The notes under the pieces: model-generated
What the model was told of the DNA's origin: nothing
Databases searched by the model: none
Seen by the model: the letters and a program-made list of their open reading frames with translations, nothing else
Assembly (NCBI RefSeq): GCF_026241755.1
Contig: NZ_JAPJDA010000003.1
Coordinates: 1 to 64,000 of the forward strand
Length of the DNA: 64,000 bases
Source of the DNA: Salinimicrobium profundisediminis
Lineage (GTDB): Bacteria > Bacteroidota > Bacteroidia > Flavobacteriales > Flavobacteriaceae
Direction: 5' to 3'
Shown here: one piece after another, positions 1-64,000 of the stretch
How positions within the stretch are numbered: the first letter of the stretch is position 1
Layout: every line of letters begins with the position of its first letter
Made by a program: the position numbers and the translations under genes

Positions 1-99
1 GACTCAGGTGAAAAAACCACTCCTTTAAATATCTACCAACAAAAAAGCCGCCTAAAAATTACTTTTCAGACAGCCTCTTTTATTTCAGAAGTAATGTAG
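1..99 (+). CDS. 3' end of an unidentified gene (partial)
   Basis: A reading frame is open from the first base of the window to a TAG at 97-99 and gives 32 residues ending in SFISEVM. The start lies outside the window, so neither family nor function can be judged. The frame may be the real end of an upstream gene or chance. About 120 bases of AT-rich spacer separate it from the next gene. Confidence 0.4.
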   Translation, partial: DSGEKTTPLNIYQQKSRLKITFQTASFISEVM

Positions 100-220
100 C
101 TCAGGGTTAGGTTTTTCAGAAAAAAAAGAATGTGGTGTGAGCGATGGGATTTTTTCCATTCTTATGGATTTTTTCCTACATTTTTAAAATAAATTGCTAC
201 TTTTACCTTTTTTGAAGCCC

Positions 221-1696
221 ATGAAAGAGCAGTTATTTGCAGTTATTGATGTCGAAACAACAGGAGGCGGGATTAATGGAAACCGCCTTACAGAAATTTG
301 CGTGGTGCTGCTTCGCGGTTCTAAAATTGTCGACAAGTTTACCAGCCTTATCAATCCCGAAAAAGAAATTCCGCGGCACATCACCGGTTTAACCGGAATT
401 GACAATGCCATGGTTGCCGATGCTCCAAAATTTCATGAGGTAGCTAAAAAGATTGAAGAGATTACCCGGGATGCCATTTTTGTAGCGCATAACGTGAATT
501 TCGATTACAATGTACTTCGGAATGAATTTAAGGAGCTGGGATTTGATTACACCCGTAGAAAACTCTGTACTGTTCGCCTTGCCCGTAAACTTATGCCGGG
601 TTTATTTTCCTACAGCCTGGGGAGGTTGTGCGATTCTATTAATATTCCTATTTCCAACCGCCACAGGGCCGAAGGGGATACCGATGCCACAGTTATTCTC
701 TTTCAACGCCTGCTGTCGTTAGATGATGATTATAAGGTGATCAATTCTTTTTTGCATGTACGTTCGCGACAGGCCACTTTACCGCCACATCTTGATGCCG
801 AAGAAATTCACAGCCTGCCCGAAAGTCCGGGGATCTATTTGTTCAAAGACAGGCAGCAAAAAGTGATCTATGCCGGGAAAGCCATTGACATTAAGAAAAG
901 GGTGATCTCCCATTTCTACGATCGTATGAGCAAGGAATATGAACTGGGGCAGGAAACTTATTCTATTGACTACGAAACTACTGGGAATGAGCTGATGGCT
1001 TTGCTGTTGGAAGCAGAATGCATTAGAAAGTATTATCCCAAATTCAACCGGGCGCAAAAAAGGCCGGGGCCGGTATTTCAAATTGTAAGCTATACTAACC
1101 AACGCGGTATTTTGCAGCTGGCTATAGAAAAGACCAGCAAGCGTAGGAAATCTATAGGCACTTTTTATAGTCGTAGCCTGGCGCAGGAAAAACTAGAATA
1201 TTTATGTCGTGAGTTTAAACTCTGCCCAAAGTACTGCAGCCTTCAGGCTAATGTAGAACAGTGTAGGCATTATGAAATAGTGAGTTGTGAAGGTATATGC
1301 ACCGGGGAAGAGGAGATTGAATCGTACAATAATAAGGTAACGGCAGCTATTGGTTCCCTTACAGAAGAATCTTCCACATTTGTGATAAGGGAAAAAGGAA
1401 GGCACTATGAAGAGGAGGCATTTATATTGGTAAAGGCAGGAAAATATTCGGGTTACGGCTTTATAGATGCTGACACGGCAATAAGTGGCCCCGATGATCT
1501 TGAACCTTTTTTGAAGCCACAGCCGGCCACGTATCACACCAACAAGATCCTGAGCAATTACATGCGGAAGCAGGGAAAACCCAACGTGGTATTTTTTAAA
1601 ACTTCTGAAGAAGCTTCAGAATTTAAACCGGAAGTAAGAACCAGAAAAAATGCCAGGATCATGGCTACTCACGGCACACTTTCGCTTTTTGAATAA
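221..1696 (+). CDS. DnaQ-like 3'-5' exonuclease fused to GIY-YIG endonuclease
   Basis: About 491 residues. The N-terminal half is a DEDDh exonuclease: the DxE motif lies in VIDVETTGG near residue 9, the second motif in HNVNFDYN near 90, and the third in HRAEGDTDAT near 148. The middle is a GIY-YIG nuclease of the UvrC/Cho type (PGIYLFKD near 200, then YAGKAIDIKKR, ending near YYPKFNR). A C-terminal region of about 200 residues carries several cysteines (LCPKYC, CEGICTGEEE). Family members are commonly annotated as polymerase III epsilon-like. The UvrC-like nuclease suggests a role in excision repair, which is inference. I chose ATG 221 over the upstream in-frame TTG at 194 because the latter lies in promoter-like sequence (TACTTTTA near 198) and codes for nothing conserved. 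Confidence 0.88.
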   Translation: MKEQLFAVIDVETTGGGINGNRLTEICVVLLRGSKIVDKFTSLINPEKEIPRHITGLTGIDNAMVADAPKFHEVAKKIEEITRDAIFVAHNVNFDYNVLRNEFKELGFDYTRRKLCTVRLARKLMPGLFSYSLGRLCDSINIPISNRHRAEGDTDATVILFQRLLSLDDDYKVINSFLHVRSRQATLPPHLDAEEIHSLPESPGIYLFKDRQQKVIYAGKAIDIKKRVISHFYDRMSKEYELGQETYSIDYETTGNELMALLLEAECIRKYYPKFNRAQKRPGPVFQIVSYTNQRGILQLAIEKTSKRRKSIGTFYSRSLAQEKLEYLCREFKLCPKYCSLQANVEQCRHYEIVSCEGICTGEEEIESYNNKVTAAIGSLTEESSTFVIREKGRHYEEEAFILVKAGKYSGYGFIDADTAISGPDDLEPFLKPQPATYHTNKILSNYMRKQGKPNVVFFKTSEEASEFKPEVRTRKNARIMATHGTLSLFE

Positions 1697-1712
1697 TGAA
1701 ATAATCAGTTGA

Positions 1713-1734
1713 AAATTTGCCATTTTTGACACTC
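1713..1734 (+). repeat. Dispersed element, core TTGCCATTTTTGACACTCC
   Basis: One copy of the dispersed short element, 17 bases after the stop of the exonuclease gene. It contains an exact CCATTTTTGA at 1720-1729. Confidence 0.6.
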
Positions 1735-1772
1735 CTGTTGAAGTAAGTCCTTTCAGAAGAGTGTATAAAAAA

Positions 1773-1806
1773 CTAAAAGTTACCGAATTGCTTCAGTAAC
1801 TTTTAG
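1773..1806 (-). terminator. Rho-independent terminator of the glycosyltransferase gene
   Basis: A perfect 11-bp stem, CTAAAAGTTAC at 1773-1783 and GTAACTTTTAG at 1796-1806. Read on the minus strand it is followed by TTTTTTATA, so it fits the end of the leftward gene whose stop is at 1838. Confidence 0.8.
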
Positions 1807-1837
1807 AACAGGAGGGCTAGATCTTGAATTAAATAAT

Positions 1838-3298
1838 TTAAGCGGCTTGTTTCTTCACCGGTAGTTCACGGGTTAACCAGCCTCTTCTATTAGCTGTGGC
1901 CATGGCATAAGGGGTGATCCAGAACAATCCGAAAGTATAAAAGATACTGTACGAATAGGCCCAAAAAGCTTCAGCAATATTGTATTTCTTCGCATAAAAG
2001 AAAGCCGGCAGACTGGAGAAAATTAAGATACTTAAGAGGGTAGAACTAATGAACAACACCGGGTGCAGCACCAGTAACACGATCATGATAAAGAATAACG
2101 GATAGGCGGTTAACATGTGCATCCATTGGTTAAGAAGTAAAAGTCGGGTACCCAGTTTTGATCCATTCCGGAAAGGTTTAAAAGCAAACTTGGTCATCAT
2201 AAGGTTTTCCCGCACGTTGCTTCGTTCCCAGCGGGTAAACATCTTGTGCAGACTGCTGAATTTTTCAGGAATATTGGTAAGAACATAAGCGTTTCGCTGG
2301 AACAGAACGTGATAACCCTGCTTAAGGATCATGTTTGTCATGGCCCTGTCTTCACCAATATCTGTAGGTTGCCCCATGAACTTTTGGTTGATCCATTCGG
2401 AAAGACAGTTCATTACGGCTTTGCTTCTATAGGCTGCAAGAGCACCGGGAGTACATAGTACCGATCCCAAAACACTTTGTGCCGAACGTATAAATTCAAA
2501 ACTGAAAACAAAACTCACGTTCAGCATACGTGGGATGATGGCTTTTTGATTGTTGAGTACACGAACATTTCCTGCAACTGCCCCGCAGTCTTTATTGATG
2601 ACGAATGGGGAGACCAGGTTGCGAAGCGTATCTTTTTCAACTATAGAATCACTGTCTACCGTGACAAACACCTCGCCTGTGGCAAGATTAAATCCGCGGT
2701 AAAGCGCATGTCTTTTTCCCTGGTTGGTAGGTTGTTGATAGATATCAACGCTCTCTCCCAGCAATTCTTTTGCTTTCTTCATCCATTCCCAGGTGTCGTC
2801 TTTACTGCCGTCGTCAATGGCGATTAGCTGTAGTTTTTCTTCGGGATAAAGGCTATTGGTTAAACTCACCAGGGTGTCATACACCTGCCTGCCTTCATTA
2901 TATGCGGGTACAATAACAGTACAGGCCGGCAATTCTTCATCGGTCACCGAATCAACAGGTTTATACCGAAAGAATAAACTCCCAACGTAAGCAAGGAAAC
3001 CCATCCTGAAAAGTAACAGGAAACCCGATACAAACAGGAGGATCATACCGCCAATGGTATTCATTCTTCCAAGGTTCATTTGCTCAAACTGCGGCTGAAG
3101 CAGATATACAGTTAAGGCTCCTCCAAGTAATAACAGGAATGTACCCGCTAAAGTGAACAGGTGCCTTTTGGTAAAAGATGCCTTTTGGTAATTTTCCGGG
3201 ACCTGTTGGGTTGCTGTAGCATCTTGCTGCGTAGCTTTAGTAACATCAGGTTTTCTAAAAGAAGCGGATGAAGTTAATTTTAAGTCTCTTGAAATCAT
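1838..3298 (-). CDS. Membrane glycosyltransferase, family 2 (hyaluronan/chitin synthase-like)
   Basis: 486 residues. A polar N-terminal stretch is followed by two membrane segments (about 47-66 and 80-103), a cytoplasmic GT-A catalytic domain, and a cluster of membrane segments from about 400 to 470. Catalytic signatures visible: IVPAYNEG near 130, IDDGSKDDT near 160, the metal-binding VDSDS near 215, the GED general-base motif near 314, and the processive-type RWERSN near 353. This pattern is typical of processive polysaccharide synthases such as NodC, HasA and PgaC. It probably makes and exports an extracellular beta-linked polymer, but the sugar cannot be read from sequence. It stands alone, with its own terminator at 1773-1806. 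Confidence 0.88.
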   Translation of the reverse strand: MISRDLKLTSSASFRKPDVTKATQQDATATQQVPENYQKASFTKRHLFTLAGTFLLLLGGALTVYLLQPQFEQMNLGRMNTIGGMILLFVSGFLLLFRMGFLAYVGSLFFRYKPVDSVTDEELPACTVIVPAYNEGRQVYDTLVSLTNSLYPEEKLQLIAIDDGSKDDTWEWMKKAKELLGESVDIYQQPTNQGKRHALYRGFNLATGEVFVTVDSDSIVEKDTLRNLVSPFVINKDCGAVAGNVRVLNNQKAIIPRMLNVSFVFSFEFIRSAQSVLGSVLCTPGALAAYRSKAVMNCLSEWINQKFMGQPTDIGEDRAMTNMILKQGYHVLFQRNAYVLTNIPEKFSSLHKMFTRWERSNVRENLMMTKFAFKPFRNGSKLGTRLLLLNQWMHMLTAYPLFFIMIVLLVLHPVLFISSTLLSILIFSSLPAFFYAKKYNIAEAFWAYSYSIFYTFGLFWITPYAMATANRRGWLTRELPVKKQAA

Positions 3299-3580
3299 AT
3301 AGAATTATGTACTTATTTCTGTTTAAACTTTCTTGTAAGAGATGGTTTTCTCCGGGAAAGGAAGTACCAATTCACATACCAAATCTAAACAGGTGATAAT
3401 GAAGGGGGATTTTGCAGTAACTGGGGAAAATAAGTGGGAGCAGGTGAGAAAGTTGTGGATTAAATCCACAATAATCTGTTTTAAAACCCGCAAAGAAAGG
3501 TAGGAGTTCAACAATAAATATAGGAATAGTTAGAAATGGGATTTATTGTTGACACAACTTGTACTGCAGTAAAATAAGAA

Positions 3581-3614
3581 AAAAACCCTCAGCAATTTTG
3601 CTAAGGGTTTTTTC
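3581..3614. terminator. Strong hairpin with T-runs on both sides
   Basis: 15-bp arms with one mismatch (AAAAACCCTCAGCAA / TTGCTAAGGGTTTTT) around a 2-base loop centre. T-runs follow on both strands, so it could end transcripts from either direction. Neither flanking gene ends here. Confidence 0.7.
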
Positions 3615-3773
3615 TCCATTCTTGTTACGAGTAAAAACCGGTAGATTTAAACAAATGTTCTTTCCCCCCAGAATAACATTTGACAAGCCGAAGTTAATCA
3701 ACTCTTTCACCTCCCAATCTTAACTCAATAGAATTTCTGATGAAGCTAAGATAAAGAGGAATAATATCTTTTG

Positions 3774-3798
3774 AAATACCTATTTATAGGTATTTTTT
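3774..3798 (+). terminator. Second terminator-like hairpin, AAATACCTAT/ATAGGTATTT
   Basis: A perfect 10-bp inverted repeat with a TT centre, followed by a run of T's on the plus strand. It could be the end of a small transcript starting after 3614, or a repressor site. Confidence 0.5.
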
Positions 3799-3902
3799 AT
3801 GCACTTCTTCAGAAGGTGTTGATTGCTTTTTTATAGTAGAGCCTGAACCTATTGAAAGCACTTACAAAATAGTTTTATCAAGACTGATGGCTTCAAAAGT
3901 TT

Positions 3903-3926
3903 ACTTCCAAAAATGCTATTTTTGAC
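3903..3926 (+). repeat. Dispersed element, TTCCAAAAATGCTATTTTTGAC
   Basis: Near-palindromic copy with an AAAAATG/CTATTTTT dyad, followed by ACCT as in several other copies. Confidence 0.55.
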
Positions 3927-4047
3927 ACCTCTTTTATTTATGTGAGAAAATCTTCAAGAGGAATTCAGAGGTTAGAAATCTTCCTTAAAAATTCATAAAG
4001 AATTAAACCTTCGTAAATCAACGTGAGACAAACGCTTCAATTTCAGT

Positions 4048-4088
4048 AAAATAAACTAGGAAACTTTTTTTGTTTTTTAGTTTATTTT
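4048..4088. promoter_or_regulatory. Operator candidate for the efflux operon (17-bp inverted repeat)
   Basis: Left arm AAAATAAACTAGGAAAC (4048-4064) and right arm GTTTTTTAGTTTATTTT (4072-4088) are inverted repeats matching at 15 of 17 positions, around a T7 spacer. The dyad overlaps the -33 element, as expected for a repressor that blocks the promoter. The TetR regulator encoded at 9816-10424 is the obvious candidate ligand (inference). Confidence 0.65.
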
Positions 4089-4101
4089 GGCCTTATCTTT
4101 G
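4070..4101 (+). promoter_or_regulatory. Efflux operon promoter (TTG ... TATCTTTG)
   Basis: A TTG at 4070-4072 and TATCTTTG at 4094-4101 are separated by 21 bases and match the Bacteroidota TTG/TAnnTTTG promoter pattern. The start codon is at 4142. Confidence 0.65.
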
Positions 4102-4141
4102 CTTCGCTTTATACGATTAAAGAAATTAAAACAAGAGTGAA

Positions 4142-5482
4142 ATGAAGAAATTACTATTAGGCTTGCTTTTTACTACCGGCTTCGCCTTTGCTCAAGATCC
4201 TGTAGAACTGGATCTAAATGAGGCCGTAAGCTACGCCCTGGAGCATAAAGCTGAAGCTGAAAAGGCACGGTTAGACATAAAAAGTGCCGATGCAAAGATT
4301 GCCGAGGTGAGAGCCAGTGCGTTGCCAAACCTTTCGGCAAGTGCAAACACCACTTATAATCCCCTTTTACAGGAGAACGTTTTGCCGGGAGAGATCTTTG
4401 GGATGCCGGGCGAAGATATCGCGGTAGCTTTTGGAAAGGAATGGACCTCAAATGCCACAGCACAGTTAACACAAACCCTTTTTAATCAGCAGGTATTTAC
4501 CGGTCTAAAAGCGGCAAAATCTACCAAAGAATTTTATCAGCTTAATGCTCAACTCACCAATGAAGAGATCATTGAGCGGGTAGCAAATGCTTATTACCAG
4601 GTATACCAGGCACAGCAAATGCTGGAAAATTTACAAAGTAACCTGGAGCTTACAGAACAGACTGTAGAAATTGTACAGGGTTTATTTGAAAACGGCCTGG
4701 CGAAGAAAATTGATTATGATCGTACCAAAGTGGCACTAAATAACCTGATTGCCAACAGGCAACAGGTGCTTAACTCTGTAGCCCTTAGCGAGAATGCTTT
4801 GAAGTTCATGATAGGTATGCCTATTGGGCAGGAAATTAGACTTCCGGAGCGGACTTTTGATCCGGTCATTTTGCCTGAAATCAATCCTCAAATGGTTGAA
4901 CGAACCGAAGTACAGCTTTTAAATAAACAACTGGAACTACTTAACTGGCAGAAGAAAGCCAGTATTGCTGAGTATTATCCTTCTCTGGCATTAGTGGCCA
5001 ACTACGGATGGCTGGGACAGGGAGATGTTATTCCTCTTGGAAACGGTGAGGATAAAGGTGTTTACTGGTCCGATATGTCGGCTATAGGGGTTAATCTAAG
5101 TATCCCCATCTTTAATGGAGGGGCAACCAAAGCAAGAGTAAAACAAAACCAGTTTGAGATTGAAAAAGCCCGTGAAGACCTTGAAGATACCAAACTTGCA
5201 ATGGAGCTGGCCCATGCCAATGCGGTAGCTCAATTAGAGAACAATTTACTCACTATTCAAACTCAGGAAGATAACGTTGAGCTGGCCCGTGAGGTATTTG
5301 AAGATACGCAAAACAACTACGGTCTTGGTCTTGCCAGTCTTAATGACATGCTTGACGCCGAAAGAGATTTAGCTGAAGCGAAGAATAACCTTACCAACGC
5401 CCGACTTGATTACAAACTTGCCGAAGTGCAGTTATTGAGATCACAGGGACAATTAGAAACACTTACCAATAATACTTTATAA
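4142..5482 (+). CDS. TolC-family outer-membrane efflux channel
   Basis: 446 residues with a signal peptide (MKKLLLGLLF to AFAQ, cleavage near residue 18). The rest is rich in long alpha-helices with the pseudo-duplicated pattern of the outer-membrane efflux protein family, including NAYYQVYQAQQ near 145 and the matching GLASLNDMLDAERDLAEAK segment near 400. It is the outer-membrane exit duct of a tripartite pump. It is first in the operon: the adaptor begins 1 base after its stop and the pump follows, so the three are very likely made together from the promoter at 4094-4101. The transported compound is unknown. Confidence 0.92.
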   Translation: MKKLLLGLLFTTGFAFAQDPVELDLNEAVSYALEHKAEAEKARLDIKSADAKIAEVRASALPNLSASANTTYNPLLQENVLPGEIFGMPGEDIAVAFGKEWTSNATAQLTQTLFNQQVFTGLKAAKSTKEFYQLNAQLTNEEIIERVANAYYQVYQAQQMLENLQSNLELTEQTVEIVQGLFENGLAKKIDYDRTKVALNNLIANRQQVLNSVALSENALKFMIGMPIGQEIRLPERTFDPVILPEINPQMVERTEVQLLNKQLELLNWQKKASIAEYYPSLALVANYGWLGQGDVIPLGNGEDKGVYWSDMSAIGVNLSIPIFNGGATKARVKQNQFEIEKAREDLEDTKLAMELAHANAVAQLENNLLTIQTQEDNVELAREVFEDTQNNYGLGLASLNDMLDAERDLAEAKNNLTNARLDYKLAEVQLLRSQGQLETLTNNTL

Positions 5483-5483
5483 A

Positions 5484-6539
5484 ATGAAAAAGAAATCCAT
5501 CATAACAATAGTAGCGCTTGTAGGAGTTGCTGTAGCTTTCTTTCTAATCCTTCAGAATAACAAAAACAAAAACGAAGCAGAATTAGAGATTGTAGCTCAA
5601 AAGAATACTGAAGTTTCAGTAAGAACTGCAAATGTGACAAGTGAAAATATAAGTGGACAGTTCACCGTAAACGGAACTTTTGAGCCTGAAACCCGGGCGA
5701 ATATTTCCGCAGAAATGGGTGGTCAAATTGTTGAGATCTATGTAGAAGAGGGAAGTGAAGTGAAAAAAGGGCAGGTTGTTGCCAAACTTTCGGGAGATAA
5801 GATCAATGTAAACGTCAATAATGCAAAAGCAAATCTTGACAATGCAGAATCTACTTTGAGTAGATATGAAGCAGCTTTTCAAACCGGAGGTGTAACCGCC
5901 GTTCAGCTTGACCAGGCACGTTTACAGGTGCAAAATGCAAGAGCACAATATAAATCGGCTCAACTTAGCTCGGGCGATACCAATGTGCGTTCAAAAATAA
6001 GCGGTATTGTAAACAAGAAGATGGTAGAAGAGGGAATGGTAGTTGGTGCCGGTACGCCAATCATCGAGGTGGTAAATATCTCTTCGCTTGAACTTAGGGT
6101 TGAAGTAGATGAAGCTTTGGTAAGCCGTGTCCAAATTGGTGACACCGTGAATGTGGTGCCAAGTGTAACAAAAGATACCATTAAAGGAAAGATAAGCTTT
6201 ATAGCTCCTGCTTCAAACGGAGCCTTGAAATTTCCTGTAGAGATCACAGTTGAGAATGAGAATGGGCAAAGAAAAGCAGGGATGTATGCTACTGCGGTTT
6301 TCAATGAAACTGGAAATGACAATGTACTTACTATTCCAAGAGAAGCCTTTGTGGGTAGTGTAAGCGATAACAAGATTTTTGTGGTAGAGAACGGAACTGC
6401 ACAACTCAAGGAGATACAGACAGGGATTAACTACGGAGATAAAGTGCAGGTTACTGCCGGACTTAATGAAGGAGATGTAGTGGTGACCAGCGGACAAATT
6501 AACCTTACCGACAATACTGCGGTAAACATTCTAAAATAA
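5484..6539 (+). CDS. RND efflux periplasmic adaptor (HlyD/MFP family)
   Basis: 351 residues. An N-terminal membrane anchor (residues about 5-23, IITIVALVGVAVAFFLIL) is followed by a split lipoyl domain (ISAEMGGQIVEIYVEEGSEVKKGQ near 75-98 and the second half near 170, RSKISGIV), a short coiled-coil hairpin between them (about 105-155), and beta-barrel and membrane-proximal domains. The short hairpin is typical of adaptors working with RND pumps. It joins the inner-membrane pump to the TolC-like channel. The gene begins 1 base after the channel stop and ends 6 bases before the pump start. Confidence 0.92.
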   Translation: MKKKSIITIVALVGVAVAFFLILQNNKNKNEAELEIVAQKNTEVSVRTANVTSENISGQFTVNGTFEPETRANISAEMGGQIVEIYVEEGSEVKKGQVVAKLSGDKINVNVNNAKANLDNAESTLSRYEAAFQTGGVTAVQLDQARLQVQNARAQYKSAQLSSGDTNVRSKISGIVNKKMVEEGMVVGAGTPIIEVVNISSLELRVEVDEALVSRVQIGDTVNVVPSVTKDTIKGKISFIAPASNGALKFPVEITVENENGQRKAGMYATAVFNETGNDNVLTIPREAFVGSVSDNKIFVVENGTAQLKEIQTGINYGDKVQVTAGLNEGDVVVTSGQINLTDNTAVNILK

Positions 6540-6545
6540 GAGAAA

Positions 6546-9500
6546 ATGAAATTAGCAGAAGTTTCTATTAAAAGGCCCAGCCTGGTGATTGTAATGCTTG
6601 CATTACTTATCATAGGAGGACTTTTTAGCTATAGTCAGCTCAACTATGAGTTGATCCCAAAATTTGAAGTGAAGGTGGTCACAGTGATGACCGTCTACCC
6701 CGGGGCATCGCCGGCCGAGGTGGAGAACACGGTTTCCCGAAAGATAGAAGACGCGGTTTCTTCCCTTGAGAACATCAAGAAGATCCAGACAAAATCTTTT
6801 GAAAGCTTGTCGGTAGTTACCATTCAGTTTAACAATGATGCCGATGTTGACTTTCTACTTAATGAAGCCCAGCGTAAGATCAACTCCATTAGGTCTGACC
6901 TGCCAGAGGATATTGACGAGCCATCGCTCTCCCAGTTCTCACTTTCAGACTTACCCGTGGTAAGCCTTGGGGTTACAGGTAACCTTTCAGAAAATGAGCT
7001 TTATGAGTTGATAGATCAAAAGATTGAGCCTGCTTTTTCAAGACTTTCGGGGGTAGCACAGGTGAACGTTGTTGGTGGCCAGGAAAGAGAGATTAGGGTA
7101 AATATTGACCCAAACAAACTTGAAGGTTACGGTCTTACCGTACCACAGGTACAACAAATTATTACAGCTTCCAACCTTGACTTTCCTACAGGAAACCTTA
7201 CTACCCGTGAAAATACCACGCTTATCAGGCTTTCAGGAAAAATCCAGTCGGTTGATGAGCTTAGAAATCTGGTAATTGCATCTCAGAATGGCCAGAACAT
7301 TCGGTTAACAGATGTTGCTGAAGTTCAGGATACTCAAAAAGAAACAGAGAAAATTGCCAGGATTAACCGTCAAAGTACCATTTTACTACAGGTTCAGAAG
7401 CAAACAGATGCCAATGCGGTAACTGTAAGTGAACTTGTTCAGGAAAAAATGGCCGAATTAGAGCAACAGTATGCAGATCAAGGCATTGAACTTACCATGG
7501 CAAATGATACGTCTACCTTTACCCTTGCAGCAGCCGATTCGGTAATCAAAGACCTTTTGATCGCGGTAGGGCTTGTGGCCTTTGTAATGCTTTTCTTCCT
7601 GCATAGTTACAGGAATGCGCTTATCGTGATGGTGGCAATTCCAACCTCGCTTATCGCAACATTTATAGGAATGTTATTGCTTGGTTATAGTTTGAACCTC
7701 ATGAGTTTACTTGCCCTTTCGTTGGTGGTAGGTATCCTGGTAGATGATGCGATTGTGGTGATTGAGAACATTCACCGCCACATGGAGATGGGTAAAAACA
7801 AAGTACGTGCGGCTTATGATGGAGCAAAAGAGATTGGGTTTACAGTAACTGCAATTACCCTGGTAATTGTGGTGGTGTTCCTGCCTATTGCCCTTAGTAG
7901 CGGACTTGTTGCCAACATTATTGCACAGTTTTGTGTGACGGTAATTATTGCCACCTTGTTGTCGTTACTGGTTTCATTTACCGTGGTGCCATGGCTTTTC
8001 TCCAGATATGGAAAACTGGAACTCATTAGTGGCGATTCTTTCTTCGGAAAAATCATTCACCATTTTGAGAAGGGGCTTACGTGGTTTACCGAAGAAGTTA
8101 CCAAGATCCTTAACTGGTCTCTTGATAATAAAATTAAAACCTTCGTTATAGTGTTTGTGCTGTTTGTGAGCTCTATAACTTTAGTGGGTATGGGTTATAT
8201 CGGGTCAGATTTCTTCCCGAGGACCGATAGAGGAGAATTTCTTGTACAGCTTGAAATAGACAAGGATGCTTCTATAGAGGAAACCAATTTTATTACCCAA
8301 AAAGCAGAAAACTATCTTGCACAGTTGCCCGAAGTTGAGCGAATAATCACTACTGTTGGGCAGTCAAGTAGTGGAGGAATGGGTGGTGCACAGGCTACCA
8401 ATTACAAATCAGAAATCAACGTTACCCTTGTAGACAAATCTGAAAGAGATGATAAAACAAATGTCTATGCGGCTAAACTAACCCGCGCCCTGGAGCAGGA
8501 ATTGGTGGGCGCTAAGGTAACTACCGTACCTGTGGGCATAGTTGGGGCTGAAGAAGCACCATTGCAAATGACCGTTACCGGAAATTCTTTTGAAGATGCC
8601 ATCACTTATGCTGAAGCTGCTGAAGAAATTCTGCGGAATATAGACGGGGCGACAGAAATTGAACTAAGTGTTGAAGAAGGTAACCCTGAAATTTCGGTAA
8701 ATGTAGACCGTGATAAAATGGCATCTTTAGGACTTAATGTTGCCGTGGTGGGGCAAACCCTGCGTACTGCCTTCAGTGGAAATACCGATAATAAGTTCCG
8801 TACCGGAAGCACCGAGTATGACATTAACATCATTTTTGATGAGGCTTCAAGAAACAATATTGAAGATGTAAGGAATATTCAGTTTATAAACAATCAGGGG
8901 CAAAGAATCAACCTGTCTCAGTTTGCCGACATTACTTATGAATCTGGCCCTTCTTTGCTGGAGCGTTATGACCGTTCACCATCTGTGACCGTTAAGGCCC
9001 AGACTGTGGGTAAAACTACCGGTGCTGTAGCACAGGAATGGGAAGAGAAACTGGCCAGTGTAGAACAGCCTAAAGGAGTAGACTGGACCTGGGGAGGAAA
9101 CATGGAAAACCAGAGTGAAGGTTTTGGAACGCTGGGTATTGCCCTTTTAGCTGCAATTATGCTGGTGTACATGATCATGGTGGTGTTGTATGATGACTTT
9201 GTGAAACCGTTTATTGTATTGTTCTCCATTCCGCTTTCGTTTATCGGGGCATTATGGGCACTTGCACTCACCAATAACAGTTTGAATATTTTTACCATTC
9301 TGGGAATCATTATGCTTATTGGATTGGTTGCCAAAAATGCCATTCTGTTAGTAGATTTTGCCAACCACAGGCTGGCACACGGTGAGAAAATACGCGATGC
9401 ATTGATCCAGGCGAACCACGCCCGTTTACGCCCTATTTTGATGACTACCATTGCGATGGTCTTCGGGATGTTGCCAATCGCCCTTGCATCGGGTGCAGCG

Positions 9501-9704
9501 GCCGAGATGAGTAACGGTCTTGCAATTGTGATCATTGGGGGGCTTCTATCCTCTCTTTTCCTCACACTGGTTATTGTGCCGGTTGTGTTCATGATCTTTG
9601 TGAGACTGGAAGAGAAGTTCACTAAGAGCGAAAAGAATAATTATGAAGAGTTGATGGTGGCCGATTATGAGCACGTCGATCCTAAACATGAACTGGAGTT
9701 CTAA
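6546..9704 (+). CDS. RND-family inner-membrane efflux pump (AcrB/MexB type)
   Basis: 1052 residues, normal for the HAE-1 group. N-terminal transmembrane helix (SLVIVMLALLIIGGLFSYSQ) after KRPS, two large periplasmic loops, and twelve predicted helices in two repeats. The proton-relay aspartate pair is present in VGILVDDAIVVIEN near residue 400, and the family's second-half segment GLVAKNAILLVDFA is near 930. It exports hydrophobic or amphipathic compounds using the proton gradient. Substrates cannot be inferred. The gene is followed by a terminator at 9712-9756, which separates it from the TetR gene. Confidence 0.94.
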   Translation: MKLAEVSIKRPSLVIVMLALLIIGGLFSYSQLNYELIPKFEVKVVTVMTVYPGASPAEVENTVSRKIEDAVSSLENIKKIQTKSFESLSVVTIQFNNDADVDFLLNEAQRKINSIRSDLPEDIDEPSLSQFSLSDLPVVSLGVTGNLSENELYELIDQKIEPAFSRLSGVAQVNVVGGQEREIRVNIDPNKLEGYGLTVPQVQQIITASNLDFPTGNLTTRENTTLIRLSGKIQSVDELRNLVIASQNGQNIRLTDVAEVQDTQKETEKIARINRQSTILLQVQKQTDANAVTVSELVQEKMAELEQQYADQGIELTMANDTSTFTLAAADSVIKDLLIAVGLVAFVMLFFLHSYRNALIVMVAIPTSLIATFIGMLLLGYSLNLMSLLALSLVVGILVDDAIVVIENIHRHMEMGKNKVRAAYDGAKEIGFTVTAITLVIVVVFLPIALSSGLVANIIAQFCVTVIIATLLSLLVSFTVVPWLFSRYGKLELISGDSFFGKIIHHFEKGLTWFTEEVTKILNWSLDNKIKTFVIVFVLFVSSITLVGMGYIGSDFFPRTDRGEFLVQLEIDKDASIEETNFITQKAENYLAQLPEVERIITTVGQSSSGGMGGAQATNYKSEINVTLVDKSERDDKTNVYAAKLTRALEQELVGAKVTTVPVGIVGAEEAPLQMTVTGNSFEDAITYAEAAEEILRNIDGATEIELSVEEGNPEISVNVDRDKMASLGLNVAVVGQTLRTAFSGNTDNKFRTGSTEYDINIIFDEASRNNIEDVRNIQFINNQGQRINLSQFADITYESGPSLLERYDRSPSVTVKAQTVGKTTGAVAQEWEEKLASVEQPKGVDWTWGGNMENQSEGFGTLGIALLAAIMLVYMIMVVLYDDFVKPFIVLFSIPLSFIGALWALALTNNSLNIFTILGIIMLIGLVAKNAILLVDFANHRLAHGEKIRDALIQANHARLRPILMTTIAMVFGMLPIALASGAAAEMSNGLAIVIIGGLLSSLFLTLVIVPVVFMIFVRLEEKFTKSEKNNYEELMVADYEHVDPKHELEF

Positions 9705-9711
9705 AAATGCC

Positions 9712-9756
9712 AAAAACTGGCTGCATTTTTTTGCGGTCAGTTTTTCTTTTTTCCTT
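9712..9756 (+). terminator. Terminator of the efflux operon
   Basis: Stem AAAAACTGGCTGC (9712-9724) pairs with GCGGTCAGTTTTT (9733-9745), with two G-T pairs, followed by a T-rich tract. A shorter alternative stem AAAAATGC (9703-9710)/GCATTTTT (9723-9730) overlaps it and is mutually exclusive with it. Confidence 0.7.
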
Positions 9757-9780
9757 CCGCTTTAAATTGAGAATTTTAGA

Positions 9781-9816
9781 AGGAGGAACTCATCAAAAAT
9801 GAAAAACAGGAAATAA
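9781..9816 (+). promoter_or_regulatory. AGGAGG ribosome site and 5-codon leader cistron before the TetR gene
   Basis: A perfect AGGAGG at 9781-9786 precedes ATG 9799, which opens a five-codon frame (MKNRK) whose TAA (9814-9816) shares one base with the TetR ATG. Strong Shine-Dalgarno sequences are rare in this phylum. The arrangement suggests translation of the regulator by reinitiation. Confidence 0.4.
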
Positions 9817-10424
9817 TGGAAAAGGATATTGAATTTTTAGAGAAGGTTTCAGAACTTTTCATTCAAAATGGAGCTAAAACTGTTACCATGGATGATATTG
9901 CCCAGGAACTTAAGATCTCCAAAAAAACGCTTTATCAAAAATACCAGAATAAGGAAGCGCTTCTTGAGGAGGTTTTGACCTATAAACTGGAGAAGGTGAT
10001 CGCCAAAATGAGGAATCTGGATGAAACTATTGAAAATGCTGTGGAGAGAATGTACTCCAGGGATCAGGATATTGAAAAGGCTTCCAGGACGAATGATTCT
10101 GTTATGTTGAGGCAGCTTATCAAGTACTATCCGCAGATCTTTAATAAGCACATGTTGTTCTTTTCAGAAAAATTATCAGAAATACTGGCACACAATATTG
10201 AGAGAGGGAGGAAGCAGGGGCTGTATAGAGAGGATTTTGATGCATATTTTTATTCAAAGCTTTTCTTCCAGTTGACCATGACCTATGATAATTCTCCTTT
10301 TCTCGATACTACAAACATCTCAAGAGAGCAGTACCAACATGAAACTTTGAACTTTTATATGAACGCGATCACGACCGAAGAAGGCAAAGAAGTGATGAAG
10401 GAATTTAAGCCTTCTTACCATTAA
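9816..10424 (+). CDS. TetR-family transcriptional regulator
   Basis: 202 residues. The N-terminal helix-turn-helix shows the family pattern (VTMDDIAQELKISKKTLYQKYQNKEAL, about residues 24-50). The C-terminal ligand domain is all-helical and not diagnostic. It follows the pump gene but is separated by a terminator, so it is probably expressed on its own. Regulators of this type usually repress the adjacent efflux operon and are released by a pump substrate. The matching operator is probably the inverted repeat at 4048-4088, 5.7 kb upstream (inference). The phospholipase gene begins 9 bases after its stop and may be co-transcribed. Confidence 0.88.
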   Translation: MEKDIEFLEKVSELFIQNGAKTVTMDDIAQELKISKKTLYQKYQNKEALLEEVLTYKLEKVIAKMRNLDETIENAVERMYSRDQDIEKASRTNDSVMLRQLIKYYPQIFNKHMLFFSEKLSEILAHNIERGRKQGLYREDFDAYFYSKLFFQLTMTYDNSPFLDTTNISREQYQHETLNFYMNAITTEEGKEVMKEFKPSYH

Positions 10425-10433
10425 AATTTTAGC

Positions 10434-11291
10434 ATGTACCAATTTAAGATTAGTCAGCTTCAAGTTCTGTTCACAGTATTTTTTCTTTTATCGTTTTACA
10501 ATACTTCTCAGGCGCAACGTGTGACAAGAGAGCAGTTAAAGGATACACTTTTACCTTCATTTTCGGCCTATCGCGATAATTATTTTATTACGGGAGTACC
10601 CCTGCAAAATGATATTTCTAAGACCACGGCAGATGCTAAATACCAGATAAGTTTTAAACAGTTGGTTACCAGGCACGTGCTTCCATTTCAAACCCAGTTG
10701 TTCTTGACCTACACCCAAAAATCTTTTTGGAATATCTATGAATTCTCCAGTCCTTTTCAGGATGTGAATTTTAATCCGGGTATTGGGTTGGCTTCAGGTA
10801 TTTATAACAGGAACGACGAGTTGACGGGAATTGCCGAATTCAAACTTGAACACGAATCTAACGGCCGCGAAGGTGAAGCCTCAAGGAGTTGGAACAGTAT
10901 TATCCTCACCTACAACGCCCGCCTTAACAATAAGACTATTTTGACCCTGAGAGGATGGTTCCCTTTTGGCTACAGTGATAACCGCGACCTCATAGATTAT
11001 ATAGGATATGGCGAAGCCAATTTATCTTATGACCTGGCTCCAAAATGGAATTTAGAGGTTTCTGCCCGTAAAGGTGCCCAGTGGGACTGGAAAGGTAATG
11101 TAAGGTCAAGGGTCTTCTACAGGATATCAAAAAGTACCAATCAACACCTCATGCTGGAGTGGTATGTAGGTAATGCCGAAAGCTTAATTGATTACCACGA
11201 ATATGAGAATATGATTAGGATTGGCTATGCCATAAAATCCCCCGACCTAAACTTGCTTAGAGGCAAGAAGACCAAACCGATTTATGAGTAA
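10434..11291 (+). CDS. pldA: Outer-membrane phospholipase A (OMPLA)
   Basis: 285 residues with a signal peptide ending near AQ at residue 28. The body has the alternating pattern of a 12-strand barrel. Family signatures are clear: YTQKSFWNIYE near 100, and the catalytic block HESNGREG ... SRSWN near 143-156, holding the His-Ser pair and the Asn of the triad. OMPLA cleaves phospholipids that have reached the outer leaflet of the outer membrane and so restores membrane asymmetry. It lies 9 bases after the TetR gene, perhaps in one transcript. Confidence 0.85.
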   Translation: MYQFKISQLQVLFTVFFLLSFYNTSQAQRVTREQLKDTLLPSFSAYRDNYFITGVPLQNDISKTTADAKYQISFKQLVTRHVLPFQTQLFLTYTQKSFWNIYEFSSPFQDVNFNPGIGLASGIYNRNDELTGIAEFKLEHESNGREGEASRSWNSIILTYNARLNNKTILTLRGWFPFGYSDNRDLIDYIGYGEANLSYDLAPKWNLEVSARKGAQWDWKGNVRSRVFYRISKSTNQHLMLEWYVGNAESLIDYHEYENMIRIGYAIKSPDLNLLRGKKTKPIYE

Positions 11292-11372
11292 TTCTGAAAC
11301 CGGACGACAAAATGACTTTTTAGCGCTTTTTTCTTCAGAAAGAAGCAGCATTAACCCCCGAATAAGAATAAT

Positions 11373-11675
11373 ATGAATTCATTCCCTAAACTACTCCAAT
11401 ACCAGGAAGTTTTATCAATCTGGGCTGGATCAAAAATAAAGACAAACGAAGACTTTGAAACCTATTGTGACTGTGATTTTGATTTTATTGAGATCCTTCT
11501 TCTTTTTGAGAGCAGGTTTTCATTGAATCTTTTGGAAAGTACGGTTGTACGTCACGACTTTCAAACAGTCAGTAATTTCTTGGTATGGCTAACACGACAG
11601 CCAGGAGCTGCCGGATCATATATTCCTTTTCAAACCCATGAGCCTGAAATATGGCATGTTTCCGAAGTTTTGTAG
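11373..11675 (+). CDS. Small acyl-carrier-like protein lacking the phosphopantetheine serine
   Basis: 100 residues. The stretch CDFDFIEILLLFESRFSLNL (32-52) followed by TVSNFLVWL looks like helix II to helix IV of an acyl carrier protein. The place of the DSL serine is taken by Asp35, so no 4'-phosphopantetheine could attach in the usual way. An alternative is an unrelated small helical protein. There is no signal peptide. A terminator follows at 11761. The neighbour upstream is pldA, 81 bases away. Confidence 0.55.
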   Translation: MNSFPKLLQYQEVLSIWAGSKIKTNEDFETYCDCDFDFIEILLLFESRFSLNLLESTVVRHDFQTVSNFLVWLTRQPGAAGSYIPFQTHEPEIWHVSEVL

Positions 11676-12029
11676 GATGGGAGGATTGGATAAGTTCTGC
11701 AGGATCTAAAATATATATAATGTTTATCTGAGGAGATATATTTTAGAGAAAACATTGGAGAAAGCCCGGGATCAATTTCCGGGCTTTTTATATTAGTAAT
11801 GATTTCTGAAGGTGTTGATTTAGCATAGCAGAAACTAATCTTGATAACATTAACTATACGAATTGGGATTAAATTACAACTAAGACAAAAAAGCGTGTAA
11901 TTTTGTTTTTGTGCGCAAGTTGGCATTTTGTAGGATATATAAAGATCATCCAAGTTCCAAATTATAGCTCAGCCCGCAACAGATGCAGGCACTTTATACT
12001 CCATTTAAAAACTACTTCAAGACAGGTAA
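11676..12029. other. Intergenic region (354 bases)
   Basis: Contains the terminator at 11761-11792 and AT-rich sequence that must include the promoter of the deacetylase gene. A leftward open frame across it runs through the terminator and resembles no protein. Confidence 0.6.
11761..11792 (+). terminator. Rho-independent terminator
   Basis: AAAGCCCGG (11761-11769) pairs with CCGGGCTTT (11779-11787) and is followed by TTAT. It ends the pldA/ACP-like transcript. Confidence 0.8.
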
Positions 12030-12758
12030 ATGAAGCAATTTTCTTTAATCCTGATACTCTTCTTACTTAGTGTGGCAGCTTCTTCACAGGAAGTAATTGA
12101 TCGTTACGGTGCGCTAGTTCGTTCTAATGTTAGCGAAGCCAATGTTTATTTAATTTTTACAGGACATGACCATTATGAGGGCTTTAAACATGTGCTGGAG
12201 GTACTTAAAAAGCAGGAAATACAGGCTTCCTTTTTTCTCACCGGAGATTTTATAAGACAGCACCGTGAGCTGGTAAAAGAGATTGCCGCAGCAGGTCATT
12301 TTGTGGGGGCGCACTCCGACAGGCATCTTCTATATAACGATTGGACCAAGAGGGATAGCTTACTTTATTCACCTGCTACAATTAAAAAAGACATCAAAGA
12401 TAATCTGAAAGAGCTCAAAGCCATAGAGATTTATCCTGAAGTTTTTATGCCTCCTTATGAATGGTACAATCAGGAAGTGGTGGAAATAGCTGCGGAAGCA
12501 GGCCAGCGCACTATAAATTTTAGCCCCGGAATACGAACCAATGCCGATTATACAAGTCCCGATATGGCCAACTATCTCTCCAGCCAAGAAATTTTGAAGA
12601 ATCTGTACCATTTCGAACAAGAACATGGCTTAAACGGATTTCATATCCTCATTCACCCCGGAACCAGTCCGCTTAGAAAAGATAAACTTTACCTTAACCT
12701 CGATTCAATTATCAGTGAATTAAAAGAAAGAGGTTATCATTTCTTCAGGTTTATGTAA
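12030..12758 (+). CDS. Secreted NodB-like polysaccharide deacetylase family protein
   Basis: 242 residues with a signal peptide (cleavage near ASSQ, residue 19). NodB fold motifs: the motif-1 region reads IFTGHDHYEGF (about 42-52) where classical enzymes have TFDDG; motif 2 is GAHSDRHLLY near 96, with the metal-ligand HxxxH pattern; PPYEW near 146 is motif 3; the end of the fold is HILIHPGT near 210. A Bacteroidota subgroup with this altered first motif is commonly annotated as deacetylase. Its substrate is unknown. Metal binding via the two histidines seems preserved, and HDH could supply the catalytic aspartate. Confidence 0.75.
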   Translation: MKQFSLILILFLLSVAASSQEVIDRYGALVRSNVSEANVYLIFTGHDHYEGFKHVLEVLKKQEIQASFFLTGDFIRQHRELVKEIAAAGHFVGAHSDRHLLYNDWTKRDSLLYSPATIKKDIKDNLKELKAIEIYPEVFMPPYEWYNQEVVEIAAEAGQRTINFSPGIRTNADYTSPDMANYLSSQEILKNLYHFEQEHGLNGFHILIHPGTSPLRKDKLYLNLDSIISELKERGYHFFRFM

Positions 12759-12908
12759 TGCAGCAAAAAAGGCTTTAAAAGTTATATCCTTTTGTATTTC
12801 AGACGGAAAGGAGGTTCTGTAAATCCCTTACTTTTCCTAAAACTATACTTCTTTGCAAATGGTTAGAGTAGCAGGATCTTTCCGAAGAAACAGCTGGAAA
12901 AAATGTAG

Positions 12909-12930
12909 TTCCAAAATGCCATTTTTGAAA
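12909..12930 (+). repeat. Dispersed element, TTCCAAAATGCCATTTTTGA
   Basis: Contains an exact CCATTTTTGA at 12919-12928 with the left palindromic half CCAAAATG. Confidence 0.6.
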
Positions 12931-12984
12931 GGAAAATTCCACTATACTTTCTGAAAATCAGTTTTTTTAAAACTTGTAGGAAAT

Positions 12985-13024
12985 AGCCTGGATGGTAGAC
13001 GCATTTCCAGGCTCTTTATTTTTT
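12985..13024 (+). terminator. Hairpin terminator AGCCTGGA/TCCAGGCT
   Basis: An 8-bp perfect stem (12985-12992 with 13006-13013) with a 13-base loop, followed by CTTTATTTTTTT. It ends either a long 3' leader of the deacetylase mRNA or a separate small transcript. Confidence 0.65.
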
Positions 13025-13129
13025 TATAGGGTTTATTTTATGAATTTGTCCTCTTTCTTTTAACAGTCTTTTTATCAAATTGTAGATAGCTTATTTTAAT
13101 TTCAGAATTAAACCTAATCAACAAAATTT

Positions 13130-15262
13130 ATGAAAGATAATAAGAAAGAGACTTCAAAAAAAATTGAAGACTTAAAGAAGAACACCTCTAATCCAAAGGG
13201 GAAAACAATGACCACCAATCAGGGTTTAAAGGTAAATGACACCAATAATTCTTTAAAAGCTGGAGCACGTGGTGCATCATTATTAGAAGATTTTATTCTA
13301 AGGGAGAAAATCACTCATTTTGACCACGAGCGCATTCCCGAGAGAATTGTACATGCACGCGGAAGTGGCGCTCACGGTTATTTTGAGCTTTATGAGAGTC
13401 AGGAGAAATATACCAAAGCAGGCATATTTACTGATACTTCAAGAAAGACGCCGGTATTTGTGAGGTTTTCAACGGTTGCCGGTTCTAAAGGATCGGCCGA
13501 TCTTGCCCGTGACGTGAGGGGTTTTGCTACCAAGTTTTATACCGATGAAGGGGTGTTTGACCTTGTAGGGAACAACATGCCCATCTTTTTTATTCAGGAT
13601 GCCATGAAGTTTCCCGATTTGATCCATTCGGTGAAACCTGAACCCGACAGGGAAATTCCGCAGGCAGCTTCGGCGCATGACACTTTTTATGATTTCGTTT
13701 CTCATACTCCCGAAACCCTGCACAATCAAATCTGGTTGATGAGCGACAGGGCGATCCCGAGAAGTTTCAGGATGATGGAAGGTTTTGGGATTCATACCTT
13801 CAGGTTAATAAATGCAGAAGGAAAATCCCATTTTGTGAAGTTCCACTGGAAACCATTACTCGGAGTAAAATCGGTGACCTGGGATGAAGCGGTGAAAATT
13901 CACGGTGCCGACTCAGATTTTCACAGGAGAGACCTGTGGGATGCCATAGAAGCCGGCCAGTACCCGGAGTGGGAATTAGGATTTCAAATAGTTCCCGAAG
14001 AAGACGAACATAAATTTGATTTTGACCTTTTAGACCCTACAAAACTGATTCCGGAAGAAATGGTACCGGTACAGCGCATTGGGAAAATGACACTTAACCG
14101 AAATCCCGATAACTTCTTTGCAGAAACTGAACAGGTGGCATTCCACCCGGGGCATGTAGTGCCGGGAATTGATTTTACAAACGATCCTTTGCTGCAGGGA
14201 AGGTTATTTTCTTACACCGATACCCAACTTTCAAGGCTGGGCAGCCCAAATTTTAATGAAATTCCAATTAATCGTCCCGTCAACGAAATTCATAACAATC
14301 AGCGGGATGCCCATATGCGTATGACGGTGAATAAGGGTAAGACAGCTTACTTCCCAAATTCAATTGGCGGCGGTTGCCCTCACCTGGCAAAAATAGCCGA
14401 AGGTGGGTTTAGCCATTATGAAGATCGAATTGATGCCAAAAAAGTTAGGGAACGAAGTGAGAGCTTCAATGACCATTTTTCGCAGCCTGCGTTGTTTTAC
14501 CGCAGTTTAACCCAGCATGAGCAGGAGCATGTGGTACAGGCTTATTCTTTTGAACTGGGCAAATGTACTTATGATCATATTAAGGAGCGAATGCTGTACA
14601 TACTGGCCCAAATTGATGAAACCCTGGCATCAAAGGTGGCTTCAAATCTGGGAATGGAAATTCCTTCAGAAATTGAACGACCGCTAAACCAGGCTATAGG
14701 AGCCGATGCAGATGTTGAAAAACAACAGCCGGGGCCTAAAAAGAACTATCTCGATAAATCTGAAGCTTTGAGTCAGGAGTTTTTGCCTTCCGAAGGAATA
14801 GCTACACGAAAAATTGCCGTTTTGGCAGGCGATGGCTTTAGTGAAAGTGACTACAACAAGATGAAGAAACCCCTGGAAGAAGCTGGAGCCATGGTGCAGA
14901 TTGTGGGCACCCACGGCGGCAGCATTACCTGTGACAAAGGTGATTCTCACAAAGTTGCTCATTCACTTATGACCACAGAAAGTGTGGTGTTTGATGCACT
15001 TTACATTCCCGGTGGCAAAAAGAGTATTGATGCCCTCATGAAACAGGCAAAAGCCAAAAAGTTCATCAATGAAACTTTGAAGCACTGCAAGGCTATCGCT
15101 TTAGATTCTGAAGCAGAAAAGCTGTTTGATGCAACCTATGGTAAAGATTTTAAAGATGATGAAGCGGTGATTATAAATGGAAAACCGCAGAAATTTATCG
15201 ATGCCATTAGCAAACACCGTAACTGGAAGAGGGAAAAAGCAGCCATGGAAATTCCTGCTTAA
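13130..15262 (+). CDS. katE: Large-subunit monofunctional catalase (HPII type)
   Basis: 710 residues, the length of clade II catalases. Haem-side motifs: VHARGSGAHGYFE with the essential His (near 82), RFSTVAGSKGSAD, DVRGFATKFYT, NNMPIFFIQDA with the conserved Asn (near 155), and RLFSYTDTQLSRLG (near 361) with the proximal haem Tyr. YRSLTQHEQEHVVQAYSFEL is the clade-typical helical segment. Residues about 545-700 form the flavodoxin/DJ-1-like C-terminal domain (RKIAVLAGDGFSE). It breaks down hydrogen peroxide in the cytoplasm. It has a single-gene context with a shared terminator downstream. Confidence 0.95.
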   Translation: MKDNKKETSKKIEDLKKNTSNPKGKTMTTNQGLKVNDTNNSLKAGARGASLLEDFILREKITHFDHERIPERIVHARGSGAHGYFELYESQEKYTKAGIFTDTSRKTPVFVRFSTVAGSKGSADLARDVRGFATKFYTDEGVFDLVGNNMPIFFIQDAMKFPDLIHSVKPEPDREIPQAASAHDTFYDFVSHTPETLHNQIWLMSDRAIPRSFRMMEGFGIHTFRLINAEGKSHFVKFHWKPLLGVKSVTWDEAVKIHGADSDFHRRDLWDAIEAGQYPEWELGFQIVPEEDEHKFDFDLLDPTKLIPEEMVPVQRIGKMTLNRNPDNFFAETEQVAFHPGHVVPGIDFTNDPLLQGRLFSYTDTQLSRLGSPNFNEIPINRPVNEIHNNQRDAHMRMTVNKGKTAYFPNSIGGGCPHLAKIAEGGFSHYEDRIDAKKVRERSESFNDHFSQPALFYRSLTQHEQEHVVQAYSFELGKCTYDHIKERMLYILAQIDETLASKVASNLGMEIPSEIERPLNQAIGADADVEKQQPGPKKNYLDKSEALSQEFLPSEGIATRKIAVLAGDGFSESDYNKMKKPLEEAGAMVQIVGTHGGSITCDKGDSHKVAHSLMTTESVVFDALYIPGGKKSIDALMKQAKAKKFINETLKHCKAIALDSEAEKLFDATYGKDFKDDEAVIINGKPQKFIDAISKHRNWKREKAAMEIPA

Positions 15263-15284
15263 ATTCCTGAATATTTAAATGATG

Positions 15285-15319
15285 AAAGGGTTTAACTTAA
15301 ACAGGTTAAACCCTTTTTT
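15285..15319. terminator. Bidirectional terminator between catalase and acyltransferase
   Basis: AAAGGGTTTAAC (15286-15297) pairs with GTTAAACCCTTT (15305-15316), with T's after it on the plus strand. It serves both convergent genes. Confidence 0.8.
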
Positions 15320-15326
15320 GATTAAG

Positions 15327-16424
15327 TTATTTCCTTTTTCTATTGAGGTATTTTCTTACAGGGATATCATAGGCAACCATAGCAACGTAAGCCACTCCAA
15401 TCAATACAATGGTACCTAAAGAGATGATGAGAAAGGTCTGGGTTTCTCCCGGCTGGTAATTGGTGTAATAGTTCCCAAACATCCAGATGACTGCGTAATG
15501 CGTCATGTATAGCGGATAGGAAATATCTCCCGAAAATTTGCAGAAGTTTTTTAACCTTTTAGACAGGCTAGAACCTGCACCAAGCGAAATAAGTAACGGG
15601 AAATAGAAAAGCACAATCGCCGTTTCTATCATCCAGTTCATTTCAAAATAAGGCATAACAAAAGCCAGGGATAATAGTAAAGCCAGGAAAATAAAACCAA
15701 TCTGATTTTTTATCACCCAGTTGTAGCGGAAGATTAATAACCCCATTGAAAAAGAGTAGGAGATTCGCGCACAGCCATCCCAAAAATTCTCTCCCGTCCA
15801 TCCTCCTAATAAGTTGCCTGCGCTATAACTTACGTAGCCAAGAGCTATGGCCGCCAGCAGGGTTACTACAAGCAAGTAGCGGCGGCCTAACCTGTAAAGA
15901 ACCAAAGCGTATACAATATTGGCCACATATTCCCAGAACAAAGACCAGGAAGGGGCATTAAGCCCAAAAAGATTAAACGCCCTGTCTTCCATGACCGGAA
16001 GAGGAATAAGAAAAATAGAACATAAAAAGATAAGAATAATCCTTCCGGTTCCATAACCTTGTGCATCAAGGGCAAAAGGATCAAAAAGAAGTGCAAGGAG
16101 ACCCAATACCGAACCCAGGATAATTAGAGGGTGCAGGCGGATCAATCTTGACTTGAAAAATTCCCAGGTTCCAATTTTTTGAATGCGGTCATCATAGGCA
16201 TATCCAACTACAAATCCCGATAAACAGAAAAAGAAATCGACCGCCAGGAAGCCATGACCAATAAAATTCTTGCTGAAATCTGGATATACCCACTCCATAA
16301 AGTGAAATATTACAACTGCTAGTGCCGCTACACCTCTTAGCCCGTCGAGTATTAAAAAGTGCTTTTTTGATTTAAGATTTTTGGTCGCTGGTGATGAGAG
16401 AGGAGGGGACGAAATTTTAAACAT
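15327..16424 (-). CDS. Membrane acyltransferase, family 3 (OafA/YrhL-like)
   Basis: 365 residues with about ten hydrophobic helices. The family signature DGLRGVAALAVVIFHF lies at about residues 28-43, with the conserved His, followed by FLAVDFFFCLSGFVVGYAY near 66. Such proteins move acetyl or other acyl groups across the inner membrane onto extracytoplasmic sugars of lipopolysaccharide, capsule or peptidoglycan. The substrate is unknown and there is no glycan cluster next to it. Its promoter region shares a 16-bp palindrome with the SRPBCC gene at 21495 (see 16498-16513). Confidence 0.88.
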   Translation of the reverse strand: MFKISSPPLSSPATKNLKSKKHFLILDGLRGVAALAVVIFHFMEWVYPDFSKNFIGHGFLAVDFFFCLSGFVVGYAYDDRIQKIGTWEFFKSRLIRLHPLIILGSVLGLLALLFDPFALDAQGYGTGRIILIFLCSIFLIPLPVMEDRAFNLFGLNAPSWSLFWEYVANIVYALVLYRLGRRYLLVVTLLAAIALGYVSYSAGNLLGGWTGENFWDGCARISYSFSMGLLIFRYNWVIKNQIGFIFLALLLSLAFVMPYFEMNWMIETAIVLFYFPLLISLGAGSSLSKRLKNFCKFSGDISYPLYMTHYAVIWMFGNYYTNYQPGETQTFLIISLGTIVLIGVAYVAMVAYDIPVRKYLNRKRK

Positions 16425-16472
16425 TACTAAACAGGTAGGTTTGGTAGATTACTTTAGAAATTAGATAAAAGC

Positions 16473-16513
16473 TAAAGTTAGGATAAATTATATTAATTTT
16501 AAGTTTACTTAAA
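16473..16513 (-). promoter_or_regulatory. Acyltransferase promoter with palindrome TTTAAGTTTACTTAAA
   Basis: The palindrome at 16498-16513 has 7-bp arms TTTAAGT/ACTTAAA around TT. On the minus strand a -7 box TAACTTTA (16480-16473) follows after exactly 17 bases. The same element with one change and the same spacing precedes the SRPBCC gene. Confidence 0.6.
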
Positions 16514-16675
16514 TAAATAATTTAGATAAGTCTTAGAAGATAGGATAAGACGCTACGAATTGGTCTAATGTGAAGAGATGAAAAGTTATTTATAAATGCC
16601 TCTAGCAGAATTGGCCAAAAGCTTTAAAGTGCTAATAGTTGGTTCTGGTTTTGTACCATATCGTTCACAAATACA

Positions 16676-16709
16676 AAAAGGGGTCAAACCAATAGGTTTA
16701 ACCCCTTTT
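16676..16709 (-). terminator. Terminator of the universal stress gene
   Basis: AAAAGGGGTCAAACC (16676-16690) pairs with GGTTTAACCCCTTTT (16695-16709) with one mismatch. On the minus strand it is followed by TGTATTTG. Confidence 0.75.
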
Positions 16710-16737
16710 CTCCTTTAAACTCAATTTCAAATAATTT

Positions 16738-17553
16738 TTAAACAATGGCAGGGAATGTGAGCAGGGGAGATGGGCTGCAAGACTGCATTCGTTTAATCCT
16801 GTCCCTTACAATTCCTCTTTTGAAGAGGTTCATATTCCTTTTTTCGGGCATTAGAACAATATCGGGCTCTTCTTTTTCTATGGCTTTGCGAAGAGTATCA
16901 AAAACTTCAGAAGAATAGAGTGTTCTGTAGGAAATTTTAGGATAAGGAATTTCCTGTTCCACTTTTTCCTGGAAATCCTGAAGCTTTTGAAGTGCCTCAT
17001 CTTCTTTGCGGTGGGTAATGTGAACAACTTCAATACTGGCCTCTAGAGATTGGGCCATAGGGATCAATTCCTTGAGATAAATAAGTTCCTGATCGTCTAA
17101 AGTGCTTGCAAAAAGGATCTTTTGAGGCTGTTTAAAACGGTATTGTGGCGGCACAGCCAAAACAGGCAAAGAAGATTTTCCAATCATTTCGCTGGTCGTG
17201 GTGCCCACGAGTTTATCCTTTAGTTTACTGGCGCCACAAGCCCCCATAACGATCACCCTTACCTGCAGGTCTTTGGTGAATTTCAGGATCTCTTCGGCTA
17301 TGCTGGAGCCAGAAACTACCGCGGGAGAGATGGTTTGGGGCTGATAATTTTCTTTTAGATGTAGCTTGCAAAAATCCTGAAGCTCTTTTTGGTGGTCTTT
17401 TAAAAAATCCCCTTTTGGTCTATCTACTTCATAAGAAGGATAAACATGAAGAGCAATAAGGTCGTCTCCCATGATTCGGGCGAGTTCAGCTGCATATTTT
17501 AGCGCAGCCACAGAGTTGCTCGAAAAATCGGTTGCGTAGATTATCTTTTTCAT
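16738..17553 (-). CDS. Tandem-domain universal stress protein
   Basis: 271 residues with two UspA domains. The first (1-140) starts with KIIYATDFSSNSVAALKYA and has the nucleotide-binding signature region VIVMGACGASKLKDKLVGTTTSEMI. The second (about 145-271) starts QKILFASTLDD and is less conserved. Cytoplasmic stress-adaptation protein; partners cannot be inferred. Its likely -7 box TACCTTTA lies at 17580-17573. It is divergent from the HAD phosphatase gene. Confidence 0.88.
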   Translation of the reverse strand: MKKIIYATDFSSNSVAALKYAAELARIMGDDLIALHVYPSYEVDRPKGDFLKDHQKELQDFCKLHLKENYQPQTISPAVVSGSSIAEEILKFTKDLQVRVIVMGACGASKLKDKLVGTTTSEMIGKSSLPVLAVPPQYRFKQPQKILFASTLDDQELIYLKELIPMAQSLEASIEVVHITHRKEDEALQKLQDFQEKVEQEIPYPKISYRTLYSSEVFDTLRKAIEKEEPDIVLMPEKRNMNLFKRGIVRDRIKRMQSCSPSPLLTFPAIV

Positions 17554-17648
17554 GATTTTGAATTTACCTGTTTAAAGGTAAGACCATAGATACCAATAAA
17601 GTATGATTATTATCAGGTTGTAAAAATATAGTTGCTTTCAAGATTAGG

Positions 17649-17670
17649 TTCCAAAAATGCCCTTTTTGAA
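17649..17670 (+). repeat. Dispersed element, TTCCAAAAATGCCCTTTTTGAA
   Basis: Near-palindromic copy, one base off the consensus core. Confidence 0.5.
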
Positions 17671-17782
17671 GATCATTTATTTCTGTTGAAAAAACTGAAC
17701 TTTTTTTCTTAATATCTGAAGCTATTTGTATGCTGAAACTGACTTAAAATTATTTCTTCGGAAGTACTTCTGCTGAAAAAAC

Positions 17783-17799
17783 CTGCCAAAAATGACAAA
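17783..17799 (-). repeat. Dispersed element (reverse), TTTGTCATTTTTGGCAGG
   Basis: Weaker copy read on the minus strand, in the same divergent intergenic region as the copy at 17649. Confidence 0.4.
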
Positions 17800-17889
17800 T
17801 ATTTGCCTTACCGGCCAAGTTCCTGTAAAAACTGAAATCTCCTTTACACAAATTAACGCTCTACATTCTTTGTTGCCTGAAACTTCCCT

Positions 17890-17897
17890 TATTTTTG
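17890..17897 (+). promoter_or_regulatory. -7 box TATTTTTG of the HAD phosphatase gene
   Basis: Matches the TAnnTTTG consensus exactly, with TTTG at 17869-17872 upstream as a possible -33 element and the ATG at 17920. Confidence 0.5.
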
Positions 17898-17919
17898 CCT
17901 TTTTTCAATAGTAAAGGAT

Positions 17920-18747
17920 ATGGATTATTCAAAGATAAAGCTCGTGGTGAGCGACATGGATGGAACTTTGTTGAACAGCAAGCACGAGGTGAGTCCGCAG
18001 TTTTTAAAGATTTTTAAAGACCTGCAGGAGCAGGAGATTAAATTTGCCGTGGCCAGTGGCAGGCAGTACTACAGCCTTAGGGAGCGAATGGACGAGATTA
18101 AAGATGAGCTTATTTACATAGCCGAAAATGGAGCTATTGTAATGCAGCATGAGCAGGAATTACACGTTGTACCTATGCAAAAAGAGGTAGTGCACGAACT
18201 TATACAGGAAGTGCGAAAACTTGAAAATAAGTATCTAATTCTCTGCGGAAGGGAACAGGCCTACATTGAAAGTACAGCTCCCGAATTTATGGAGCCGTTT
18301 CTTAATCATTATGAGAAATACAAAGTGGTAGATGACCTGATGGAAGTAGAGGACGACCTTTTTCTAAAATTCACTATTTGTGATCTTTCAGGAGCCGAGA
18401 AAAATTCCCTGCCTTACCTAAAGCATTTTGAAGATCGCCTGCAGGTAAAACTTTCCGGAGAAATTTGGATAGATTTTAACCATAAGGAAGCTCAAAAAGG
18501 AAATGCGCTCATTGCCGTACAGGAGCAGATGAACATTAAGAAAGAAGAAACGGTTGCTTTTGGAGATTATCTAAACGACCTGGAATTATTTGAACATTCG
18601 GGCTACAGCTACGCTATGCAAAACGCACATAAAGAAGTGAAAGCCGTGGCTACGCACCACGCCGGCAGCAATGACGAACTGGGAGTGGAAAAGGTACTGG
18701 AAGAGCTGCTTGAAGGCTTAAAAGCTGCCAAGGCGCAGTCTTTATAG
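17920..18747 (+). CDS. Cof-type HAD-superfamily phosphatase
   Basis: 275 residues. HAD motif I is VSDMDGTLLNS (nucleophile and acid/base Asp at about 11 and 13), motif II is VASGRQYY near 46, the motif III lysine lies in HKEAQKGNAL near 194, and motif IV is VAFGDYLNDLELF near 211. A Cof-type C2 cap is inserted between motifs II and III. Family members dephosphorylate sugar phosphates, nucleotides or cofactor intermediates in the cytoplasm. The specific substrate is not evident. Confidence 0.9.
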   Translation: MDYSKIKLVVSDMDGTLLNSKHEVSPQFLKIFKDLQEQEIKFAVASGRQYYSLRERMDEIKDELIYIAENGAIVMQHEQELHVVPMQKEVVHELIQEVRKLENKYLILCGREQAYIESTAPEFMEPFLNHYEKYKVVDDLMEVEDDLFLKFTICDLSGAEKNSLPYLKHFEDRLQVKLSGEIWIDFNHKEAQKGNALIAVQEQMNIKKEETVAFGDYLNDLELFEHSGYSYAMQNAHKEVKAVATHHAGSNDELGVEKVLEELLEGLKAAKAQSL

Positions 18748-18791
18748 ATACTTGCAGAGTATAAAACCAGAAGATCAGGATTTCAGAAAAT

Positions 18792-18871
18792 AAAAAGTCG
18801 CCTCAAAAGCTGTAATTAACACCTGTAACTGTTTCAGGGTGTCAAAAATGGCATTTCAGGCGACCTTTTCA
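18792..18871. terminator. Bidirectional terminator with embedded dispersed element
   Basis: AAAAAGTCGCCT (18792-18803) pairs with AGGCGACCTTTT (18858-18869) with one mismatch across a long loop. It separates two convergent genes. The loop contains a reverse copy of the dispersed element. Confidence 0.6.
18837..18855 (-). repeat. Dispersed element (reverse), TGCCATTTTTGACACCC
   Basis: An exact match to the consensus core, read on the minus strand, inside the loop of the terminator. The reverse complement of CCATTTTTGA is at 18842-18851. Confidence 0.6.
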
Positions 18872-18886
18872 GTTTAATACAACCTA

Positions 18887-20380
18887 TTAGTAAGTTGCAG
18901 GTGTTCCCGGTTGTGGTAATGATTTCTGAATAAATTCCCTCACATCATCATTGGCCTTTTTAAGGTCCTCATTCCGAAGGTACATCATATGGCCGCTGCG
19001 ATATCCTTTAAAGCTTAACCTGTCGCGCATCTTTCCGCTGGGATCCAGCTGCCACATGGTATATTTTGCATCAAAATATGTGGTTGCCCCATCAAAATAC
19101 CCACTCTGAATAAGCACATCAAGGTTAGGATTCTGAGCCATGGCCTGACGCAGGTTTTCCCCGGTATTATCGCGGCTTCGGTCCCATGGGTGCACGGGCC
19201 CAAACATATAATAGGTAAGGTCTGTCTTGAATTTAAGGTCATTCCTAAGATAATGATTGATTGCCGGAGTAAAAGAATGTAGCCATGAGGTGAGTTCAGC
19301 ATTATAATCGGGGGAATCTCCGGCTTCTTTGCGGTCTAAGCCAACATAGCGGGAATCAAGTCTTCCCACGGTCATACCTTTTTGATCTCTCAGCAAATCT
19401 TTCCAAAAATAATTATAGGGTACTTCTAAATTATGCTGAAGAATTTCCTTCTCAGAAATTCCGGAATAGCGGGCCATAGTTGAAGCCACTTCTTCTTTCT
19501 TGTCCTGCTCCAGGAATCCTCCTTTGGCAAGAGCAGGAAGTAATTCATTTATTGCGTATTGTTCAACTTCGGGAAGCAACTCTTCCAAATCCCTTTTTTG
19601 AAGATCTTGCGGAAGCAGGTTGTGGTACCATGCGGCGGCAGTAAAGTAGGGGAGTCGGTTTGCGACTTCTACAGGGCCTTCACGGTCTATTCCAATATCT
19701 GTAGGAGAAACAAGGATTACTCCATTTAAATACATCCACTGTGAATTCTGAAGTTCGAGGGCCAAACCGGAAACCCGGGTAGTTCCATAGCTTTCGCCAA
19801 TCAAATATTTTGGAGACAGCCAGCGGTCATACCTGGTCACAAAGGTGTTGATCCATTTTGCGAGATAGCTAACATCGGCATTCACACCAAAGAACTGGTC
19901 CCGATTCTGTTTTTTCTCACCTTTTGGCTCAATGATCCTTGAAAACCCAGTATTTACAGGGTTAACATAGACAATATCGGCAATATCAAGAATTGAATAC
20001 GGATTCTCTTTTGTGCCGTAAGGCTGAATAGGGAAACCCTCAGGATCTATCTCCAAAACTCGCGGGCCAGTATAGGCAATGTGCATCCAGACAGATGCAG
20101 AACCAGGCCCACCATTAAAGGAAATCACCAATGGCCGGTTCTTTAATTCATTAATACCACTGCGTTTGTAATAGGTATAGAAGAGACTGGCAAGGGTTTC
20201 ACCATCTTCATTCCAAACAGGTTGCATACCTGTGGTTGCCGTATAGTCAATTCTCTGCCCGTTTATGTTCACCCTGTGGGAGGTAACTACAGTAGTGTCA
20301 ACAGGGATCTGGACGTCCTGTGCCCGGACTTCGGCATGTAAAACAGCAAATAAGATTGCGAGGAAAGTAATTTTTTTCAT
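18887..20380 (-). CDS. Secreted serine carboxypeptidase, S10 family
   Basis: 497 residues with a signal peptide ending near VRAQ (residue 21). Oxyanion region FNGGPGSASVWMH near 90; nucleophile Ser in GESYGTTR near 196; Asp in SGYFDGATTY near 428; His in YRSGHMMYL near 461. These give the Ser-Asp-His order of S10 peptidases. It probably trims peptides from their C-terminus in the periplasm or outside the cell, feeding amino-acid uptake (inference). The terminal part is normal and there is no T9SS tail. It is convergent with the HAD gene. Confidence 0.92.
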   Translation of the reverse strand: MKKITFLAILFAVLHAEVRAQDVQIPVDTTVVTSHRVNINGQRIDYTATTGMQPVWNEDGETLASLFYTYYKRSGINELKNRPLVISFNGGPGSASVWMHIAYTGPRVLEIDPEGFPIQPYGTKENPYSILDIADIVYVNPVNTGFSRIIEPKGEKKQNRDQFFGVNADVSYLAKWINTFVTRYDRWLSPKYLIGESYGTTRVSGLALELQNSQWMYLNGVILVSPTDIGIDREGPVEVANRLPYFTAAAWYHNLLPQDLQKRDLEELLPEVEQYAINELLPALAKGGFLEQDKKEEVASTMARYSGISEKEILQHNLEVPYNYFWKDLLRDQKGMTVGRLDSRYVGLDRKEAGDSPDYNAELTSWLHSFTPAINHYLRNDLKFKTDLTYYMFGPVHPWDRSRDNTGENLRQAMAQNPNLDVLIQSGYFDGATTYFDAKYTMWQLDPSGKMRDRLSFKGYRSGHMMYLRNEDLKKANDDVREFIQKSLPQPGTPATY

Positions 20381-20440
20381 TTCAGGTTCTTGGTTAAAAA
20401 ACCTAAAAATAGAAAAAATCAGAAGAACCTGCGCCGTTTT

Positions 20441-21286
20441 TTAGAAGCTGTAACTAAAGGACAGCCCCTGGAATTCATTTCCCCTTATATCGACTCCCAT
20501 AGCCGGAGATACCTGAAAATTCTGTTCATCCCTCTTGTGAAGCTCCGGAATAAGAATTCCGCTTGCTGCACCCACAGCATATCCTACTATGTTATCGGTG
20601 AGGAAGTGTTTCCCGGCTTCGGCCCTTAAGTAGGCCACCCAGGCAGGAACAATCGCTGCTGCAGTCCACACATACGGTTTCGCTGCCGAATCCGGATAGG
20701 AATCATTGTAGATCTTGGCCGCAAAAAAAGTAGCGGAGGCCGTAGCTGCAGTATGTCCTGCAAAAAAGGATCTTTGCGCCCCACTTTCCCTACGATCTTC
20801 TTCGGGAACAGAGGTGTTATATGCTAAAGGTCGCGCCCTCTCTACCAAACCTGCAGAAATAGTATATAAAGCTCCTGTTGTAGCCATACTTTCCAGGAAC
20901 ATTACTGAAATTTGTCCGGCGTTTGACCGCATATTGCCATCTGCCACCATCATAATTACAGGAACTGCAAAAGACCCATAAAAAGGATAGTAGCTTATCT
21001 TATCGGCCCTGTCACTGTGATTTCCCGCCAGAAAACGGTCTATACCCGGCACATCATCTTTTGATAAATCGTTAAGTTCTTCAATAGTGAGATCATCCTT
21101 GTCCTGGATCAATTTAAGACCCAGCACGTTTAAACCTAATCCCACACCCACCCAGGGAGCATCAAGCTTCCAGCTGATCTTGTATGGGGATTGGGAAGTA
21201 TCGCTATTGGAGGTGGAAAAAGATTGAGAGTAAGTAGAAAAAGTAAAGCAAAAAAGTAAAACTATAACACAAATTGATTTCTTCAT
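20441..21286 (-). CDS. PAP2-family membrane-associated phosphatase
   Basis: 281 residues with a signal peptide (to about residue 20). The acid phosphatase motifs appear in order: VERARPLAY (motif 1, Arg-Pro), RSFFAGHTAATAS (motif 2, with the catalytic His) and RAEAGKHFLTDNIVGYAVG (motif 3; the catalytic His follows Lys). It probably acts in the periplasm on a lipid phosphate, such as undecaprenyl pyrophosphate, or on lipid A. The start follows from the signal peptide. It lies 60 bases upstream of the S10 peptidase, in the same direction. Confidence 0.85.
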   Translation of the reverse strand: MKKSICVIVLLFCFTFSTYSQSFSTSNSDTSQSPYKISWKLDAPWVGVGLGLNVLGLKLIQDKDDLTIEELNDLSKDDVPGIDRFLAGNHSDRADKISYYPFYGSFAVPVIMMVADGNMRSNAGQISVMFLESMATTGALYTISAGLVERARPLAYNTSVPEEDRRESGAQRSFFAGHTAATASATFFAAKIYNDSYPDSAAKPYVWTAAAIVPAWVAYLRAEAGKHFLTDNIVGYAVGAASGILIPELHKRDEQNFQVSPAMGVDIRGNEFQGLSFSYSF

Positions 21287-21440
21287 CTTTTGGGAGTTTT
21301 AATCAAAGCTCGTTTTTTTACTTTTTACAACCTGAAGCATTAACGCAATTATAAGAGTGATAGCAAGGGTTTTCAGAAAATTTTCAGAAAACTAACCTTC
21401 TTCCTGAGAGCTTCAATCCATTAGTGAAGAAAACTTTTTG

Positions 21441-21481
21441 TTTAAGTTTATTTAAAAATATTAAAACAAAACTTACCTTTG
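21441..21481 (+). promoter_or_regulatory. SRPBCC gene promoter with palindrome TTTAAGTTTATTTAAA
   Basis: The palindrome at 21441-21456 lies 17 bases before the -7 box TACCTTTG at 21474-21481. It differs from the acyltransferase palindrome (16498-16513) at one position only. The start codon follows the box after 13 bases. Confidence 0.65.
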
Positions 21482-21494
21482 GAAAAAGATTGCT

Positions 21495-21971
21495 ATGAAA
21501 ATATATCAGTTACACACTGTTCAGAAATTACCGATTTCTTTGGAGGAGGCGTGGAAATTTTTTTCCAGTCCTGCAAACCTCAAAGTAATCACACCGCCTT
21601 ACATGGGATTCGATATTATATCGGGAGGGGATAGGTCAATGTTTGCCGGACAAATCATTCAATATATAGTTACTCCCGTAGCCGGAATTAAAACAAAATG
21701 GGTGACAGAAATCACTCATATCAAAGAACCTTATTATTTTGTAGATGAACAGAGGTTTGGACCTTATGCTCTTTGGCACCATAAACATTTTCTTAGGGAA
21801 ATAGATGGCGGCGTAGAGATGGAAGATATTATAGATTATAAACTTCCTTTTGGAATAATAGGGCAGGCAGTTCATCCTTTGATGGTCAAACCCAAACTGG
21901 AGGAAATCTTCAACTTCAGAAGAAAGAAACTTATTGAATTGTTTGGGAGCTATAAAAAAGAGGCCGTTTAA
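21495..21971 (+). CDS. SRPBCC-superfamily (START-like) ligand-binding protein
   Basis: 158 residues without a signal peptide. The N-terminal pattern LPISLEEAWKFFSSPANLKVITPP is characteristic of the SRPBCC subfamily found in many Bacteroidota, often described as a cell-division inhibitor-like protein and often near photolyase or carotenoid genes. No such genes are adjacent here. It likely binds a hydrophobic ligand in a deep pocket; the actual role is unknown. It has its own promoter and is a single-gene unit. Confidence 0.82.
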   Translation: MKIYQLHTVQKLPISLEEAWKFFSSPANLKVITPPYMGFDIISGGDRSMFAGQIIQYIVTPVAGIKTKWVTEITHIKEPYYFVDEQRFGPYALWHHKHFLREIDGGVEMEDIIDYKLPFGIIGQAVHPLMVKPKLEEIFNFRRKKLIELFGSYKKEAV

Positions 21972-22062
21972 ATTACCCTTTTTGGCACCTCTCTAAAAGA
22001 AGCATAAGAGCAATTTAAAAGGCCTGTTTCAGATCTTATCTTAAAATCTTATTCCTGCGAGT

Positions 22063-23517
22063 TTAGATCTTTTGAGCTGATTTTTGTTTGTAGTGACTAA
22101 ACAGATCGTGCTCTTTGATCATCGCTGTGGTTTTTTCGGGCAACATATCTTCCCATCCACCTTTACCTTCAGCAATTAATTGTAATACTTCCCTGGAGAA
22201 AATATCTAAAATAGCCGGATCGTAATTTGTAATATCCACAACCTTTCCGTTGTATTTGAAGAACTTGTACAGTTCCTTCATTCTTGGATGTACTTTCAGG
22301 GTATCACTGGTCGTAATTTCGCCGGTCTCACGATCTTTGAACGGATATAAATAGACCTTAAGATCTTTAAAGAACAACTTTCCGAATGCCTCCAGGATCC
22401 CTCCACTCAGGTGCCTGTAGTATTTCTCATCAAATATATCTACCAGGTTGTTTACACCCATTGCAAGCCCCATGCGTTCTTTGGTGTAGCGGGAGAAATA
22501 TTCTACAACCTTATAGTACTCCTGGAAGTTTGAGATCATCACGGTTTGACCTAGGGAGCATAGTAATTCTGCCCTGTCCATAAAATCCCGTTCATCAATT
22601 TCTCCTTCCGCCCGAAGGTTTGAAAGGGTGATCTCAAAGATCACTTCTGTATTTTCTTCAGAAACCCTGTTTTCATTGAGGAAAAGTTCCAAAGAACGCT
22701 TGTACATGTCCATATTCACCTTGGTCACCGGTCTAAAGCTACCGCGCAAGGCCAGAATGTTCTTTTTGTAAAGGATCTTAGCTGGTAAAACGTTATTCCC
22801 GTCGGGGGCGAACATTACCGCTTCTGTCATTCCGTTTTTGACCAGTTGTAAACTCATCAACCTGTTATCGACCTTTTCAAATCGAGGGCCCGAAAAGTTG
22901 ATGGTATCAATCTCTATCTGGTCTTTATCTATGTGGTCGTAAAGATAACGGAGTAATTTCTTCGGGTTATCATATTTATAATAAGCTCCGTAGATCAAAT
23001 TCACTCCCAGGATTCCTAACGTGTTTTGCTGCAAGCGAGCATCGTTTTCGTGAAAACGCACGTGGAGACTGATCTCGTTGTAATCTTCTTCAGGATGCAC
23101 CTGGTATTTAATTCCTACCCAGCCATGACCTTTATATTTCTTGGCAAAATCAATGGTGGCCACTGTATTGGCGTAGGTGAAAAATAATTTGTTGGGGTGT
23201 TTTTCGCGGGAAATCCTTTGCTCAATGAGATTGGTCTCATGTGTGAGCATTTTTTTTAAACGTTCTTCGGTGACATATCTTCTGTCGTCTTCTATTCCGT
23301 AAATTGCATCACTAAAGTCTTTATCATAGGCGCTCATGGCCTTTGCAATAGTCCCAGAAGCACCACCGGCTCTAAAGAAGTTACGTACAGTTTCCTGCCC
23401 GGCACCTATTTCAGAAAAAGTTCCGTAGATATTTTCATTTAGGTTGATGCGTAAAGCTTTACTCTTTATCGACGGGACATTTTCAAATTCCCGGTCACCC
23501 ATTATAGTTATTGGCAT
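22063..23517 (-). CDS. Large conserved protein of unknown function
   Basis: 484 residues, with no signal peptide or membrane segment. The start MPITIMGDREFENVPS and the block EIGAGQETVRNFFRAGGASG look highly conserved. I recognise the family as widespread in Bacteroidota and some other phyla, often with doubtful names such as nicotinate-nucleotide adenylyltransferase, though I see no HxGH nucleotidyltransferase motif here. Acidic and basic residues alternate through the middle, suggesting a soluble cytoplasmic protein. It is divergent from the MBL hydrolase gene. I do not assign a function. Confidence 0.75.
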   Translation of the reverse strand: MPITIMGDREFENVPSIKSKALRINLNENIYGTFSEIGAGQETVRNFFRAGGASGTIAKAMSAYDKDFSDAIYGIEDDRRYVTEERLKKMLTHETNLIEQRISREKHPNKLFFTYANTVATIDFAKKYKGHGWVGIKYQVHPEEDYNEISLHVRFHENDARLQQNTLGILGVNLIYGAYYKYDNPKKLLRYLYDHIDKDQIEIDTINFSGPRFEKVDNRLMSLQLVKNGMTEAVMFAPDGNNVLPAKILYKKNILALRGSFRPVTKVNMDMYKRSLELFLNENRVSEENTEVIFEITLSNLRAEGEIDERDFMDRAELLCSLGQTVMISNFQEYYKVVEYFSRYTKERMGLAMGVNNLVDIFDEKYYRHLSGGILEAFGKLFFKDLKVYLYPFKDRETGEITTSDTLKVHPRMKELYKFFKYNGKVVDITNYDPAILDIFSREVLQLIAEGKGGWEDMLPEKTTAMIKEHDLFSHYKQKSAQKI

Positions 23518-23611
23518 AGCTATTTTTTTTGTACAAACTTGTTCCTTTGTAGGAACGGCTTAGATCGTAGTCAAAGGTACTAAAATGGAGGGCTAAACAA
23601 AAAATAATACT

Positions 23612-23619
23612 TAGTTTTG
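23612..23619 (+). promoter_or_regulatory. -7 box TAGTTTTG that decides the start of the MBL hydrolase
   Basis: A consensus TAnnTTTG box ends at 23619. Transcription would then begin after the GTG at 23619, so that codon cannot be the start and TTG 23637 is preferred. Confidence 0.5.
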
Positions 23620-23636
23620 TGGTAAAATTAAGAGCA

Positions 23637-24398
23637 TTGAAAGTTACGTTTTTAGGTACAGGAACATCACAAGGAATACCCGTTATAGGTAGTGACCACC
23701 CGGTTTGTAAAAGCGAAGACCCCAAAGATAAAAGGTTACGGGTTTCGGTTCTTGTTGAAGTAGACAACCACAATATCCTCATTGACTGTGGACCGGATTT
23801 CAGGCAACAAATGCTCACTAATAATGTGCAGCGAATAGATGCTATTTTATACACCCATGAACACAGTGATCATACTATTGGGCTGGATGATATACGGCCT
23901 TATTTCTTCAGGCAGGGAGATATTCCGGTTTATGCTCATGAAAGGGTAATGGCTTCTTTACGAAAACGGTTTGAGTACATTTTTGCTTCAGAAAATAAAT
24001 ATCCGGGTGCACCCAGTGTACAGGAACATATTATTGAAAATAAGGCGTTCCCCGTAAAAGGGATAAATATTATTCCCGTAAACGTGATGCATAACCGGGT
24101 ACAGGTTTTTGGTTTCAGAATTAGAGACTTTGCCTATATCACAGATGCAAAGACCATAGAAGAAGAAGAGGCTGAAAAGCTAAAAGGAGTAGATGTGCTG
24201 GTTGTAAATGCGCTGCGGAAAGAACCTCACCATTCCCACTTTAATCTACAGGAAGCCTTAGAATTTATAAAAAAAATAGGGCCAGACAAAGCCTACCTCA
24301 CTCACATAAGTCAACATATGGGTTTTCATGAAGCGGTACAGGCCGAACTTCCCAAAAATGTGTTTTTGGCCTATGATAACCTTCAAATTGAAATTTAA
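23637..24398 (+). CDS. MBL-fold metallo-hydrolase (PhnP/RNase Z-like)
   Basis: About 254 residues from TTG 23637, giving MKVTFLGTGTSQGIP, the usual N-terminus of this family. The metal-binding motif is YTHEHSDHTIGLDD near 75-88, with further His ligands at NVMHNRVQ (near 143), the Asp in YITDAK (near 160) and HISQHMG near the end. Members hydrolyse phosphodiester bonds in small molecules; PhnP and RNase Z are relatives. The substrate here is unknown. Its stop overlaps the next ATG by one base (TAATG), so the two proteins are translationally coupled. Confidence 0.82.
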   Translation: MKVTFLGTGTSQGIPVIGSDHPVCKSEDPKDKRLRVSVLVEVDNHNILIDCGPDFRQQMLTNNVQRIDAILYTHEHSDHTIGLDDIRPYFFRQGDIPVYAHERVMASLRKRFEYIFASENKYPGAPSVQEHIIENKAFPVKGINIIPVNVMHNRVQVFGFRIRDFAYITDAKTIEEEEAEKLKGVDVLVVNALRKEPHHSHFNLQEALEFIKKIGPDKAYLTHISQHMGFHEAVQAELPKNVFLAYDNLQIEI

Positions 24399-24895
24399 TG
24401 CGCAAGAGTTTTTTAATGTACCTGTTTGTTTTTACTGCTTTACTGGCGGTAGTCTTTTATATGAATGGGTCTAAAGTACTGGCATCTAAAGAAAAAGAAA
24501 TAGAATATCTAAAAAAGGAACTTGAAGAGCAAAGAGCGAATGCTCAACCTGTCGCAGAAAATGCTTCACAGGAAAAATCCTTTTCGTTAGCCTCTAATGA
24601 GGAAGCGCTTTCATACCTCGAAGACAGGGGGCTTGATCCTGCCGATGTAATGAATAAGGTAGAGGAAGCTCTTGTAAGCAGAAACGCGGTAGATGCCGAT
24701 AACGACCTTATTCCTTATGAAGGCATGAATGGCCCTTTCAGAATTAATAAGGTGAAACTGCTAAACCACAAATGGGCCATAGCAAGTTTTACCGATGGTC
24801 TTTATTGGGGTGACCTTTTTGTTAGTTTTGAAATTGACGACAATGGCACAGTAGAGATTTTTACTGAAAAAGCCCTGTTGTATCCCCGCAATTAA
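24398..24895 (+). CDS. Membrane-anchored protein of unknown function
   Basis: 165 residues. One N-terminal membrane helix (about 5-22), then a short coiled coil (KEKEIEYLKKELEEQRAN, about 31-48), a linker, and a compact alpha/beta domain from about 68 onward (YLEDRGLDPADV ... KWAIASFTDGLYWGDLFV). The C-terminal domain probably faces the periplasm. Start ATG overlaps the stop of the MBL gene (TAATG). The 3' end overlaps the convergent esterase gene by 4 bases. I recognise no family with certainty. Confidence 0.75.
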   Translation: MRKSFLMYLFVFTALLAVVFYMNGSKVLASKEKEIEYLKKELEEQRANAQPVAENASQEKSFSLASNEEALSYLEDRGLDPADVMNKVEEALVSRNAVDADNDLIPYEGMNGPFRINKVKLLNHKWAIASFTDGLYWGDLFVSFEIDDNGTVEIFTEKALLYPRN

Positions 24896-25554
24896 AGGTG
24901 CTCCTTAAGCCATTGTTTGATCTCCATAAGATTTTGTGGCGCAACGCCATGACCTACAGGAAATTCTGAATAAGTATTCTCAATATTTAAAGTATCCAGG
25001 AAAGGTGCCGTCTTACGGGCCCATTCCACAGGGATTACCTGATCTACCGTACCGTGGGAACTGTAAACTGATAGTCCTGAAAAATCATTGTTTTTATATC
25101 CTTTTTTTAGGATTTCCTCATTGATATACCCGCTAAGGCCAACCACGTTTTTGATCTTTTCGGGATATGAAAGTGCCACACTAAAGCTGAGGATACATCC
25201 CTGGCTGAAGCCAAGTAATGTAACATTGTTGGCATCTACGGGATAATTTTCGGTTACTTCATCAATAAATTGAACGATCTTTTCCCTCGAAATCACTGCC
25301 TGATCATCATCACTGAATTTGCCGTTGCTGCTGCCATCCCAGTGAATCGCATACCATGCATTGCCATAAGGAGGCAGGGGATAAGGTGCCCTTACAGAAA
25401 TAATAAAAAGCTCCTCGGGCAACTCGTCTGCAAAAGAAAATAGATCTTCTTCATTGCTTCCGTAGCCATGTAGCATGATGAGCAAAGGGGCCTTTTCTAC
25501 AGTTTTTTTGGGTTTTCTGACTAAATGATATAGGGTGAATGTTTCTGCTTCCAT
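24892..25554 (-). CDS. Alpha/beta hydrolase, carboxylesterase/phospholipase-like (COG0400)
   Basis: 220 residues, no signal peptide. LIMLHGYGSNEEDL near 25 is the oxyanion loop, GFSQGCILS near 112 the nucleophile elbow, Asp in SHGTVDQVIP near 169, and His in PVGHGVAP near 200. The family cleaves short acyl esters. It is last in a leftward chain with the preceding membrane-protein gene, sharing one base (TAATG). Confidence 0.88.
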   Translation of the reverse strand: MEAETFTLYHLVRKPKKTVEKAPLLIMLHGYGSNEEDLFSFADELPEELFIISVRAPYPLPPYGNAWYAIHWDGSSNGKFSDDDQAVISREKIVQFIDEVTENYPVDANNVTLLGFSQGCILSFSVALSYPEKIKNVVGLSGYINEEILKKGYKNNDFSGLSVYSSHGTVDQVIPVEWARKTAPFLDTLNIENTYSEFPVGHGVAPQNLMEIKQWLKEHL

Positions 25555-25880
25555 TAATTTATTGTGCTAAACCAATTTTGAAATTGTTTTCCTAAAATGG
25601 GTACTTCGTTCTTTTCTCCCTGTATGGCAGCAAGTAAGCCATAACCCCATAAAATGATGATAAAGAGGTAAAATGGTGCCGAAATAAGCCAGGTATTAAA
25701 CCACGAAACTATTATTCCCAAAAGGTAAAAGGTGATGTGGATTCCCAGCGCCTGCCGAATGTGAAAAGAAGCAAACGGGTTCTTTGAATCATTGTTGAGA
25801 AAGTAAGCAATAATAGTTCCTATAATAGTAAGATAGGCCCAAATTGCTGCAGCTTTCCCCTGGTTGGCTACACTGTCCAT
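25554..25880 (-). CDS. DUF4870-like small membrane protein
   Basis: 108 residues with three hydrophobic helices (about 12-28, 47-62 and 66-88). The pattern NPFASFHIRQALGIHITFYLL is typical of DUF4870/Tic20-like import-component proteins. Function is not established. Coupled by overlapping stop/start with the esterase; 42 bases separate it from the dihydroorotase-like gene upstream. Confidence 0.78.
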   Translation of the reverse strand: MDSVANQGKAAAIWAYLTIIGTIIAYFLNNDSKNPFASFHIRQALGIHITFYLLGIIVSWFNTWLISAPFYLFIIILWGYGLLAAIQGEKNEVPILGKQFQNWFSTIN

Positions 25881-25922
25881 AAGAGATAATTTAGGGGTAA
25901 ATTTACGGAATTCTGCGCTTCC

Positions 25923-27185
25923 TTACCGGTCATAAGAAGCTAAATATTCTTCACCTACCAGAATACCGTATACTTTGCCTTTTAATTTTTTTCCAAGGAA
26001 GAGGCTGTTTTTGGAAGCACTCAAAATATGCTCTTTTTGAAAGGTATATTCTCCTTCAGGATTAAAAAAACTGAAGTTGGCAGGAAGCCCTTCGTCAATG
26101 ACTCCTTCGCCAAGCCCAAACCTCCATTTGCCCGAAGTAAGCAATTTTACTGTGGTCTTGATAGAAAACAACTGCAGTAAAGCGCCCAAAGCCGATTCCA
26201 GCCCCAGGGTTCCAAAAAGGGCATTATCGAACTCCACTTTTTTATGTTCAGAATCCATAGGGATGTGGTCGCAGGTTATCATATCTATAGTTTCATCTTT
26301 TACTCCCGCAATAAGTGCCTTGATATCGCTTTTGGTTCTTAAAGGTGGAAGCACTTTGGCATTGGTGTCAAATTCATGCAACATTTCATCTGTAAAAAAG
26401 AGGTTATGAATAGCCACACTGCAAGACACATCCAGCCCTCTTTCTTTAGCGTCCCTAATGAGTTCTACAGATTTTGCTGTTGAAATGGTAGGGATGTGAA
26501 GTTTACCTCCCGTATATTCCAGGATATAAAGATCTCTAATGATTTGCAATTCTTCAGCCAGGGCCGGAATTCCTTTAAGGCCCAGTTGGGTACTGTTCTC
26601 ATGTTCATTTACCTGCCCTTGAAGTGCTATCCTGTCTTCCTGCGGAAATGACATCACCAATCCGTCAAAATTCTGGGAGTACTGCAGGGCAAGCTTCAAA
26701 AGATTGGGATTGGAAACAGGTTTTTTAAAATCTCCAAAAGCCACCGCGCCGGCCTGTTGCATATCGTAAAGTTCGGCCATATCACGACCCTCGCTTTTGC
26801 GGGTAAGTGCCCCAATTGGCAGCACAGTTACCGGCTGCTTTTCAGCTTTGTTTTTAAGATAAGTTACCGCGCCTGTGTTATCGGTCACCGGGTCATTTCC
26901 GGGGTTTAGGGCAATGGCTGTGAATCCGCTTTTAGCTGCTGTTTTTAGTCCGTTTTTCAAAGTTTCCCTTTCTTCAAATCCCGGCTCCCCAAAAGAAACA
27001 CTACTGTCAAACCATCCCTGCGAAACATGAAGATTATCAAATTTTATTTCAAGATCGGCTTTTTTGACCTTGATTTCTGGTGCTATTTCTGCAATGAGAC
27101 CATTCTCTACCAGGATGTCCATGACCTTGTTGTTGTACGGACTTTCGTTATCAACTATCCGGGCAGATTTGACGAGTATTTTCAT
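25923..27185 (-). CDS. Dihydroorotase-like protein, probably non-catalytic
   Basis: 420 residues with the amidohydrolase fold of dihydroorotases, but the metal/substrate motif DxHxHxRxPG is D60-S-S-V-S-F-G-E-P-G: both histidines are serine and the substrate-binding arginine is glycine. The later HVST-type histidine is also absent (LHIPTISTAKS), although AIHNLFF and the CDHIP aspartate/histidine remain. Such homologues can be structural partners of aspartate transcarbamoylase in other bacteria (PyrC'). Whether that holds here is inference. The ATG overlaps the stop of the BatA-like gene by 4 bases. Confidence 0.8.
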   Translation of the reverse strand: MKILVKSARIVDNESPYNNKVMDILVENGLIAEIAPEIKVKKADLEIKFDNLHVSQGWFDSSVSFGEPGFEERETLKNGLKTAAKSGFTAIALNPGNDPVTDNTGAVTYLKNKAEKQPVTVLPIGALTRKSEGRDMAELYDMQQAGAVAFGDFKKPVSNPNLLKLALQYSQNFDGLVMSFPQEDRIALQGQVNEHENSTQLGLKGIPALAEELQIIRDLYILEYTGGKLHIPTISTAKSVELIRDAKERGLDVSCSVAIHNLFFTDEMLHEFDTNAKVLPPLRTKSDIKALIAGVKDETIDMITCDHIPMDSEHKKVEFDNALFGTLGLESALGALLQLFSIKTTVKLLTSGKWRFGLGEGVIDEGLPANFSFFNPEGEYTFQKEHILSASKNSLFLGKKLKGKVYGILVGEEYLASYDR

Positions 27186-29107
27186 TTGAGGAATTTTAGA
27201 ATTAGTATTTCAGCAAGTAGGAAAACAAGAGTAAAAATAACAAACCATTTCCAAAAGCTATCGACTTCATTAGCCGATTTTATAAAAGAAAAAGCTTCGG
27301 AAATATTTTCGTGCACAAGAAGATCTTCCTGTCCCTGCAACCTGTTGAGTAAAGGATCACTTTCACTGCGAGGCACATTAAAACTGAAGGTTCTCAGTAG
27401 CTTTTCGTCCTGTAGTACTTTGTAGTGGCCGGGAGTTTTCGGTAAGTCATCCAGGGTAAGCTCTACCTTATTCCTGAAGCTTTGCTGCTGCGGAATAAAA
27501 GTGCTTTCAGAAGATGATAATTTAAGGATCTCATCCTTCTGAAGTTCAGCCTGAAGCGAGATTTTTTGTGGTTTGCCAAGTACATTGTAAAGACTTGGTC
27601 TTGAAATAGCCAAATTACCAATGTTATAGAAGGTGGGAACAATAAGCGGAGAGTTCTTAAAGTTGGAATTTTCCCGGTTCAATGCTGCCGTAAACACAAA
27701 GACATTGTCTTGCTGAAAAAGAAATGGAGCTCCATTTTGATACTCTAAAATACCCGGAACACTCCTGTTTAACAGATATGAGCTTTGAACACCGGGATAT
27801 TCAAAGTTTGTGACTTTTTCATTAAAAACACTGCTGTAAAGCGGATGCTCAAAACTGATATCTGTAATTAATTTATCCTGAATATTTAAATCCTCAAAAA
27901 GGGGCAAATTCAGGTTGCGCAGCAATACGTTGTAGTCTTCATTTTTTCCCTGTGTCGGCGGAATAATAACAACCACCGCACGATCTTCAATTACCTGCTG
28001 AAGGCTGCTTATCAAAGCAAAAGGTAATTGATTCAGCTCATTCAGAATTACCAGGTTGGCCCGGGAGAGGGCATTGTAATCTACGTTGTTTTCAGGAAGT
28101 ATTGTGAGTTCAAACTCATCGGGACCATAGATCCTTTGCAGGTAATCTACTTCGCGGTCGCCAATTGCCACTACCTTCACCGGCGGAATTTCGTTGATAC
28201 TAAAGTACAGTCGGTTGTCAAATTGCAATCCGTTATCTTCAATCTCGATTCTTCCGTCAGGAATTACATCTGTATCCAGGTTAAATGTGGTATTTCCTTC
28301 AGTTCCCTCTTGAAGTTTAACGGTTTTGCGGGCGAGCATCCGGTCGCCGTCATAAATTCCTAGCGCAATTTCTTCCTGCCTGTCTCCAACTGCCGAAAAA
28401 GAAACCTGGAGTGCAGTCTGGTTTAGACCTGCATTTGTAACCCATGCCGAATCGATCATTGCATTGTCAACCCGCTCGGAGATCAACTGGACCAGGTGCG
28501 TAAAAATGCCATTTTTGAGAGAAATAACAGAATCCTGTAAGTGTTGAAAATCAGAAATTGCTATAAAATTCTTCTGAAGGTTTTCCGCAGAACCAATAAG
28601 ATTGTTTGCCTTGAGAGCCACAGTTTCCCAGGAAAGTTCTTCGGGAGCAAACTCAATCTCCTGAAGCCTTTCCCGAAGCGTACTTCCCGGGATATTTCTG
28701 AATTCTTCGTTGTTGGTGAACAAAGTTACCTCTTCGTCTTCAGCAATATTTTCAAGTAAATCCTGCACACTGCGTTTTAAAAGAATTCCGTTTTTACCCC
28801 GCGCCTGCATGCTGTAAGAATTATCGAGATAGATCACTGTTTTGGTCTCCTCAACTGTCGCTGAAGCGGGAGGGAAGTAGGGTTGTGAGAAGGCCAGCAC
28901 AAGGCATGTGAGCATGAGAAGCCTGGTGCAAAGGACCAAAAATTTCTTTAAGCGCGAACTCTGGCGGGTTTGTAAAACGGCTTTTTTGAGGAACCTTACG
29001 TTCGTGAATGGGGTTGTCTTAAACTTTCTTAACTGAAACAAATGCACCAGGATTGGAATCACCAGCACAACAAGGGCGTAAAGCAGTTCAGGATGTTTAA
29101 AGTACAT
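27182..29107 (-). CDS. BatA-like membrane protein with N-terminal double helix and vWA-type domain
   Basis: About 641 residues from ATG 29107 (MYFKHPELLYAL), preferred over an upstream TTG. The first 80 residues show the double-transmembrane pattern of the TIGR02226 family (helix, FQLRKFKTTPFTNVRFLKK loop, helix). A von Willebrand A-like domain follows (VIYLDNSYSMQARG, near 90), with DNSYS as the MIDAS-type motif; then a region of mixed domains and a last helix at the C-terminus (KWFVIFTLVFLLAEILIL). Related proteins act in aerotolerance or protein-quality loci of the Bat type. The DHO-like gene follows with an ATGA overlap. Confidence 0.85.
   Translation of the reverse strand: MYFKHPELLYALVVLVIPILVHLFQLRKFKTTPFTNVRFLKKAVLQTRQSSRLKKFLVLCTRLLMLTCLVLAFSQPYFPPASATVEETKTVIYLDNSYSMQARGKNGILLKRSVQDLLENIAEDEEVTLFTNNEEFRNIPGSTLRERLQEIEFAPEELSWETVALKANNLIGSAENLQKNFIAISDFQHLQDSVISLKNGIFTHLVQLISERVDNAMIDSAWVTNAGLNQTALQVSFSAVGDRQEEIALGIYDGDRMLARKTVKLQEGTEGNTTFNLDTDVIPDGRIEIEDNGLQFDNRLYFSINEIPPVKVVAIGDREVDYLQRIYGPDEFELTILPENNVDYNALSRANLVILNELNQLPFALISSLQQVIEDRAVVVIIPPTQGKNEDYNVLLRNLNLPLFEDLNIQDKLITDISFEHPLYSSVFNEKVTNFEYPGVQSSYLLNRSVPGILEYQNGAPFLFQQDNVFVFTAALNRENSNFKNSPLIVPTFYNIGNLAISRPSLYNVLGKPQKISLQAELQKDEILKLSSSESTFIPQQQSFRNKVELTLDDLPKTPGHYKVLQDEKLLRTFSFNVPRSESDPLLNRLQGQEDLLVHENISEAFSFIKSANEVDSFWKWFVIFTLVFLLAEILILKFLK
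28500..28520 (+). repeat. Dispersed element inside the BatA-like gene, AAAAATGCCATTTTTGAGAG
   Basis: Exact CCATTTTTGA at 28509-28518 within coding sequence on the opposite strand. Confidence 0.5.
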
Positions 29108-29133
29108 GCGCAGGCATTCTTTTGTCAAATATA

Positions 29134-29160
29134 GAAAAAGGCTTCAGCAAGACCTTTTTA
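29134..29160 (-). terminator. Terminator of the TIGR02757 gene
   Basis: AAAAAGGCTT pairs with AAGACCTTTTT with one bulged base. On the minus strand it ends in CCTTTTTCTATATTT. Confidence 0.6.
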
Positions 29161-29218
29161 TTTAATCTTTAAAACTTCCGAAGTGAACAATATTTCAGTG
29201 TTAACTGTCTACTTCAGC

Positions 29219-29983
29219 TTAATAGTTCTCAAAAACCCCAAGCCCGAACAATGCAAAATCATATTTTACAGGATCTTGCGGGTCTAACTTTCTAAGGTTA
29301 TTATCCAGCTCCAGCAAAGCTTTGGCGTCATTCTGTTTCCGTTTTAAGAGCCCCAGTTTCCTGGCAACGTTTCCCGAATGTACATCAAGCGGGCAACTGA
29401 GTTGTACCGGAGAAATACTATTCCAAATGCCAAGATCTACATTTCTGCTGTCATTTCTTACCATCCATCGCAGGAACATATTGATCCTTTTGGCTGCAGA
29501 ATTTTTTAGCGGATCGCTCACATGTTTCTCAGTCCTCTTCTCGTGAGGCAGCTCAAAAAATATTTTCTTAAAATCATGGATTGCAGGCTGTAAACTATCT
29601 TTACCTGAATGTTTACTAAAGATGTTTTCCATGCCATTGTGCTCCCTGTAAATATGCTGAAACGCCTTGATGAAGTAAATAAGATCGCCACCATTGAAGG
29701 TGCGATGCACGAAGTTCTCAAGCTTTACCAGTTCTGCTTCGGAATGATTCTGCACAAAATCATAGGGTGCAAATTCCAGCAGCTCCATCAAATAATTGGC
29801 ATTTTTCAGAATACTTTTACGGTTGCCCCAGGAAATCGTAGCGGTCAAAAATCCCGAAATTTCCATGTCTTCTTTCCTGCTGAACAAATGCGGGATTTGC
29901 ACAGGATCTGTTTCAATAAATTCTGAAGTATTGTATTGGTCAACCTTAAAATCGAGGAATTCTTTAAGTTCTGTTGAATTCAT
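29219..29983 (-). CDS. TIGR02757/DUF2400 family protein
   Basis: 254 residues, no signal peptide. Signature stretches SGFLTATISWGNRKSI near 44 and FLRWMVRNDSRNVDLGIW near 171 identify the conserved Bacteroidota family TIGR02757, whose function is unknown. The fold resembles HhH-type DNA glycosylases in some annotations, and PLDVHSGNVARKLGLL fits a helix-hairpin-like region; I treat that as speculative. It follows lolD leftward after a repeat-rich spacer. Confidence 0.85.
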   Translation of the reverse strand: MNSTELKEFLDFKVDQYNTSEFIETDPVQIPHLFSRKEDMEISGFLTATISWGNRKSILKNANYLMELLEFAPYDFVQNHSEAELVKLENFVHRTFNGGDLIYFIKAFQHIYREHNGMENIFSKHSGKDSLQPAIHDFKKIFFELPHEKRTEKHVSDPLKNSAAKRINMFLRWMVRNDSRNVDLGIWNSISPVQLSCPLDVHSGNVARKLGLLKRKQNDAKALLELDNNLRKLDPQDPVKYDFALFGLGVFENY

Positions 29984-29999
29984 TTACCAGGTTTTGGAT

Positions 30000-30077
30000 G
30001 TGAGATTTGAGACGTGAGACATTAGACGTGAGATTTGAGGTTTAAGGATGTTGAACCTTGAACCTTAAACCTTAAAT
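30000..30077. repeat. Degenerate short tandem repeats between lolD and the TIGR02757 gene
   Basis: Two simple families side by side: GTGAGATTTGAG, GACGTGAGACATTAGACGTGAG and GTGAGATTTGAG at 30000-30038, then units of GAACCTT/AAACCTT at 30053-30076. It runs up to the 3' end of lolD. Similar heptamer-like repeats occur between genes of other Flavobacteriia. Confidence 0.65.
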
Positions 30078-30731
30078 TATCTTACCGTCTACCATAGTCA
30101 GTTTTTTGTCAGCCATATTGGCCAGCTCTTCATTATGGGTCACGATCACAAAGGTTTGCCCAAATTCTTCCCGAAGATCAAAAAAGAGCCTGTGCAGGTT
30201 TTCAGCCGACTCAGAGTCCAGGTTTCCTGAAGGTTCGTCGGCAAAGATCACTCCGGGATTGTTTATAAGCGACCGTGCCACAGCGACACGTTGCTGCTCA
30301 CCGCCGCTCATTTCGGCCGGTTTGTGATCGCCCCGCTTTGAAAGGCCAAGGAACCCCAGTAATTCTTTAGCTCTTTTTTCTGTCTGGGCTTTATCTTTAT
30401 TCCCGATATAGGCCGGGATGCATACATTCTCAAGAGCTGTAAACTCGGGCAACAGCTGGTGAAACTGAAATATAAATCCGATATTTTCATTTCTGAATTT
30501 CGCCAACTCCTTTGAAGAAAGGGAATAGACATCTACGCCATTTACCTTGAGGACACTGTTGGTATTGCGATCGGGTTTTTCAAGGGTCCCAAGAATTTGA
30601 AGCAGGGTGGTCTTCCCGGCCCCCGAAGCTCCTACAATAGAGACAATTTCGCCTTTAGGGATATGCAGGTCTACTCCTTTTAGAACATGCAGGTCATTGT
30701 AACTTTTATGGATGTTATGTGCTTCTATCAT
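30072..30731 (-). CDS. lolD: ABC transporter ATPase, LolD-like
   Basis: 219 residues. Walker [10 protein letters not shown] near 34-42, Q-loop region [16 protein letters not shown] near 92, signature [15 protein letters not shown] near 143, Walker [14 protein letters not shown] near 162, switch His in IVTHNEELA. Sequence type and length match the LolD/MacB group that releases lipoproteins from, or drives transport across, the inner membrane. The membrane partner is not in this window. The stop lies at the edge of the repeat array; the DUF5916 gene ends 23 bases upstream of its start. Confidence 0.88.
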
Positions 30732-30754
30732 GGTATGTTGTTACAATATTAAGT

Positions 30755-33190
30755 TTAAATTATGCTGTTTATGCTGCTGTAATCCAGATAATATACAATT
30801 CTTAGCGAAAGATTATGCCTCGCCGGTTGTTTAAAAAGATTTTCTACACTTTCAAAATAAGCCAGTTCACTTTGCTTGTCTACATTGAAAATGGAATTGC
30901 GATAAAGCAGGATCATCTCACTGCCGGGAGCAAAACGCCACTGGTAGCTTAGATCGAGATTCCACACATTAAAATTTGCATCGGGATCGTTTGCTTCATC
31001 AACCTTGTAGTTATAGGAAACCAGCTCCCCGTTGTCCTGTAGACGACTGAAGCTGTCATAGGCGAAATTTGCTGAAGACCAGAAGTTCCTGAAACTCAAA
31101 TTAAGGGCCTGCCGATTGGTGAAGTTGTAGCTGCCCTGCAGGGAATTTTCAATGCTCTTCATATCACGGGTGCCAAAAATGACATTTTTGGGCAGTAATG
31201 CTACAAAACTTTCCCGCTCATTTTCCTCCATAAATTCAAAGGAATAAATAAGCATAAACCTGTTGCTAACCCTAAAACGGGGGCTAAAGCTAAAGTTGAG
31301 TTCCCCGTGCGGGCTTCCCAGGTACTTGTTGTAACCAAGGCGCGAATCTATCGCAATTCTTTTGCGGTAATCTGAAGAGATCCAGGCTTCAGCTGCTGCA
31401 TTTTCAGGATATTCGATGAAGGAATTATTCCGGCGGGGCTCAAAAAAGTCCTTGAAAGGTGTACTGTAATTAACATTACCTCCAAAAGCGAACCTTTCGC
31501 GGGTGATTCCGAAGAAACTCGACCCAAAGTTATTGGTGAGTGCAATATCGGGATCATAGCGTCGCTGATGGTCGCCATAGAACTGAATATTGTATTCATT
31601 GAAAATTCCGTGGGGCTCAAAAATGCGATAGGAGGTTTCCCAGTTGAAGTTACTGTAGTTATTGATGAAATTAAGCCCCAGGTCATTGATGTCATAGGTC
31701 TTATTGGCAAATTCATGGGAGATTCCATACCTGAATTTTCCCTTGGTTCTCGCAAAAGCCAGCTGTGAAGCAAATCCTGTCTTGTTACTTTCGGCATAAT
31801 TGATTCGGCTCATCTTTGCTTCCCCCGAAAAATTAAAGGAACTGCCACGGTTATAAACGTCAAACAAAAAACCGGAAACATTGGCATCCCTGAACTCTCC
31901 TTCCCTAATCACATTGGTATTGATGAGAGAAACAGACGATTTTTGATCAAACTGCTGGTCGAGTACAAAAATGTTGTAATTCGCCAGTGGTTCGGTGACA
32001 AGCTCTCTTTGTTCGCCCGTCGTTTTGTTGTAGTACCTTGCCTTTTGCCGTTCGGTAATAGCATTAAAAAACCCTATCCCAAGTCCGCTTTTGGTTCTTC
32101 CGGAGATCTTTAGAGCGTTTAGAAGGTTGGTAGTTTCTGGATTTTCTACTATTTCCTCGTTTTTGAGGCGGGCGTCCTGCGCGTTGTTAAAACCCAAAGG
32201 CGTATCACCTATACGCCGGGAATAGAACAGGTCTCCTTTGGTAAATAGCTCGGTACCTTCAGTAAAAAAGGCCCTGTTCTCACCAAATGTCTGTTCAAAA
32301 GGCCCAAGATTCAGTTCCACTTCATCATAGGCGGTCTGTCCAAAATCGGGGATTAGCGTGGCATCGAGGGTAAAGGCATCATTAATTCCGTATTTGAGAT
32401 CCATTCCGGCATTGAATGCCGTGGTGGTCTCACCGTCAATATAATCAACTTCCCCCGAAACGTAAGGATAAAAACTAAGTCGTACCGGAGCGTCAATATT
32501 TTCTATCCCCTCTAAAATGCCATTATAATGAGTGCTTTCCCCAATAGATTTGTCGATGTAATTCCAAACGTAAGTTTCATTGAGGTGGCTAATGTGCCTT
32601 CCCAGCTGCATGCTCCACAGCTGCTCTTCACCGCCCGGAAAACGCAGGGCAGAGTAGGGGATCTCCATTTCTACGAACCAGCCATTTTCATTTAAGGAAA
32701 CCCTTGCCTCCCATACCACATTAAAAGCAAAATCTTCATTGTCCCTCTTCATTTTGGCATCGGCGAGCGTACCCGCGGCGGTGACGTAAAACCGCGTTTG
32801 GTTCTCGCCATCGTTGTAGGTATTGAGATCAAAAAAGAAATAATCGGCAGTAGGCAGGTTATCGCGCTGCGCAAATTCGCGCCTTATTTTAGAAGGTTCA
32901 TTATCGTAAAGATAGGCTGCCACGTAAATAGCTTCATCGGTATAGGCTATTTTTACCTGGCTGGGATGTGTACTGCGGGAAGGTTTACTATCGCCGGGCT
33001 CGTACATTACAAAATTTCCGGCTTCGGGAATATCTTTCCAGATTTCATCATCCAGGATTCCGTCAATCTTTGGTTTATCTTCAATTCTGGTAGCTGTGTA
33101 GATCTTTTTCTGAGGAAGTTCATTTTGTTGACCAAACAGGCATCCTGTTATTAAAAGAAAAAAAGGTAACAACAGATATTTACAGAGCAT
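30755..33190 (-). CDS. DUF5916 outer-membrane protein with N-terminal family-9-like carbohydrate-binding domain
   Basis: 811 residues with a signal peptide ending near GCLFGQ (residue 21). Residues about 30-230 form a CBM9-like beta domain (IDGILDDEIWKDIPEAGNF ... YVAAYLYDNEPSKIRREFAQRD). From about 250 the sequence has strands typical of a DUF5916 outer-membrane barrel up to the C-terminus. Members sit in the outer membrane of Bacteroidota; function unknown. Divergent from msrA, upstream of lolD in the same direction. Confidence 0.85.
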   Translation of the reverse strand: MLCKYLLLPFFLLITGCLFGQQNELPQKKIYTATRIEDKPKIDGILDDEIWKDIPEAGNFVMYEPGDSKPSRSTHPSQVKIAYTDEAIYVAAYLYDNEPSKIRREFAQRDNLPTADYFFFDLNTYNDGENQTRFYVTAAGTLADAKMKRDNEDFAFNVVWEARVSLNENGWFVEMEIPYSALRFPGGEEQLWSMQLGRHISHLNETYVWNYIDKSIGESTHYNGILEGIENIDAPVRLSFYPYVSGEVDYIDGETTTAFNAGMDLKYGINDAFTLDATLIPDFGQTAYDEVELNLGPFEQTFGENRAFFTEGTELFTKGDLFYSRRIGDTPLGFNNAQDARLKNEEIVENPETTNLLNALKISGRTKSGLGIGFFNAITERQKARYYNKTTGEQRELVTEPLANYNIFVLDQQFDQKSSVSLINTNVIREGEFRDANVSGFLFDVYNRGSSFNFSGEAKMSRINYAESNKTGFASQLAFARTKGKFRYGISHEFANKTYDINDLGLNFINNYSNFNWETSYRIFEPHGIFNEYNIQFYGDHQRRYDPDIALTNNFGSSFFGITRERFAFGGNVNYSTPFKDFFEPRRNNSFIEYPENAAAEAWISSDYRKRIAIDSRLGYNKYLGSPHGELNFSFSPRFRVSNRFMLIYSFEFMEENERESFVALLPKNVIFGTRDMKSIENSLQGSYNFTNRQALNLSFRNFWSSANFAYDSFSRLQDNGELVSYNYKVDEANDPDANFNVWNLDLSYQWRFAPGSEMILLYRNSIFNVDKQSELAYFESVENLFKQPARHNLSLRIVYYLDYSSINSII
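31170..31194 (+). repeat. Dispersed element inside the DUF5916 gene, TGCCAAAAATGACATTTTTG
   Basis: A longer palindrome: TGCCAAAAATG, then A, then CATTTTTGGGCA, within coding sequence. Confidence 0.5.
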
Positions 33191-33297
33191 AGGGTGTTAT
33201 TAAAGGCGAATTTATCCCGTAATGCAATGTTACGAAATCCTGAAATTTTATAATTGGAAGGTTCGTTGTTTTTGCCTATTTTTTGGAAAAACTAAAT

Positions 33298-33849
33298 ATG
33301 GAAGAAAAACAAATGGAAAAGGCAACTTTGGCCGGAGGATGTTTTTGGTGTACCGAAGCGGTCTTTCAACGTATAGAAGGTGTGAAACAGGTGACTTCGG
33401 GCTTTACCGGAGGGCATATTAAAAATCCGCCGTACCGGGAAGTGGTGACCGGAAGAACCGGGCATGCAGAATCTATAGAGATAAAATTTGATCCCAAAAT
33501 TGTCACTTTTGAAGAGTTACTGTATATGTTCTTTGCCACGCATGACCCTACAACGCTTAACCGGCAACAAAATGATGTAGGCACGCATTATAGGAGTGCC
33601 ATATTTTATCATTCTGAAGCTCAAAAAGAAACCGCCGAAAATGTTGTAAGAAAGCTGGAAGAAGAAAAGACATTTAAAGATCCTATAGTCACTGAGATCG
33701 CCCCTGCGGGTGAGTTTTATGTAGCCGAACAGGAACATCACGATTATTACAACCAAAACAGGAATCAGCCATATTGCCGGGTGATCATTGATCCGAAGGT
33801 TCAGAAACTGAAGCATACGTTTTCAAAGAAGGTAAAAGCTGAATCATAA
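33298..33849 (+). CDS. msrA: Peptide methionine sulfoxide reductase A
   Basis: 183 residues from ATG 33298; the TTG at 33283 lies in the promoter area. Catalytic Cys in GGCFWCTEAVFQ near residue 15, then TGFTGGH..NPPYREV, the conserved QQNDVGTHYRSAIF near 98, and PAGEFYVAEQEHHDYY. It reduces the S-form of methionine sulfoxide in proteins, using thioredoxin or a similar donor. No fused MsrB. Divergent from the DUF5916 gene. Confidence 0.95.
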   Translation: MEEKQMEKATLAGGCFWCTEAVFQRIEGVKQVTSGFTGGHIKNPPYREVVTGRTGHAESIEIKFDPKIVTFEELLYMFFATHDPTTLNRQQNDVGTHYRSAIFYHSEAQKETAENVVRKLEEEKTFKDPIVTEIAPAGEFYVAEQEHHDYYNQNRNQPYCRVIIDPKVQKLKHTFSKKVKAES

Positions 33850-33893
33850 AAATGGCACTTTTCTTGTATTGATATTATAAAATAAAAAAATAG

Positions 33894-34202
33894 ATGGAAA
33901 CCAATAAAAAGAAGTTATTGATCAAAGGCCTGGTTTACGATGCTATTGGTATGGCAAGTGGAGCAGTTCCGTTAGTTGGAGGATTCCTTGATCTTTTATG
34001 GGCTCCTTACGCCGCCAGGAAAATGTCGGCTATGTATCCCGGCAAAAAGGGGAAATTAGCCTCTGTCCTGGTATTTATTGAAGAGATTTTGCCATTTAGT
34101 GATATAATTCCAACATTTACTTTAATGTGGCTATACACCTTTGTATGGCAAAGAGAAGATGATTTTGGAGAACTGCGGCCTATTGAAGTTAGAGTGAAGT
34201 AG
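33894..34202 (+). CDS. Small membrane protein of unknown function
   Basis: 102 residues. Two hydrophobic segments (about 17-38, GMASGAVPLVGGFLDLLWAP, and 60-84, ASVLVFIEEILPFSDIIPTF). Family members of similar length occur in Bacteroidota with no assigned role. It follows msrA by 44 bases in the same direction and ends before a strong terminator. Confidence 0.75.
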   Translation: METNKKKLLIKGLVYDAIGMASGAVPLVGGFLDLLWAPYAARKMSAMYPGKKGKLASVLVFIEEILPFSDIIPTFTLMWLYTFVWQREDDFGELRPIEVRVK

Positions 34203-34220
34203 TTGAATTGATATAAAATG

Positions 34221-34260
34221 AAAAAGCCGGTTGTTTTAAGAACAACCGGCTTTTTTTTTG
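34221..34260. terminator. Strong bidirectional terminator
   Basis: AAAAGCCGGTTGTT (34222-34235) pairs with AACAACCGGCTTTT (34241-34254), followed by more T's. It ends msrA's transcript and, on the other strand, that of the TonB receptor gene (stop at 34268). Confidence 0.85.
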
Positions 34261-34267
34261 CTGGATT

Positions 34268-36553
34268 TTAAAATTGAAACCCTACTCCCAAAGATATATT
34301 TCTTCCCATGTTGGGTATACCATCAGGTTTTAATCTCGAAAGATGAGAGATGTAGGTTTTATCAAGAAGGTTTGTTCCTGCCAGTTTCACCTGCAGCTCT
34401 ACAGAATTTAAGGCTATAGAAGTCCCTATTCCCGTATTTAAAAGAGAATAACCAGCAGTTTCAGTCTCGAAAAGTCCGGTTCTATTCTGATCAAAGACTG
34501 ACTTTAAGCTAAGACTCACATAAGCATCTTTAAATGTTTTTCCATCAGCGATTTCTGCCCAAATTGTATTTTGAATAGATTGAGCGGGAATAAGAGGAAG
34601 ATAATCCCCGTTATCCTGTTCTCCAATGACGAGCTCGTAATTACTTTCAAGGTGCAGCCAGTCGAGAGGGTGTGGATGAATATGCAATCCTACTTCTCCA
34701 CCATAAAGTTTTGCATCGTGCTGCAGGTACTCAAAAACAGAATTTTCATCAATAAACTCTCCTGTGGGATTTAAGAAAATGTAATTATTGATAGCATTGT
34801 AGAACCCGTTAGCTGAAACTTCAAAGTGCTGATTCCTGAATTCGAGCGCAAGATCTATCTGATAGTTCTGTTCGTTCTCCAAATCTGAATTTCCAATCTC
34901 GAACCTGTTAGTCCCGTGATGACTTCCGTAAGAGGTGAGCTCAGCCAGGTTTGGAGCTCTGAATCCGGTGGCTAGGTTAAGCCTGGAGGTAAAATTAGAA
35001 GTGATATCCATCTTTACTCCAAAAGCGCCATTATAACTGTTGAATTCCCTTTCTAAAGCCGGTACTTCAGTTTCGGTATCATGATTTTCATAAGCTTCAG
35101 AAGAAATTTTTCTGAAGTCGTACCGCAAGCCTGCCTGAAAATCTAATTTTTCAAGGTGGTAATGTGTGGTAGCGAGTACGCCGGCATCTGTGGTGCGGGC
35201 ATCGGGGATTAGGATCTCCTCAGCCATGTTCTCATTAGACTGGAACATCCCCTGCACCCCTACAATGGTCTCAAATTTTCCATGTGCCGGGAAATGATAT
35301 TTTACATCATAATTAAGGGTTTCAAGGTGCATTTCGAGGGCTGGTTCTCCTTCTGCATGTCCTTCATGTTCCTCATGTTCCTCATGCTCTTCATGTTCAT
35401 GATCTTCTTCATGCCCGTGCTCTTCATGGTGAGCATCTTCAAACTCTTTTCTATTATTAAAGAGGTAACCTATCTTCACATCCAGGCTTGACTCGTCAAA
35501 ATAAAAAGAGTTGTCAAGGCTCAAAATATGGTTATCTACCTTCTGGTAAGGCAGCATTTTACTTTTTGAAGTGCTTTGAATTCCGATTTCTTCAGGAATT
35601 CCCGCAGTGCTGCTGTTGATGTTATAGCGAAGATCACCTTTATAATTTTCATCCCGGTATCCTACACCACCTTTAAGATCGTATCCTGTAAAGCGGGTAT
35701 TGGTGACTCTTCTTCCGTCTCCTGTTTCATAGTCGCTGTGCGTGGCAAGGTTTCCACGAACCAGGAAATTGAATTTTTCAGCTGATGTTTTCACACCTGC
35801 GTTAGCTTCAAAACCTTCGGTATTAGAATAATAAGCGGTTTCAGCATCAAATTCGGTTTCCCCCTGTGGGGCAAAACGTTCAGGATTCAAATACAAAACG
35901 CCGCCCAGAGCATCGCTTCCGTAGAGAAGGGAAGCAGGGCCTTTTATTACTTCTACGCTTTCAATCCCCGAACTACTCAAGCCCAGGCCATGTTCATCTC
36001 CAAACTGTTGGTTCTCCAGGCGTACTCCCTGCGCATAGACCAGCACCCGATTAGAGCTTAAACCGCGAATAACGGGCTTCCCTATAGAAGTACCTGTAGT
36101 AATGGTTTCAACGCCTGCAATCTCGCTTATGCCTTCGGTAAGACTGCTGGTTCCCGAACGTTCCAGACTTTCACGCGTTATCCGCTCTACTTTCATGACA
36201 TTCTCGCTTTGCAGTTGATGAAAAGGAGTAGAGACAATGATTTCTTCCATCTCTATTGCAGTAGGAAAAAGCTTGATTTTAAGCTCCCCGGCACCCGGAA
36301 GTTCAAATTGGTAGGTTTGGGTACCATATCCCAGGGAAGAAATAACTAGAGAATAGTTGCCCGCTGTCAAATTATTTAATGTGAATTCTCCGGAAAGGCT
36401 GGTAATGGTACTTCGTTCTGGCTTTTGAAGCTGAATGGCAGCTCCTATTACAGGTTGCTCTGTATTTGCATCTATGACAATGCCTTTGGCTGAATATTGA
36501 CTATAGCCGGTAGTGACTGCTAATAAAAGCAGCCCAAAAATGATATTTTTCAT
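34268..36553 (-). CDS. TonB-dependent receptor with His-rich loop, probable zinc uptake
   Basis: 761 residues. Signal peptide to about 19; a carboxypeptidase-regulatory-like domain (about 20-95, GIVIDANTEQPVIGAAIQL); a plug domain with GLSSNRVLVYAQGVRLE and VIKGPASLLYGSDALGGV; then the beta-barrel, ending in a phenylalanine. An extracellular loop at about 372-402 holds a dense His/Glu stretch (HHEEHGHEEDHEHEE and more). Zinc receptors such as ZnuD carry a His-rich loop of this kind, so zinc is the likely substrate (inference). The two small genes upstream run in the same direction. Confidence 0.88.
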   Translation of the reverse strand: MKNIIFGLLLLAVTTGYSQYSAKGIVIDANTEQPVIGAAIQLQKPERSTITSLSGEFTLNNLTAGNYSLVISSLGYGTQTYQFELPGAGELKIKLFPTAIEMEEIIVSTPFHQLQSENVMKVERITRESLERSGTSSLTEGISEIAGVETITTGTSIGKPVIRGLSSNRVLVYAQGVRLENQQFGDEHGLGLSSSGIESVEVIKGPASLLYGSDALGGVLYLNPERFAPQGETEFDAETAYYSNTEGFEANAGVKTSAEKFNFLVRGNLATHSDYETGDGRRVTNTRFTGYDLKGGVGYRDENYKGDLRYNINSSTAGIPEEIGIQSTSKSKMLPYQKVDNHILSLDNSFYFDESSLDVKIGYLFNNRKEFEDAHHEEHGHEEDHEHEEHEEHEEHEGHAEGEPALEMHLETLNYDVKYHFPAHGKFETIVGVQGMFQSNENMAEEILIPDARTTDAGVLATTHYHLEKLDFQAGLRYDFRKISSEAYENHDTETEVPALEREFNSYNGAFGVKMDITSNFTSRLNLATGFRAPNLAELTSYGSHHGTNRFEIGNSDLENEQNYQIDLALEFRNQHFEVSANGFYNAINNYIFLNPTGEFIDENSVFEYLQHDAKLYGGEVGLHIHPHPLDWLHLESNYELVIGEQDNGDYLPLIPAQSIQNTIWAEIADGKTFKDAYVSLSLKSVFDQNRTGLFETETAGYSLLNTGIGTSIALNSVELQVKLAGTNLLDKTYISHLSRLKPDGIPNMGRNISLGVGFQF

Positions 36554-36599
36554 TGGTATTTTAAATACGTTGTTAATTCAAAAAATGCTTCAGTAAATC

Positions 36600-36917
36600 T
36601 TACGCAAGGGCTGGGGGTGCTCTTAACGAGAAATGAAGTTTTTGAAACGTACTTAAATATAGATACTCCTTCTTTAAGTGAAGGCTTTCTACCTGGGGTT
36701 CATACAATGACCACGCGACAGCAGGAGGGAAGGAGAAAGGATTTTGCTGAAAGTGAAATATATCGCAATCTACAGTATCCTGATGTATATGAGATTCGGC
36801 GTAATGATTACAGGTATAATGCTGGTGGCCCGCAAAAATATGCGCAAGATCTACTGCCGAAGGGAAGAGGATCAACCCGGTGAACAGAACCAGTGATATT
36901 TTTTGCCACAGCTTCAT
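36600..36917 (-). CDS. Small His-rich secreted protein
   Basis: 105 residues. Hydrophobic N-terminal segment (about 5-25, IFAGHQHYTCNHY follows) then a His/Cys stretch including CNHYAESHIHQD. This looks like a metal-binding periplasmic or secreted protein. It lies 46 bases upstream of the His-rich TonB receptor and 1 base after the DUF6787-like gene, and probably belongs to the same transcript. No family recognised. Confidence 0.72.
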   Translation of the reverse strand: MKLWQKISLVLFTGLILFPSAVDLAHIFAGHQHYTCNHYAESHIHQDTVDCDIFHFQQNPFSFPPAVAWSLYEPQVESLHLKKEYLYLSTFQKLHFSLRAPPALA

Positions 36918-36918
36918 G

Positions 36919-37236
36919 TTACTTCAGGATTCTGCCTAAACCTAATCGGGAAAGCATATTTTTTTCAAATTGCCAAAAAAATCTGAATTGTCCAAACAGC
37001 CAGCCATACAGCACCAGGAGAACCTGGTAAACCGGAAATATCATGAGTATGCGCAAGGCGTAATAGCTAATTGCACCTACAAGATCTGCTGGAAAGCTCA
37101 TGCGATTGAGCCCTATGAACTCCAACACCGGTCGCGCTACGAACAGGGATGAGGAACCTGTAAGACCGAAAACGATGAAAATAATTAAAATTTGCCAGTT
37201 GGAAGAAATCCCCCAACGTTGCTTCAATTTGTTCAT
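36919..37236 (-). CDS. DUF6787-like small membrane protein
   Basis: 105 residues with two hydrophobic helices (about 14-33 and 57-82) and the ending GWLFGQFRFFWQFEKNMLSRLG, which is the family's basic C-terminal motif. Members are small inner-membrane proteins of unknown function. It is first in a three-gene leftward unit with the His-rich protein and the receptor. Confidence 0.78.
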   Translation of the reverse strand: MNKLKQRWGISSNWQILIIFIVFGLTGSSSLFVARPVLEFIGLNRMSFPADLVGAISYYALRILMIFPVYQVLLVLYGWLFGQFRFFWQFEKNMLSRLGLGRILK

Positions 37237-37299
37237 GCGGCAAATATAAAAAAGAATATTAATAAGTGAGGTCCTGGGTGAGGTTTATACATATCTGGT

Positions 37300-37725
37300 T
37301 CACAATCTTGTAGGGACAGAAAACCGCTGATTGTATTTTTGGGAGAGGTAAACAAAGTAATTATACAGCTTATAATTCACCTCGTAGCCGTAATTAATAT
37401 CGGGGTCATAATTGATTTCCATCTCGTAAATATTCGGATTGTAAAGCTGAGGGCTCCGAACCCTGCTGTTATAATCGGTAACCAGAAATTGGTTCTTGTT
37501 TTCGAGATAACTCAGGGAGTGGTAACCTTCGGGCCGTGCCACAGAGTTTAGAAAGTAGGAGTAGCCCGGATCAATTATAATGATCTCATACTCCAGGCTA
37601 TCATTGGCTATTCGCACTGTATCATTTTGAACCCCGGCTTCTTCAGCGCCAAAGTTCCTGTTCTTCGTAGAAGAGCAGCTATAAATGACAAGTCCGGCAA
37701 AAAGTATGTAGAGGAGGTTTTTCAT
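37300..37725 (-). CDS. DUF6146-like lipoprotein
   Basis: 141 residues. The signal peptide ends in a lipobox (AGLVIYSCSS), so Cys17 is probably lipidated. The body has YEIIIIDPGYSYFLNSVARP and YNPNIYEMEINYDPDINYGYEVNYKLYNYFVYLSQKY, in the pattern of DUF6146. No function is known. The stop of the DUF937 gene is 3 bases upstream of its start. Confidence 0.8.
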   Translation of the reverse strand: MKNLLYILFAGLVIYSCSSTKNRNFGAEEAGVQNDTVRIANDSLEYEIIIIDPGYSYFLNSVARPEGYHSLSYLENKNQFLVTDYNSRVRSPQLYNPNIYEMEINYDPDINYGYEVNYKLYNYFVYLSQKYNQRFSVPTRL

Positions 37726-37728
37726 ATC

Positions 37729-38340
37729 TTATCCTTTAAAAAAATCGCCCAATCCTTTGGACTTATCTTTACTACCAAAGATCTTGCCAGCAACGTCTTT
37801 AGCAATTTTTCCGCCTTGATCTGAATCCATAAAAGTCTCGAGCATAGATTGATCGTGTGAAGAATTAGTTCCCAGCACAGAACCCACAAGACTGGCCACA
37901 CCGCTACTGCTTTCGATATTTTCTTTCCTCTTTTGTTTTCCCAGGATACCCATGATCACAGGTGCAGCCATTTGAAGAAGTTTATTCACTTTAGCCGAGT
38001 CCATTCCTATTGCTGAACCTACAGCCGAAGCTATTTTTGACTGGCTGCCGCCAAGTACATGCCCCAGAATCCCCGAACCTTCTCCCAACAAACCTGAAAG
38101 TCCGCCACTGCCAATCTTATCGAGTACAGAGCCGTCATGTTTGTCTTTATTCAATTCCTTATTCAGGTTTTCTGCACCTTCCGAAGAACTTGTATTCTTT
38201 TTCAAGGCGCCCATGATCATAGGCAGGGCCATACCAAGAGCCGATTTCACCTTATCTGGTGATTCATTCACTTCTTCACTGGATTTCTGAATAAATTCCT
38301 TTCCTTTTTCAGTGTCTAAAAAATCTAATATTGAAGCCAT
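37729..38340 (-). CDS. DUF937-family protein
   Basis: 203 residues, soluble, rich in Gly, Ser and Lys. The helix-and-turn pattern (ALGMALPMIMGALKKNTSS ... MAAPVIMGILGKQKRKE) matches the DUF937/YidB-like repeat found twice here. Function unknown. It lies 3 bases before the DUF6146 gene and likely shares its transcript. Confidence 0.82.
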   Translation of the reverse strand: MASILDFLDTEKGKEFIQKSSEEVNESPDKVKSALGMALPMIMGALKKNTSSSEGAENLNKELNKDKHDGSVLDKIGSGGLSGLLGEGSGILGHVLGGSQSKIASAVGSAIGMDSAKVNKLLQMAAPVIMGILGKQKRKENIESSSGVASLVGSVLGTNSSHDQSMLETFMDSDQGGKIAKDVAGKIFGSKDKSKGLGDFFKG

Positions 38341-38404
38341 CTTTTTCTTTTTAATTTACGAAAAATAAGATGCGCTCCTAAACGGAATTTGAGTTTTAAC
38401 CAAA

Positions 38405-38433
38405 AAAAATGCTTCCTTTAACAGAAGCATTTT
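38405..38433 (-). terminator. Terminator after serA
   Basis: AAATGCTTC pairs with GAAGCATTT; on the minus strand T's follow. Confidence 0.7.
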
Positions 38434-38456
38434 AAATATTTATACTTAATAATGAG

Positions 38457-39407
38457 TTATTTGAGCACCTTTATGATTTCATTGGCCAGTTCAAAACCAA
38501 TTCTTTCCTGGGCTTCTTTTGTAGCCGCACCAATATGAGGGCTAAGAGAAACGTTACCATTCATAAGTACTTTAATTGCCGGGCTCGGCTCCTGCTCAAA
38601 AGTATCGAGGCCTGCAAAAGCCACTTTTCCGCTTTCTAATGCTTCTATAAGTGCCACTTCGTCTATTACGCCACCCCTGGATGCATTTATAATTCCAACC
38701 CCATCTTTCATCTGTTCAAACTCTTCTTTTCCCAGAACAGGCTCCTTTTGTGCCGGAACATGAAGGGTTATAAAATCTGAATCCATTATCAGCTGCTCTA
38801 CTGGCTCGGTCTTAATTGGAATTTTTATTTCCTGATGGTTATAAAACTCCAGTGTGATCTCTGCTTCCCCTTCGGTACTATCACTGGCGATGACCTTCAT
38901 CCCAATACCCAGAGCGATCTTTGCAACCTCTCTGCCTATTCGGCCAAAGCCAATGATCCCAAGGGTCTTCCCGCGTAATTCGCGACCACCGGCATAGCTT
39001 TTCTTGAGTTCCTTAAAACGGGAATCTCCTTCAAGCGGCATATTCCGGTTGGAGTCGTGTAAAAACCGTACTCCGCCGTAAAGGTGTGCAAACACCAACT
39101 CGGCTACAGAAGCCGAAGAAGCTGCAGGTGTGTTGAACACATGCACTCCCTTGCTGCGGGCGTATTCAACATCAATGTTATCCATTCCCACGCCTGCACG
39201 GCCAATGATCTTCAAATTGGGGCAGGCATTGATGAGCTCTTTGCGCACCTTGGTGGCACTGCGAACTATGAGCCCCGAGATTTCTTTTTCATTAAGGAAA
39301 TTAGCCAGTTGCTCCTGGGCTACTTTGGTAGTTATAACTTCAAATCCGGCTTCTTCGAGTTGTTTTTTACCCCCCGAAGCAATACCGTCGTTTGCTAAAA
39401 TTTTCAT
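38457..39407 (-). CDS. serA: D-3-phosphoglycerate dehydrogenase
   Basis: 316 residues, the short form without ACT or ASB domain. Substrate-binding Arg/Gly region GRAGVGMDNID near 74, NAD-binding GIIGFGRIGREVA near 150, catalytic Arg near 230 (NASRGGVIDE), Glu near 259 and His in LSPHIGAAT near 284. It oxidises 3-phosphoglycerate, the first step of serine synthesis. The next gene upstream, serC, ends 15 bases before its start, so the two first steps are encoded together. Confidence 0.92.
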   Translation of the reverse strand: MKILANDGIASGGKKQLEEAGFEVITTKVAQEQLANFLNEKEISGLIVRSATKVRKELINACPNLKIIGRAGVGMDNIDVEYARSKGVHVFNTPAASSASVAELVFAHLYGGVRFLHDSNRNMPLEGDSRFKELKKSYAGGRELRGKTLGIIGFGRIGREVAKIALGIGMKVIASDSTEGEAEITLEFYNHQEIKIPIKTEPVEQLIMDSDFITLHVPAQKEPVLGKEEFEQMKDGVGIINASRGGVIDEVALIEALESGKVAFAGLDTFEQEPSPAIKVLMNGNVSLSPHIGAATKEAQERIGFELANEIIKVLK

Positions 39408-39422
39408 TTAAAAGATTTATTT

Positions 39423-40487
39423 TTAAGCTTTTCTTTCCAGTTCGCTCATCACATCTACCAGCACCTGTACACTCTCAAGCGGAAGAGCATTGTACATTGA
39501 GGCGCGGTAACCTCCAACACTGCGATGCCCGTTAAGACCATTAATTCCTGCCTCTTTCCACATAGTATCAAAAGTTTCCTTAAGGTCGTCGTTTATCAGG
39601 TTAAAAGTAGCGTTCATGGTTGAGCGATCTGCCTTCTCTGCATAGCCTTCAAAAAGGGGATTTATATCGATCTCTGAATAGAGAAGATTTGCTTTCTTTT
39701 CGTTTTGTTCTTCAACTCCGGCAATACCTCCATTGTTCTTAAGCCATCTTAAGGTGAGCATAGAAACATACACTGCATAAACTGCAGGAGTATTGAACAT
39801 ACTGGCTTTATTGAGGTGTACGCGATAATCCATCATAGAAGGGACTGATCGGTCTACCTTACCAAGAATATCTTCTTTTATCACCACAAGGGTAGTACCT
39901 GCAGGCCCCATATTCTTTTGTGCCCCTGCGTAAATGAGGTCAAATTTAGAAAAATCCATTTGCCGTGAGAAAATATCACTGCTCATGTCACACACCATTG
40001 GTTTTGGTGTATTTGGAAATTCCTTTATTTGAGTACCGTAGATGGTGTTATTGCTGGTGCAATGAAAATAATCTACATCTGAAGGTATAAAATAACCCTT
40101 TGGGATGTATTTAAAATCTCTGTCGGCCGATGATGCCACTTCGGCAACCTCTCCAAAGAATTTAGCTTCTTTAATGGCTTTTGTACTCCAGGTACCCGTA
40201 TTGAGATAAGCTGCTTTTGTTTTCAGCAGGTTATATGGAGTCATAAGAAATTGCAGGCTTGCACCGCCCTGGAGAAAAAGGGCTTTGTATCCTTTGCCTT
40301 CCAGCCCCAGCAATTCTAAGGCCAGGTTGCGGGCCTCTTCCATTACATCAACGAAGTCTTTACTTCGGTGTGAGATCTCGAGAATTGATAAGCCTGAGTT
40401 ATTGAAATTTAATATTGCCTGTGATGCCTCCTCAAAAACTTCCTGTGGAAGTATGCAGGGTCCGGCACTATAATTATGTTTTTTCAT
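39423..40487 (-). CDS. serC: Phosphoserine aminotransferase
   Basis: 354 residues. N-terminal NYSAGPCILP is the SerC start motif; LFLQGGASLQFLMTP near 72 is the phosphate-binding segment, and the PLP Lys is in YAGAQKNMGPAGTT near 195. It transfers the amino group from glutamate to 3-phosphohydroxypyruvate. It is in one unit with serA. Confidence 0.94.
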   Translation of the reverse strand: MKKHNYSAGPCILPQEVFEEASQAILNFNNSGLSILEISHRSKDFVDVMEEARNLALELLGLEGKGYKALFLQGGASLQFLMTPYNLLKTKAAYLNTGTWSTKAIKEAKFFGEVAEVASSADRDFKYIPKGYFIPSDVDYFHCTSNNTIYGTQIKEFPNTPKPMVCDMSSDIFSRQMDFSKFDLIYAGAQKNMGPAGTTLVVIKEDILGKVDRSVPSMMDYRVHLNKASMFNTPAVYAVYVSMLTLRWLKNNGGIAGVEEQNEKKANLLYSEIDINPLFEGYAEKADRSTMNATFNLINDDLKETFDTMWKEAGINGLNGHRSVGGYRASMYNALPLESVQVLVDVMSELERKA

Positions 40488-40585
40488 ACTTGTGTTTTAA
40501 CAGTTACAAATATGAGAAAATCAAAAGCATTTTCCTGTTATTGAAATGATAATTTAGGATAACTTACAGCCGAAAATCGGGCTTT

Positions 40586-41665
40586 TTAGACTTGTTTGGT
40601 TAAAAAGTGGAGGGTGTCTACATTATCTGCATAATCCCAAAGTTGTGGATACTGGGTATTGCCAAAACTTACTTCATTTTCAATAATTTCTCTTCCCACT
40701 ACACATTGAATCTCCTCTTTCCTGCTGTCAAGCTCCTTTTGAATTGCTTCCATATCTTCATAAGTTTCATAGAACAGTGTGGCGATAGGGGAGTTAAGGG
40801 ATACGTCTTCTTTAAGAATGAGAAACCCGTTTTCGAGTAACTTGAACTGGCTCATTAAATATACCGCCTTGTTATAATCATAGTTGTTGGCATATTTCGC
40901 CTGATTTATAATAGGGTTCCAACTGTATACGGCCTCAAAAAAGGCATTAAAGTCATAGTTTTTTGGAACATATAATTTGGAAACATTTCTGCAGCCAAGG
41001 CCGTAATACCTGAAAATATCTTCAGCCAGGGCCGAAAGTTCTTCGGAAGTCTCATTTCCGGTAAGCACAGCTACCGAATTGCGGTTCTTCCTGATGATGG
41101 AAGGCTTTCCGGAGAAATAATATTCAAAATAACGTGCAGTGTTATTACTTCCGGTAGCAATAATGGCATCGAAATTTGTCATTTTTGACGCCCCATCGGC
41201 AGAGTCGGGGAGAAGTTCAATTTTTTCCTGCCATTCAGGAGCAATTGTTTTGAGATAATCGGCTATTACGGGCAAAAGCAGCTTATCGTTAGAAGATTGT
41301 TTCACCAGCACCTTGTGGCCACTCACCAGCACCGAAATAAAATCATGAAATCCCACGAGTGGGATGTTCCCGGCCATGATGATGCCCACGGTTTTTGGTT
41401 CAACTTCAGAAAAATCATAGCCAGAAAGCCATTTTTGAAGGTTATCTGAAGTGAGAGCCCTGCTCCATTGCTCGATGCTAAAAAGCACATTTTCAAGGGT
41501 GAACCAGCCGTTGTAATGCACGGCTCTTTCTATTTTTTCCTTCAGCAGTTCAAAATAAGGATCGTTGTGTGGCAGGCTTTCATCTTTCTCAATTCCCTGT
41601 CTTTTAAACTGGTTTAAAAAACGTCCCAGGCTTTCCAACTTTTCTCTACGTTGCTCGATTGTCAT
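40586..41665 (-). CDS. Acyl-CoA reductase, LuxC-related
   Basis: 359 residues. The Rossmann-type region GIIMAGNIPLVGFHDF near 94 and KVLVKQSSNDKLLLP, together with the active-site cysteine in YYGLGCRNVSKLYVP (near 228), match LuxC/acyl-CoA reductases of the aldehyde dehydrogenase superfamily. The gene lies next to serC-serA and divergent from a 4Fe-4S ferredoxin gene, an arrangement often seen in Bacteroidota. The physiological substrate is not known. Confidence 0.85.
   Translation of the reverse strand: MTIEQRREKLESLGRFLNQFKRQGIEKDESLPHNDPYFELLKEKIERAVHYNGWFTLENVLFSIEQWSRALTSDNLQKWLSGYDFSEVEPKTVGIIMAGNIPLVGFHDFISVLVSGHKVLVKQSSNDKLLLPVIADYLKTIAPEWQEKIELLPDSADGASKMTNFDAIIATGSNNTARYFEYYFSGKPSIIRKNRNSVAVLTGNETSEELSALAEDIFRYYGLGCRNVSKLYVPKNYDFNAFFEAVYSWNPIINQAKYANNYDYNKAVYLMSQFKLLENGFLILKEDVSLNSPIATLFYETYEDMEAIQKELDSRKEEIQCVVGREIIENEVSFGNTQYPQLWDYADNVDTLHFLTKQV
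41174..41191 (+). repeat. Dispersed element inside the acyl-CoA reductase gene, TTTGTCATTTTTGACGCC
   Basis: A GTC variant of the core (TCATTTTTGA at 41179-41188) in coding sequence. Confidence 0.5.
41424..41441 (+). repeat. Second element in the acyl-CoA reductase gene, AAAGCCATTTTTGAAGGT
   Basis: Exact CCATTTTTGA at 41429-41438, about 250 bases from the other copy in the same gene. Confidence 0.45.
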
Positions 41666-41729
41666 CTCCTTATTTGTTTAAGAACGGATTTGGCTTTAAA
41701 TTTGTGCAAATTTAGAACAAAAATAAGCT

Positions 41730-42080
41730 ATGGCAATTATTATAACCGACGAATGCATTAACTGTGGCGCTTGTGAACCTGAATGCCCAAACACGGCTAT
41801 TTATGAAGGTGCAGATGACTGGAGGTATGCAGACGGAACAGATCTTAACGGAGACGTTGTTTTACCCAGTGGTAAGGCAGCAAACGCCAATGAAGCAAAT
41901 GAACCGCTTAGCGATGAGATATATTATATAGTACCCGATAAATGTACCGAGTGTGTTGGTTTTCACGATGAACCTCAATGTGCGGCTGTGTGCCCGGTAG
42001 ATTGTTGTGTGCCCGATCCTGCTAATGAAGAATCACAGGAGCACCTTATGGCAAAGCAAAAATTTATGCACCACGATTGA
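41730..42080 (+). CDS. 4Fe-4S dicluster ferredoxin
   Basis: 116 residues. Cluster motif one is [12 protein letters not shown] (residues 9-20). The second, [21 protein letters not shown], has the expanded spacing of FdxA/AlvIN-type ferredoxins. Soluble electron carrier. It starts 65 bases from the acyl-CoA reductase gene on the other strand, so the two share a promoter region and it may supply electrons to that pathway (inference). A terminator follows. Confidence 0.92.
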
Positions 42081-42128
42081 TTTTTAAACAATCGAGAAAG
42101 AGTCTGGAAGAAAGACTTTTTAAAAACA

Positions 42129-42157
42129 AAAAAGCCCGCAATATGCAGGCTTTTTTT
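42129..42157. terminator. Bidirectional terminator between ferredoxin and FKBP genes
   Basis: AAAGCCcGCA / TGCaGGCTTT with a 3-base loop and one mismatch, with T's on both sides. Confidence 0.8.
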
Positions 42158-42176
42158 ATTTCTAATAGAAAGGTGA

Positions 42177-42605
42177 TTATTTGATCTCTACTACTTCAAG
42201 ATCAAAGATAAGATCTTTCCCTGCCAGTGGATGGTTTCCATCTACAACAATAGAATTCTCTTTTACTTCTTTCACAACAAGATTCATTTCACGGCCATCA
42301 GGGCTTTTAGAAACAAGTCCCATTCCTGGTTCCGGCTTAATTTCGTCAGGTAACTGGCTTTTGTCAACTTCCTGAATCAATTCTTCCCTTGGAGCACCAT
42401 AAGCTTCTTCAGAAGGAATCTCAATTGTTTTCTTTTCACTCACTTTCATGTCGAGCAAACCATTCTCAAACCCGGGAATTAACTGTCCCTGTCCCATGGT
42501 AAATTCGATTGGTTCTCTTTCCAAAGAACTGTCGAAAACCTGGCCATCGGTAAGTTTTCCGGTGTAGTGTACTCTTACAGTGTCATTTGCTTTAACCTGA
42601 CTCAT
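42177..42605 (-). CDS. FKBP-type peptidyl-prolyl isomerase (SlyD-like)
   Basis: 142 residues, no signal peptide. FKBP core VRVHYTGKLTDGQVFDSS at the start, and the IF insertion (EEAYGAPREELIQEVDKSQLP) near 73, which is the chaperone flap of SlyD-like proteins. No His-rich tail. It speeds proline isomerisation in the cytoplasm and binds unfolded chains. Confidence 0.92.
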   Translation of the reverse strand: MSQVKANDTVRVHYTGKLTDGQVFDSSLEREPIEFTMGQGQLIPGFENGLLDMKVSEKKTIEIPSEEAYGAPREELIQEVDKSQLPDEIKPEPGMGLVSKSPDGREMNLVVKEVKENSIVVDGNHPLAGKDLIFDLEVVEIK

Positions 42606-42894
42606 AATAAATGTTTATTTTTTCAATTAAATATTCGGGAAATGGAAATTAAACAGAAAATAAAAAGGAAGGACCTTTACAGTGCTGAGGAATAACTCAT
42701 TTCAAAAAAACAAAGATACCATTAATAAGATGGACGACCAAAGAAACAGCCTTTTAGTCCTTTTCTTCTGAAAAAAATGTGCAGTAGCTGAAAATAATCA
42801 GCAAAAAAATGAGTTTAGATACTTAATTTTAAAATCTCTCTTAAAAGAGGGTTAAGACTGAAGCCTTAAATTGTTTAATGCCTTAATTTTTATT

Positions 42895-43344
42895 ATGTTG
42901 GTAACTATGTTCTCTGTAAAGCTTATTTTAAAGTTCTTGTTGCTGCCTGTTACGATGATGGTTGCGCTGGGAAGCTGTGAGGAAATTGAAGATGAAAAGT
43001 TGAATTTTGATGACTGGCAGAAAATAACAGTGACAGCCTCGGCCTATAACTCGTTAGGGAAACAGGGGGAAGGAAACCCTATGATCACTGCATGGGGAGA
43101 TACGCTAAACCCCGGGGTACAGTCTATAGCTGTGTCAAGAGACCTTATGAAAAAAGGGCTCGATTATAAAACTCCAGTAAAAATTGAAGGTTTTGAAGGG
43201 GTATTTATAGTGAACGACAAAATGCACCCAAGATGGAGAAATAAGATTGACATTTATATGGGGGCCAATAAAGAAAAGGCCCTTAAGTGGGGTAGAAGAA
43301 AAGTAGAAATCGCTTTTCCCGCCAAAGATGAGCCGGGAGGATAA
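42895..43344 (+). CDS. 3D-domain lipoprotein
   Basis: About 149 residues from ATG 42895 (ATG 42907 is also possible; the TTG at 42871 is unlikely). A lipobox (VALGSCEE) suggests lipidation. The C-terminal half is a 3D domain: VTASAYNS, then AWGDTLNPGVQSIAVSRDL and VNDKMHPRWRNKIDIYMG, carrying the three Asp residues. Such domains belong to MltA/resuscitation-promoting-type cell wall enzymes, so a role in peptidoglycan cutting is likely. The PAP2 gene follows by 11 bases. Confidence 0.82.
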   Translation: MLVTMFSVKLILKFLLLPVTMMVALGSCEEIEDEKLNFDDWQKITVTASAYNSLGKQGEGNPMITAWGDTLNPGVQSIAVSRDLMKKGLDYKTPVKIEGFEGVFIVNDKMHPRWRNKIDIYMGANKEKALKWGRRKVEIAFPAKDEPGG

Positions 43345-43355
43345 AAACAACTCTA

Positions 43356-44123
43356 ATGGTACAGGTAACAAAAAAGTACATCAATGAATTTGTTGAATTT
43401 TTTAAAAAACATGTTACCAGGAGTAATCCGGATTTTCCATTTTACCTCTTAATTTTTATTGCTTTTCTTATCTTCGTTCTTGGTACAAACCTCTTTGTTG
43501 AATTGACCGAAGAAGTGCAGGGTGAAACCATAGATCACTTTGACAGCCGGGTTACAGACTATGTGACTTCCTTTAGAACTCCCGCTTTAAATCAATTTTT
43601 TCAATTCGTGACCGATCTCGGTGATGTCTATGCCTATATAGTCGCCACTACCATTGCCGCTATTTTCTTTTTTTTCAAACTCCGGAACAAGAAATTCATA
43701 TTTCAGCTTTTAGGGGTGCTTATATTATCAGCCCTGGCCAATATTGCTTTAAAGAAAGCTTTTGACCGTGCCCGTCCCACTATTGAGCATATGGTGGTAG
43801 TAGAAACCCTTAGCTATCCTAGCGGCCATGCCATGAGTGCAATGGCTTTTTACGGTTTCCTTACGTACCTGGTATTTCAAATTAAAATGAGCAGGGTACT
43901 TCGGGTATTCCTGGCCGTATTATTCACTTCCCTTGTCTTTCTTATTGGTCTAAGCAGAATATATCTTGGGGTACATTTTCCTTCCGATGTTATTGGAGGT
44001 TTTGTAGCCGGACTTATATGGGTGGCTTTTTGTGTTATCCTTTTCAATATTATAGACCTTTTACGCCAAAAAAAGATGCGCAGAAATAAAGCTGAAGAAG
44101 AGGAAAATCTTGAAACCGGGTGA
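43356..44123 (+). CDS. PAP2-family membrane phosphatase
   Basis: 255 residues with about six helices. Motifs: KKAFDRARPTIEH near 134 (Arg-Pro), YPSGHAMSAMAF near 150 and SRIYLGVHFPSDVIGG near 195, all intact. Probably hydrolyses undecaprenyl pyrophosphate or other lipid pyrophosphates at the outer face of the inner membrane. It is the middle gene of the 42895-44823 unit. Confidence 0.88.
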   Translation: MVQVTKKYINEFVEFFKKHVTRSNPDFPFYLLIFIAFLIFVLGTNLFVELTEEVQGETIDHFDSRVTDYVTSFRTPALNQFFQFVTDLGDVYAYIVATTIAAIFFFFKLRNKKFIFQLLGVLILSALANIALKKAFDRARPTIEHMVVVETLSYPSGHAMSAMAFYGFLTYLVFQIKMSRVLRVFLAVLFTSLVFLIGLSRIYLGVHFPSDVIGGFVAGLIWVAFCVILFNIIDLLRQKKMRRNKAEEEENLETG

Positions 44124-44190
44124 TTGATTTTTAATTTGATTAGGATTATTATTTTCACCTCAGTTTTTCTCTCTTTCATTCCATCTCTAA

Positions 44191-44823
44191 ATGAGCCCAA
44201 AGATCATATACAATTCTACACCCTACATGGTGGCAGAGTTTATTGTTTTTTACGTCTTTTTTCCCTTCCTGGCCACCGCCTTTCTTGACGGGTGGTACAA
44301 GATCATTCCCCTGGTGCTCATCGCGCTATTGTTTCTATTTCTACTACTCAAAGACCCCACTTTTGACAGGAAGGTACTTACCAGATTCAACACAAAATAT
44401 CTAGGTAAGAGTTTTGGCAGGATGATCATTATCACCATACTCCTGGTGTGGTTTACTTTCTGGATCTTTCCGGAGTTATTTTTAGTATATCCTGTAGAGA
44501 ATTTCCAGAGCTACGTAATTACCTTCTTTTTATATCCCCTGGCATCAGTTTTTCCGCAGGAGATCATTTACCGGGTGTATTTTTTTCACAGGTATCATGA
44601 AGTAGTACCCGAAAAATACCTTTTAATGCTCAGTAATGCCATTGTATTTGGCCTGGCACATTTTATCTATGCCAACTGGGTAGCACCCATCGCGACCTTT
44701 TTAGCCGGCTGGATCTTTATCTATAACTACTACCAAACACGAAGCCTGCTTAACGTGAGCCTGGAACATTATTTATATGGGCTAATCATGTTCACCATTG
44801 GGTTTGGTTACTTTTTTCAGTAG
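44191..44823 (+). CDS. CPBP-family intramembrane protease
   Basis: 210 residues with about seven helices. CPBP/Abi motifs: PQEIIYRVYFFHRY (about 115-128), with Gln where the usual first Glu stands; NAIVFGLAHFIYANW (His of motif 2); and SLEHYLYG near the end, with the last motif. The family cuts or modifies membrane-embedded proteins. Whether the Glu-to-Gln change matters is uncertain. Last gene of its unit. Confidence 0.82.
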   Translation: MSPKIIYNSTPYMVAEFIVFYVFFPFLATAFLDGWYKIIPLVLIALLFLFLLLKDPTFDRKVLTRFNTKYLGKSFGRMIIITILLVWFTFWIFPELFLVYPVENFQSYVITFFLYPLASVFPQEIIYRVYFFHRYHEVVPEKYLLMLSNAIVFGLAHFIYANWVAPIATFLAGWIFIYNYYQTRSLLNVSLEHYLYGLIMFTIGFGYFFQ

Positions 44824-44834
44824 AAAAAAAGGGC

Positions 44835-44969
44835 TTAGATCCCAAGGTTTGAAAGGAGCCACCATAAGATAATAAACACTATTATAGTTCCAAAACATCC
44901 ACATCCGGTCTTTCCTCCCAGTTTTTTTGCTCCCCATCCTGCCAACAGGGCTCTAATGATCTTTCTCAT
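44835..44969 (-). CDS. 44-residue glycine/cysteine membrane protein
   Basis: A short frame too small for routine gene finding. Start ATG is at 44969-44967, stop TAA at 44837-44835. The product is basic at the N-terminus (MRKIIRALLAGWGAKKLGG), then has a GCGCFG motif and a single 16-residue hydrophobic helix (TIIVFIILWWLLSNL). It looks like a real small membrane protein of the WGAKKLGG type. It lies in the gap between two rightward genes, on the opposite strand. Confidence 0.6.
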   Translation of the reverse strand: MRKIIRALLAGWGAKKLGGKTGCGCFGTIIVFIILWWLLSNLGI

Positions 44970-45092
44970 ACCAATTCATATTTTAATTAAAAGTAATAGG
45001 ATACCTACTTTACAATGTCATGTTTAAGAAATTTTTAGCGACCTGCTGTTTAAATGTATAAAAACAAAAATCACTATCTTGAAAAGAAAAAG

Positions 45093-45923
45093 ATGAGACA
45101 TTTCTTATTATTGTTGCTTCTTTTCGGAATCACCGCGACAGCACAGGAACAGAACAAAACTCCCGAAATTAAATTAACAGGATTCAGCCATCCCGAATCA
45201 ATAATCTTTGATGAAGGAACGGCATATTTTTATGTTTCGAATATGGCCGACAAAGCAGAAGGTGACGGATTCATTTCAAGGATCTCCAGGAAATGGCAGG
45301 AACAGGAACACAATTGGATCACAGGACTAAATGACCCTAAAGGACTTCTTATTAACGGCGACCGACTCTATGTAACCGACGTAACCAATATTGTTGAAAT
45401 GGATCTGCATACAGGAGAGATCATAAGACGAATCCCTGTGGAAGGCGCAAAATCGCTGAATGATCCAGCAATAGATGAAGAAGGAAATATCTTTTTTTCA
45501 GATCTTGTCGGGAACAGCATATATAAGATGAATCAAGCCGGGGAGGTAGAGCAGTGGCTTAACAACACCGACCTGGAGAGACCTAACGGTCTATTTGTAA
45601 CACCAGATAATATCCTGGTTGCTTCCTGGGGCGAAAACCAGAATGGTAATATTTTGAAAGTAGATCGTGGCACGAAAGAGATCAGTAAAATAACTGGAAA
45701 CGGAATCGGTAATATGGATGGAATACAATCCGCAGCTACCGGAACATATTATATCTCAGATTGGGCAACGGGCAACATCTATAGTATAGATATGCAAGGA
45801 AATCTCACGAAGGAGTTTACTTCAGAAAAAAGCTCGGGAGATATATTATATCTCAAAAATGACAAAAAAATGTATCTCCCAATGAACCATCAGAATGAAG
45901 TGTGGATCTACAACATGAAATGA
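45093..45923 (+). CDS. Secreted SMP-30/gluconolactonase-like beta-propeller protein
   Basis: About 276 residues from ATG 45093; an upstream ATG at 45054 adds a basic stretch before the signal peptide and is less likely. Signal peptide to near TATAQ. NHL/SMP-30-like blades follow: HPESIIFDEGTAYFYVSNM, INGDRLYVTDVTN, EEGNIFFSDLVGNSIYKM, ISDWATGNIYSIDM. The family hydrolyses lactones or binds ligands in the periplasm; the substrate is unknown. It is convergent with the 215-residue gene that follows, with a zero-base gap. Confidence 0.82.
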   Translation: MRHFLLLLLLFGITATAQEQNKTPEIKLTGFSHPESIIFDEGTAYFYVSNMADKAEGDGFISRISRKWQEQEHNWITGLNDPKGLLINGDRLYVTDVTNIVEMDLHTGEIIRRIPVEGAKSLNDPAIDEEGNIFFSDLVGNSIYKMNQAGEVEQWLNNTDLERPNGLFVTPDNILVASWGENQNGNILKVDRGTKEISKITGNGIGNMDGIQSAATGTYYISDWATGNIYSIDMQGNLTKEFTSEKSSGDILYLKNDKKMYLPMNHQNEVWIYNMK

Positions 45924-46571
45924 TCAGGAGGTTTTTATCTCGTTCATCAGCAAAAATGCCTGATTTACATATTCCTTCTCTAAGAAAATTGTGAAATAGT
46001 TAGACGTAGAAATAATTTCATAGACAGGAATTCCTTCATAAGCCAGCAGCTTAAAAATATAGAAATAAAGTCCTACAGTCTTCGTGTTCTTTTCGGGCAG
46101 GGCAATGGTGATAGAAGAAAGTTCTTCAGAGATACTCACCAGTTGTTCTTCTTTAAAGATCTTCTCAATCACCGGCTGCAGGCTCGTAGACACCAAAAAA
46201 TTACTTTCCTGGAAGTTACTTGAGTAATTCAGAAATATCCCGGTTTGATCTTTAATAGCGTGTAGCAACTCAGCTTTTCGTGCAATAATGTTTTGAGAGT
46301 TCAGGTAGGTGTATTCCGTGATCCCCGAACGCACTATCATGTCGCCCAGTTCCCTGAAATTTTTGGTAGTAAACTTGCTCCTTTTGGGGTGGTACCGCCG
46401 TAGTGCCATAATTATAGAACCCTGCTTTACCGGTTTTCTCATTTCTTTTTCCACCTGCGGCTGCAAATCGGCAGCCAGAGAACTGAAGTTAATGATGTTA
46501 CGGGCAAGGGCATCATCCAAAAAAGGCTGATGTTTTATGATGTCATGGACACAGGTACTTATGGTTTTCAT
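45924..46571 (-). CDS. ACT-domain-like protein, aspartate kinase neighbour
   Basis: 215 residues. The C-terminal part (about 150-215) reads like an ACT regulatory domain (SITIALPEKNTKTVGLYFYIFKLLAYEGIPVYEIISTS). The rest has no signature I recognise. It is divergent from the aspartate kinase gene and could sense an amino acid. Family members in Flavobacteriia are often called aspartate kinase, but no kinase motif is present. Function is unknown. Confidence 0.6.
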   Translation of the reverse strand: MKTISTCVHDIIKHQPFLDDALARNIINFSSLAADLQPQVEKEMRKPVKQGSIIMALRRYHPKRSKFTTKNFRELGDMIVRSGITEYTYLNSQNIIARKAELLHAIKDQTGIFLNYSSNFQESNFLVSTSLQPVIEKIFKEEQLVSISEELSSITIALPEKNTKTVGLYFYIFKLLAYEGIPVYEIISTSNYFTIFLEKEYVNQAFLLMNEIKTS

Positions 46572-46669
46572 TGTTAAATAATATACAATTTGTACAAAGA
46601 TATGAAAAAGAAGTCATTTTTTTTAATCTGCCTTTTCCATCTATTAATTATGCAGTCTGAAGTTAAGAT

Positions 46670-47998
46670 ATGAAAGTATTAAAATTTGGAGGGACTTCTG
46701 TCGGCTCTGCGGAAAGCATTCGCAATGTAAAAAATATTATTCAGGGTCAAAAAGGCCGGAAGATTATCGTGGTCTCAGCAATGTCTGGGGTCACCAATAT
46801 GCTGGTAGAATTATGTGAAACCATGAAGAATGGTAAGCCTGAAGAGGCCGAAGCCATCCTGCTGGAACTTAAACTAAAACACCTGCAGCTTATTGAAGAG
46901 CTTATAGTTTCTCATGAAGCAAAACGCATGGCCGAAAATCAATTCCTTGAGTTGTATGAACAACTCGAAGAGGCGCTTCAGCAAAGCCCTTTTTCAGATG
47001 CTGTTATCGTCACATTTGGGGAAACATTTTTGAGCCTTATTTTCTCGCATTACCTTGAAGAAGAGAGCGTGTTTAATACCCTCCTGGATGCCAAGAACTT
47101 CATGCATATCTCAAATGTGGAGAATCCAGAGATTGCTACTGTTCAAAAACTTATCAGGCAAAGCCTGCAAAGGGAAGTTACCAATGAAATTTATGTAACC
47201 CAGGGCTTCGTTAGAATTGATCGCAACAGGAACATAAGCACGCTAAACCGGGGAGGAAGTGATTACACAGCGACCATTATTGGGGCTGCTGTAAATGCTA
47301 CCGAAGTGCAGATCTGGACCGATATTGACGGATTTCACAATAATGATCCGCGTTACGTGCCCGAGACTTCGGCTCTCACCAACCTTACTTTTGAAGAAGC
47401 TGCCGAGCTGGCCTATTTTGGCGCAAAGATCCTTCATCCACAAACGGTTTCTCCGGTAAAGGAAAAAGGCATTCCCATTTATTTGAAAAATACCTTTACC
47501 CCTGATGCGCCAGGAACCTGTATTTCAGATGAATACCATACTGTAGGTCTTAAAGCTATTTCTGCAAAAGACGGTATCACAGCCATCAAGATCAAGTCTA
47601 ACCGTATGCTTATGGCTCATGGTTTTTTAAGAAAGATCTTTGATGTCTTTGACAAGCATGAGACGTCTATAGACATGATCACGACTTCAGAAATCGCGAT
47701 TTCCCTTACCATAGACAATCCCATAAACCTGGATAAGATCCTTTCTGAACTCGACGAATACGGCGAGATCACCGTAGATTCAAATCACAGCATTATTTGT
47801 GTTGTAGGAGAGGGCGTGATCAATGACCACGAGACCTTCAGGCTGTTCGAAATACTTAATGATCTTCCTGTAAGGATGATCTCCTACGGCGGTAGTAGCA
47901 ACAACATTTCGCTGCTTGTAGATACGCAGAACAAAGTCAGGGCGTTACAGCTTTTGCATCAAAAGCTTTTTGAAGAAAAGACATTAAAAGTAACCTAG
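46670..47998 (+). CDS. lysC: Aspartate kinase
   Basis: 442 residues. N-terminal MKVLKFGGTSVGSAESI is the kinase signature; TLNRGGSDYTATIIGAAV near 190 and IWTDIDGFHNNDPR near 218 are the aspartate/ATP sites. The C-terminal third has ACT domains (GITAIKIKSNRMLMAHGFLRKIFDVF near 310). It phosphorylates aspartate, the first step to lysine, threonine, methionine and, in Gram-negatives, diaminopimelate. Not fused to homoserine dehydrogenase. A hairpin terminator follows at 48035. Confidence 0.9.
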   Translation: MKVLKFGGTSVGSAESIRNVKNIIQGQKGRKIIVVSAMSGVTNMLVELCETMKNGKPEEAEAILLELKLKHLQLIEELIVSHEAKRMAENQFLELYEQLEEALQQSPFSDAVIVTFGETFLSLIFSHYLEEESVFNTLLDAKNFMHISNVENPEIATVQKLIRQSLQREVTNEIYVTQGFVRIDRNRNISTLNRGGSDYTATIIGAAVNATEVQIWTDIDGFHNNDPRYVPETSALTNLTFEEAAELAYFGAKILHPQTVSPVKEKGIPIYLKNTFTPDAPGTCISDEYHTVGLKAISAKDGITAIKIKSNRMLMAHGFLRKIFDVFDKHETSIDMITTSEIAISLTIDNPINLDKILSELDEYGEITVDSNHSIICVVGEGVINDHETFRLFEILNDLPVRMISYGGSSNNISLLVDTQNKVRALQLLHQKLFEEKTLKVT

Positions 47999-48034
47999 TC
48001 GCTCACTTCGAGTTGTTAGTTTATTTGTTTGGAA

Positions 48035-48067
48035 GGAGTCGCCCGTTTACGGGCGACTCCTATTTTT
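48035..48067 (+). terminator. Terminator of lysC overlapping the glycosyltransferase 3' end
   Basis: GGAGTCGCCCG, TTTA loop, CGGGCGACTCC (48035-48060), then TATTTTTG. The hairpin covers the last codons and stop (48047-48049) of the convergent glycosyltransferase. Confidence 0.8.
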
Positions 48068-49291
48068 GGCCTCTATGTATTTTGAAAGGTATTTTGTGCT
48101 GCTCAAAGAATGATGCTGTAGCATGAGCCCCGTAAAATTTGAATTTCTATGCTGCTGAAGTCTGGCTTTTAACTCCTGAAGCTTTTCTTTAAACCGGCTG
48201 CGATGTTGTTCTTCTGAAAATTTTTCATTTAAGATCCTGAACCCTTTTTCCTGTGCTTCTTGCCAAATGATCTCGTTTTCATGAAGACTGACGGCTGCAT
48301 TGGCAAATTTTGAAGGGTCATCGCTTATAAAGCCGTTCCAGGGAAGCTCTCCGGCCATGCTTTCGGCACCAACAGAGGTGGTGACCGTAGGCGTTCCCAC
48401 CTGCATGGCATCTGTAAATTTCCCTTTTATACCCGCTCCAAACCTTATAGGAGCCAGGAGAACCCGCGCTTTCTTAATTTCTGTCTTTGCTGAAGTTGCC
48501 CGCCCATGTACAATAAAGCCTTCTTTGTCGTTATGGAATTCCAGGATTTGCTGCGGAATATAGGCCCCAAAAATGTGGATTTTTGCTTCCTTCAATTTAT
48601 TTCTGATCAGTGGCCATATTTCAGTTTTTAAGCGAACTACAGCATCCCGGTTGGGTTCATGAAGAAAATTCCCGATGCTCACAAAGTCCTGCCGTTCCTG
48701 AAATTGATGAAGATCCGCTTTCTTTTCTTCGGAAATCTGTTTCAGCATAAATGGCAAATACAGCAATAGCTGCTGTGGCACTCCAAAAGTATGTTGAAGT
48801 AGATCCATCTCTGCTTCTGAAATGATAAGGCTTAGATCACATCTATAGATACTGGCAATTTCCCTTTTTGCCACCTCTGTAAATAACGCTGAAAGAGAGA
48901 GGTCTTTTCCGGTTTTTGTGGCTTTCTGCCTTGCCTTGCGTAAAAAGTGCAGATCTTCGGTATCGAGGATCCTTAGGGCTTCAGGACATACTTCAGCCAC
49001 CCTCCAGCCAAACTGTTCTTCCATCATAAACCTGTCAAAAATGACAATTTCAGGGGATATTTTTGAAATAAATGCGTCGAAGCTCTTGTTGTTGAGTTCA
49101 ATTTTTTCCGAAGCTATTCCAAAGGAAGAAAGATCGGCCATAAAATCGGTTTTTGCAGCCGTGGTAGCAAAGGTTACAGCATAACCTTCAGCAATAAAAA
49201 ATTCCAGCAACTGCATCATTCTGGCGCCCGCAGCCGAGGATTTTGGTTCGGGCCAAACGTAGCCAATGACTAAAAGGTGTTTTTGTGACAT
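48047..49291 (-). CDS. Glycosyltransferase family 4-like
   Basis: 414 residues, no signal peptide. GT-B fold: VIGYVWPEPKSSAAGARMMQ at the start, IFDRFMMEEQFGWRVAEVCP in the N-terminal domain, and the donor-binding GAGIKGKFTDAMQVGTPTV near 277-295. It transfers a sugar from an activated donor; acceptor and sugar unknown. Its neighbours (aspartate kinase, Gre factor) do not point to a glycan cluster. Confidence 0.82.
   Translation of the reverse strand: MSQKHLLVIGYVWPEPKSSAAGARMMQLLEFFIAEGYAVTFATTAAKTDFMADLSSFGIASEKIELNNKSFDAFISKISPEIVIFDRFMMEEQFGWRVAEVCPEALRILDTEDLHFLRKARQKATKTGKDLSLSALFTEVAKREIASIYRCDLSLIISEAEMDLLQHTFGVPQQLLLYLPFMLKQISEEKKADLHQFQERQDFVSIGNFLHEPNRDAVVRLKTEIWPLIRNKLKEAKIHIFGAYIPQQILEFHNDKEGFIVHGRATSAKTEIKKARVLLAPIRFGAGIKGKFTDAMQVGTPTVTTSVGAESMAGELPWNGFISDDPSKFANAAVSLHENEIIWQEAQEKGFRILNEKFSEEQHRSRFKEKLQELKARLQQHRNSNFTGLMLQHHSLSSTKYLSKYIEAKNRSRP
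49033..49051 (-). repeat. Dispersed element (reverse) in the glycosyltransferase gene, TGTCATTTTTGACAGG
   Basis: GTC variant of the core on the minus strand (TCATTTTTGA at 49035-49044), within coding sequence. Confidence 0.45.
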
Positions 49292-49366
49292 GCTCCAAAA
49301 TTAACAGGTTTTAATAGACTTTTTGAATTGTGCCGCTAATTTGTGACCTTTAAGAAAAACAGAACA

Positions 49367-49879
49367 ATGAGCCGCGGATTTGTAAAAGAAGAAGACCAGG
49401 AAGAAGCACCGTTTATACCCCCAAGAGCATCTTTGCCTGCGGGAGTGACCAACTACGTGACGCCACAAGGCCACAAACAGCTCCTGGAAGAGCGGGAATC
49501 CCTCGAAAATGAGAGAAAAGGCCTTGATATAAGTAGCGATAAAGAGCGGCGCCACGCCAAAGCAGTGATTGACGGAAAATTAAACCTGCTAAACGAGCGG
49601 CTTGCTTCTGCAAGGATCCTGGAACCACAGGACCAACCAGAAAGTGAAGTGAGATTTGGTGCTACGGTCACTTTTAAGCCGCTAACAGGTCCGCTACAGG
49701 GCAAAGAGCAGGTTTTTACCGTTGTGGGAGTAGATGAAGCAGATATTAAACAGCGAAAAATAGCATTTTTGGCACCCCTTGCGCGGGCACTGACTGGAAA
49801 AAAGGTGGGCGAGAAGGCGCAGGTGCAAATGGGTGGTGCGATGCAGGAACTTGAGATTATCAACATCATTTACGCGTAA
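49367..49879 (+). CDS. greB: Transcription elongation factor, GreA/GreB family
   Basis: 170 residues from ATG 49367; an in-frame codon at 49343 lies too early. N-terminal MSRGFVKEEDQEEAPF, then YVTPQGHKQLLEERESLENERKGLDI and a coiled-coil arm, then the C-terminal FKBP-like globular domain. It rescues backtracked RNA polymerase by stimulating transcript cleavage. The last 31 codons are repeated downstream in a tandem duplication (49965-50127), which retains an open frame and stop, and an AAAAATAGCATTTTTGGCACC motif at 49757 resembles the dispersed element. Confidence 0.85.
   Translation: MSRGFVKEEDQEEAPFIPPRASLPAGVTNYVTPQGHKQLLEERESLENERKGLDISSDKERRHAKAVIDGKLNLLNERLASARILEPQDQPESEVRFGATVTFKPLTGPLQGKEQVFTVVGVDEADIKQRKIAFLAPLARALTGKKVGEKAQVQMGGAMQELEIINIIYA
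49755..49776 (+). repeat. Element-like sequence inside greB, AAAATAGCATTTTTGGCACC
   Basis: Codes for KIAFLAP. It aligns in register with the two intergenic copies at +176 and +353 bases. Confidence 0.4.
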
Positions 49880-50127
49880 ATTAAATTCTCCTCTGAAAGT
49901 TTATCCACAATTCTGGTAAAAAATCCCTTCCTAAAATGCCATTTTTGACAGCTTTTATACTTTTACTGACCGGAAAAAAAGTGGGCGAGAAGGCGCAGGG
50001 GCAAACGGGTGGTGCGATGCAGGAACTTGAGATCATCAACATCACTTATGCGTAAACTAAGTTCTCTTCAGAAAGGTTTATCCAAAACTTTGGTGAAAAT
50101 TACCTTCCTAAAATGCCATTTTTGACA
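49789..50127. repeat. Tandem duplication of the greB 3' end plus flank (offset 176-177 bases)
   Basis: Copy 1, 49789-49950, covers the last codons of greB, its stop and 71 downstream bases. Copy 2, 49965-50127, repeats these with about 85-90% identity by eye and one single-base indel near the end. The second copy keeps an open frame (LTGKKVGEKAQ ... IINITYA) with its own TAA. Each copy ends in a dispersed element. Confidence 0.85.
49929..49951 (+). repeat. Dispersed element, TTCCTAAAATGCCATTTTTG plus ACAGC
   Basis: Exact CCATTTTTGA at 49939-49948; ends duplication copy 1. Confidence 0.6.
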
Positions 50128-50129
50128 CC
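50105..50129 (+). repeat. Dispersed element, TTCCTAAAATGCCATTTTTG plus ACACC
   Basis: Exact CCATTTTTGA at 50116-50125; ends duplication copy 2, before the usher gene's stop. Confidence 0.6.
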
Positions 50130-50158
50130 CTAAGATTTCCGGTTTTTCAGAAAAATAA

Positions 50159-52729
50159 TTATTCGGCAGGAGAGAGGATGAATTCCAGCGTGTCTTCAAT
50201 ATCGCCGTATTCATCAACTTCGATCTCAAAGTCAATTTTGTCGGGAGCCGCTTTATAGTTGAGGGTTTCGAGCTGTTGTGCATCAATTTCAGCAGTATAT
50301 TTTCCGGGAGCAAGACCCAGGTAGCTGAAATATCCGTCACCCTCACTTAATAATTCCGCAGCTTTATTTCCGTTTGCATCGATGATGTTTATAAGTATAC
50401 GGCCCTGTCCGCGAAGGGAATTGCCGTTTTTGAAGTAGACCATACCACCAACTTCACCCATGACCTGTACCGGCACATAAATCTCTTTGAAGTGGTTGGG
50501 CTGCGTCTTCACCAGGATCTTAGGATTTGGGATCTTCCAGGCGATATTGTCGAGACTAAGAGGATCGAGTTCAATCATAAGGTCGATATAAGGCTGCAGC
50601 TCGGTGATTCGCAATACCGTTTCATCGTCGTTATAACTCACCCTGCCGCTGCGGTTTTTAAGTTCAAGCCCGGCCACTCCCGGTTCCATAGGATCTTTAA
50701 TCCCGTTTTGGTTGAAGTCGAGAAAGGGAATGATGCTCACTGCTGCACGAGACATGGCGGTACGGTTACTGGCCGCGATATAGCCGGTATTGTCATCGAG
50801 CATGAGGCTACCCCTGGCTGATTGTACGAAAGAAGAATTTCTGTTCCCTATCCGTGAAGTGGCCGAAGTTTGAGCAAAATTAAAAGCATAGCGCAAGCCT
50901 ACTTCAAAGATGTGGGCATTCCTCAAAAAATTATTTTCGTAAGCGAGGTTAAGAAAGCCTTGTTTGAACATAGGCCGTTCCAGTTCAACGATCAGGTTAT
51001 TGAACCTGTCGCGGCTAAAGTCATACTGAAGTTGGGGAGACAACAGGAACTTATAGGGCATGCGATAAGTTTGAGATAAAGAGCTGTAAATAGTAGGCTC
51101 CTTCATCCTGTCGTTATACAGGCCATAAGAGGTAAAGTTGGTGCTTACGCCAAAAACCGCTCCCGATAACAGGAGCTGTGCAGTGGTGAACTCGGTTGTT
51201 GGCATTATGATCTGGTTCACACTAAAACGACTAAACAAAGAAAAATGTTTTGTGCGAATAGGCGTAGAGAAGCTGAGTTTTCTTTCTTCCAGGTAATTGA
51301 AATTTACTGCCGTTTGATCTTCGTTGTAATTGATATAATTCAAATCTACCTGGAAGTTGCGCGGAGACTGATAGCTCAATAAAGCCTCTCCTTTTACACC
51401 ATACATATATTCTCCAGAGAACAGCAGGCCTGAAGCAATTCTTGCTGAAGAGTTGACAAACGGCATTACTTCGCCACTTTCTACTTCCGAAAGATATTCT
51501 ACCCCGCCGCCAATAGTTATGGCGTTATTTAACCCATAATTGAGGTTAAGGCGGCTAAAGCGGTTCCAGTCGTCACTTTCTACTACCCCGGCGCTAAGGG
51601 TATATTCCAGCTCATTTTTAGGTACAAAATTGTAAGGGATGTTAATCACCCGGTCTTCGGTCCTTTCTTCTCCCCACGGGCCATAAAACCGCAGACTCAC
51701 AGCGGTATTGCCATACATGAGCGGAACTTCAAAACTGTAAAACCCCGAAGCATCGGCTTCTGTAAATGATACGAGCACATTGTTTACATATAATTCAACC
51801 GTCCATCGCGGTTCAGTGTAATCACTGAGCAAATAAGTACCAAAAGACCTGCGGTTTTGAAGCGGACTATTGGTGAATTGCACCCCCGAAACCGGGGCAA
51901 AAAGGGAAGAAGTGGCCCGGCTAAAGATCCTCCCGGCGGTGACCTGAGACAGGTACTTGTTATCGGTATTTACATAGCGCCACTGGTAAAACTGGTTACG
52001 TGATGAAAACGGCAGCCTGCTGGAATAATTAAGCATAAGATTGGTTTCCCCACCAAGAAACATGGTGCCCAGCCCCAACGTAAGGCGATTGTCATTCTCA
52101 AAGTTGGTTTGCTGAGTAGTCACCACTCCCCAGTCTAAAGTACCGGGTTTAAAAAAGGGATAGCGGGCAGGGATAAGCGTATCTGGAACTACCACGCCCT
52201 TTACCCGATCAAGATTCTCTCTCATTTTTTGAAGGCGCATTTCCTTCATCACCGGTAGCTCCTTGTCTGTTTCAAGTTTTAGAGAAAGGCTTCGGAAGGA
52301 AAACTGGGTATCGAGGCCAAATATGCTTCCGAAGTAATTTGATTTGAGATACTTTACGGAAGGAGTGATCAAAACGTCATTTTTGGAGAGCCTGAAGCTC
52401 TCTCCTTTATATGTGATTTGTGGCTGCTCCCAGTTAATAGTATAGGTAGAATCGGGGTGAATGATGAATCCGCTTAGAATACCTCCATCGATTTCGTGCT
52501 TGATGTTTAGAATTTCAAACAGCGTGGTAACCGGCAAAAATGCATCTTCCCCCTTTATCGCGATAGGAATTTCATAGGTGCCCAACCTGGGAATGTTCAT
52601 TTCTACCGAAAGTTCGTCGTAATCGGGATAATCTTCTTGTGCGAATGCGGTGCCAAGGCTCAGGAATAACATGAGCGTTAGCCACAACTTCAAAACTTCA
52701 GAAAGAGAAAGACGAAAAGGAGAAAGCAT
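50159..52729 (-). CDS. Usher-like outer-membrane barrel protein of a chaperone-usher-type system
   Basis: About 856 residues from ATG 52729 (MLSPFRLSLSEVLKLWL), where a signal peptide ends near TAFAQ; the longer frame to 52807 overlaps the pilin gene. N-terminal domain about 35-160 (VEMNIPRLGTYEIPI, ILNIKHEIDGG). A barrel with many strands follows from about 190. The plug-like segment at about 330-390 (VELYVNNVLVSFTEADASG, VPLMYGNTAVSLRFYGPWG) matches the usher plug pattern, and a C-terminal domain carries FLDFNQNGIKDPMEPG and GYFSYLGLAPGKY. Probably exports and assembles DUF4402 subunits delivered by the chaperone (inference). Last gene of the locus. Confidence 0.72.
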   Translation of the reverse strand: MLSPFRLSLSEVLKLWLTLMLFLSLGTAFAQEDYPDYDELSVEMNIPRLGTYEIPIAIKGEDAFLPVTTLFEILNIKHEIDGGILSGFIIHPDSTYTINWEQPQITYKGESFRLSKNDVLITPSVKYLKSNYFGSIFGLDTQFSFRSLSLKLETDKELPVMKEMRLQKMRENLDRVKGVVVPDTLIPARYPFFKPGTLDWGVVTTQQTNFENDNRLTLGLGTMFLGGETNLMLNYSSRLPFSSRNQFYQWRYVNTDNKYLSQVTAGRIFSRATSSLFAPVSGVQFTNSPLQNRRSFGTYLLSDYTEPRWTVELYVNNVLVSFTEADASGFYSFEVPLMYGNTAVSLRFYGPWGEERTEDRVINIPYNFVPKNELEYTLSAGVVESDDWNRFSRLNLNYGLNNAITIGGGVEYLSEVESGEVMPFVNSSARIASGLLFSGEYMYGVKGEALLSYQSPRNFQVDLNYINYNEDQTAVNFNYLEERKLSFSTPIRTKHFSLFSRFSVNQIIMPTTEFTTAQLLLSGAVFGVSTNFTSYGLYNDRMKEPTIYSSLSQTYRMPYKFLLSPQLQYDFSRDRFNNLIVELERPMFKQGFLNLAYENNFLRNAHIFEVGLRYAFNFAQTSATSRIGNRNSSFVQSARGSLMLDDNTGYIAASNRTAMSRAAVSIIPFLDFNQNGIKDPMEPGVAGLELKNRSGRVSYNDDETVLRITELQPYIDLMIELDPLSLDNIAWKIPNPKILVKTQPNHFKEIYVPVQVMGEVGGMVYFKNGNSLRGQGRILINIIDANGNKAAELLSEGDGYFSYLGLAPGKYTAEIDAQQLETLNYKAAPDKIDFEIEVDEYGDIEDTLEFILSPAE

Positions 52730-52742
52730 CGTGGTTGGCTTG

Positions 52743-53246
52743 CTATTCGTGAATGAAGGTGAGGGTAAAAGTACCGTTGTAATTTCCTGCCGGGCCGGCC
52801 TCACCACTAGGGATATTCAATTTTCCGCCTACAATAACTTCGTGAGGATTGGTGGTGGTAATAAAAGTTTGGCCAGTACTGATATCAAAAAACGGATCAA
52901 TATTTAAGGTGACGTTGCTGCCCGCGGGTCCCGAAAGTAACACTTTACTTACAGGTTGAATTTGCAGAAGTGTTCCCGGATTGGCATAGACGTCAAAAAT
53001 GGCATAATGAGGGCTGCTTCCCAGATTTAGTAAATACACATCGGTATCGGCCGAACGATCGCCGTTTGGAGTGAGGATGACGTTACCACCGGCATTTCCC
53101 ACAATAAAAGACCCAAAGTTAAGCCCCTGGGCATTTCGCACCTCTACACTAACGGGAATAGGCGGATGCTCCTGGGCAGCTGCTTTGTGAAAGGGGATAA
53201 TCAGCAGGCTGAAGCAAATGAATAAGAAGAAGCTTTTTCCCGTCAT
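52743..53246 (-). CDS. DUF4402 pilin-like subunit near the usher
   Basis: 167 residues with a signal peptide ending near KAAAQ (residue 25). DUF4402 pattern: NAQGLNFGSFIVGNAGGNVILTP and the ending YNGTFTLTFIHE, the alternating C-terminal strand of pilin-like subunits. Compared with the three upstream subunits its N-terminal extension is shorter. It may be the adaptor next to the tip (inference). It starts 3 bases before the adhesin stop and ends 13 bases before the usher start. Confidence 0.78.
   Translation of the reverse strand: MTGKSFFLFICFSLLIIPFHKAAAQEHPPIPVSVEVRNAQGLNFGSFIVGNAGGNVILTPNGDRSADTDVYLLNLGSSPHYAIFDVYANPGTLLQIQPVSKVLLSGPAGSNVTLNIDPFFDISTGQTFITTTNPHEVIVGGKLNIPSGEAGPAGNYNGTFTLTFIHE
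52991..53009 (-). repeat. Dispersed element (reverse) in the DUF4402 gene, TGCCATTTTTGACGTCT
   Basis: Reverse complement of CCATTTTTGA at 52993-53002, within coding sequence. Confidence 0.45.
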
Positions 53247-53249
53247 TTT

Positions 53250-56200
53250 CTACTCTTTAAAGATTACTTTTTTGGTTTGGCTTTCTTGTTCAGTTTTGAG
53301 CGTCACCAGGTAAATTCCGGCTGCCATACCACTAAAGGTAAGCACATCTTTGCCCGAGCCTCTTTTGCTTTGAAGTACCTGGCCTGCCATGCTGCTAAGA
53401 ATCACTTTTCCTTCAGCATTATTAGGCAAATTCAGGCGTACCAATACCTGCTCATTTTTGGTGTACACGGTAAAATCTTCCATCGCAAGTTCCATTTGTA
53501 CAGGCGATAATTTTTCCGAAGAAAACATTAGCACAAACCGGTCGTTAATTTGCCCTTTTTGAGAGGTGAAAGTGTAATCGCCATCTTTCTCAAGGTCTTT
53601 TAGGACATTCTTCTTGATATCTTTCAGGTAAATATAAACAGAAGGAAAAAGATTGTTGGTTTCAGCAAGAGAAAGGCTCATCTCACCCGATCTTTCTGCT
53701 GAAATTCCCAACGGAATTTCCATAGTTTCCATAGAAGTGCCCGAAACTGCATTTATAGAAAGTTTTTCCTGAAGTGCGGTTAAGCTGTAAACACTGGGAA
53801 CATTAACGGCAGTATTCAGAAGTTTTTGGGCATCCATTTCCTTTTCAAATCCTGTGGTTGCGCCATGTCTAAAATAGATCACCGTGGCATCTGCCATTTC
53901 CTCTCCTTTAAAACCAGCCATTAATTTGATTTGAGGTACTTCAGCTTTATTTTTTGCCCTGTAATAGTTCGGTTCTGATTGATTGCCTACTCTATAAGCA
54001 TTTTTGAACTGCAAGCTTGCTGTTGCGGGATAAACGCCATTGGCAGGATCACTCACCCTCACAAAAAAGCCCTGCATTGAAGGAATGACACTAGACGAAC
54101 GCCCATCTGTAGAGATACCATCTATGTATGAAGTGTAAGTGCCGGTATACCTGTCGTCACTTCCAGCGGTAAAAAAGTGAATTGCATTGTCTATGCCGTT
54201 GAGACTGCCCACAATCAAATTCCAGTCAATAGGAGAAGGGTAGGGGTTGCCGACTAAATTAAAGCCATTGGTGTAGGTCCCATCGTTGTTTTCAAGGTCT
54301 ACAGTTACAGCTCCATTATTAACCGTTCCCGAAAGTTGCAGGGTCAAAGATACTGCATTTCCCTTCGGATTAATTGCATAGCCAAATCCGGCATTGATCA
54401 CGGAAGTAGCATCCAGATATTTCTCCCAGCCTGTAAGATCATTGCCCGAACCGTCTTGTCTATTTTCCAGGTATTGATAAAGATGTGGAAATCCGGTTGT
54501 GGCATCCTGAAGTTCGAAATTTGCAGCCAGATCTTCTACTGATGTATTTTGAAAAGGCGTACTGAAATATTTGTAACCAAAGGCATTTGAGAGGTAACGT
54601 TGCATACTCACGCTACCCGTAACAGTACCTGTACCACTACCGTCAATATATGCCGTTCCTGCTTCGTTAGAAATCAGCAGCAAGTTATTACCGGTATTAA
54701 AAATACCCTGCTCTACCTTCAAAGAATTTAGGATCCTGATGTTTGCATTGGAGGTCACACCCGCGGGATTTTTAATATTTAGATTGAGAACATTATCATT
54801 AAGAAAAGCTGCTGAAGGAATCTGCTGAGTATTAGCACCTTCAAACGAGACGCTGCCATTCTCTACGTTAAAAACTCCGGAATTTACCAGGTCTCCGGCC
54901 ATTCTTATCCAGTTACCATTGATAAATACAGAAGCCCCAGACTCAATGGTAAGTTTTCGGGCAAGTGCATTCTGCCCGGTATTTACCTTAGGGTAATTTT
55001 GGAGTCCATTGGGAATAAGGACGTCTGTCTTCAAAGTTGGTAGCGTATTACAGCTCCAGTTGGCTTTGTTGTTCCAGTTAGTATCTTCGGCACCGGTCCA
55101 CACATTTTCTTGTGACACGCTTATGGTAATTGAATGCACCTCATTATTGGTACAGCCATTGGCATCGGTGATGCTGGTTATTTTTACCGTAGTGCTTACA
55201 GTAGGAGAGAAAGGATAGGAAAGAGAAGCAGAAGGCGAGGAGACCGAAAATGCTGCTCCATTAATAGTTCCTCTTACCATCCATGGTGCTGTTCCTGAAA
55301 GTTTTCCACTCAGGTTTACTGTTTGTCCTAAACAAATGGTAGTATCTCCACTGGTTGGAGTCAATTTGGGAAGCGGGTTAACACTTACCTTTATAACATT
55401 TGAGGTACTTGCCCCACATACCCCGGAATTTACAATTCTTCTAAACCAGGTAGTTTGCGTTAGAGTTCCTGGAATGTAATTCAGGTTAGTATTTGTTCCT
55501 GATGCCTCTTCAAATCCTTCATCGGGACCTGAAATACTACTTTCCCACAAATATAAATAAGTGCCACTTCCTCCTGTAGGTTGTGAACCATGTATTTGAG
55601 AAGCAGTACTGGCTGAACAAATATTACGTGTTTCTCCTGAATAATTAATGCTATTATTAGATATACTTAAAGGTTGTGGATTAATAACAACATTTGCTGT
55701 AGCAGAAGACACACATCCACTTGAATTTGTAACGGTATAATTATAGTTACCGGGTACGAGTCCGGTTATTGTTTTATTAGTTCCCGAACCCGTAATTCCT
55801 CCCGGATTAATGATCCATGATCCTGAAGGTAAGCCGCTTAAACTTACACTGCCAGTTGCTGATGTACAGGTAGGTTGGGTAACAGATCCTACTACAGGTG
55901 CGGCAGGCGTTGCTGGTTGTGGGTTAATTACAACAGGTTCTGAAGAAAAGGAGGTGCATTTTCCGGTATCAGAAAATAATTGCGATTGTGGTACGATTTG
56001 TTCTTCCTGCCTTCTACTGGACCAGTAAAGTTGAGCTACTGCATTGCCACCCTTTTCATAGTACTCCAGAACAATATCATATTTTACACCAGCAGTAAGT
56101 CTTATTTTACCCTCATTAAAAGAGGCTGAATGATCTGTCCAATTTTCAAAGATTAATTCACCATTTACCTTTAATATGATTCCGTCATCACTTCTTGTTT

Positions 56201-57500
56201 TAAAGGTATAATTTTCGCTGTATAATGGTTGAATTTGCCCCGACCACTTTACCGAAAAATTATCGCTATTAATTGGTGAACCAGGATTCCCACTTCCCCA
56301 GTCAAAATTAACAGTAGCATCTGTACGTGTTAGAGATGGAGTACCTGAGAGATACCTATTGTTAAAATATTCTGCTTTTAAACCAGTTGTGGTTTTTGGT
56401 ACATCAACAGTGAAAGTATAATTGCCGGGGCTAAGGCCGGTAATGGTTTTGGTAGGACCCGATCCTGTAATTTCTCCAGGATTAATAGTCCAGTTTCCTG
56501 AAGGCAAACCGCTTAGGGTTACGCTACCTGTGGCTGTTGAACATGTAGGCTGAATTACAGAGGACACTATTGGTGCAGGAGGGTTAGGAGGTGTGTCAAT
56601 AGCCACATTTGCTGAAGCCGGAGAAGTACAACCAGTTTCATTGGTCACTGTAAATATATGCGTGCCGGCACTTAGTCCGGTAAAAGTTGTACTTGTACCT
56701 ATTCCGGTTTTTGTTAATCCGCCTGGTGATTCGGTTATTGTCCAGTTTCCTGAAGGTAAACCGCTCAAAGCTACACTACCTGTAGCTGATGTACAGGTGG
56801 GTTGTGTGATTTGTCCAACGGCAGGTGCAGCAGGTACTGTAGGTGGTGGATCAATAACAACATTAGCCGAAACAGAAGAGATACACCCATTAGCACTTGT
56901 AACTTTAAAAGTATGGGTGCCGGATGTAAGGCCTGTGAAAGTTGTGCTGGTACCTGTCCCTGTCTTTGTTAGCCCCCCTGGAGATTCAGTTATTGTCCAG
57001 CTTCCTGTCGACGGTAAGCCATTCAATATAACACTTCCTGTTGATGTTGTACATGTTGGTTGTGAAATGCTGCCAATGGCAGGAGATATAGGTCCGGCAT
57101 AAATAGTGAAAGGATCAGAAGCTACTGAAGGTACGTCAGGATTTGTAGATCGAACACCTATTGTATAACCTGAACCAGGAGGAAATGCAGTAGGAGGAGT
57201 AATTTTCGTACTTAAACTAATAGTCCATTCTCCAAATAAACTTGTAGTTTTATCCGATTTAAACAGGGTACTATAAACAATGGTTCCTGACTTTTGTAAC
57301 TCTATGTAATAATTAGTATTTGAATCGAAATTTCCAAAAATAATGGCTTTTGTAGCATCGAAAGTCACTTCTAATTGATTGCTACACACAGGCGAACCTG
57401 ACACAATGGGTTTACTAATGCTCTGTCCCTGCACCAAATAACTCCCCAGCATGAACAGGCATAAGAACAAAATGCGAACAGGGGGAGCCGATGTATTCAT
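53250..57500 (-). CDS. 1416-residue multidomain adhesin with PA14 domain and T9SS tail
   Basis: Signal peptide ends near VQGQ (residue 26). Four related repeats begin near 145, 228, 315 and 542 with QPTCTSATGSV..LSGLPSG. A PA14 domain (about 370-513; LKAEYFNNRYLSG, KTRSDDGIILKVNGELI, YYEKGGNAVAQLYW) is set inside repeat 3, whose missing end resumes at CTSFSSEPVV. Then an Ig-like region with many cysteines, a WTG..NWNNKANW segment near 798, and long repetitive beta regions. The last 75 residues (about 1340-1416, ending TKKVIFKE) are a type-A T9SS sorting domain. The Asp pair in SDDG of PA14 resembles the lectin site of yeast flocculins, so a glycan-binding tip role is plausible (inference). 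Confidence 0.82.
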   Translation of the reverse strand: MNTSAPPVRILFLCLFMLGSYLVQGQSISKPIVSGSPVCSNQLEVTFDATKAIIFGNFDSNTNYYIELQKSGTIVYSTLFKSDKTTSLFGEWTISLSTKITPPTAFPPGSGYTIGVRSTNPDVPSVASDPFTIYAGPISPAIGSISQPTCTTSTGSVILNGLPSTGSWTITESPGGLTKTGTGTSTTFTGLTSGTHTFKVTSANGCISSVSANVVIDPPPTVPAAPAVGQITQPTCTSATGSVALSGLPSGNWTITESPGGLTKTGIGTSTTFTGLSAGTHIFTVTNETGCTSPASANVAIDTPPNPPAPIVSSVIQPTCSTATGSVTLSGLPSGNWTINPGEITGSGPTKTITGLSPGNYTFTVDVPKTTTGLKAEYFNNRYLSGTPSLTRTDATVNFDWGSGNPGSPINSDNFSVKWSGQIQPLYSENYTFKTRSDDGIILKVNGELIFENWTDHSASFNEGKIRLTAGVKYDIVLEYYEKGGNAVAQLYWSSRRQEEQIVPQSQLFSDTGKCTSFSSEPVVINPQPATPAAPVVGSVTQPTCTSATGSVSLSGLPSGSWIINPGGITGSGTNKTITGLVPGNYNYTVTNSSGCVSSATANVVINPQPLSISNNSINYSGETRNICSASTASQIHGSQPTGGSGTYLYLWESSISGPDEGFEEASGTNTNLNYIPGTLTQTTWFRRIVNSGVCGASTSNVIKVSVNPLPKLTPTSGDTTICLGQTVNLSGKLSGTAPWMVRGTINGAAFSVSSPSASLSYPFSPTVSTTVKITSITDANGCTNNEVHSITISVSQENVWTGAEDTNWNNKANWSCNTLPTLKTDVLIPNGLQNYPKVNTGQNALARKLTIESGASVFINGNWIRMAGDLVNSGVFNVENGSVSFEGANTQQIPSAAFLNDNVLNLNIKNPAGVTSNANIRILNSLKVEQGIFNTGNNLLLISNEAGTAYIDGSGTGTVTGSVSMQRYLSNAFGYKYFSTPFQNTSVEDLAANFELQDATTGFPHLYQYLENRQDGSGNDLTGWEKYLDATSVINAGFGYAINPKGNAVSLTLQLSGTVNNGAVTVDLENNDGTYTNGFNLVGNPYPSPIDWNLIVGSLNGIDNAIHFFTAGSDDRYTGTYTSYIDGISTDGRSSSVIPSMQGFFVRVSDPANGVYPATASLQFKNAYRVGNQSEPNYYRAKNKAEVPQIKLMAGFKGEEMADATVIYFRHGATTGFEKEMDAQKLLNTAVNVPSVYSLTALQEKLSINAVSGTSMETMEIPLGISAERSGEMSLSLAETNNLFPSVYIYLKDIKKNVLKDLEKDGDYTFTSQKGQINDRFVLMFSSEKLSPVQMELAMEDFTVYTKNEQVLVRLNLPNNAEGKVILSSMAGQVLQSKRGSGKDVLTFSGMAAGIYLVTLKTEQESQTKKVIFKE

Positions 57501-57544
57501 TATAGCAGAGAAAAATTTTATTTTACAGGAGTATCAAAGTTATT

Positions 57545-58360
57545 TTACAGCTCATATTCCTTTTTTGCGAGCGCTTTCCCATCTTCTTCAAAATAGGAAA
57601 CTTCCAGTTTTCCCTGGCTCAAATCAACTTCTCCTGCATTTCGTAATTCAAAAGAAAAGTTCCTTTTAGCGTTGGGCGTATAGACAGAGACGCCTTTTAC
57701 CATTCCTATCTCTGTAGCCTTTCCTTTTAAGGAAACATGATCTACTTTAATATTGCCGTAAACCGACATATTTCCGCTGCGGTTTAATACCAATGATAGC
57801 TGTGGAGTTTCAGCGTCTTTTTCGAATTGAATATTAGTTATATCCAGTTGAGTGGTAGATTCTCCCTGCTGAATTATAATAGGAATACTAATTCCAAAGA
57901 CGGTTTTGATATTAATGGAAATCCCTTCGCTTTCTGCATCTTCTTCTGTTCCCAGGGCAGTTTGTTCTTCTACAGCTCTAAAATACATGTGAGAACGATA
58001 TTCTCCCTGTTCCAGGTTTCCGGTGCGGGTGAGCTGCACTCGTATGGTTTGGGCTTCGTTGGGAGCTAAAGTGATTTGTCGTGGAAAGTACCTGAGAAAA
58101 CCTTCAGCAAAACGCTGACCTTCCATAGGTGTTTCCACCTGCTCAAAGCTACCACTTTCAGTCATGTTGTAGTTAACGAAAGAAACTGCATAAACAGCAG
58201 TATCACTTCCCGTATTCGCAAGATTGATCTCCTGAGATCTTTGAGACCCGTCAAAAACCAGCCTTTTAGGCATGATCATTAGATCTCCCTGTGCAAAAAA
58301 GTTTTGAGGAAGTAAAAAAAGAGAAAGTAGGAGTAAAGTTGAATGTAATTTTATCTTCAT
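57545..58360 (-). CDS. PapD-like periplasmic pilus chaperone
   Basis: 271 residues with a signal peptide ending near FFAQ (residue 24). Two Ig-like domains: the N-terminal half (LMIMPKRLVFDGSQRSQEINLANTGSD) shows the strand pattern of pilus chaperones, with RYFPRQITLAPNEAQTIRVQL (G1-like strand); the second half continues with GISIPIIIQ. It probably stabilises DUF4402 subunits in the periplasm and hands them to the usher. Gene order (subunits, chaperone, adhesin, subunit, usher) supports that role. The adhesin starts 44 bases downstream. Confidence 0.78.
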   Translation of the reverse strand: MKIKLHSTLLLLSLFLLPQNFFAQGDLMIMPKRLVFDGSQRSQEINLANTGSDTAVYAVSFVNYNMTESGSFEQVETPMEGQRFAEGFLRYFPRQITLAPNEAQTIRVQLTRTGNLEQGEYRSHMYFRAVEEQTALGTEEDAESEGISINIKTVFGISIPIIIQQGESTTQLDITNIQFEKDAETPQLSLVLNRSGNMSVYGNIKVDHVSLKGKATEIGMVKGVSVYTPNAKRNFSFELRNAGEVDLSQGKLEVSYFEEDGKALAKKEYEL

Positions 58361-58440
58361 GCGGGTGGAATTTTGTTGAAAAATTTTACCTGCAACAAAT
58401 GTAAGTAAAAGGAGACAAGAAAGTTAAGGAATCCCTAAAA

Positions 58441-58935
58441 TTAATTATAGGAAACCGTTACATTAAACCCGGAGGAGTTGGTATAGAAACCGGATGCCTG
58501 ATTGGCCTCTAGATGCAAGGTTGCTCCAATTTTTATAACGTCCGAAATTGTGCCTTCATCAGGTAGAACCACAAAGTTGCTAATGGAGAGTTGCTGATCG
58601 GGGTTTTGGCTGTTATATAAGATAAAAGATTCAGGTAGTGTAATAGCGTAATTGTTATTACCATGGGTAACCACTGCCTCTGCCGGATTTACAGTACCGG
58701 GAAAATTGCTCGATATCTGCACTCCCTGAGCCGTTCTTGAACCATCGGGAGATAAAACAACACTTCCGGGGGTGTAGGCGCTTACTACATTTCCAAAATC
58801 AAGATCTACAGTCTTGTCGATTTGGATAGGATCAATAACCGTAGCCCTGCTCGTGACTTTCGCAGAAGCCGATGCCTGACTAAAAGCCTGGGAAGACAAC
58901 AGTAAAAGAAATAATATAAAAACTATTCTGTTCAT
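58441..58935 (-). CDS. DUF4402 pilin-like subunit
   Basis: About 164 residues from ATG 58935 (MNRIVFILFLLLL, signal peptide to FSQ); upstream in-frame codons up to 59001 lie inside a terminator hairpin. Mature N-terminus ASASAKVTSRATVIDPIQI alternates like a donor strand; DLDFGNVVS, GTVNPAE and the ending GFNVTVSYN match DUF4402. The chaperone gene follows 80 bases downstream. Confidence 0.8.
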   Translation of the reverse strand: MNRIVFILFLLLLSSQAFSQASASAKVTSRATVIDPIQIDKTVDLDFGNVVSAYTPGSVVLSPDGSRTAQGVQISSNFPGTVNPAEAVVTHGNNNYAITLPESFILYNSQNPDQQLSISNFVVLPDEGTISDVIKIGATLHLEANQASGFYTNSSGFNVTVSYN

Positions 58936-58986
58936 TTGTGTCTGTAAAAGCAGATACTTTGTTATTAACCTTATCCTTATAATGAA

Positions 58987-59014
58987 AAAACGCCGCCACA
59001 AGGGCGGCGTTTTT
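58987..59014 (-). terminator. Hairpin between two pilin genes (AACGCCGCC/GGCGGCGTT)
   Basis: A 9- to 10-bp GC-rich stem with a 5-base loop, 23 bases after the stop of the subunit gene at 59037; on the minus strand T's follow. The next subunit gene starts 52 bases further, so some read-through is expected. Confidence 0.8.
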
Positions 59015-59036
59015 ATAAACTATATATGTTGTTGTC

Positions 59037-59528
59037 TTATTCGTAAGCTACGGTAACTTCAACTGTTCCAGTATAATCTCCTTCAGCCTGGCTAGAATTT
59101 ACAGTTATTTCACCTCCAACATTCAATGTTTGATCTGCTCCGCTTCCCTGAACATTAGTGTTACCTAAGCTACTAGTGAATTCCACTGGCATTTCATCTC
59201 CAGCTCCAGTCAATTTAATTGAAGGAATGGTGATTTTATAATTGTAACCATTTGCAGCTTTTACTGTAAAAGAAGCTGCCTGAACATCTGTACTAGGAGC
59301 TAAAAGCTCATCATTACTTGCTGTTCTTTCATTATCTGCTGCAACAGTCACTGTACCTCCAGCTGTATTTCCAATAATTCGTCCAAAATTTAAGTCAGTT
59401 CCATCAGTGATGGAAATAGGACTAACTATCTCAGCATTAACTGTCGCAGTTCCACTATCAGTAGCTGCATTTTGAGCGAAAGTAGTTCCAGTAATAAGAG
59501 CGAATAAAATAAAAGTAATTTTTTTCAT
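59037..59528 (-). CDS. DUF4402 pilin-like subunit, candidate major subunit
   Basis: 163 residues from ATG 59528 (MKKITFILFALITG, signal peptide to FAQ); the 15 codons upstream of it add a basic leader and are not needed. Pattern: ATVNAEIVSPISITDGTDLNFG and ending GTVEVTVAYE. It has its own hairpin immediately after the stop, as in many abundant subunit genes (inference of major-subunit role). Cells would export it by Sec and pass it to the chaperone. Confidence 0.82.
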   Translation of the reverse strand: MKKITFILFALITGTTFAQNAATDSGTATVNAEIVSPISITDGTDLNFGRIIGNTAGGTVTVAADNERTASNDELLAPSTDVQAASFTVKAANGYNYKITIPSIKLTGAGDEMPVEFTSSLGNTNVQGSGADQTLNVGGEITVNSSQAEGDYTGTVEVTVAYE

Positions 59529-59812
59529 GATGTAGGTTTTTTTGGGTATTATAAATTTAATTTGGGGTTTCATTTATTTAACGATGCAAACGTACACCCT
59601 AAAGAAAGCTCCTACAAAAAAACTCGATGACAGCGACAGAAACTCGTTGAAATACACTTAATATGATCCTGATCATGTTTAAGATTTAAAGCTTCAAAGC
59701 GTCTGTTTAGCGGCTTAAAACACTTTATTATTCTGAAAATCAGAAAATTAATAAGTGTTTTCCACAAAATTTGATATATGAGTTGTATTTGGATGTTTTA
59801 GCCCAAATCTGT

Positions 59813-60013
59813 TTAAAGTTGATTTGCGTAGGTCACATCAATTACCACCTGGACCAGAATTACAGTCACTACTATTATAATGGTATAAAAAACTGTTCTG
59901 GCAATGTTCCCGATCGATTGTTTGGATAAATGTTTCACTTTTGGATAGATATACTTAATAATCTCTTTTTCTTTTGACGCAATAGCATAGTTGATCAAGC
60001 CAAACCGGCTCAA
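59813..60013 (-). CDS. Doubtful 66-residue membrane protein
   Basis: Frame from TTG 60013 with one hydrophobic helix (FYTIIIVVTVILVQVVIDV) near the C-terminus and a basic amphipathic first half. It has no ATG start and no homology I can name. It could encode a small membrane protein or be chance. It lies just downstream of the direct and inverted repeats at 60021-60072, which would then be its control region. Confidence 0.35.
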   Translation of the reverse strand: MSRFGLINYAIASKEKEIIKYIYPKVKHLSKQSIGNIARTVFYTIIIVVTVILVQVVIDVTYANQL

Positions 60014-60020
60014 TCTATGT

Positions 60021-60072
60021 GTAGGGATTATGTAAGTAGGGATTGTGATCTATATACAATAACTATAGATCA
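60021..60072. promoter_or_regulatory. Direct and inverted repeats, candidate regulator site
   Basis: GTAGGGATTATG (60021-60032) is repeated as GTAGGGATTGTG (60036-60047), 15 bases apart. Directly after, TGATCTATA (60046-60054) and TATAGATCA (60064-60072) form a perfect 9-bp inverted repeat. This sits upstream of the putative pilin promoter. Confidence 0.55.
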
Positions 60073-60205
60073 ATACAAAGATGCAGTAAATTGGAGAGCT
60101 ATAAAAGAATAATCGGTAGTTGGATAGAATACTCGTTCAACTACGCAACTAAAATATTCCTGGGAAAATTCCTCCTTCATTAGTTAGCAGGCGAGAAAAA
60201 AAAGA

Positions 60206-60703
60206 TTAATTGTAGTTTACAGTAACGTTCATAGGAGCCTTACTGTTGTAAACTCCCGGAGTTTGATGAGGATTAACAGCCAGGGTAGCACCCACGGTTA
60301 TCCTCTTAGCTCCTCCATCAAAATTTCCATTTTGAGCTAAACTACTTGTAAAGTCTTTAATGATCATACTTTCTGTACCGTTGGCCAGTACATATTCACC
60401 TTCAGGCAGGGTGAGAGAAAAAGCAAAACCGTCTTCTCCTGTCACTTCAAAAGCAGCAGCAGAGACATTGGCTTCACTGTCTAATGAAACATTTCCAGAG
60501 GTGAGCCTGGTGCTATTGGGCGTAAGGATTACTTCTCCTCCGGTACCGGCATCAAGGTTTGCAAAATTCATGTGTGATGTAGTAGTGATTCCAATAGGCT
60601 GGATAATCGTTGCCGAAGCAGTAAATGAGGCAGACGCACTGGCCTGGCCAAATGCTAATGCCCCAAAAAGGGAAAATAATATGAAACTAAATAAACTTTT
60701 CAC
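60206..60703 (-). CDS. DUF4402 pilin-like subunit, first of the locus
   Basis: 165 residues, signal peptide to LAFGQ (residue 20). Mature start ASASASFTASATIIQPIGI; HMNFANLDAGTGGEVILTP; ending SKAPMNVTVNYN. It is close in layout to the subunits at 59037 and 58441. Separated from them by 677 bases, so it may form its own transcript. It may be an alternative subunit or the tip-distal base. Confidence 0.8.
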   Translation of the reverse strand: MKSLFSFILFSLFGALAFGQASASASFTASATIIQPIGITTTSHMNFANLDAGTGGEVILTPNSTRLTSGNVSLDSEANVSAAAFEVTGEDGFAFSLTLPEGEYVLANGTESMIIKDFTSSLAQNGNFDGGAKRITVGATLAVNPHQTPGVYNSKAPMNVTVNYN

Positions 60704-61272
60704 CGCTTTTTTTCTTATTTCAATATTAAGAAAATTTTTTGATTCAACCAGATTAAGTGATCATAAATATCGATGAAATACACAATTAGATTAACTACAA
60801 CGATGTCGCTGTAAAACAATTATTTATACAGCTTATATTCAATTTACAAATGTTAGTTTCTGGGTATCTTCAATTTTTTTCATCTCAGATACCGGGAATT
60901 TTTAAAAAATTCTTCTAGTTATGACTTCTGAGACCATAAAAAGGAATCACCACGCATAGCTTGTCACTTCGTGGATTGATACAGTTTAGAGTGAAATATC
61001 TACTCTTAAATCCTGAGGAAAGAAAAAGCTCTGGAGGAGAAACGTACTGCACCAGGATCTTCATCAAAGCTCCATATCACTTTTCATGATTTAGAATCTT
61101 TTATTCCAGCTTTTGGCGGACCAGCTTCTAAAGTAAGATTTGGATCAGTTTTTCTCCTATATACAATGAGGTATAGCGAATACAGCAACTTCTTTATTGG
61201 CAAGTATTTCGAATTTAAGCACAAAAAAAGAGGCCGTGTGGCCCCTTTTTAATTTTAAAAGTGATTTTATTC
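60704..61272. other. Intergenic region (569 bases)
   Basis: Holds small AT-rich hairpins, for example GGTATCT/AGATACC at 60863-60893, the OmpA-gene terminator near 61222-61252, and a rightward frame without start codon from about 61006 to 61252. Promoters of the flanking subunit gene must lie here. No certain gene. Confidence 0.5.
61222..61252 (-). terminator. Terminator of the OmpA-family gene
   Basis: AAAAAGAGGCC pairs with GGCCCCTTTTT; on the minus strand T's follow (CTCTTTTTTTGTG). Confidence 0.8.
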
Positions 61273-62133
61273 TTAGTTGTTGGAAGAATCTACCGGCTGT
61301 GCAGGGGATTGTTCTGAATCTAAAAGTGCAAGGAATTTATCAAGGTTTGGCAGGATAACAATTCTTGTTCTTCTATTTAATGCCCTGTCTTCTTTGGTCT
61401 CGTTTCCGGCTACCGGTTTGTAGCTACTGCGGCCTGCAGCAATTAACTTTTCGGGCTCTACATTAAAACGGTCCTGCAATACTCTCACGATCGCAGTAGC
61501 ACGTCTTACACTCAATTCCCAGTTATCCTGAATGTAGGAATTTTCCACCATTGTTTGAGAATCTGTGTGACCCTCTACCATTACTTCCATAGCTGGTTCA
61601 GATTTAATTACTTCAGCAAGCTTCTCTAAAAGGGGATATGCATCTCTGCTTACTCTGTGACTCCCGCTTCTAAAAAGTAATTTATCAGATACATTGATCA
61701 TCACTACAGTTTTGTCTACAGTAATGTCAACATCGTCTGAGCTTCCACTGCTTATCTGGCTTTCCAGGTTATGAGCTACGGCCAGGTTAATAGAATCTTC
61801 TAAAGTTTCGGCTCCGGCAAGTTTTTCGGGATCAACATTTCTTAAGGTTTCCCGCATTTTACGCTTATTGGCATTAGACATTGCCGTAAGCTGGTTCATT
61901 TCCAGTTTCTGGTCATTCTCTTCTGTGAGTGAGTTGATCTTTGAATTGTAATCTGCCACTCTTTCTTCTATGGCATTTAATCGTTCTTCAAGTCTTTCTT
62001 TTTCTACCTGAGTTTCCTGAAGATTACTTCGGGTGTTGTTATAATCTTCCTCAAGGGCTACATACTTCTTTTTTGAAACACAAGAAGTCAGCACTGTCGC
62101 TGCAAGTACCGTTACGGTAAGAGCTTTTTTCAT
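61273..62133 (-). CDS. OmpA-family peptidoglycan-binding lipoprotein
   Basis: 286 residues. Lipobox (VLTSCVSKKK) gives a lipid anchor at Cys17. A coiled-coil stretch (about 25-75, LQETQVEKERLEERLNAIEER) is followed by an OmpA-like C-terminal domain (LLFRSGSHRVSRDAYPLLEKL ... VEGHTDSQTM ... NWELSVRRATAIVRVL ... GRSSYKPVAGNETKEDRALNRRTRI), with the Asp and Arg that bind diaminopimelate. It ties the outer membrane to peptidoglycan. Divergent from the TamB-like gene. Confidence 0.9.
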   Translation of the reverse strand: MKKALTVTVLAATVLTSCVSKKKYVALEEDYNNTRSNLQETQVEKERLEERLNAIEERVADYNSKINSLTEENDQKLEMNQLTAMSNANKRKMRETLRNVDPEKLAGAETLEDSINLAVAHNLESQISSGSSDDVDITVDKTVVMINVSDKLLFRSGSHRVSRDAYPLLEKLAEVIKSEPAMEVMVEGHTDSQTMVENSYIQDNWELSVRRATAIVRVLQDRFNVEPEKLIAAGRSSYKPVAGNETKEDRALNRRTRIVILPNLDKFLALLDSEQSPAQPVDSSNN

Positions 62134-62456
62134 AATTTCTGGTTTTTTGTTTAAAGTTCAAGTTCTTTTTAGAGCTTCGAAACTTCAAACGGGTTATAGC
62201 TGCCGAAATTATATAAAAGGCTTTTTCAGGTGTCTTGTTTTAACGAAAGATTATTAGTTAGCAGTCGTTGTTGCTAAATTATTCCTAAGAAAATAGCCAC
62301 TTCAGGAGAAATTTTTATCTTTTTCGCGTAATTTTTCCGTAGAAAATCTCTCGTGAAAATGCCATTTTTAGAAGGTGTTGTTTTCCAGAGATTTAATTCC
62401 AGGAATTTTAAGATTTACATTAAAAGGAATAAATTAGAGCAATAGACCGTCAATAC
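62134..62456. other. Divergent intergenic region (323 bases)
   Basis: Contains promoters for both flanking genes and one dispersed-element copy (62353-62375). Confidence 0.5.
62353..62375 (+). repeat. Dispersed element, GTGAAAATGCCATTTTTAGAAG
   Basis: Near-palindromic copy with the left half AAAATG intact and one change in the right half (TTTTTAG instead of TTTTTGA). Confidence 0.5.
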
Positions 62457-64000
62457 TTGGAAACAGACAAAAATAAAAAGGAAAAGAAACCAAAGGGATC
62501 AGGGATTAAGTTGTTCTTTAAAATTATTCTTGGCATTTTCATTTTCATTTTCCTTCTCATACTTTTCATCCGCAGTCCCTGGGGCCAGGGCATTATTGTA
62601 GATAAGCTTGTAAATTATATTGAGAACAAGACAAACACTGCAGTAGAGGTAGACAGGCTCTTCATTACTTTTGGAGGTGATCTTAGCGTAGAGGGGCTAT
62701 TTCTTGAAGATGAAAAAGGTGACACCCTTTTATATTCGCGGGAACTTGAAGCCGACATTTCCCTGTTACCCCTTATTAAAGGGAAAGGTTTTTATCTCAA
62801 CAGCCTGGATTGGAATGGGGGAGTGGCCAATATTGAGCGTACAGATACTATTGAAGGTTTTAACTTTCAGTTTCTTACTGAAGCTTTTGCCACGGCCGAT
62901 ACTACTGCTACTACCACGCCCGCCGATACTACTGCCCAGGCTATGGAAATTAAGCTGGGCGATCTCAACCTTCAAAACCTGAAACTTAATTACAACGATC
63001 AATATTTAGGTATTGATACCAAAATCAGGTTGGGAAGGCTGGTAGTGGAAATGCAGGAATTTAATCTGGACAGTATGGAATTTGCTGCGGGTGACCTTAT
63101 TTTGGAAAATACCCGTTTTAAATACGCCCAAACTAAACCAGCTCCCGAATCGGAAGAGGAAAATGAAACCCCGATGCCCCGACTTTCTGTGGAGAACCTG
63201 GAAATTTTAGACGTGGCCGGTTCATATACATCTGTTCCCGGCGGAATGGTTGCCAATATAGATCTATCTCAACTCTTACTGAAATTGCCAGAAGCCAATC
63301 TTGCAAATAATACTGTAGTAGTCGATAGATTTGCCCTCGAAAATTCCAGAATTTACATAAACAATACAGCTTCTTCCACACCCGCCGCAGAAGATACTAC
63401 TGCCATTGCTGAAGAAGATCAGCCTTTTGAATGGCCTCAATGGACGGTAAATGCTAAAAATCTAAATCTGAAGAATAATAACTTCAGGTATTGGGTAAAA
63501 AACAGCACACCCAAAAAAGGCATTTTTAACCCTGAAGCAGTAGGCCTTCGTGATTTGAACCTTGAAATTCCTGAACTGGTACTGGCTAATGAAACTTTAA
63601 AGGCTCGCGTAGCAGTTCTAAATTTTGAAGAAGCATCGGGTCTCCTGCTTAATAAAACCCAATTTGCACTTTCGGTCAATGAAGAGAGGGCACTACTGGA
63701 AGATCTTCTGCTTCGGCTGAATGGAAACCTCATAGAAGGAAGTTTACTCGTTAATTACAGGTCGCTCGATTCTTTTATAAATAACCCGGAGGGCGCCACG
63801 GTAGATTTAAATCTTCCGCAGTTTAACCTTGACCTACAGGATCTCTACAGATTCCAACCCGATTTACGGCAGAACACCTACTTCGCTACACTTGCCAAAA
63901 AAGGCATTTCGGGAAGTCTTTCTGCTGAAGGAGAACTTTCCGAAGTAAAAATTGAGCGGGCAAATATTGACTGGGGTGGCAACACTTCTCTTGTGGCTAC
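62457..64000 (+). CDS. TamB/AsmA-like envelope protein, 5' part (partial, runs off the window)
   Basis: No ATG fits: a TAA at 62430-62432 blocks upstream extension, and the first in-frame TTG is 62457, followed by LETDKNKKEKKPKG. A membrane helix follows (KIILGIFIFIFLLILFI), then WGQGIIVDKLVNYIENKTNTAVEVDRL, the usual start of TamB-like proteins, then beta-helical repeats with Thr/Ala-rich linkers (TADTTATTTPADTTA). The C-terminal DUF490 domain lies outside the window. Probably an inner-membrane-anchored, periplasm-spanning protein involved in lipid transport to, or protein assembly in, the outer membrane. Confidence 0.75.
   Translation, partial: METDKNKKEKKPKGSGIKLFFKIILGIFIFIFLLILFIRSPWGQGIIVDKLVNYIENKTNTAVEVDRLFITFGGDLSVEGLFLEDEKGDTLLYSRELEADISLLPLIKGKGFYLNSLDWNGGVANIERTDTIEGFNFQFLTEAFATADTTATTTPADTTAQAMEIKLGDLNLQNLKLNYNDQYLGIDTKIRLGRLVVEMQEFNLDSMEFAAGDLILENTRFKYAQTKPAPESEEENETPMPRLSVENLEILDVAGSYTSVPGGMVANIDLSQLLLKLPEANLANNTVVVDRFALENSRIYINNTASSTPAAEDTTAIAEEDQPFEWPQWTVNAKNLNLKNNNFRYWVKNSTPKKGIFNPEAVGLRDLNLEIPELVLANETLKARVAVLNFEEASGLLLNKTQFALSVNEERALLEDLLLRLNGNLIEGSLLVNYRSLDSFINNPEGATVDLNLPQFNLDLQDLYRFQPDLRQNTYFATLAKKGISGSLSAEGELSEVKIERANIDWGGNTSLVA

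Follow-up and report, generated by a model that had tools for sequence, protein, structure and literature searches.

The window analysed here, a 64,000-nucleotide stretch of the Salinimicrobium profundisediminis genome, very probably contains a chaperone-usher fibre operon in a Bacteroidota variant that incorporates a surface protein exported by T9SS (Table 1). This reading holds because the barrel, chaperone and subunits are related to ushers, chaperones and pilins, and because they occur together across genomes. Computation supports the usher and chaperone kinship, the T9SS sorting domain and the conserved gene order, and supports the pilin kinship of the DUF4402 proteins more weakly. The system would form a fibre whose subunits may be divided into tip and shaft, and the large protein, T, could have an adhesive role.

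All seven genes lie on the minus strand, in the span and order originally proposed, and the quoted subunit endings (VTVNYN, VTVAYE, VTVSYN, LTFIHE) and barrel motifs are present in the sequences. By their coordinates, the intergenic gaps are 44 bp between chaperone and T, 3 bp between T and subunit 4, and 13 bp between subunit 4 and the barrel. Judged from the signal peptides, ATG 52729 (856 aa) is probably a better start for the barrel than GTG 52807, and 59528 and 58935 likewise appear better for subunits 2 and 3. No invertible promoter-like repeat pair, as used in phase variation, stood out at the locus, and sigma-70-like sites occur there at the frequency of shuffled sequence.

Table 1. 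Features of the chaperone-usher-like locus, by position in the window.
Feature	Position	Strand	Characteristics
DUF4402 pilin-like subunit 1	60206..60703	-	signal peptide; DUF4402 E 2.6e-21; C-terminal end VTVNYN
DUF4402 pilin-like subunit 2	59037..59528	-	DUF4402 E 2.5e-25; end VTVAYE; likely major subunit
Intrinsic-terminator-like hairpin, subunit 2/3 gap	58986..59014	-	12-bp perfect arms and T tail
DUF4402 pilin-like subunit 3	58441..58935	-	DUF4402 E 1.2e-19; end VTVSYN
PapD-like periplasmic chaperone	57545..58360	-	Pro93, Arg122 and Arg33 invariant
Large secreted protein T, 1416 aa	53250..57500	-	contains repeats and a PA14 domain; C-terminal region conserved; ends in a T9SS type A sorting domain
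DUF4402 subunit 4, 'tip' type	52743..53246	-	N-terminus short and rich in proline (QEHPPIP); His at the penultimate position
Outer-membrane usher-like barrel, 856 aa	50159..52729	-	plug and C-terminal domains

Usher-like barrel and chaperone

The barrel had been predicted to be usher-like, and structure comparison supports this despite the absence of a Pfam Usher (PF00577) match in the window protein at E 1. When its AlphaFold model (pLDDT 86) was compared with the PDB by Foldseek, ranks 1-18 were all FimD or PapC (E 8e-26 to 1e-13), with the next row at 8e-10. The best superposition (VIA Z 23.4, rmsd 3.9) places 360 residues on the FimD pore; usher rows score Z 19-23, the best non-usher row scores 17.2, and the full-length usher rows span model residues ~157-825. 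The barrel, plug and C-terminal domains are thus matched to ushers, and the N-terminal domain, which in ushers recruits the chaperone-bound subunit, is present here and barely spanned. At the profile level, hhalign against five E. coli ushers gives a score of 72.1 (93.9%), whereas 100 column shuffles reach at most 24.4. Among 35 barrel relatives, Pfam Usher matches three weakly, the TcfC domain is found weakly in two, and Cu_amine_oxidN1 in seven. Searched against PDB sequences, the barrel profile recovered no usher; its hits were limited to SdrD, NOMO and one biofilm surface protein.

For the proposed two-domain periplasmic chaperone, PapD-like kinship is upheld by hhalign and by conserved Pro and Arg residues, whereas PapD_N matches the window protein only below its cut-off (E 1e-3). 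PapD_N is found at E <=0.1 in 30/34 chaperones, above cut-off in L046 and L153, and fn3_5, an Ig-like family with no connection to pili, is detected just as frequently (33/34). The chaperone profile scores 52.6 (92.2%) against seven E. coli chaperones, compared with at most 22.5 for column shuffles; against PDB sequences it recovered no solved chaperone. Because global hhalign of the profile with single EcpB, EcpE or FimC sequences yielded no usable alignment (probability <=0.4%), the Pro/Arg correspondence rests, in our judgement, on local profile alignment and on motif and spacing. Pro93 and Arg122 occur in 34/34 chaperones, 29 residues apart, the same spacing as Pro60/Arg89 of EcpB. Arg33, also invariant, aligns locally with the FimC Arg at what we take to be the classical anchor position, and Gly156 stands where the classical anchor Lys aligns. 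Arg194, Tyr201 and Tyr227 are invariant as well, in uncertain register with the archaic anchors; no counterpart of the CsuC anchor residues Arg174 and Tyr196 could be placed in the window chaperone. In published comparisons, the Pro is a general mark of chaperones and the Arg a non-classical one, and the classical-anchor Arg is absent from archaic chaperones (PMC4654587). The invariant Arg33 cuts across the non-classical label of the window chaperone.

DUF4402 subunits and distribution of the system

All four DUF4402 subunits score above cut-off (E 1e-18 to 3e-25; ORFs 60206-60703, 59037-59573, 58441-59001 and 52743-53246); at E 0.01 the genome yields no other DUF4402 match. Their description as pilin-like proteins with a free N-terminal extension is supported, with a fold match that is weak by its scores. 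In the model of subunit 2 (pLDDT 94), residues 1-20 lie outside any strand. Among the 50 Foldseek rows listed for the DUF4402 model, 48 are chaperone-usher entries, all with weak scores (best E 2e-3, none <1e-3); the best superposition, Z 7.4, falls below the tool's caution line of 8, and CsuA/B reaches Z 7.3 at 23% identity. A DUF4402 profile recovered no pilin from PDB sequences.

Across loci, the penultimate residue is Tyr or Phe in 122/124 upstream subunits, and the stretch between the mature start and the core motif has a median length of 28 residues in upstream subunits (104/120 readable) versus 20 in usher-adjacent ones (63/80 readable). Of 30 loci from Flavobacteriaceae in which three subunits lie upstream, the window included, 21 have such a hairpin at the subunit 2/3 gap; the same pattern found no hairpin in the other two gaps of those loci.

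These features suggest an assembly pathway in which all seven proteins would reach the periplasm via their signal peptides, the PapD-like chaperone would cap the DUF4402 pilins and pass them to the usher-like barrel, and the barrel would thread them outward. By donor-strand exchange, which we infer from sequence, the N-terminal tail of subunits 1-3 may fill the groove of the preceding subunit. The terminator behind its gene makes subunit 2 the probable shaft or major subunit, and since it has no donor tail, subunit 4 could only be the first, distal one. Alternatively, the barrel could be an usher-derived secretion pore that exports or displays DUF4402 proteins one at a time or in short chains, with no long fibre. 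Such a pore would suit the differences in sequence among the upstream subunits, the short N-terminus of the usher-adjacent subunit, which lacks a donor tail, and the presence of a single, usher-adjacent subunit in one Bacteroidales clade. It is nevertheless improbable, given that nearly all upstream subunits have the free N-terminal tail and the C-terminus with penultimate Tyr, and that the terminator conserved behind the subunit 2 gene suggests that this subunit is made in excess. A FimA/Mfa-type (type V) pilus, although the usual fibre type of Bacteroidota, can be practically dismissed: at E 1 neither Pfam nor NCBIfam gives a FimA/Mfa family match for any subunit, the subunits have ordinary signal peptides in which no lipobox is seen by eye, and the locus encodes a chaperone and an usher.

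The chaperone-usher fibre reading also agrees with the distribution of the genes. The original prediction had named chaperones or subunits in genomes without the barrel as evidence against itself; a barrel relative is present in 53/54 chaperone genomes and 47/47 DUF4402 genomes by profile (51/54 and 46/47 by single-protein search). Barrel relatives occur in 61/296 Bacteroidota genomes by single-protein search and in 77/296 by profile, the latter including some with only the C-terminal carboxypeptidase-like part, which may not be ushers. At the thresholds used, 24/77 (profile) or 10/61 (single-protein) have a barrel and no chaperone. No Bacteroidota genome among the 296 exceeds the Pfam Usher cut-off, at which the E. 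coli positive control was detected. Chaperone-usher-like systems are thus common in Bacteroidota yet missed by Pfam Usher, and DUF4402 gains a function-level reading.

Protein T and its possible link to the predicted fibre

T had been described as a giant adhesin of the chaperone-usher-like locus. That it is a product of the chaperone-usher route is not supported, in view of its C-terminal T9SS type A sorting domain (TIGR04183, 37.2 bits against a cut-off of 23), which the original description had missed, of SprA, encoded above cut-off in the same genome and taken as the sign of T9SS, and of the absence of the gene from relatives that keep the rest of the operon. Because it ends in this domain, T is most likely exported through T9SS (SprA) and not through the usher. 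T as the barrel's own cargo was rejected on the same ground. All 50 T C-termini scanned, out of 65 in hand, carry TIGR04183, and SprA was found in 17/17 further T-bearing genomes. SprA accompanies T in 18/18 cases versus 13/25 without it (Fisher p 4e-4, kinship ignored). The SprA search covered nine of the twelve Bacteroidales without T in one clade, together with L107, in which T could not be scored; G111 and L073, which share place and score and look like one assembly, were counted once.

Gene order was surveyed in 81 loci, the window and the best 80 of 300 relatives, a sample that favours near relatives because it was drawn by one barrel peptide pattern. T precedes the last subunit in 64/81. 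The chaperone lies within 400 bp before T in 41/44 checkable loci (exceptions L087, L112 and L126), the remaining 20 being unreadable because their T genes extend beyond the fetched sequence. In five loci (L063, L075, L111, L157 and L160) T is missing and the chaperone, usher-adjacent subunit and usher are kept; for one batch of loci, absence of T was judged within the 8 to 16 kb fetched.

It is fairly probable that T is an ordinary surface protein of the T9SS type, just co-transcribed and physically unlinked to the fibre. The five T-less operons agree with this, as do ten loci from other classes, in which no T was found next to the system, and T9SS substrates normally anchor themselves. A more elaborate possibility, considered here only tentatively, is a pilus built by two machines, in which the distal subunit 4, having no donor strand, displays its proline-rich peptide and T, delivered by T9SS, docks there as tip adhesin; loss of T9SS or of T should then be accompanied by loss of the peptide. 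Consistent with such docking and against an unlinked T, subunit 4 tends to have its proline-rich N-terminus where T is present (61/64 loci with T versus 3/17 without, kinship ignored and independent events few). The C-terminal region of T has no second copy in its own genome at E 1e-3, which also speaks against an unlinked T; stretches similar to this region occur in other T9SS proteins.

A tree allowed four changes of T and five of the proline-rich motif. The two supported independent pairs run in the same direction in most pairings and 1/2 in a few, a mostly concordant result that is not significant because there are only two such pairs. The tree test left out L095 (ambiguous residue) as well as L107 and L109, whose contigs start only with the tip gene, and added L157 and L160, whose places are unsure because of long branches; an altered motif pattern gains L096 and L125 and loses L127 (PPPNT) and L063 (PPDT). 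If T does dock on the fibre, one surface organelle would be assembled by two outer-membrane export machines; the locus hints at a surface structure to which two secretion systems may contribute.

Comparison with known systems

The chaperone-usher route has been studied mostly in Proteobacteria. Archaic and alternative pili (Csu, ECP) share with the present locus the usher fold, the chaperone Pro and Arg, the order subunits-chaperone-usher and, by a weak match, the pilin fold. In contrast to them, the barrel here falls outside the Pfam Usher model, the chaperone also has an invariant Arg33 at the classical anchor Arg, the tip-like subunit has a single domain, a T9SS protein lies inside the operon, and the host is a member of the Bacteroidota.

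Classical type 1 and P pili (FimD, PapC) resemble the system in their barrel, plug and C-terminal domains, which superpose, in the anchor Arg with which Arg33 aligns, and in the penultimate Tyr of shaft subunits, a rule of classical pili. However, their ushers are only ~10-12% identical to the barrel, their chaperones have an anchor Lys where Gly156 stands here and lack the extra, non-classical Arg122, and the present locus has no two-domain adhesin.

Plasmids of Polaromonas and Sphingopyxis carry DUF4402-chaperone-'carboxypeptidase-like' operons that agree with the present locus in these three families and in their order, the last being the barrel, which is not annotated as an usher; one of the chaperones is called 'fimbria/pilus periplasmic chaperone'. 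Unlike the present locus, these operons belong to Proteobacteria, and T was not found beside them. A further barrel match lies on a Novosphingobium plasmid.

T itself resembles T9SS type A cargo adhesins in ending with TIGR04183 and in being encoded alongside SprA, but differs from them in that its gene sits in a chaperone-usher operon with a special subunit.

Gene content and order of the locus

All seven genes named in the original prediction are present in the leftward order described there: three DUF4402 subunits, a chaperone, the large secreted protein here called T, a fourth DUF4402 subunit and an outer-membrane barrel. The four DUF4402 genes are the only matches to this family (E 0.01) in the 4.0 Mb genome.

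Features of the chaperone-usher-like locus (window coordinates)
Feature	Position	Strand	Remark
DUF4402 subunit 1 gene	60206-60703	-	DUF4402 match
DUF4402 subunit 2 gene	59037-59528	-	DUF4402 match
DUF4402 subunit 3 gene	58441-58935	-	DUF4402 match
Chaperone gene	57545-58360	-	PapD_N below cut-off
T gene (1416 residues, secreted)	53250-57500	-	PA14 and T9SS type A sorting domain
DUF4402 subunit 4 gene	52743-53246	-	DUF4402 match
Barrel gene	50159-52729	-	usher-like by predicted structure
Perfect 12-bp hairpin with T tail, between subunits 2 and 3	58986-59014		

Of 30 Flavobacteriaceae loci that have three upstream subunits, the window counted, 21 carry such a hairpin at the subunit 2/3 gap; none was found in their remaining two gaps. 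A hairpin past subunit 2 would raise this subunit over the other products, and such an excess would fit a shaft-like role for subunit 2.

An OmpA-domain gene (61273-62133) adjoins the operon; a surveyed locus (L075) has a very similar frame in the same neighbourhood. Just downstream of the barrel gene lies a 146 nt direct repeat, 83% identical (49757-49902 and 49933-50078), which duplicates the 3' portion of the gene at 49343-49879 together with some nucleotides past its end.

Usher, chaperone and subunits

Pfam Usher does not match the window barrel at E 1 and matches 3 of 35 barrel relatives weakly (best E 4e-4). In Foldseek searches with the barrel model (75 sequences, mean pLDDT 86), FimD and PapC fill ranks 1 to 18 (E 8e-26 to 1e-13), and the next row falls to 8e-10. 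VIA-align matches the model to the FimD pore at Z 23.4 (rmsd 3.9, 360 residues). The fifteen usher rows range in Z from 19 to 23, with full-length entries spanning model residues of approximately 157-825; the top non-usher rows reach Z 17.2 (LptD) and 16.2. Profile alignment with five E. coli K-12 ushers scores 72.1 (probability 93.9%), compared with at most 24.4 for 100 column shuffles, 22.8 for the reversed alignment and 18.4 for a wrong-family control; on our reading, the plug-to-barrel stretch is in register. The proposed usher-type barrel is borne out by the predicted structure and the profile alignment, though not by Pfam. At three loci of other Bacteroidota families (L146:2721-6233, L155:3599-6994 and L150:6065-9880), the usher relative bears a SPOR (peptidoglycan-binding) or TPR domain at its C-terminus, perhaps a wall anchor for the usher.

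Of 34 chaperone relatives, 30 match PapD_N at E 0.1 or lower and 33 match fn3_5, an unrelated Ig-like family. The PapD_N match exceeds the cut-off at loci L046 and L153 but not in the window. Against seven K-12 chaperones, the chaperone profile scores 52.6 (100 shuffles, 22.5 or less). One study describes a single proline invariant across the chaperone superfamily (Pro60 in EcpB) and an arginine, diagnostic of archaic and alternative chaperones, to which the subunit C-terminus is anchored (Arg89 in EcpB); according to it, the classical pair of basic anchor residues lacks analogues in archaic chaperones (PMC4654587). Pro93 and Arg122 are present in 34/34 sequences of the window family, and their spacing of 29 equals that of Pro60 and Arg89. 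Together with the profile score, they support a PapD-like identity for the periplasmic chaperone of the original prediction. Arg33 and Gly156 are also invariant; Arg33 aligns with the FimC arginine at the classical place and Gly156 with the classical lysine. The family thus differs from archaic chaperones in Arg33, at the classical anchor place, and from classical ones in Gly156 and the non-classical Arg122. Judged by sequence, the chaperone is PapD-like with a mixed picture, bearing one mark of each kind.

The subunit 2 model (88 sequences, mean pLDDT 94) has no strand that includes residues 1-20. Chaperone-usher entries make up 48 of its best 50 Foldseek rows, none of which is under 1e-3, and VIA gives Z 7.4 to the PapG pilin domain and 7.3 to CsuA/B (23% identity). 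With a best E of 2e-3 and Z near 7, the modelled match to the chaperone-usher pilin fold is suggestive, alone not decisive. A penultimate Tyr or Phe is a characteristic of chaperone-usher pilins. Among 124 upstream DUF4402 proteins, this residue is Tyr in 115 and Phe in 7; in the usher-adjacent subunit of T-bearing loci, it is Gln or His in 56 of 64. The median distance from the mature N-terminus to the first core motif is 20 residues in usher-adjacent versus 28 in upstream subunits. Lacking a donor tail, the usher-adjacent subunit could serve only as the first subunit of a putative fibre.

The T protein and the tip subunit

T matches PA14 (E 1e-33) and, above cut-off, the T9SS type A sorting domain (TIGR04183), which matches 50 of 50 T C-termini scanned out of 65 collected. 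In the survey of 81 loci (the best 80 of 300 barrel relatives plus the window), T directly precedes the usher-adjacent subunit in 64; in 41 of the 44 loci with T complete in the stretch, the chaperone precedes it by 400 bp or less. Complete frames range from 570 to 2737 residues, some cut frames exceed 3,100, and the C-terminal part is conserved across loci. Such a variable front and constant back would be expected of an adhesin. In Chitinophaga sp. CF118 (L087), a second T, subunit and chaperone lie downstream of the usher.

No T is seen at 17 of the 81 loci. Twelve are lone subunit-usher pairs of a Bacteroidales clade (L080, L084, L088, L102 and relatives), with the chaperone elsewhere in the genome in 10 of 12 (11 of 13 searched when L107 is counted). 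Two lie on contigs that start at the tip gene and cannot show T (L107, L109), and three (L063, L075, L111) have no T, yet keep subunits, chaperone and usher. SprA, our T9SS marker, is encoded in the own genome and in 17/17 further T-bearing genomes tested; where the system is present with no T seen alongside, SprA occurs in 13 of 25 genomes and is missing in 12 (all nine tested from the Bacteroidales clade, three of family f17), as raw genome counts uncorrected for kinship. T goes with T9SS; T9SS need not bring T.

Of the 64 T-bearing loci, 61 have a PPxP-like motif close to the N-terminus of the usher-adjacent subunit, against 3 of the 17 where no T is seen (L107, L109 and L063, the last with a PPDT stretch). 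Among the 124 remaining DUF4402 proteins, 2 have the motif. Two T-less operons from SprA-bearing genomes (L157, L160) encode an usher-adjacent subunit with a short N-terminus and no such motif. On the usher tree, with four changes of T and five of the motif, the motif tracks T in the two supported contrasts under most pairings, too few for significance. Because the motif accompanies T, it is conceivable, if rather doubtful, that T, exported by T9SS, docks as tip adhesin on the proline-rich N-terminus of subunit 4.

Distribution and relation to known systems

Across one set of 296 Bacteroidota genomes, a barrel relative was found in 77 by profile (61 by single sequence), the chaperone in 54 and DUF4402 in 47; none passed the Pfam Usher cut-off. 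The barrel (profile) accompanies the chaperone in 53 of 54 genomes and DUF4402 in 47 of 47, in keeping with the original prediction, in which these parts belong together. At E 1e-5, the barrel occurs in 6 of 149 sampled family genomes, the own genome counted, a patchy distribution. The closest named barrels among the best 80 of 300 relatives are from Salinimicrobium, a genus of Flavobacteriaceae (up to 85% identity), and the tree places the window barrel among them. Polaromonas and Sphingopyxis plasmids (L045, L046, L047) share the annotated order DUF4402, chaperone, 'carboxypeptidase-like', the last being a barrel relative; the DUF4402-chaperone-usher module may be mobile. IS6-type transposases lie near two of these plasmid operons.

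In the open-licence literature, no paper was found on DUF4402 or on archaic chaperone-usher systems in Bacteroidetes, and the matches listed (titles and abstract openings) hold no description of such pili in Bacteroidota. One survey does not cover the chaperone-usher route (PMC4793230). The original reading of a chaperone-usher locus holds by structure and parts, except for the giant adhesin, T, which carries a T9SS sorting domain. T is an unexpected T9SS partner of the predicted chaperone-usher system, the fibre, its assembly by donor-strand exchange and its contact with T being putative. Judged by structure and parts, the locus is a chaperone-usher system, in a Bacteroidota variant missed by the Pfam usher model.
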